The notes beneath the pieces were generated by a model. That model worked only from the letters and a program-made list of their open reading frames with translations. It searched no databases and had not been told where the DNA came from. Shown piece by piece: positions 1 through 22,827 of a DNA stretch of 22,827 nt. Where the stretch lies: IMG/VR virus record IMGVR_UViG_3300034102_002045, positions 1 to 22,827 of that record; one strand, 5' to 3'. The translations under genes were made by a program, and so were the position numbers. Positions within the stretch are counted from its first letter, which is position 1; each line of letters opens with the position of its first letter. This DNA comes from a virus.

Positions 1-164
1 ATTGCACAGTTATTATATCTACTGATTAGATATTGAGGCATCAAATTACCTTCACCATATAACACATAATCTAATCTGTTTAAAACCTCAGAAAAGATTG
101 GTAATAATGGTTCTTGTGTAAAATTTACTTTACCTAATTGATATTTTTGTTTTTCGTTACTCAT
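1..164 (-). CDS. Partial CDS, N-terminal 54 residues of an unrecognised phage protein
   Basis: The ATG at 162-164 opens a frame with no stop down to the window edge, so only the first 54 residues are visible and the C-terminus lies outside. The protein begins MSNEKQKYQLGKVNFTQEP and continues with a mixed hydrophobic stretch. No motif could be assigned. The start lies 2 bases after the stop of the upstream gene at 167-538, which implies the same transcript and probably translational coupling. Its position after the capsid and putative tube genes suggests another virion or head-tail protein, but that is context only. The reading frame is well supported and the function is unknown. Confidence 0.7.
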   Translation of the reverse strand, partial: MSNEKQKYQLGKVNFTQEPLLPIFSEVLNRLDYVLYGEGNLMPQYLISRYNNCA

Positions 165-166
165 AA

Positions 167-538
167 TTATTCTTCTATATAAATGTAATTGGAATTATCT
201 TCATCAGGTGAAACATATTCTGTAAATGTATTTCCCTTTTCAGTTGTACCTAATAACCGAACCATACCCGTATATACTTTTGTTGTACCATTACCGAATA
301 TATCTAATTGATATTGTCCCTCGTAGTTCAAATCATCGGTAAATAAATCCAATACAATTTCACAATACCTAATATTTTCAGCAAACTGTAAAGGATTAGA
401 TGTGCTTATAGTATAAGATTTAACCTCTTGTGATAAGATGTTTAAAAAAGTAAGTGTATATCCCGAAAAGTCGGTTCTTGAGTTATTATTGATATTTAAC
501 ACCAATTCATTAACTTGACCCTTATTCATTATTATCAT
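167..538 (-). CDS. Small structural-type phage protein, function unknown (123 aa)
   Basis: This is a 123-residue protein starting MIIMNKGQ. The fourth residue is also Met, so a start at 529 is possible. The body alternates hydrophobic and polar residues in a way typical of an all-beta virion domain, and the C-terminus is acidic (near SPDEDNSNY). The opening, where NKGQ is followed by a beta strand, resembles a small protein commonly found in Bacteroidota phage structural clusters; this is recognition by eye and no function is known to me. It lies just downstream of a strong intrinsic terminator (583-609), and a TATATTTA-type motif sits 7 bases before its ATG, so it may have its own promoter. 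The next gene follows 2 bases after its stop. Confidence 0.75.
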   Translation of the reverse strand: MIIMNKGQVNELVLNINNNSRTDFSGYTLTFLNILSQEVKSYTISTSNPLQFAENIRYCEIVLDLFTDDLNYEGQYQLDIFGNGTTKVYTGMVRLLGTTEKGNTFTEYVSPDEDNSNYIYIEE

Positions 539-545
539 ATAATAC

Positions 546-560
546 TAAATATAAAAAAAA
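546..560 (-). promoter_or_regulatory. A/T-rich motif, coding-strand TTTTTTTTATATTTA, 7 bases before a start codon
   Basis: The same 15 bases occur exactly at 20348-20362, also 7 bases before an ATG. Shorter versions lie upstream of the starts at 8423 and 3043. The core TATATTTA resembles the Bacteroidota -7 element TAnnTTTG. A promoter is plausible here because a terminator lies immediately upstream, but no clear -33 TTG element is visible and the short spacing would leave almost no leader. It could instead be a translation-initiation element. Confidence 0.4.
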
Positions 561-582
561 TTAGTTTGGAAGGGTATAGCAC

Positions 583-609
583 AAAAAAAGGGACATAAAG
601 TCCCCTTTT
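583..609 (-). terminator. Intrinsic terminator after the putative tube gene
   Basis: On the coding strand a stem of about 10 bp (AAAAGGGGAC pairing with GTCCCTTTT, with one G-T pair) closes a 5-base TTTAT loop and runs into seven T residues. This is a classic Rho-independent terminator. It lies 42 bases after the stop codon of the 189-residue gene and before the 123-residue gene, so it would end the transcript carrying the capsid and putative tube genes. Confidence 0.85.
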
Positions 610-633
610 CTTTTAGATTCAGATATAGAAAGT

Positions 634-645
634 GTCCTTTAGGAC
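634..645 (-). repeat. Small stem-loop just after a stop codon (GTCCT-AA-AGGAC)
   Basis: A perfect 5-bp inverted repeat with a 2-base centre lies six bases beyond the stop codon of the 189-residue gene and ahead of the main terminator. A two-base loop is sterically tight, so the real hairpin would have fewer pairs. It may protect the 3' end or be incidental. Confidence 0.3.
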
Positions 646-650
646 TTTAA

Positions 651-1220
651 TTATCCTACAATCGTTGATTGTGTAAATACCGCAGCAATTAAGGCTTCAG
701 GTGTTGTACCTGAATAACCTGATGGTGCAGCTAATAATCTACTTGGTTCTTGCTCTTGTGCTGTGAAAATTAATGTCATACCATTTCTGTCCGCTAACGC
801 TAAACCTGTGTTTGCGTCACCACCAGATAAGTAAGAAAAATTAACTTGACCCATTACATATACATTATCGTTTTGGTCAATAACCAAAATTTGTAACGTA
901 TCGTTTTGTGACAATAATTTTAATTGGTTACGCTTTTCAGCGTCCATTTTATTTAATACTGCAGTAAGAACTTGTTCAAAATACACAGTACCATTTTCGT
1001 ACGACTTAGTTGTAGTCTGTACATATGAAGAAACTCCTCTCTTCATCGCGAAGCCGTAGTAAGAAACATCGCCTGAATCAGTAGCACCTGTGACAGAACT
1101 ATCTGCGTTGTAAGTGTAACCAGATGTATAACCTGATTGACCTGCAACATATATTTTCTTTACGCCACCAATACTATCTGAACAACCAATTGCTACTCCA
1201 CTTGAAATATAACAACTCAT
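651..1220 (-). CDS. Abundant virion protein, probable tail tube protein (189 aa)
   Basis: This 189-residue protein sits directly after the likely major capsid gene and is followed by a strong terminator, a placement typical of a highly expressed structural gene. The sequence is rich in Gly, Ser, Thr and Tyr. Near residues 125-155 it has a strand-turn-strand region with DQNDNVYVMGQVNF, then NTGLALADRNGMTLIF and a short EQEPSRLL. That pattern of an 'NTG..L.D.NG.TL.F' strand followed by 'E.EP..LL' resembles tube-like proteins annotated in Bacteroidota phages, but this is by-eye similarity and no catalytic motif exists to confirm it. A capsid decoration or head-tail joining protein is an alternative. 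The start is preceded by an A-rich tract without a Shine-Dalgarno sequence. Confidence 0.6.
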   Translation of the reverse strand: MSCYISSGVAIGCSDSIGGVKKIYVAGQSGYTSGYTYNADSSVTGATDSGDVSYYGFAMKRGVSSYVQTTTKSYENGTVYFEQVLTAVLNKMDAEKRNQLKLLSQNDTLQILVIDQNDNVYVMGQVNFSYLSGGDANTGLALADRNGMTLIFTAQEQEPSRLLAAPSGYSGTTPEALIAAVFTQSTIVG

Positions 1221-1250
1221 AATATTTTAATTTATTTTTTTTAGTTTATA

Positions 1251-1271
1251 AAAGGGGACTTTCACCCCTTA
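1251..1271 (-). terminator. Stem-loop between capsid gene and putative tube gene (weak terminator or processing hairpin)
   Basis: A 6-bp stem (AAGGGG with CCCCTT) and a 7-base loop lie 23 bases after the stop of the likely capsid gene. On the coding strand only four T residues follow, so it is at best a leaky terminator. On the opposite strand seven T residues follow three bases later. Part of the hairpin is exactly complementary to the terminator at 583-609 (see findings). Confidence 0.5.
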
Positions 1272-1294
1272 TGTTTTTTTAATCTATTTTATAA

Positions 1295-2260
1295 CTACGC
1301 TACGTTATTTGTTGCGAAGTAATTAGTTCCTGCGAATGAAGCAATTGCTGCACTATATGAGTAGTTTGCACGTATTTTTAATACGTCAAAATCTCTTGAC
1401 CAAAACGCATCCATCTTTTCGTGGTCGGACATTAAATCAAATCCAACGAAGCTATAGGAAGCTGGCATAATTACTACCTTACCAGAATTTGCAAGACCCA
1501 ACGTTGGATAGACCCTAACATTTGTTGAAGGGTGAATGGCAGTCATATTTCCTGTTACATTAGTTGTACCAATGTAGTTTTGGAAGAAGTTTGCTTTAAC
1601 CAACGCTTGATTATACAATCTAAAGTTAGAGTAAGACATAAATACTACTAAGTCATCAAATGATAAAGCATCATCAGATAAAGCAGAAATTAATTTATCT
1701 ACCTCAGTGATTGGGTTACCTGCTGAACCGTATGCGGCTGAACTTGAGAAAGTTGTACCTGATGAGTTAGCTACAGATGTTTGACCTGTTGAAATTAAAT
1801 TACTGAAACCATTAAAACTATCACCACCTGCTGTGGTTGCAGTCCATAATTTTGTTTCAATACGTTGTTGAATTTGCTTCACTTTCAAATCAATAATTTG
1901 ATTTAAGAATGGAACAGTTTCAGGGTCTTGACCTGCTGGTAACAATAATGATTGGTATGTATCCCACAATTGTTGGAAACATAATTCTTCGTTCACTCTC
2001 TCGTGTTGTGAACTTAAGCTAACTTGTGTAAAAGTTGTTGTACCACTTGCATCCCATCCACATTGTCCTGTTTGGAAAGTTGGGTTTGAGTTTAACAATT
2101 GGATTTGTTGTGTTCCACGTACGCCTAACTTAACAGTTAAAGCTGATGGAGTTGTTGCACCGATAAGTGCTTTAGCTACAATTTCTTGTGATGATTGGTC
2201 TGTGAAACCAGTGATACTTGAAACTACGTAACTAAATTCGTCTTTTGAATAAATCTTCAT
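1295..2260 (-). CDS. Probable major capsid protein (321 aa)
   Basis: This 321-residue protein follows the protease and scaffold-like genes, the usual protease-scaffold-capsid order, and has the size expected of an HK97-fold capsid protein. Features consistent with that role include a helix-rich N-terminal half (residues about 85-140, with QHERVNEELCFQQLWDTYQ and later a QIIDLKVKQIQQRIETKLW helix), a Gly/Ser/Thr-rich loop (about 143-182), and a C-terminal part with strands ending near FDVLKIRANYSYSAAIASF. No capsid-specific signature can be proven by eye, so the call rests on context and overall character. The start is preceded by an A-rich leader without a Shine-Dalgarno sequence. It is separated by 24 bases from the scaffold gene and by a hairpin from the downstream gene. 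Confidence 0.75.
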   Translation of the reverse strand: MKIYSKDEFSYVVSSITGFTDQSSQEIVAKALIGATTPSALTVKLGVRGTQQIQLLNSNPTFQTGQCGWDASGTTTFTQVSLSSQHERVNEELCFQQLWDTYQSLLLPAGQDPETVPFLNQIIDLKVKQIQQRIETKLWTATTAGGDSFNGFSNLISTGQTSVANSSGTTFSSSAAYGSAGNPITEVDKLISALSDDALSFDDLVVFMSYSNFRLYNQALVKANFFQNYIGTTNVTGNMTAIHPSTNVRVYPTLGLANSGKVVIMPASYSFVGFDLMSDHEKMDAFWSRDFDVLKIRANYSYSAAIASFAGTNYFATNNVA

Positions 2261-2284
2261 TTTAATTCGTTTTTGTTTTTTTAA

Positions 2285-3043
2285 TTATTTTTTATTTGCG
2301 TTTCTGAAAGCTAATACTGATGATACTTTATCTTCAGTAGCATCAGAAACATTATTAAATTCTGTTTTACCATCAGATATTTTCTTACCTGCTGGTTCTT
2401 TTTTGAACGCGTTAAACTCATTTTGTAATGAAGAATAATTTTGTTCCATTGTAGACATTTTCTCAGAAATTTTCTTTACAAATTCTTTCAACATCTCCAT
2501 TAATTCAATTTGAATTGGGTCACCACCATCTACTCCTACTTCTGGCATTTCATCAATTGAAGCATCTACTTGTGCGTCACCTTCTTTAATTGCTTCTTTT
2601 ATAGAAACAATCATACCATCTTTAGTTTCAATTTCACTTCCATCTTCTAACATATGGACACCATCGGGTGCGGCGATACCATCTGGCATATCTTCGGTTA
2701 TTACTTTTACAGCAGCACCTTCAGCTAAACCTTCACCTTCAACCTTAACGATTGTACCATCTTTTAATTTTGCTTCAATGAACAATTCTTTAACGACAGT
2801 AATTTTACCTTCAGAAACTACAATCTCAAAATTCTCTTTTAATTTGTAAGTACCATCTTCTAATGACACTACCTCAAACGCTTCGTTGATTTTACTAACT
2901 GATTTACCAACTTCCAATTTCTCGGTATTGATTATAGTATTATCTTCTAATTTAAAAGACATTGGGATTGTTTCTTCATTCATAAAACCGAACTGTACCA
3001 TTAATTTCTTAATTTCACTTACAGCGTTTTTTGATTTAGACAT
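2285..3043 (-). CDS. Scaffold-like capsid assembly protein (252 aa)
   Basis: This acidic, Lys/Glu/Asp-rich 252-residue protein lies between the composite protease and the likely capsid protein, where phages encode their scaffolding protein. The middle (residues about 45-145) is built of short beta-like repeats with DGT, EGK and DGM turns, including a stretch near EDMPDGIAAPDGVHMLEDG. The last third is strongly helical, with a likely coiled coil around MEMLKEFVKKISEKMSTMEQ (about 180-200) and a basic C-terminus ending NANKK. A coiled coil followed by a basic tail is the usual scaffold layout, with the tail contacting the capsid shell. The AAPDG..L.DG arrangement resembles scaffold-like proteins of other Bacteroidota phages (recognition by eye). 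A TATATTTA motif and an 18-base palindrome lie upstream. Confidence 0.65.
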   Translation of the reverse strand: MSKSKNAVSEIKKLMVQFGFMNEETIPMSFKLEDNTIINTEKLEVGKSVSKINEAFEVVSLEDGTYKLKENFEIVVSEGKITVVKELFIEAKLKDGTIVKVEGEGLAEGAAVKVITEDMPDGIAAPDGVHMLEDGSEIETKDGMIVSIKEAIKEGDAQVDASIDEMPEVGVDGGDPIQIELMEMLKEFVKKISEKMSTMEQNYSSLQNEFNAFKKEPAGKKISDGKTEFNNVSDATEDKVSSVLAFRNANKK

Positions 3044-3079
3044 AATCTATTTTTTTTATTTGTTTATTAATTCTACTAC

Positions 3080-3100
3080 TAAATATACATTTATGTATAT
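3080..3100 (-). promoter_or_regulatory. Palindrome ATATACAT-TT-ATGTATAT overlapping a TATATTTA motif
   Basis: The 67-base gap between the protease and scaffold-like genes holds a perfect 8-bp inverted repeat with a 2-base centre (3083-3100). The coding-strand motif TATATTTA lies at 3080-3087 and overlaps one arm. The palindrome could be an operator over a promoter or an RNA hairpin; with only A/T pairs apart from two, the hairpin would be weak. No regulator is encoded in the window. Confidence 0.35.
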
Positions 3101-3110
3101 ATTCCCATTT

Positions 3111-4607
3111 TTATTCGTATTTTTTTAATATTTCTACAACTTTATGTAAAAACATTTCCTCACGACAGAACGCAGCAACTTCTTCAAACCAACCTGATAC
3201 AGAATATCCCGCTAATTCTCCTGATTTTACCATCTCCCAAACCTTATCACCTTCAGGTGTTTTAGCACATTTCATTGCAACAAACCACGTTCCAATAGGT
3301 AAATCACCATAACCATACTTAGTTGACTTATCATTCTCATCTTCCTTAATCCAACTTTCAATAACATATACATCTTTTACCGCAGTACCATCGTGCATCA
3401 AATCGTTATTACGTGTATATTGATTCTTCATATACTTTTCCGCAATCATCTTGATAGTTTCTGAACTGAAATAAACTTCATACATATTACCTTGTACATC
3501 TTTTCTTGGGATACGTAAATCAGGAACCATTGCAGGACCTATAATTGTACGTTTTTCTTCATCAGCAGCAAACTTCTTTTGTTTCTTTTTCTTAATACCT
3601 GGATCTTCATACCCACCAATTGAACCTACATCATAACCAAAATCATTTAACTTACTTTCAGCCCAACTTAAAGCGGATAAACCTCCCCAACTATCATACA
3701 TCAATTTTCCACAACCATCACCATATCCTTTTGAACTTTCTAAATCTACTTTATGTCTTGATAAATAACTATACATTCTTTTTACTGTATCTAAACTAAT
3801 TGGTTCACCCTTGGCAAGTTGATTGGCTCTAATTTTACCAACCTCAGTACCACAACTTCCCCATCCATTTTCTTCCACATATTTCAATACCGCCTTAGCG
3901 TTGTTCTTAACACTATCAGGATAGTCACTTACACTTTCCATATTCACCTTACTGAATGAAGGCCACTCAGGAACCCTTGTGTCAGGTTGTTCCATTCCTA
4001 ATACCCTTGTGTCTAATGGTGCTTGTGGGTCTTTTTTACCTTGATTTACGGACGCTTTATTTCTAATCGTACTATCTAATGTATATTCAATTCTAGCCCA
4101 TAAATGACGACAATTATACCCTCCACGCCATACTAACGCACTATCACCCTCATCGTTGGTTAATGTATCCAAATCTTCCAATCTCCATACATAATTCTTT
4201 TGAACTAATTCTCTACAAAAATCTCTCGTTGTTGGAATAACTGATGGTGATTGTGCTTGAGGATTTAATACGTATTTATATCTTACTCTATATTCTGTTT
4301 CATCTTCTACTGATGGACCGTTTGGGTCTGGTGCAGTAATAAATCCTTCCTTACCTAATGGAGTTACTTTTGAAACTACCCAACCTTCTTCAAATAGTTC
4401 CTGTTCATTCTGTGCAATAGATTTTAATTTATCCAAATACTTACTATCTTCATTATCGGGGATATGAAACTCGTGTGGTTTTTCCTTACTGAAATACATC
4501 CAATTAATTTCAATAGCGGGTTCATCAACGAGTGATATACTATCTATACCACTTACTTCATCTTCCTCCTCAATCTTTAGTTCATATACTTTATCTTTCT
4601 TAATCAT
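3111..4607 (-). CDS. Composite capsid protein: XkdF-type prohead protease with inserted MuF-like and RHxVD modules (498 aa)
   Basis: The C-terminal part (residues about 352-478) looks like the XkdF-type phage serine protease (Peptidase_S78 relatives): GPAMVPDLRIPRKD, then YFSSETIKMIAEKYMKN, then LMHDG with a likely catalytic His405, VYVIESWI, the LPIGTWFVAMK strand, and VWEMVKSGELAGYSVSGWF with candidate nucleophile Ser469 or Ser471. The N-terminus contains SISLVDEPAIEINW (24-36), typical of the first strand of this protease. Between them lie two modules. Residues about 128-170 carry RDFCREL and GYNCRHLW, like the C-terminal part of MuF/head-morphogenesis proteins. Residues about 226-320 carry NAKAVLKYVEENG, GTEVGKIRANQLA and SYLSRHKVD, a small helical module seen in other phage head proteins. 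It precedes the scaffold-like and capsid genes, so procapsid maturation is the likely role. The assignments are by eye. Confidence 0.8.
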   Translation of the reverse strand: MIKKDKVYELKIEEEDEVSGIDSISLVDEPAIEINWMYFSKEKPHEFHIPDNEDSKYLDKLKSIAQNEQELFEEGWVVSKVTPLGKEGFITAPDPNGPSVEDETEYRVRYKYVLNPQAQSPSVIPTTRDFCRELVQKNYVWRLEDLDTLTNDEGDSALVWRGGYNCRHLWARIEYTLDSTIRNKASVNQGKKDPQAPLDTRVLGMEQPDTRVPEWPSFSKVNMESVSDYPDSVKNNAKAVLKYVEENGWGSCGTEVGKIRANQLAKGEPISLDTVKRMYSYLSRHKVDLESSKGYGDGCGKLMYDSWGGLSALSWAESKLNDFGYDVGSIGGYEDPGIKKKKQKKFAADEEKRTIIGPAMVPDLRIPRKDVQGNMYEVYFSSETIKMIAEKYMKNQYTRNNDLMHDGTAVKDVYVIESWIKEDENDKSTKYGYGDLPIGTWFVAMKCAKTPEGDKVWEMVKSGELAGYSVSGWFEEVAAFCREEMFLHKVVEILKKYE

Positions 4608-4621
4608 AATGTTAATATATA

Positions 4622-4747
4622 TTATTTCCCCTGTCTGTTGTAGGGTTTAGTTGGTTTATCTTTTGGTCCTGTAGTTTTTTTATACTTACCACATTTTCTT
4701 TTCCCGAAGGATACTTTATTACTATTTGTTGATTTACTTTTAGCCAT
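4622..4747 (-). CDS. Small basic protein, unknown function (41 aa)
   Basis: An ATG at 4745-4747 opens a 41-codon frame ending in TAA at 4622-4624. The protein starts MAKSKSTNSNKVSFGKRKCG and is dominated by Lys and Arg with several Pro, Asn and one Cys. It is probably disordered and nucleic-acid-binding or a small virion protein. It begins one base after the tape measure stop and ends 14 bases before the protease start, so it fits the operon exactly and would otherwise leave a 141-base hole. The VSFGKR..GK...GPK pattern resembles short Lys-rich proteins seen in other Bacteroidota phages (recognition by eye only). No function is known to me. Confidence 0.75.
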   Translation of the reverse strand: MAKSKSTNSNKVSFGKRKCGKYKKTTGPKDKPTKPYNRQGK

Positions 4748-4748
4748 A

Positions 4749-7736
4749 TTATAATACAGATAGGTTTTTTAATCTACCTTGTTTTTCTTGTGCTGTTGTT
4801 AATTCTTGTGAAACCACATATGTCTTAACGATTAATGGTGATTGTTCTTGTGATGGGTTATTTAAAATTGGATTATCTTGTCTTGTTGTGGTTAAGTTTG
4901 AATTAAATGACGCTCCACCACCCGCTTGATTCATCATTGATAATAATGGTGCAAACATTGCAACAGAACCTCGTGTCATAATAGCCTCACCTTTCTCCGC
5001 TTCAATTAAAGTTCCACCTTCTGCGTGTCTTCTACCACCTATCATACCACCTTTCTCGTAGTTTCTACCGTAATTTGCCATTGATGGTTTCCCTGTAGCT
5101 GTTTCAGATTCACTTAACTCAAGTGATGATTGATATTGTGTCTTTTTAATTGCAGCAACTTGTTTATAACCAAACACTAACGCAGCAGCCGCCGCTATTG
5201 GTGCTAATACAGGTCCTACAAACGGAATTGCAATAAGAGATGAGAAAGCACCTACTGCTGACTGTAATGTAGCAATAATTGCTTGAGCAATTTGTATCTT
5301 TTTATTTTCCTCAAACGCCTTTTTCTTTATATCATCTTCTTCCTTAGCAAACTTTTTCTTATTATCTAATAATTTCTTTTCAAGTTCTTCTTGATTTGTA
5401 ATTGTCTTTTTATCAAGTTCATTTTGTTTAATATACCTTTTAGTTGCTTGTTCCATTGCAACTTGTTGTTCTAATTGAGCAACTTTTCCAATGTCACTTG
5501 CAATTGTTTGTGCCACACCTAATGTTGCTTGTGCGGCTTGTAATATTGCTTGTAATTCTTGATTTGCAATGTCTTTTCCTGCTTTAAGATATTTCTCTTT
5601 AATTGCAAGTTTTTCCTTTTCAATCTGTTCAAGTGTAAGTTTTTCTTTTATTGCTCTATCCGCTAAATCAGCAAGTTCTTTTTTCTCAGCAGTTTTAAGT
5701 ATTGCACGTTGATTATCAAAAAATGATTTTGTTCCTTCCCTTAACGCGTCACCTCTAATCTGTAAGAACCTTAACTCATCATCTAATTTCTTTATATTTT
5801 TATCTCTACCTTTCTGTGCTTCATCATCATCTAACTTTTGAATAGCCTGATTTTTTGCTTTCTCTAACGCTAATATTATTCTAATCTTTTCTTCTAATGA
5901 TTGTTTTTGAAATTCTGTGTCCTTTTGTAGTGCCTCAACATCATCTGTATATTTACGTTCTAATGTTGCTTTATTTCTTGATAATTCATTCTCATCAGCG
6001 GCGTTCATTATCTCAAATACCTTATCATTATATTCTTTTATCTTCTTTTGGTCTTCATCAAATGTCTTATTATCTTCTTCCTGTCTTTTCTTATTTAATT
6101 CAATTACCTTTACACCATATTTTACCCTGATTTGTTCAAGTAATTGTGCTCTTAAAAATTCTTTATCTGTGGATAATTTTAAATTCTTTATATCTCTTTC
6201 CTCATTTTCCTTATCTATCTTTAATTGTGCGTCCTGTTTCTTCCTTTCCTCATTTAATACATTTACACTATTTTCCTGTTGAAGTTTAAGTAATAAGTCG
6301 TTTGCTTTCTGATTATCATTAGTAACTTTTTCGGTTGTCTTTTTAAGACCTTCTCTTTTTTTATCCGCAATTCTTAATTCTTCATCTAATCTAAATTGTT
6401 CGTTACTAAGGATTTGTTTAGTAATATCTTGACTGTTTTTTCTTAACTTGTCATTAATATCTTTACTTAACTTTTCTCTATCCTCATTATTAATTTTTGT
6501 ATTATTTTTTAACCTGTCTTGTTCCGCTTCAAGTTCTCCATTATATCTAAAAAGTTCAGCTAATCTATTTGCGTTACCTTCTTTTGTCTTTTTTGTAATT
6601 TCTTCCTCACTTTCACCAGCAATTTTTGCACGTGTAATATTGGCTTTATTAGCCATATCAATAGCTTCCAAATCATTCTGTAAAACTTTCTGTTGTTCTT
6701 CTAACGCACTTGTAAAACTTCTTGTCGCATCTTCAGATTTTTTTGTTGAAGTTGCAAACTCTACTAATTTACTAATTATAATACCTATAACTACAATTGC
6801 TGCTAAAACCCCTGTTGATATTAATACTGTTTTAATTGTATTACCTAATGTTGCGGTTGCTACTGTTGCTTCCGCTTCAGCAACAACTAATCCTTCAGTT
6901 GTAATAGTTAGAGCCCTACCTGAATTGACCGCAGTAACTTCCGCCTGACTTAATTCTCTAAAACTTTCAGCACCTTTTTTTCTGATGAACATACCACTCT
7001 CCATCATTTTGGTTTCTACTTCATATTTTTCTTCAAGTTGGTCTAATCCATTTGCTGCAATATTTTGTGCTTCTGTAAGACCTTGATATGTTGTTTGTGT
7101 GCGTTGAATTTCATTACCTAATTTTGAAATACTACCTTGTAATTCATCATTAGATTGTGCTGACGCAGTTGCTTCACCTGCGTTTGATGCTAATTGGTCA
7201 GAAAATTCACTAACTTTTTCACCTGCACTTTCTGCACTATCACCTACACTTTCAATTGCGTCACCATTAACACCACTTAAATTCTTTCCAATATCTGCAA
7301 TATCGTCCGCAGTTTCACCAAATTGAAACGCTAAATCTTTAAAAGTAAATGATGAAAATGTTTTTAATAATTCTATACTACCTTGTAATTGACCAAAAAA
7401 TTGTCCTATTGGACCAGGTAGTAATGATAAAGATGAAAATAAATCTTTTGATTTAGCAGTTGTTTTAGCTAATCCGTCCTGTGCTTCACCTAATCTTGAT
7501 GATAATAATTTAAATTCATCCGTACCTGCTTTAGTTTTTCTTAATTCAGCAGTTAAGGCTTTTACTTGTTGTTGTAAGTTGAGTGATTTATTAATAACAA
7601 CATCAAGTGGTTTCCCATCAACATCATATTGTATGCTAATCTTACTACTAAGTTGTTTTAATTCACCTAATTTAACCGCCGCTTTATCAATCCCATCGGT
7701 TTTAACCTCAGTTTCTATTATGAGTTTTTTAGCCAT
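4749..7736 (-). CDS. Tail tape measure protein (995 aa)
   Basis: This 995-residue protein has the classic tape measure layout. Long charged alpha-helical and coiled-coil stretches (residues about 345-800, rich in Lys, Glu, Asp, Gln and Asn) are broken by hydrophobic segments: one at about 300-326 (TVLISTGVLAAIVVIGIIIS) and one at about 815-860 (ALAPI-type, with IPFVGPVLAPIAAAAALVFG). The N-terminus has KLGELKQLSSKIS and KALTAELRKTKAGTDEFK, typical of tape measure starts. A Gly-rich tail at about 890-920 contains YEKGGMIGGRRHAEGGTLIE and then GEAIMTRGSV, often found at tape measure C-termini. The length sets tail length and the hydrophobic segments may act in membrane passage during DNA entry. 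It overlaps the preceding 64-residue gene by 8 bases (ATGGCTAA). Confidence 0.9.
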   Translation of the reverse strand: MAKKLIIETEVKTDGIDKAAVKLGELKQLSSKISIQYDVDGKPLDVVINKSLNLQQQVKALTAELRKTKAGTDEFKLLSSRLGEAQDGLAKTTAKSKDLFSSLSLLPGPIGQFFGQLQGSIELLKTFSSFTFKDLAFQFGETADDIADIGKNLSGVNGDAIESVGDSAESAGEKVSEFSDQLASNAGEATASAQSNDELQGSISKLGNEIQRTQTTYQGLTEAQNIAANGLDQLEEKYEVETKMMESGMFIRKKGAESFRELSQAEVTAVNSGRALTITTEGLVVAEAEATVATATLGNTIKTVLISTGVLAAIVVIGIIISKLVEFATSTKKSEDATRSFTSALEEQQKVLQNDLEAIDMANKANITRAKIAGESEEEITKKTKEGNANRLAELFRYNGELEAEQDRLKNNTKINNEDREKLSKDINDKLRKNSQDITKQILSNEQFRLDEELRIADKKREGLKKTTEKVTNDNQKANDLLLKLQQENSVNVLNEERKKQDAQLKIDKENEERDIKNLKLSTDKEFLRAQLLEQIRVKYGVKVIELNKKRQEEDNKTFDEDQKKIKEYNDKVFEIMNAADENELSRNKATLERKYTDDVEALQKDTEFQKQSLEEKIRIILALEKAKNQAIQKLDDDEAQKGRDKNIKKLDDELRFLQIRGDALREGTKSFFDNQRAILKTAEKKELADLADRAIKEKLTLEQIEKEKLAIKEKYLKAGKDIANQELQAILQAAQATLGVAQTIASDIGKVAQLEQQVAMEQATKRYIKQNELDKKTITNQEELEKKLLDNKKKFAKEEDDIKKKAFEENKKIQIAQAIIATLQSAVGAFSSLIAIPFVGPVLAPIAAAAALVFGYKQVAAIKKTQYQSSLELSESETATGKPSMANYGRNYEKGGMIGGRRHAEGGTLIEAEKGEAIMTRGSVAMFAPLLSMMNQAGGGASFNSNLTTTRQDNPILNNPSQEQSPLIVKTYVVSQELTTAQEKQGRLKNLSVL

Positions 7737-7923
7737 TTTCTAAAAGTTCTTTTTTTGTTTCTTTAAAACAAATCTTCAATATATTCTTATCACCTTTCAA
7801 GTAATTGATTGATGAAAAATCTATACCAATGTAGTTTATTTCGTCTCTTTTCTTAATCATTTCACCATAACTAAATAATGAATCATTAATTTCTGTTTCT
7901 ATACCATTTATCTTTACTATCAT
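7729..7923 (-). CDS. Small protein before the tape measure gene, unknown function (64 aa)
   Basis: The open frame extends back to an ATG at 7962, but that start lies inside the preceding gene. The ATG at 7921-7923 falls 2 bases after the preceding stop (TAG at 7926) and gives a 64-residue protein starting MIVKINGIETEINDSLFSYG, so that start is preferred. It is a mixed acidic and basic protein with a beta-like N-terminus (KINGIETEI) and a basic helical C-terminus (CFKETKKELLENG). Its end overlaps the tape measure start by 8 bases, which points to translational coupling. Tail chaperones often occupy this position, but nothing in the sequence confirms that and the family is not recognised. Confidence 0.6.
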   Translation of the reverse strand: MIVKINGIETEINDSLFSYGEMIKKRDEINYIGIDFSSINYLKGDKNILKICFKETKKELLENG

Positions 7924-7925
7924 AT

Positions 7926-8423
7926 CTAAAATGTTAATGTTTGACAGATAGGTAAAATACAATTTCTACTTATCATTCTTATTTCAAATTCATAACTTGT
8001 TGCTGATGCTGGAAATGTTGACATACCAAACATTGCAGGAGTTAATACTCCTGTTGTTACCGTTGCTGTTTGTATGGTTGTTGCGGTTGTTCCCGTTACG
8101 TGGTATAACAATCGCCACGGGTTATAATACCCTTGTGGTGTACCATACGCATTAGTTGGTGTGTTCATCCCGTGTAAAGACAATACCATCGTATAACTTT
8201 CTAAAGGTTCATAAAACCTTTCTGCACCATTCAAATTCCAATTATAGGTAAAAGATAAAGTCATTCCTGTTGTTGTATATGTTACCGCACTAAAGTTAGT
8301 TACCGTTCCTGTTACACAATTGTCATTAATATCGTGTACTATTTCAACATCATACTGATTTATCACATTATTTGGATAAATGAAGTTTATGTCCTGTTGA
8401 TTTGTTATGTATTTTCTACCCAT
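7926..8423 (-). CDS. Probable virion protein, unknown function (165 aa)
   Basis: This 165-residue protein is rich in Thr, Tyr and Asn, with alternating hydrophobic residues that suggest an all-beta fold, for example TGTVTNFSAVTYTTTGMTLS and ATTIQTATVTTGV. Two Cys near the C-terminus (ISRNCILPICQTLTF) could pair. It lies between the giant tail protein and the 64-residue gene before the tape measure, so a tail role is likely by context. The start at 8423 is preceded by a TATATTTA-type motif 5 bases upstream and by a 41-base gap, and the gene ends in TAG. No family was recognised. Confidence 0.65.
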   Translation of the reverse strand: MGRKYITNQQDINFIYPNNVINQYDVEIVHDINDNCVTGTVTNFSAVTYTTTGMTLSFTYNWNLNGAERFYEPLESYTMVLSLHGMNTPTNAYGTPQGYYNPWRLLYHVTGTTATTIQTATVTTGVLTPAMFGMSTFPASATSYEFEIRMISRNCILPICQTLTF

Positions 8424-8428
8424 ATTAT

Positions 8429-8439
8429 TAAATATAAAA
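8429..8439 (-). promoter_or_regulatory. A/T-rich motif, coding-strand TTTTATATTTA, 5 bases before a start codon
   Basis: This shorter version of the motif also found before 538 and 20340 lies in the 41-base gap between the giant tail gene and the 165-residue gene. It may be a Bacteroidota-type -7 promoter element or a translation element. Evidence is limited to recurrence in intergenic gaps. Confidence 0.3.
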
Positions 8440-8464
8440 TTTTCTTTATCGTTCGTTCAAATTA

Positions 8465-11400
8465 TTATTCACAAGGACAAGTTACGTTTGTAAATGTTGA
8501 AAAGTATATTGCTGAAGGATAGTTTGCTGCGATATACGCACTATCAACATTTGACACTATTCTTGAACAACACTCACTGTTTATTGTCACAAAACTCAAA
8601 TTACCTGCATTATAATCTACATAATATATTGCTGTTAAATCACATCTTTCGTACACATCATATGTTGAAGGTACAGGAGTTGAAGTAGGTACAGGAGTAG
8701 GTGTAGGACAAGCTACAATACCTGTAATTTCACCGTCTTGAGGTGAAGGTGTACCAACCACATAAATTGTTGAACTATCCACTAAACAATATACTGTAGG
8801 TATAACAGGGTTTGTATAATTATTATTTCTATATAATATAGTACCAATACCTAATGAACCTGAATAATATAATATTGTTGGTTCATATAATGGGTCAACA
8901 AAACGGGAACACGCTTGATTTGCAGTTGTTCCTGTGAAAGCAGTTATTTGGGAAGGTATTGGGGTTGCTGTTGGCGTAACAGTTGGTGTAGCAGTAGGAG
9001 TAAGGGTTGCGGTAGGAGTAGGGGTTGGTGTGTCAGTTGGTGGTATGGTATTACAAGCCTGACAAGTACCACTTCTTGTTGCAGTATTATCACCGCTAAA
9101 ATGGAATATCTGAACGTAATTACCACCTGAAGACAACCAAAAAGTATTTGTTCCTAATGATGTAAAGAAACCACTTGTATATGTTGTAGTAGCACAGAAT
9201 GTTGCAGCATTTAATGTTACTGTTATTGTTGTACCTCCATCACAAGCTAAAAATCCTGATGGTTGTGTTGTTCCGTGATATTGTACATTAATAGTTGGGA
9301 ACGGAGTTGGAGTAGGAGTTGGAGTAACAGTAACAGTTGGAGTAGGAGTTGGAGTAGGACAACTAAAACAAGCAGCTTGTGCTGTTGCTGAACTTCCAGT
9401 ACCATTCTTTTGATAATATCTTACTTGACCACCACTGGCTATCCAGAAAAATCCATTATTTTCAATTTCACTTAAAATACCTGATGAAGTAATTGTTGTA
9501 GAGTTACAAATATTACTTCCACTACCATTAAATGTCCAAGTACCATAACTTAAACCATCACAATTACACGCACTTTCATCACTATAATCACTCATACAAG
9601 CAGTAAATGGTTCAGGTGTAGCAGTAGGCGTTGGAGTAACAGTTGGAGTTGCAGTCGGAGTAGGGGTTGGAGTGTCTGTCGGTGGAAGACCTGTAGGTGT
9701 AGGAGTTGCAGTAGGAGTAGGCGTAGGAGTTGTTGCAGGGTCATATCCTGTACAAACATATCCTGTATTACAGTTTCCTGTTTGATATGTTAATGTTAAA
9801 TAAGATTGGTCTATACCCGTTGTTCCAACTGGATCATATTGAACTACACTACTTATAACTTGGATACATTGATAATATGTTCCTGGTCCTGTTGTGAAAG
9901 CACGTGCAGTTAATGTACCATAACAATCATTATATTGAAGTGTTGCAATTGTTCCACCTTCAGGTCCTGGTATTGTTGTTCCTGTCACTACAATTGGAAA
10001 GCAATAACATTGTCCTACAGGTGCAGGAGTTGCAGTAGGAGTAGGCGTAGGAGTATTTGTTACAGTAGGAGTAGGAGTTGGTGTACTTGTTACAGTTGGA
10101 GTAGGCGTTGGAGTTGCTGGAAATATTGGTTGAGGACAATCTATAAAATTACCATCCCTATCTAATTTAACAATAGACCACGCTTCTTTTGTTGTAGTTC
10201 CTACTGTATAAAATCTAAAGCTACCACCAAAATAAATTGTGTCATCAGCAGCAATATATATATTTTCTGCCATATTTTGTGGACTTACAAGATTACTACC
10301 ATAACCTAAATTAAAAGTATTATCAAATGAACCATCTGTATTTAATCTAATAACGTATGTATTATCATTCGTATTATTGACATAAGACGCAATTATTTTA
10401 CCATCAGATTGTAAATCAAATGAATTTAAATAATCATTATTTGATGTTAAGTATGAAGGTATATCAAATGTAAATCCAGTATTTAAACTACCATCAATAT
10501 TTAATTTAACCATACCAGTAACTGAAGTTCCATTATATGAAGTTAAAGCACCAGCTGAAACTAACATCGTTCCATCATTAAATGTATAAACTTGTTGTGT
10601 ATCACCACTAAAACCTGTACCTGGATTAAATGTTGTAAATAATGTACCATCTGGATTTAATACAACAATTCCATTTCTTGATTGACCTGAATATTCTGAA
10701 AAAGGACCAACAAGAACTATTTTATTTACATAAGTTCCACTATTAAAAACATCAATATCCCTTACAGTTGTGGATGTTGCACCTGTTACAAAATAACTTA
10801 CAAATGAAGTGTTTAATGTACCTCCTGTTGTAATTCTTGCTATACCAACTCTACTCGTTCCATTATATGTTGTAAACTGACCACCAATTAAAGTTTCTTT
10901 TGTTCCATCTTCTAATATTTCAACATCATATACTACTCCATTAGCTCCATTTACACCACCATTAAAGGATGTGTCGGTTGAACCATCTGTATTAAATTTT
11001 AAATAACCAACAAACCCACCCCAATATAACTTATCATCAATAGGGTCTATTTCAATTGAATTAGTTTGGTTAACACTTGTATGAGTAAATCCTGTATTTA
11101 AAACTGAGTTGTTATATAATTTTACGAAGTTATTTTTACCACTACCTAATGCCGTTCCGTTATAAATATCAAATTGACCACCAACAAATAAAGCACCATT
11201 TCTTCCCTGTTGTATTTCCCTAATATTTGATGTTGTACCTGTATTACCACGGTTAAAGTGTCTAATCTCATTAAAAGAATAACCTGGAGGACCATATGTT
11301 GCAGTATTGCCAGTCAATATTCCGTATGTTGATGAATCACTATAAAATGAAGCACAATTTTCCCACACATTAATACCTGTTTTTGTGTAACCACTATTGT

Positions 11401-14011
11401 TCCAAAAACCAGCTAAACTATAAATTAATCCATTTGGATTTTCGTATATATATTGTAAGACAGGGTCAGTACAACTCGGGTAACAACTTGATGAGTTATA
11501 TTCTGATTCAGTAATTTCTTTCATCGTATAAGGAATATAAAACTCCTCAATAGCACCTTCTAAATCTAATACTCTAAATGACGATGTGTATCCAGTTGTT
11601 GAACCTGTTAAACTACCAACCTGATTGTCATAATATAAAGACCAAATAAAGTTTGTCTGTCTTAAATTTGGATTTGTAAAATCTGTTTTAAATACAAAAC
11701 AAGTTGATGGGTCTTGACAATAGCTGTACTGAAAATATCTGTCAGGATAGTTTTGTGGATTAACATTAAACTGAAGTAATTCAACATTAGTCAATTCGTT
11801 ATTTACATAATTAAACTCACTAATCTTATTTACAATAAAGTATTGATTTTTAAGTCTAATTACATCGTTTGGTTTCAAATTAGATATGTCTGCAAAACTT
11901 AAATTAAATTTACCTGAAACAAATCTTGTATTTTGATTATATATATTGGTTATTCTATTTTTGTAGAATGTGTTGTACGCATCATTTTCTGTATATGTGT
12001 TATAGAATTGTACAGAATAATCTAAGGTTTCTTCTGAGTTGAATAAGATAGATAAGCTATCATTATTAAATCCCCTTCCACTTTTATATTCGTCTGCAAG
12101 ACCCATCGGCATCGTATGTGAAACTGATGGTATGCGGTCAAAATTACTTGCTGTACCACCTGTAGAGTTTTGTATTTTAACTGTATATGTATTATAAACA
12201 CCAGTATCAAATACTTCATTTACACTATCAATAAAAGGATTTAAACCCATTAACCAAAAGAATAATTTAGGTTTGGTTTTAACACCACCATAAACCCATC
12301 TTACTTGATTATCATAAGATGATTGTTGACTTGACGCAGAATAATTTATTCCTAAAGGAAGACCTATTACTGCTTCATTATCCCATTGTCTTACAATCTG
12401 AGGTGAGAATATTGTATCAATTCTTTTTGTTTCCGATTTAAAGTCAGTTGGATTTGGTATCCTATTAATACCATATATTCTATTATTCTTAATTTTAAAT
12501 TCTCTATTACCTTCATCATTATCTTCTAAATCACTTAATATCAATTCACTTTCCAAATAGTTTAGTGCAGGTTCAACCGTAAATCCTGCATCATAAGATA
12601 TTTTATCAGTCCAATCCCACACATCACCTGTTCCAACATAAAAATCAAACGGTTCAATAATAATATCACGAGGATTTTCAGGATTAGGTGTAAATACTAA
12701 ATTAAATTTCTTAGCTATTGAACTAAGTAAATCAATCTGTTTTATATTTTCATCTATAACTAAACTAAAATTAACAGGGTCACCATCAAAAAACGCAACA
12801 GATGAACCTACTGCTGCTGGTGCATATCTTAATGTACTAATGTCTGCTACAGGTACACCGTCTACTTCAAATCCAAAATCAAATCCTTCTACTGCAGTTA
12901 TTGTTACACCACTTGTTCCTATTGGTATTGTACCAAATTCAGAATAAGGGAACATATTTGCAAAACCATAATTTACATCGTCTAAACAATAAGAAGGTAC
13001 ACCTGTTCCTTTTTTACATACAATAATATTTAATTGTGAACCTGGTGATGTACTACCACTATAAATTAATTCAACACCTTCTAATGGTAGATTTTCTATA
13101 TTGTTAATCTTAAATCCAAATTTAGTTGCTTCAGAACTAAAATAACCATACATATATAATGTCTTCATCCAAGGCGTGTTAAAAAAATCAGATGTGATTG
13201 TATATCCATTTTCTTTAAACATCAATTGAATTAAACTGTATATATTTAACGCAGGTTTTAATTGGTTGTCATATAATCCTTGTGATGGTGAGTTAATATA
13301 ATATTCTTCCGCACCAGCAGAAGTTGCGCCTGTTAAAGTTGTCCATCCACTAATAGGGGTTGTTGGTGTATATAATCTTGTACGTCTTGAAACTGTTGCA
13401 CCACTAAAATCAGGTAATGTTGTACCACTTACATCTACATAATTGTAACCATTATGTACAATTGGATAGAAATAAGTTATAGGTTTTACATTATTCTGAA
13501 AGAAATTACTATCTGCAAGGTCGTTTGTAACACCTGTTAAAGTGAATATATGATTGAATGTATATTGAGGGTCGTTAAAATCAAGGTCTTTTAATAGGTT
13601 GTTTCCTATCTTACCGTATAAATCAGCTACACTTGAATATAAGGTCACATCATATTCTACCTTACTGTTCATCACATTTACTTTATTAAGTCTCAAATAC
13701 CCCTTAAAAAGGGTTTTACTGTCTAATATAATCCTACACTCTACTCTAAAGTTTGCGTTAAAGTTAAAACTATCAATATCCACGTCATAAAAACTTTCAA
13801 AAAACCTATTATTCTTTTTAGAACCAGGTAATAATAGATTTACTGAATAGTCAGAATTTCTTGTTGCAATATCCTGAAGTTCCGCAAAAGATTTATTTAT
13901 CTTAATTGGAACTTCATCATACAAATCCAAATATTCAAATTCAGTTGCACCTGTTATTGTCGCTGATGCGATATTAGTTTCTACCCTTAGTAAAGTTTGT
14001 TGTTGGGACAT
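8465..14011 (-). CDS. Giant modular tail/baseplate protein with delta-60-type propeller and Pro/Thr-linked Cys-rich modules (1848 aa)
   Basis: Residues 1 to about 780 look like a tail or baseplate body; near the start are DEVPIKINKSFAELQDI and LDSKTLFKGYLRLNKV, typical of tail proteins that define position and orientation. Residues about 920-1287 contain repeated units of the form NG(T/S)S..G...L...G.L.T.F with DGK or DGT turns (for example SYNGTSVTGMVKLNIDGSL), matching the delta-60 repeat (DUF5122) beta-propeller pattern. From about 1293 onward, five Thr-Pro-rich linkers (about 1293-1330, 1424-1467, 1550-1571, 1655-1686, 1767-1782) separate Cys-bearing modules of roughly 65-110 residues; two of these share a C...(T/S)SG....N.FW..SGG..V pattern. 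Position between the 538-residue tail gene and the tape measure supports a tail-tip role; the C-terminus is a candidate receptor-binding region. Start: ATG 3 bases after the upstream stop. Confidence 0.75.
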   Translation of the reverse strand: MSQQQTLLRVETNIASATITGATEFEYLDLYDEVPIKINKSFAELQDIATRNSDYSVNLLLPGSKKNNRFFESFYDVDIDSFNFNANFRVECRIILDSKTLFKGYLRLNKVNVMNSKVEYDVTLYSSVADLYGKIGNNLLKDLDFNDPQYTFNHIFTLTGVTNDLADSNFFQNNVKPITYFYPIVHNGYNYVDVSGTTLPDFSGATVSRRTRLYTPTTPISGWTTLTGATSAGAEEYYINSPSQGLYDNQLKPALNIYSLIQLMFKENGYTITSDFFNTPWMKTLYMYGYFSSEATKFGFKINNIENLPLEGVELIYSGSTSPGSQLNIIVCKKGTGVPSYCLDDVNYGFANMFPYSEFGTIPIGTSGVTITAVEGFDFGFEVDGVPVADISTLRYAPAAVGSSVAFFDGDPVNFSLVIDENIKQIDLLSSIAKKFNLVFTPNPENPRDIIIEPFDFYVGTGDVWDWTDKISYDAGFTVEPALNYLESELILSDLEDNDEGNREFKIKNNRIYGINRIPNPTDFKSETKRIDTIFSPQIVRQWDNEAVIGLPLGINYSASSQQSSYDNQVRWVYGGVKTKPKLFFWLMGLNPFIDSVNEVFDTGVYNTYTVKIQNSTGGTASNFDRIPSVSHTMPMGLADEYKSGRGFNNDSLSILFNSEETLDYSVQFYNTYTENDAYNTFYKNRITNIYNQNTRFVSGKFNLSFADISNLKPNDVIRLKNQYFIVNKISEFNYVNNELTNVELLQFNVNPQNYPDRYFQYSYCQDPSTCFVFKTDFTNPNLRQTNFIWSLYYDNQVGSLTGSTTGYTSSFRVLDLEGAIEEFYIPYTMKEITESEYNSSSCYPSCTDPVLQYIYENPNGLIYSLAGFWNNSGYTKTGINVWENCASFYSDSSTYGILTGNTATYGPPGYSFNEIRHFNRGNTGTTSNIREIQQGRNGALFVGGQFDIYNGTALGSGKNNFVKLYNNSVLNTGFTHTSVNQTNSIEIDPIDDKLYWGGFVGYLKFNTDGSTDTSFNGGVNGANGVVYDVEILEDGTKETLIGGQFTTYNGTSRVGIARITTGGTLNTSFVSYFVTGATSTTVRDIDVFNSGTYVNKIVLVGPFSEYSGQSRNGIVVLNPDGTLFTTFNPGTGFSGDTQQVYTFNDGTMLVSAGALTSYNGTSVTGMVKLNIDGSLNTGFTFDIPSYLTSNNDYLNSFDLQSDGKIIASYVNNTNDNTYVIRLNTDGSFDNTFNLGYGSNLVSPQNMAENIYIAADDTIYFGGSFRFYTVGTTTKEAWSIVKLDRDGNFIDCPQPIFPATPTPTPTVTSTPTPTPTVTNTPTPTPTATPAPVGQCYCFPIVVTGTTIPGPEGGTIATLQYNDCYGTLTARAFTTGPGTYYQCIQVISSVVQYDPVGTTGIDQSYLTLTYQTGNCNTGYVCTGYDPATTPTPTPTATPTPTGLPPTDTPTPTPTATPTVTPTPTATPEPFTACMSDYSDESACNCDGLSYGTWTFNGSGSNICNSTTITSSGILSEIENNGFFWIASGGQVRYYQKNGTGSSATAQAACFSCPTPTPTPTVTVTPTPTPTPFPTINVQYHGTTQPSGFLACDGGTTITVTLNAATFCATTTYTSGFFTSLGTNTFWLSSGGNYVQIFHFSGDNTATRSGTCQACNTIPPTDTPTPTPTATLTPTATPTVTPTATPIPSQITAFTGTTANQACSRFVDPLYEPTILYYSGSLGIGTILYRNNNYTNPVIPTVYCLVDSSTIYVVGTPSPQDGEITGIVACPTPTPVPTSTPVPSTYDVYERCDLTAIYYVDYNAGNLSFVTINSECCSRIVSNVDSAYIAANYPSAIYFSTFTNVTCPCE
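8665..10132 (-). repeat. Five Thr-Pro linker arrays encoded by GGNGTNGGNGTN-type repeats
   Basis: Within the giant tail gene, five low-complexity arrays (about 10022-10132, 9612-9740, 9297-9362, 8953-9045, 8665-8710) encode TPTPTPT-type linkers. On the plus strand they read as GGAGTAGGAGTTGGAGTA variants. The first two share a 30-bp exact direct repeat at 10025-10054 and 9701-9730, spaced 324 bp apart. Confidence 0.9.
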
Positions 14012-14014
14012 ATG

Positions 14015-15631
14015 TTAGAATCCTTTATTCACAAAAAAGTTATTAGCTACCTTCATCGTGATTTTATATTTATTTAATTTTTGGTGCTTCTTAGTAATTG
14101 TTTCTACCTCAGTTGATAATACTTGTGTTGGTGTTAAATCCTTATATATAATATTTTCAGGACCTACTTGTGAAACATAATCACCTTTTAAAATATACAC
14201 TTGTGGTGAATAAAATAATTGTTCAATCCAATTACCAACAGGTAAAGTTAAAAAGTCACTTTCTAAAACTATTTCTTGTTCTACATCTGTTGCGAAAGTT
14301 TTAATCGTTCTACCTATTGACCTATCAGGACTATTAGGATTGGTTTGATATTGTCTGTTGTCGTATGTTTGTCTTGATATTTTTTTAGTGTCTTGTCTGT
14401 AGGCAGTAAATGTGTAGTAGTCATATCCACCTCTATTGTTTAACCATACTACACGTGTGTCTTGTGGTAAGCAATTGTCTTTTAAATAAAAATAAAATGT
14501 TTCGCTAACAGGATATACAGGTCCTGCACTTACTCTTAAAGCGTTGTCTGTTGGATAGCCGCCACAAATTTGAACTGTATAATATGCTATTGCTGACCAA
14601 TCTACTGGTGTACCACCGCCCAACAAAACATCCATTTCAAAAGGTCCACAAGGTAACGCCCACACATCTAATGTGTCAGTATATCCTGTTGGCGCACGAA
14701 ATACACCAGATGTTGAACCACTCGTCACAATTGAAGAATAACTTACATCCATCAATCCATTATTTTCATTAAAAAATCTATACAATATATAATTAGCCTC
14801 AATCACTTTTCTATCACCCGTTTGTCCCATAAGATAATATAACGAATAACTATCATTTTCTGTAACGTATTGTATGCGTGGTGCATCAGTTAAGAACCTT
14901 GATTTTTCTGATTGATATGGTGTACGTGGATAATCAAATATAAATTGTGATGCAGGTGAATAGTTCCTTTCATAATCAGTTGTTAATGTCATACTACCTG
15001 TAACACCACCCACTTGCATCGCTACACCCATTTCCTGGTCGTAGTTTGGTAGGAATAAATGTTCATCCATTTGTAATTGTCCACCCACATAATCAAAATA
15101 TTGACCTGTTGGTTGTGTTGTTCCTGTAATTGCAAATTGAGGACTTGTTAAATTACAAGCAGGTGATATATTAAATGTGTGTTCATAATTATTTGTTGGT
15201 GTATTACCTGAAAATTCTGTCACTAAAGTATTACCTGAATAATACCTATAACCATATTTGTAATTGGCTTTAGTAATATTTTTATAAGGTCTATTAATAT
15301 TTACATAATTAGTAAAGTTACTTACGCCAAACGTAGGATATTTTGTGTAGTGTTCACTTTCAATATAGTTAGACATATAATCATATGGTCTTATACCAAA
15401 TTGATAGTAATATGTTCCACCTGATAATGAAACGTTATAAGGAACGATAGACATTTGACCTACCTTCACATCTTTATTGTACATATCCACTACTAACTCC
15501 ATACTGTCCACATACGTTGAACCTGTTAATGTTACATCGTATGTTGCACCACGTTGATAAATCATATCAACTGCACGACGTTGTTGTGTTATGTTATTCT
15601 GTCCATTTATTGATGGGTAACCAAAACTCAT
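14015..15631 (-). CDS. Tail or baseplate protein, unknown family (538 aa)
   Basis: This 538-residue protein is dominated by Tyr, Thr, Asn and Gly with few long helices, consistent with an all-beta virion protein. Near residues 380-420 it has a segment with DNCLPQDTRVVWLNNRGGYD and then YYTFTAYRQDTKKISRQTYD, a pattern recalled from other Bacteroidota phage tail proteins. The C-terminal part (about 430-520) alternates strands and ends KKHQKLNKYKITMKVAN, a shape common in distal tail or adaptor proteins. It begins with a 4-base overlap (ATGA) with the preceding HK97-gp10-like gene and ends 3 bases before the giant tail gene, so all three are likely co-translated. Distal tail or baseplate assembly is inferred from context. 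Confidence 0.65.
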   Translation of the reverse strand: MSFGYPSINGQNNITQQRRAVDMIYQRGATYDVTLTGSTYVDSMELVVDMYNKDVKVGQMSIVPYNVSLSGGTYYYQFGIRPYDYMSNYIESEHYTKYPTFGVSNFTNYVNINRPYKNITKANYKYGYRYYSGNTLVTEFSGNTPTNNYEHTFNISPACNLTSPQFAITGTTQPTGQYFDYVGGQLQMDEHLFLPNYDQEMGVAMQVGGVTGSMTLTTDYERNYSPASQFIFDYPRTPYQSEKSRFLTDAPRIQYVTENDSYSLYYLMGQTGDRKVIEANYILYRFFNENNGLMDVSYSSIVTSGSTSGVFRAPTGYTDTLDVWALPCGPFEMDVLLGGGTPVDWSAIAYYTVQICGGYPTDNALRVSAGPVYPVSETFYFYLKDNCLPQDTRVVWLNNRGGYDYYTFTAYRQDTKKISRQTYDNRQYQTNPNSPDRSIGRTIKTFATDVEQEIVLESDFLTLPVGNWIEQLFYSPQVYILKGDYVSQVGPENIIYKDLTPTQVLSTEVETITKKHQKLNKYKITMKVANNFFVNKGF

Positions 15632-16272
15632 ATTGTTTCTTTTTTAGTGCTGATAAAAATATTATCTACCATATTCTCAAATTGTTGGAACGTATATTGT
15701 TCTAACGCATCAATAAAAACTGGACTTGATTCTAATTTATCATAAAATTTATCTTCTATATTTGCTGGTAAAATACCAAACTCTTTTATATTCTTTTGTA
15801 TAGCAAACGCCATACCTCGTTGTAAGTCAATATTAAATCTAACATTCTTTTCTTTTATCCAATCTAATAATACTTTCATTGGTAGTGCTTTCTTACCTTT
15901 CTTTATTCTTGACCTATTGATAATATACGCTGTAGAAACTTGAGACTGTAGTGATTTATATTTTACATTAGTATTATCTGTTGCAAATATTCCCCTTGCG
16001 TTCATCCATTCTAATATTGCGTCAATAGGAACACCCTTTTTTCCTGCTGCTCTACCTGATTGTACCCATTGAAAATAATCATTAGCGAAGATTTGGAAAC
16101 TAATAACACCCTTACTTGATGTAGGGACTACCATAATAGACGCACGAAGTGAACCTGTTGCAACTTTATTGCCAGTTCCAAATCGTTGTTTTGCGGAATA
16201 TGGATACTCTTTAAGGTCCAATACTCCTTTCAACACATCATCCATTATGGTTGTTATAGTTTCTATATCCAT
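15628..16272 (-). CDS. HK97-gp10-like tail completion or neck protein (214 aa)
   Basis: The protein starts MDIETITTIMDDVLKGVLDL, a helix, and then has ATGSLRASIMVVPTSSKGVIS followed by FANDYFQWVQSGRAAGKKG and IDAILEWMNARGIF. The Y...(V)..G pattern, followed by a short basic loop and a helix, matches the layout of HK97 gp10-like proteins that join head and tail or complete the tail. At 214 residues it is longer than the usual 120-150, with an added C-terminal helical part. It overlaps the stop of the fibre gene by one base (TAATG) and the next gene by four, so the block is translationally coupled. Assignment is by eye. Confidence 0.6.
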   Translation of the reverse strand: MDIETITTIMDDVLKGVLDLKEYPYSAKQRFGTGNKVATGSLRASIMVVPTSSKGVISFQIFANDYFQWVQSGRAAGKKGVPIDAILEWMNARGIFATDNTNVKYKSLQSQVSTAYIINRSRIKKGKKALPMKVLLDWIKEKNVRFNIDLQRGMAFAIQKNIKEFGILPANIEDKFYDKLESSPVFIDALEQYTFQQFENMVDNIFISTKKETI

Positions 16273-19200
16273 TATGCAGGGTTTATGATTTGATAAGCAA
16301 CAACATCATTGTCACTGTTATGATTTGATGTTATTGTAAATGTTCCACTACCTTTTGAACTTACAACAACAGGTCCTGCATTAGGATGATTGTTAGTTTG
16401 TTTGGTTAAAAATATAATACTATTTGCGGTAACTAAAGTATTAGAGACTGTTGCAACGCCAGGGTTTGCACCATCTAACGCTACCGTTCCCATTGTTTTA
16501 TTTGAACCTGACGCAAACATTACATCACCACTAACTCTTAATGAACCTGTTATTTGTGTGTCACTATTAATCTGTAAAGCGTTTGAACCTGACTTTAATA
16601 ATAATTCATAACCTGTTCTTCCAATTCTTATAGTGTCGTCTTCAAATACATTACTTCCACCTGTTCCTATATATGTATTATTATTACCTAATTCTAAATT
16701 ACCAACATTACCTATAATTGTATTTTGTGAACCTGAACGGAAGTTTGCACTACCATTACCTGACACAACTGTATTGTTTGAACCTGATGAAAATCCTAAA
16801 AAGAAACCTGTAAATAACATATTATTAGAACCTGTAAATCCTACCTCAAGACCTTTTACGTTTCCTATTACTGTATTGTATGTACTTGAGTTTCTATAAA
16901 ACGCCGGTCCTGAATTTAATATATTAATTTGTGCTGTGTCAGGCCCTGATTGTATTTGAAATGGTTGATTTTCACTACCACTTATTCTTAATGTTCCTTC
17001 TATTGTTTGGTCACTAAACGCTGACCCTGTGGTGATTAAACCTGTCTTATCTGTTAATCCACTCGTTCCTGATGAACCAGCTGTACCTGATGTACCTGAT
17101 GTTGCTGAACTAAATGATGTTCCATTCAATGTTAATGAACCTGATATATTAACTGAACCTGTAAAGTTTGAGTTATTATTATTATCAATTCTTAAAGCGT
17201 TTCTTCTTGAACCTGCACCTGTTCCTGTTCCAACAACAAATACTGTCTCTTGTGAACTTTCTTGTAATGAACCTGTTGCGTTAAATCTACCGAAGAACGC
17301 TGAACCTCCTATTGTTGTTGATGTGTTTGACGCTGAAACAATTAAGTTTTGTCCCAATATTGCGGTTGCTACTAAATGACCCCCTGTAAATGAACCACTA
17401 TATATACTATTAACTTCATTACTTCTACCATAAATAATGTTTTGTCCAACTGTTCTTCTTGTTCCACTATTAGAACCTGAAACTGTGAGACTATTAGCTA
17501 AGCCACCAAATGTGTTTTGACCTACTGTAATATTATTTACCGCTGTTGAAACCGATGATGAATAGTTATTACTAACAGATATACCACCACCTAAATTACC
17601 TTGATAAGATATTGATGAACTATTATGACTTAATGTTGTGGTGTTAGTAAAAACATTATTAATAATACTTGTATTTAATCCTAATGTTGTTCTACTTGCT
17701 ATTGAACTAAGCGAACCTACGTTTAAATTACCAGTCATACTTACCGAACCAGATGGGTGACTAATAAAAATTGTTCCTTGACCAATATTATTTTGTAAAG
17801 TTGGTTTTGTTAATGATGATGTTGTAAATCCTAAATTAACATATCCACCCAATATATTACTATTAATCGTTGGTAACATCACAGATGATGTTGAAACTAA
17901 TATACCATTTTGTGTTGATGGTTGTCCGAATAAAATATTATTACTACCACTTAAATACGCTTTATATCCAGGGTCTGAAGTATAATTTTCATTAGGTATT
18001 AACCCATTCATTATAATATTATTGGAACCTGTAATACTCCAACTACCAGTTAATTCTAATTGAGTTGGTATTGAACTTTCATTAAAACCCATTATAATAT
18101 TACCACCTGCTTCTGAACCTGTTATTCTAAATGGTACTGTTTGTCCTGATTGTGCAATAAATATATTACCACCAAAATCTATTAATGAACCTGTAATAGA
18201 TTGAGTTGTTGATATTGAACCTGTTGTGATTAAACCATTTCTATCACCACTAACAGGAACACCATTAACAAGGTATTGTCCTGTTATATCTATTGAACCT
18301 GTAACATCTAAATCTCTTAATACTGTTACAGTTCCATCTGTATAGTTTGCTTTATTTTGGAAACCAAATACAGCAGCGTAACTATCTAACGCATCATTAT
18401 TAACATATATAGCAGGACCTTTTGTCCATCCACTAATTCCACCACTTGATGGGTCAACTGAATATCCAATTTCATCATTTGTTGCTATAACATTATTAAA
18501 TATTGCTAATGGGTTCAAAGCTGCACTTAATGTAGGTGTTGTTACTGTAACACTAGTTGACCTAATATTTGTATTACCAGCTGAACCTGATATGAATATA
18601 CGAGGTTGTCTTGTTCCACCAGTATCCATATTACTAATCAACATCTGTCCGTTTAAGTTAATATCATATTGACCTGAACCTGAAACGTTTAATGAACCTG
18701 TAATTTTTGTTGTTCCATTTACATCTAATGAACCTGTTATACCTACATTGTTTGTGGTGTTCCATACTGAACCTGTTAGTGCGAATAAACTATCGCCACT
18801 TGTTCCTGATGAACCTGATGTTCCACTTGTACCATCAATACCTGAAGTACCACTTGAACCTGACGTTCCTGATGTTCCATCAATACCACTTGTTCCTGAA
18901 GAACCTGATGTACCTGACGTTCCATTACTTCCTGATGTTCCACTTGTACCATTACTACCTGAAGTTCCACTAGTACCTGATGTACCACCTGAACCTGATG
19001 AACCTGAACCACCACTTGAACCTGAAGACCCTGACGTACCACTACTTCCATTAGAACCTGACGTTCCTGATGAACCACTACTTCCATTAATACCACTTGT
19101 ACCTGATGTACCATTGGTTCCGTTTGTGATTGGAACATTGTTTATAAAGAATGAACCTGATATGTTCACACCTGTAAATGACATTTGTAATGGACTATTA

Positions 19201-19316
19201 TCTCCATCACCTGTTTGTATTGTTTGTAATGTATTAGTTAATCCTTGCGTACTATCGGTCATTTTTAAAAGACCTTGATACGAACTACTTACATATTGAT
19301 TTGTTAATTGACCCAT
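16272..19316 (-). CDS. Fibre protein with proline-free collagen-like Gly-Thr-Ser triplets (1014 aa)
   Basis: The N-terminal 65 residues (starting MGQLTNQYVSSSYQGLLKMT) probably attach to the virion. Residues about 66-175 are about 36 Gly-X-Y triplets, mainly GTS, GSS, GSN and GID, with no proline; they would form a thin triple-helical stalk. The rest has many beta-strand turns of the form ITGS, NVSGS and TGSL, typical of trimeric beta-helical fibres, plus a second short triplet stretch (SGTSGTAGSSGTSG, about 740). The last 70 residues (from about GANPGVATVS, containing SIIFLTKQTNN and VVVSSKGSGTFTITSNHNSD) look like a compact C-terminal head domain, a likely receptor-contact site. It sits between the duplicated-domain gene and the HK97-gp10-like gene, an unusual place for a fibre. 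Tail fibre versus capsid fibre cannot be decided from sequence. Confidence 0.8.
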   Translation of the reverse strand: MGQLTNQYVSSSYQGLLKMTDSTQGLTNTLQTIQTGDGDNSPLQMSFTGVNISGSFFINNVPITNGTNGTSGTSGINGSSGSSGTSGSNGSSGTSGSSGSSGGSGSSGSGGTSGTSGTSGSNGTSGTSGSNGTSGTSGSSGTSGIDGTSGTSGSSGTSGIDGTSGTSGSSGTSGDSLFALTGSVWNTTNNVGITGSLDVNGTTKITGSLNVSGSGQYDINLNGQMLISNMDTGGTRQPRIFISGSAGNTNIRSTSVTVTTPTLSAALNPLAIFNNVIATNDEIGYSVDPSSGGISGWTKGPAIYVNNDALDSYAAVFGFQNKANYTDGTVTVLRDLDVTGSIDITGQYLVNGVPVSGDRNGLITTGSISTTQSITGSLIDFGGNIFIAQSGQTVPFRITGSEAGGNIIMGFNESSIPTQLELTGSWSITGSNNIIMNGLIPNENYTSDPGYKAYLSGSNNILFGQPSTQNGILVSTSSVMLPTINSNILGGYVNLGFTTSSLTKPTLQNNIGQGTIFISHPSGSVSMTGNLNVGSLSSIASRTTLGLNTSIINNVFTNTTTLSHNSSSISYQGNLGGGISVSNNYSSSVSTAVNNITVGQNTFGGLANSLTVSGSNSGTRRTVGQNIIYGRSNEVNSIYSGSFTGGHLVATAILGQNLIVSASNTSTTIGGSAFFGRFNATGSLQESSQETVFVVGTGTGAGSRRNALRIDNNNNSNFTGSVNISGSLTLNGTSFSSATSGTSGTAGSSGTSGLTDKTGLITTGSAFSDQTIEGTLRISGSENQPFQIQSGPDTAQINILNSGPAFYRNSSTYNTVIGNVKGLEVGFTGSNNMLFTGFFLGFSSGSNNTVVSGNGSANFRSGSQNTIIGNVGNLELGNNNTYIGTGGSNVFEDDTIRIGRTGYELLLKSGSNALQINSDTQITGSLRVSGDVMFASGSNKTMGTVALDGANPGVATVSNTLVTANSIIFLTKQTNNHPNAGPVVVSSKGSGTFTITSNHNSDNDVVAYQIINPA
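18791..19121 (-). repeat. Tandem Gly-X-Y triplet-coding array
   Basis: About 36 successive 9-base units encode Gly-Thr-Ser, Gly-Ser-Ser, Gly-Ser-Asn and Gly-Ile-Asp triplets. Two stretches encode the same GIDGTSGTSGSSGTS block. Slippage here would change stalk length in frame. On the plus strand the same array creates a long open frame of PDVP-like residues, which is a shadow. Confidence 0.9.
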
Positions 19317-19332
19317 ATTAATATTTTTTGTT

Positions 19333-20340
19333 TTATACTTTTCTCCATACTGTTGATATTGTGTTCCATAATTCCGCTAACTCATACCACTTCTTATTCT
19401 CCACCACGAATGGTAATTCAGGAAGAACACATCTATTATAATCAAACGGTTGTGTTAATTGTAAGTTCATTGTCCATCCACCTAATACTGTTTCAAACCT
19501 TTCTAAGAATGGGTCACACGTTGCGTTCCATTCTGATTCATACTCACTCAAATACAATACTGTAAAAATATCCTTACAAATTTCTAATCCATCATTCATC
19601 ACATCTCGTTGATTTGAATAATCATCTTCCACTACATCTGTTATTATTATTTGAAAGTTATATATCATTTCATTCTGTGCTAATGTTGCTTGACCTGGCA
19701 CTATCCACATCCTACTATAGAGTGGTTCTTTCTCGGTCTCAATATCTAATGTCAATTGTGCAACATCACCAAACCCATATGAATTAATCTGTTCGTGTGC
19801 TCTTGCTATCTCTTTTAAATCATCCAATATTAATTTGTAAGTAACTTCATTAACTGATGTTGGTAATGTTAATCCTGATATTGGTAATACACAAGAATTA
19901 TAATCAAACGGTTGTTCTATTGTTATGTTTAAAGTCCATCCACCTAATAATGTCTCATATCTTTCTAAGAATGGTTCTGCGGGACTACTCCATAATGGTT
20001 CATAATCTATACTGAATCCACCGAATGTTTCTGTATATGATTGATATAGGATGGTCCATACATCTTTTACTGTCTCTAATGTGTCACTCATCACATCTTC
20101 CTGATTTGAAAGGTCTGCGTTGATAATATCACATATAATAATAGAGAAATTATAGTCCAATCTATTCTGTGCTAATACAGTTTGACCTGGTACCACATAC
20201 ATTTTCATATATACAGGTTCTTGTTTGGTCTCTATATCCATTGTAAGTTGGGTAATATCTCCATATCCAAAAGAATTTATCTGAGGATTATGATACGCAA
20301 TACCACTTAAATCTTGAATAACTTGTTTGTAGTTCACCAT
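19333..20340 (-). CDS. Tandemly duplicated structural protein, two copies of one domain (335 aa)
   Basis: The protein is two near-copies of a domain of roughly 150 residues. Copy 1 (about 4-155) and copy 2 (about 165-310) share INS(F/Y)G(Y/F)GD, QLT(M/L)DIET, EP(V/L)Y, (V)VPGQ...LAQN, (D/N)YNF.III, SNQ.DVM, PFLER(Y/F)ET(L/V)LGGWT and QPFDYN.CVLP. Similarity is also visible in the DNA, so the duplication is probably not ancient. The C-terminal about 25 residues are extra. The domain resembles a single-copy structural protein seen in Bacteroidota phages, but I know of no assigned function; tail terminator or head-tail joining roles would fit the place between the chaperone-like gene and the fibre. 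A 15-base TATATTTA-type motif lies 7 bases before its ATG. Confidence 0.7.
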   Translation of the reverse strand: MVNYKQVIQDLSGIAYHNPQINSFGYGDITQLTMDIETKQEPVYMKMYVVPGQTVLAQNRLDYNFSIIICDIINADLSNQEDVMSDTLETVKDVWTILYQSYTETFGGFSIDYEPLWSSPAEPFLERYETLLGGWTLNITIEQPFDYNSCVLPISGLTLPTSVNEVTYKLILDDLKEIARAHEQINSYGFGDVAQLTLDIETEKEPLYSRMWIVPGQATLAQNEMIYNFQIIITDVVEDDYSNQRDVMNDGLEICKDIFTVLYLSEYESEWNATCDPFLERFETVLGGWTMNLQLTQPFDYNRCVLPELPFVVENKKWYELAELWNTISTVWRKV

Positions 20341-20347
20341 ATAACTA

Positions 20348-20362
20348 TAAATATAAAAAAAA
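20348..20362 (-). promoter_or_regulatory. A/T-rich motif, coding-strand TTTTTTTTATATTTA, 7 bases before a start codon
   Basis: This is identical in sequence and in distance to ATG to the motif at 546-560. It lies in the 32-base gap after the frameshifted chaperone-like gene. A Bacteroidota -7 promoter element (TAnnTTTG-like) or a translation-initiation element are the main options. Confidence 0.4.
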
Positions 20363-20372
20363 CAAAATCGTA

Positions 20373-21187
20373 TTATGAATTACGTGCTTGTTTCATAAGA
20401 CGGTCCTGTTCTTGGTCGTAGTTTATTAAATAAGAAACTTGATTTAGAACTTCCACCACCGTTTTTTCGTAGACGTACTCGTGTTTTGTAAAATCATTTC
20501 CAGCCAATTTATTGACGATAATGAACCAACCGTAGACCGATTGAAAAGAGCGGCTATAATTATCTTCCTCAAACTCCAAATTAGTTTCATCCTCATCCAC
20601 ATTGACAGTCTCGGTATTGAAGACAGCTGGAAATAATTGGAATATCTGTTTGCGTAATTGATAAAAAAAAACTGAGCCGATAATATGACACCTACATCTA
20701 ATTTATTCTTGAACAGTTCGGACCTTATCTTCATACTTTTAATATCGTATTTCTCAATATCAAAATCGTGTTTGGACCTTTCATTTGTAATTGGTCTATA
20801 CATAATTGATGTGAGGATATGTAGAAAGTCCAATAGTTCATCTTCTTTCTTACTACTGATGGTGTCCATATCCACAAACTCAGCAAACGATAAATCCTCC
20901 CACTTAGGAAAGAATCCATAATGAACACCATCCAATTCAAACCTATCTTTAAATGGTGGTCTTTCTTGTGGTATAAGTTTTATAATTTCTGACGCAAGGT
21001 AATTAACCTTTTCAAAATCTGTCTCTAACAAATCCTCAATTGGTGCTCCTGTAAATAAGTTCACCAACTTGGCTGCGTAATAATCGTCTGAGAATAAATC
21101 CTTCAACTTATACATCTTAACATAATGACCTATCGTCATAAGTTCTGGTATCTCGTATTGTTTATCCTCTATTGTAAATTTTATCAT
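20373..21187 (-). CDS. Tail-assembly-chaperone-like protein, full -1 frameshift product (about 271 aa)
   Basis: Reading from the ATG at 21187, a -1 slip at the T9 run (20663-20671) joins 175 residues to a 96-residue extension that ends at 20373. The extension starts YQLRKQIFQLFPAVFN, passes through an acidic stretch (VDEDETNLEFEEDN) and contains YGWFIIVNKLAGNDFTKHEY then a helix to LINYDQEQDRLMKQ. This looks like real coding sequence and resembles C-terminal parts of tail-assembly or related chaperones in Bacteroidota phages. The N-terminal part has FPKWEDLSFAEFVDMDTI and LHILTSIMYRPI, also typical of those proteins. Producing a short form and a -1 extended form is the lambda G/GT scheme. An undercounted base (true T10) would instead make one continuous gene. 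Overlaps terL by 4 bases (ATGA). Confidence 0.65.
20444..21187 (-). CDS. Zero-frame product of the chaperone-like gene (247 aa)
   Basis: Without slipping at T9, translation continues for 72 more codons to a stop at 20444. Residues 1-175 are shared with the extended form. The unshared tail (residues 176-247) has an unusual composition with runs of Trp, Met, Arg, Lys and Ile (for example MWMRMKLIWSLRKIII) and looks like an out-of-frame reading of the acidic extension. It may be a genuine short isoform, as in lambda G, or simply the unslipped default product. The region shared by both is the trustworthy part. Confidence 0.5.
   Translation of the reverse strand: MIKFTIEDKQYEIPELMTIGHYVKMYKLKDLFSDDYYAAKLVNLFTGAPIEDLLETDFEKVNYLASEIIKLIPQERPPFKDRFELDGVHYGFFPKWEDLSFAEFVDMDTISSKKEDELLDFLHILTSIMYRPITNERSKHDFDIEKYDIKSMKIRSELFKNKLDVGVILSAQFFFINYANRYSNYFQLSSIPRLSMWMRMKLIWSLRKIIIAALFNRSTVGSLSSINWLEMILQNTSTSTKKRWWKF
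20663..20671 (-). promoter_or_regulatory. T9 slippery site, candidate -1 ribosomal frameshift
   Basis: On the coding strand CAG TTT TTT TTT ATC reads Q-F-F-F-I in frame 0. A -1 slip gives TTT TTT TAT CAA and enters the open extension frame. The run fits the X XXY YYZ rule for tandem slippage. No convincing downstream stem-loop or pseudoknot is visible by eye; only a weak 4-5 bp pairing exists. A sequencing homopolymer undercall is the main alternative. Confidence 0.55.
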
Positions 21188-22509
21188 ATGAAACTAATTG
21201 AATATTTTCCTGTTGTTTTATGGTTGGATACTTCAAATAACATCTTCATCATTACTGCATCTGAAATATCGGGAGATGAACCTAATATCTTTTTCATCTC
21301 ATCCTTACTGTGAACCCCTATCTTATTATCTTTATCTGTGTCCTTTAATCTTACACTTAATAGTTCTTGTGTTAATGTGTCTATTGTATTTGGGTCCATA
21401 ACATTTACACTAATCTTTCCCTCCTTAAACATTTCACTTAGTTTAATATAACATTGTGATTTTAAATTGGTATAGTTTTGTTTATGTAATGGACTTGCAT
21501 TGTTTATAAAGTTCTTTCCACGTATTTGGTCTGCTACACCTCCACCAACGCCATCACTATCTACTACAATGTTTTGAGGATGTACCCCGTATTTCTGTAT
21601 TAGACCCCTTATTTCTTCACTCAATTCTGTTGTTGATAGTTTGGTATAGGTAAGTATTTCCGTTATAACATTACCCACCCAAATCACTACTACTGACCTA
21701 TCACTACCGAACCTCGCAACGTCCACACTCATAAACTTTTTATCATCCACATTTGGTGGTGTCTTGAATATACTTGAACTGATTATATCAAAATCAAATA
21801 AACTATCTTCTTCCTGTTCGTAGTTCCAATCACCTAAGTATAAACGTTTCATTTGTTTTGGTGGTAGGTTCTTTAGTATATCCAAATATTCAGGGGGTAA
21901 AAATTTGTTGTCACTCGGTAACGCTTGTATAAATATTTTTGTTTTATCTAATGTCCCTTGTATATGTGGTAAATAAAATTCTTGTTTCAACCACGATTGA
22001 GATGGGTTACAAGACATAAAGAGTGTTGGTTTTAATTTATACTCATTAATCTTATATCTTAATAATGAACGGACCACATCATACGCTTGTCTTGATACTT
22101 GTGCTACCTCATCTATAAACGCAATAGTTATTTCTAATCCTCCCAATGAATCGTAGTTAGGGTCTGATGGATTGTACTGTAAATCTCTAAACACTATCTC
22201 ACTACCATTGTAGAACTTTAATTCGTTTGATTGTTGATTATATGTATAATGTTCAGGATTAATTCCACACTCCTTGAATAGGTCTAATAATGTCTTTATA
22301 GTGGTAACCCTTAATTGTGTTAATACTGTACGTCCTATCAACGCCCTAATACCAGGATAAGTAAGACACATATATAGAACCCATACAGTACCCAAATAGG
22401 ATTTTCCACTTCCTTTCGCACCACCATACAGAACTTCACGATGTGTTTTATCAAGTAAGATTTTAAATGTTTCAGATTGTTTCTTAGTTAAGTTTAAGTT
22501 TATTTCCAT
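21184..22509 (-). CDS. terL: Terminase large subunit (441 aa)
   Basis: This ATPase-nuclease motor packages phage DNA into the procapsid through the portal. The Walker A motif is GGAKGSGKS at residues 29-37 and the Walker B is IAFIDE at 129-134, with Asp133 and catalytic Glu134. The coupling motif region includes LFMSCNPS at about 163-170. The RNase-H-like nuclease half shows the first acidic residue in SVDVARFGSDRS (Asp263, Asp270), a second in VVDSDGVGGG (Asp317, Asp319) and a third near SPDISDAVMM towards the C-terminus. The length of 441 residues is normal. Its start overlaps the stop of the glycosyltransferase-like gene by one base (TAATG), and its end overlaps the next gene by four. No small terminase subunit is visible in the window. 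Confidence 0.97.
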   Translation of the reverse strand: MEINLNLTKKQSETFKILLDKTHREVLYGGAKGSGKSYLGTVWVLYMCLTYPGIRALIGRTVLTQLRVTTIKTLLDLFKECGINPEHYTYNQQSNELKFYNGSEIVFRDLQYNPSDPNYDSLGGLEITIAFIDEVAQVSRQAYDVVRSLLRYKINEYKLKPTLFMSCNPSQSWLKQEFYLPHIQGTLDKTKIFIQALPSDNKFLPPEYLDILKNLPPKQMKRLYLGDWNYEQEEDSLFDFDIISSSIFKTPPNVDDKKFMSVDVARFGSDRSVVVIWVGNVITEILTYTKLSTTELSEEIRGLIQKYGVHPQNIVVDSDGVGGGVADQIRGKNFINNASPLHKQNYTNLKSQCYIKLSEMFKEGKISVNVMDPNTIDTLTQELLSVRLKDTDKDNKIGVHSKDEMKKILGSSPDISDAVMMKMLFEVSNHKTTGKYSISFI

Positions 22510-22827
22510 TAGTTATGTACGTATAATATTTTATCTATTTTACCTACCTTACCGGTCTTATATTTGTTTATGTAATTAACAAACTTAAAGTCCGCCTGAT
22601 AACTACTTGTAATTAATCTTAGGTCACCAATGATGGACCTTCTTGTCATAAAGTTTCCTATATCAATATATCCTTCCGCTATTCTTGATTTAATAGGTTG
22701 GTAGTCATCCCTTTTCATATCGTGTACTAAATCACAATACACTAAGTCCTTTCCTGTCTCACCCACTTGTAAAAAATTATCTACAAAAGTTGGAACATAA
22801 TAGTTGTCTTCTCCTGTCATTACAATC
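22509..22827 (-). CDS. Glycosyltransferase-like protein, C-terminal part (partial)
   Basis: An ATG exists at 22820, but the frame stays open to the window edge, and the first residues (VMTGEDNYYVPTFV) look like the middle of a domain rather than a start. The visible 100 or so residues resemble the C-terminal half of a GT-A, family-2-like glycosyltransferase: TGEDNYYVP as a metal or donor-site-like acidic loop, then VYCDLVHDM, then YIDIGNFMTRRSI, an acidic ADFKFVNYI, and a closing GKVGKIDKILYVHN strand. It overlaps terL by one base, so the two are coupled. Possible targets are a virion protein, modified phage DNA, or the host surface; sequence does not choose between them. The fold call is by eye. 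Confidence 0.6.
   Translation of the reverse strand, partial: IVMTGEDNYYVPTFVDNFLQVGETGKDLVYCDLVHDMKRDDYQPIKSRIAEGYIDIGNFMTRRSIIGDLRLITSSYQADFKFVNYINKYKTGKVGKIDKILYVHN

Follow-up and report, generated by a model that had tools for sequence, protein, structure and literature searches.

The window analysed here, a 22.8 kb virus fragment from IMG/VR, encodes a terminase large subunit (TerL) followed at once by a chaperone-like gene, whose start codon (ATG at 21187) overlaps the terL stop and whose frame 0 closes at the stop codon 20444-20446 (Table 1). Within this gene lies a T9 stretch, the sole run of at least nine A or T residues in the window, and a -1 step here leads to a 271-residue fusion that ends at 20373. 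The next gene codes for a 335-residue protein, the two similar halves of which are related to a phrog_30964 domain, present singly in the cultured Nonlabens phage P12024S and in distant relatives. The tape measure further downstream is the presumed partner of the putative chaperone. The nearest cultured relatives of this terL belong to phages of Bacteroidota, namely Flavobacterium phage 11b (42%) and Cellulophaga phi10:1 (41%).

Table 1. Position of the frame-switch gene, its elements and selected genes of the window.
Feature	Position	Strand	Remarks
terL (terminase large subunit), immediately upstream	21184..22509	-	Terminase_3, E 4e-11; phrog_2, E 5e-41
Frame-0 product, 247 aa	20444..21187	-	ORF; N-domain, aa 1-175, and basic C-terminal tail, aa 176-247
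T9 slip run, CAG TTT TTT TTT ATC	20663..20671	-	in-phase T TTT TTT inside
Acidic C-terminal extension of 96 aa in frame -1 (T-like domain)	20373..20663	-	best domain match of relatives always in frame -1
Dual-coding overlap, 72 codons in frame 0 and shifted frame -1	20447..20662	-	frame-0 stops absent in relatives
Following gene (335 aa; both halves alike)	19333..20340	-	phrog_30964, E 1.2e-7
Gene for the tape measure, roughly 13 kb downstream	4749..7736	-	phrog_2854 tail length tape measure, E 1.4e-5
Candidate tail tube protein, phrog_19091 (function inferred)	651..1220	-	P12024S has one too

To assess the conservation of the frame switch, close relatives were fetched from IMG/VR by protein-guided scans, with 101 complete ones analysed, and distant relatives (approximately 20-35% identity) were reached via profile bridging to P12024S; the 59 loci of the distant set are those in which a T domain could be detected and frame 0 is closed. 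The -1 offset is the same in 101/101 close relatives and is likewise present in all 59 distant loci, and the profile of the -1 domain finds its best match in frame -1 at every locus where the domain was detected. The run consists of T9 in 92 and T7 in nine of the close relatives, and of T9 in 49 and T10 in ten of the distant ones; all 160 loci have a T TTT TTT in phase inside the run. Hence, the -1 switch that the first-pass annotation had placed at the T9 is borne out, with a break point conserved among homologs. Single-chain matches in BFVD to both the N-terminal and the -1 domain (e.g. A0A6J5N0W0) hinted at unshifted fusions; none of the IMG/VR relatives shows the two in frame. A scan of genome contigs recovered no relative, and a tblastn search with the window proteins against cultured phages gave no match.

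Two sequenced isolates reached by profile comparison show the same arrangement. In P12024S (NC_018271.1, 23136-23830), the adjacent gp38 and gp39 are linked by a T9 in the -1 register, and the same holds for gp40 and gp41 of P12024L. The annotation of both phages lists the halves as two distinct hypothetical proteins (phrog_32199 and phrog_38404 in P12024S), but judged from their sequences, each pair looks like one frame-switched gene homologous to that of the window (hhalign, 95-96%). Here too, this gene sits between terL and a phrog_30964 gene, with a candidate tape measure gene, gp49, further downstream; unlike in the window, where it spans 72 codons, the frame-0 tail in P12024S has just 25. 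In Flavobacterium phage 6H, gp10 (NC_021867.1, 9586-10927), upstream of the tape measure gene, gave a weak fold match. Close to the end of this gene sits a T TTT TTC, but frame -1 meets a stop immediately; further downstream, a different frame may encode a T-like domain. This could reflect a recoding site of another kind, an error in the sequence or the absence of any relationship.

The first-pass annotation had also raised the prospect of a sequencing or assembly undercall, with the run being T10 in reality and the gene a single uninterrupted frame. While homopolymers are indeed error-prone, about 160 contigs and the cultured P12024S and P12024L share one and the same register, and 22 sequences have it with T7, which excludes a base-call error; the independent conservation of the frame-0 tail points the same way; we accordingly consider an undercall extremely improbable. 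Judged by comparison of these sequences, the switch to frame -1 at the T run is conserved, genuine and far beyond what chance would give.

Only the -1 continuation had been seen as protein-like at the outset. This view has to be abandoned, as the frame-0 tail is never interrupted and shows conservation and selection of its own. It ranges from 16 to 76 codons outside the window, stays free of stops in every relative and is open over 62-72 codons in 36/36 close representatives, for which synonymous resampling of the -1 frame leaves it open in 0.5% of cases on average. Across 52 distant representatives, an average of 2.5 frame-0 stops was expected in each and none was seen. Substitutions counted by codon position on a tree of 59 sequences show that the share falling on third positions of the gene and its -1 frame is 0.62 before the slip site, 0.36 in the overlap and 0.61 after the frame-0 stop (Mann-Whitney p=7e-11 for third-position counts in the overlap versus the N-terminal part). 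In the middle of the overlap this share comes down to 26%, with the wobble position of frame 0 being the most variable; the third positions of frame -1 are conserved solely from the slip site to the frame-0 stop. A period-three pattern bounded in this manner points to two coding frames that overlap and not to an RNA structure. Four tail residues, S189, W204, G221 and S224, are invariant in an alignment of 60 sequences, and the mean charges of the two C-termini are opposite, at +10 for frame 0 and -4.5 for frame -1. By these sequence signatures both C-termini, the basic tail and the acidic T-like domain, are under selection. As the switch picks between two conserved C-termini, with up to 76 overlapping codons, the tail of the short form must do something.

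We propose that a single start and a programmed frame switch at the poly-T run yield two proteins from this gene. Unswitched decoding would produce the 247-residue form, with the N-terminal domain followed by the basic, mostly helical tail of 72 residues; a -1 shift, in effect the addition of one extra U, would replace this tail with the acidic T-like domain to give the longer form. The switch would come about by slippage of the RNA polymerase, either on U9-U10 or on U7 with the aid of a hairpin in the nascent RNA. By analogy to lambda gpG/gpGT, the predicted proteins may then hold the tape measure and recruit tube subunits. Taken as a whole, this account of a two-isoform gene that works like a tail assembly chaperone, with the switch made by the polymerase, is the one we lean toward.

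The alternative to polymerase slippage is that the same two isoforms are made, in the manner of lambda G/GT, by ribosomal -1 frameshifting, with tRNA-Phe slipping in tandem on T TTT TTT. The heptamer is a legitimate one of the X XXY YYZ type, is in phase at all 160 loci, and T7 is enough in a minority of them; further, the tail chaperone cases that have been reviewed are described as ribosomal (PMC5009743; PMC10885494). However, translation alone would not need T9, yet neither T8 nor T TTT TTC nor any other substitute heptamer occurs at the switch in about 160 loci, some of which are merely 20-35% identical. The run holds at nine or ten T over very deep divergence and in different phases, being T7 only where there is a hairpin. 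The common, if not obligatory, stimulators of ribosomal frameshifting also failed to emerge: RNAalifold predicted no downstream (3') RNA structure, and an upstream Shine-Dalgarno (SD)-like motif was seen in just 2/59 sequences. In turn, a run of about nine A or T, or a shorter one with a 5' hairpin, is what characterizes programmed transcriptional slippage, and it is at a length of nine that bacterial genes usually avoid A/T runs as slippage-prone (PMC1088944).

The T7 runs are particularly informative in this regard. They are preceded by a hairpin, GTGCT-NNN-AGCAC, with 4 nt between its end and the run (full consensus, GAGGTAYGTGCTNNNAGCACANNNTTTTTTTA), in which the stem is kept and the loop varies. 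It is present in 22/22 T7 sequences as against 0/87 of those with T9, and on a tree built without this stretch the two states interchange through seven changes. Part of the T7 sample of 22 was gathered using a pattern that contained the hairpin; nevertheless, no T7 without a hairpin came up in the protein-based searches or among the matches listed for a hairpin-free pattern. Shared ancestry and recombination of the cassette weaken this count, and the latter could inflate or even explain the joint switching of run and hairpin. The constant pairing of T7 with a neighboring 5' hairpin speaks against the ribosome, which, when at the slip site, would presumably cover it. A precedent on the side of the polymerase is an insertion sequence (IS) of Roseiflexus, where slippage on a short run is enabled by a hairpin directly 5' of it (PMC5009743). 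For SARS-CoV, attenuation of -1 shifting was reported for a hairpin placed 4 nt upstream of the slip site. Separately, the T7 cassette of close relatives also keeps a GAGGTAY upstream of the hairpin (e.g. L069, 3010-3050), which is a candidate for a pause signal, an SD-like element or mere shared descent.

Long runs are also avoided in the other coding genes of these phages, where T8 was seen three times versus about 36 expected. In-phase T7 is avoided far less than T8 and is depleted no more than T7 in other phases. Such avoidance could instead reflect slippage during replication. Given the pattern of T9/T10 or hairpin-T7, the avoidance of T8, and the lack of a 3' structure or clear SD element, sequence patterns favor RNA polymerase slippage as the probable mechanism, and ribosomal frameshifting appears to us a weaker though substantial contender. 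Of the initial comparison with lambda G/GT, the conserved -1 architecture with two predicted products stands, whereas the ribosomal mode of making them fits the run lengths and hairpins less well than the polymerase does.

As to the identity of the protein, searches of Pfam, PHROG and PDB sequences returned no functional name. An AlphaFold2 model of the 247-residue form, built from 60 relatives, has a mean pLDDT of 74.5, with ten-residue blocks at about 72-89 over residues 1-180 and lower values in the tail. The top PDB match of its N-terminal domain (VIA-align 2) is the HK97 tail assembly chaperone gp13 (2ob9; Z 4.1, the next match being 2.4). This match is weak, extending over 68 residues with an rmsd of 3.5 and confined to residues 1-73, and Foldseek against the PDB gave nothing significant; at the level of predicted structure we take it as a weak but specific hint at a chaperone fold. 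Among sequence families, Phage_TAC_7 (PF10109) matched a single distant relative, L158, with a sub-threshold E of 0.063, and no Pfam chaperone family rose above threshold. The -1 domain folded by itself (pLDDT 70) had no informative structural match.

The gene is also not in the customary position of tail chaperones, i.e. between the major tail protein and tape measure genes, although this is not a functional criterion. The first-pass annotation had noted its place beside terL, about 13 kb from the tape measure gene, and this has proven to be a trait of the lineage, since P12024S and distant relatives have it likewise. The order, seen whole or in part in P12024S and the distant relatives L141, L145 and L182, is terL, the frame-switch gene, a phrog_30964 protein, a phrog_29822 or neck-like protein, large tail genes and the tape measure, with the phrog_30964 gene coming right after the frame-switch gene in all four. 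In L141, which has a clear tape measure gene (E 7e-44), the distance to the latter is about 5.7 kb.

It is conceivable that the frame-switch gene has another role in the assembly of the tail or head, for instance as a connector assembly factor, given that it adjoins terL far from the tape measure gene and lacks a chaperone family match at threshold. We consider this unlikely as the best structural match is HK97 gp13 and the -1 two-product design, found in 160 loci and the cultured phages, goes together with tail-gene neighbors. The comparative analysis hence makes a chaperone role of the predicted proteins quite probable, in keeping with how the gene was first described; the position beside terL and the weak fold and sub-threshold family matches lead us to say that it works like a chaperone rather than to claim settled membership.

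With lambda gpG/gpGT, HK97 gp13/gp14 and P2 E/E', this gene has in common a single start giving a short form and a -1 fusion, and the nature of a small gene of the tail module; with HK97 gp13 it additionally shares the weak structural resemblance of the N-terminal domain. It differs from them in its location by terL, in a slip site that across the group is always poly-T, and in a mechanism that probably operates at transcription. A further difference is in the short form: in the window the frame-0 stop lies 216 nt past the slip site, and the group as a whole spans 48-228 nt, as against averages of 26-36 nt in the reviewed tail chaperones (PMC10885494), and the tail so encoded is itself under selection. 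Established slippage genes include Shigella mxiE, Thermus dnaX, with its nine-nt run, and the Roseiflexus IS630 element, with its 5' hairpin and U5C5; as here, overlapping frames are served by a run of nine or by a shorter one behind an adjacent 5' hairpin, akin to the T7 cassette. None of these is a phage tail gene, and the family described here alternates both types of putative signal in one gene.

Frameshifting in tail chaperones is textbook ribosomal recoding, and we found no description of a tail chaperone switch made by the polymerase in the open-access papers searched. Those papers likewise hold no account of what we regard as new: the long selected frame-0 tail, the signal that is exclusively poly-T with hairpin-T7 as its alternative, and the unrecognised gp38/gp39 pair. 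At its broadest, the proposal is that a widespread phage group, related to marine flavobacterial phages in culture, produces its pair of tail chaperones via polymerase slippage at interchangeable U9-U10 or hairpin-U7 signals, and thereby chooses between two selected C-terminal domains encoded in the same DNA instead of merely extending a short protein; to this we would give an even chance. The swapping of T9 and hairpin-T7 amounts to a natural experiment on the requirements of slippage signals, and P12024S and P12024L, in which annotation has overlooked the frame switch by leaving the halves as separate hypothetical genes, make it testable in culture.

Elsewhere in the window, a protein of 498 residues (3111-4607) has an XkdF-like protease domain at residues 348-473, and the rest of it contains segments with matches to head genes, portal-like or of unknown type. 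A probable tail protein of 1848 residues (8465-14011) contains several long Pro-Thr repeat stretches.
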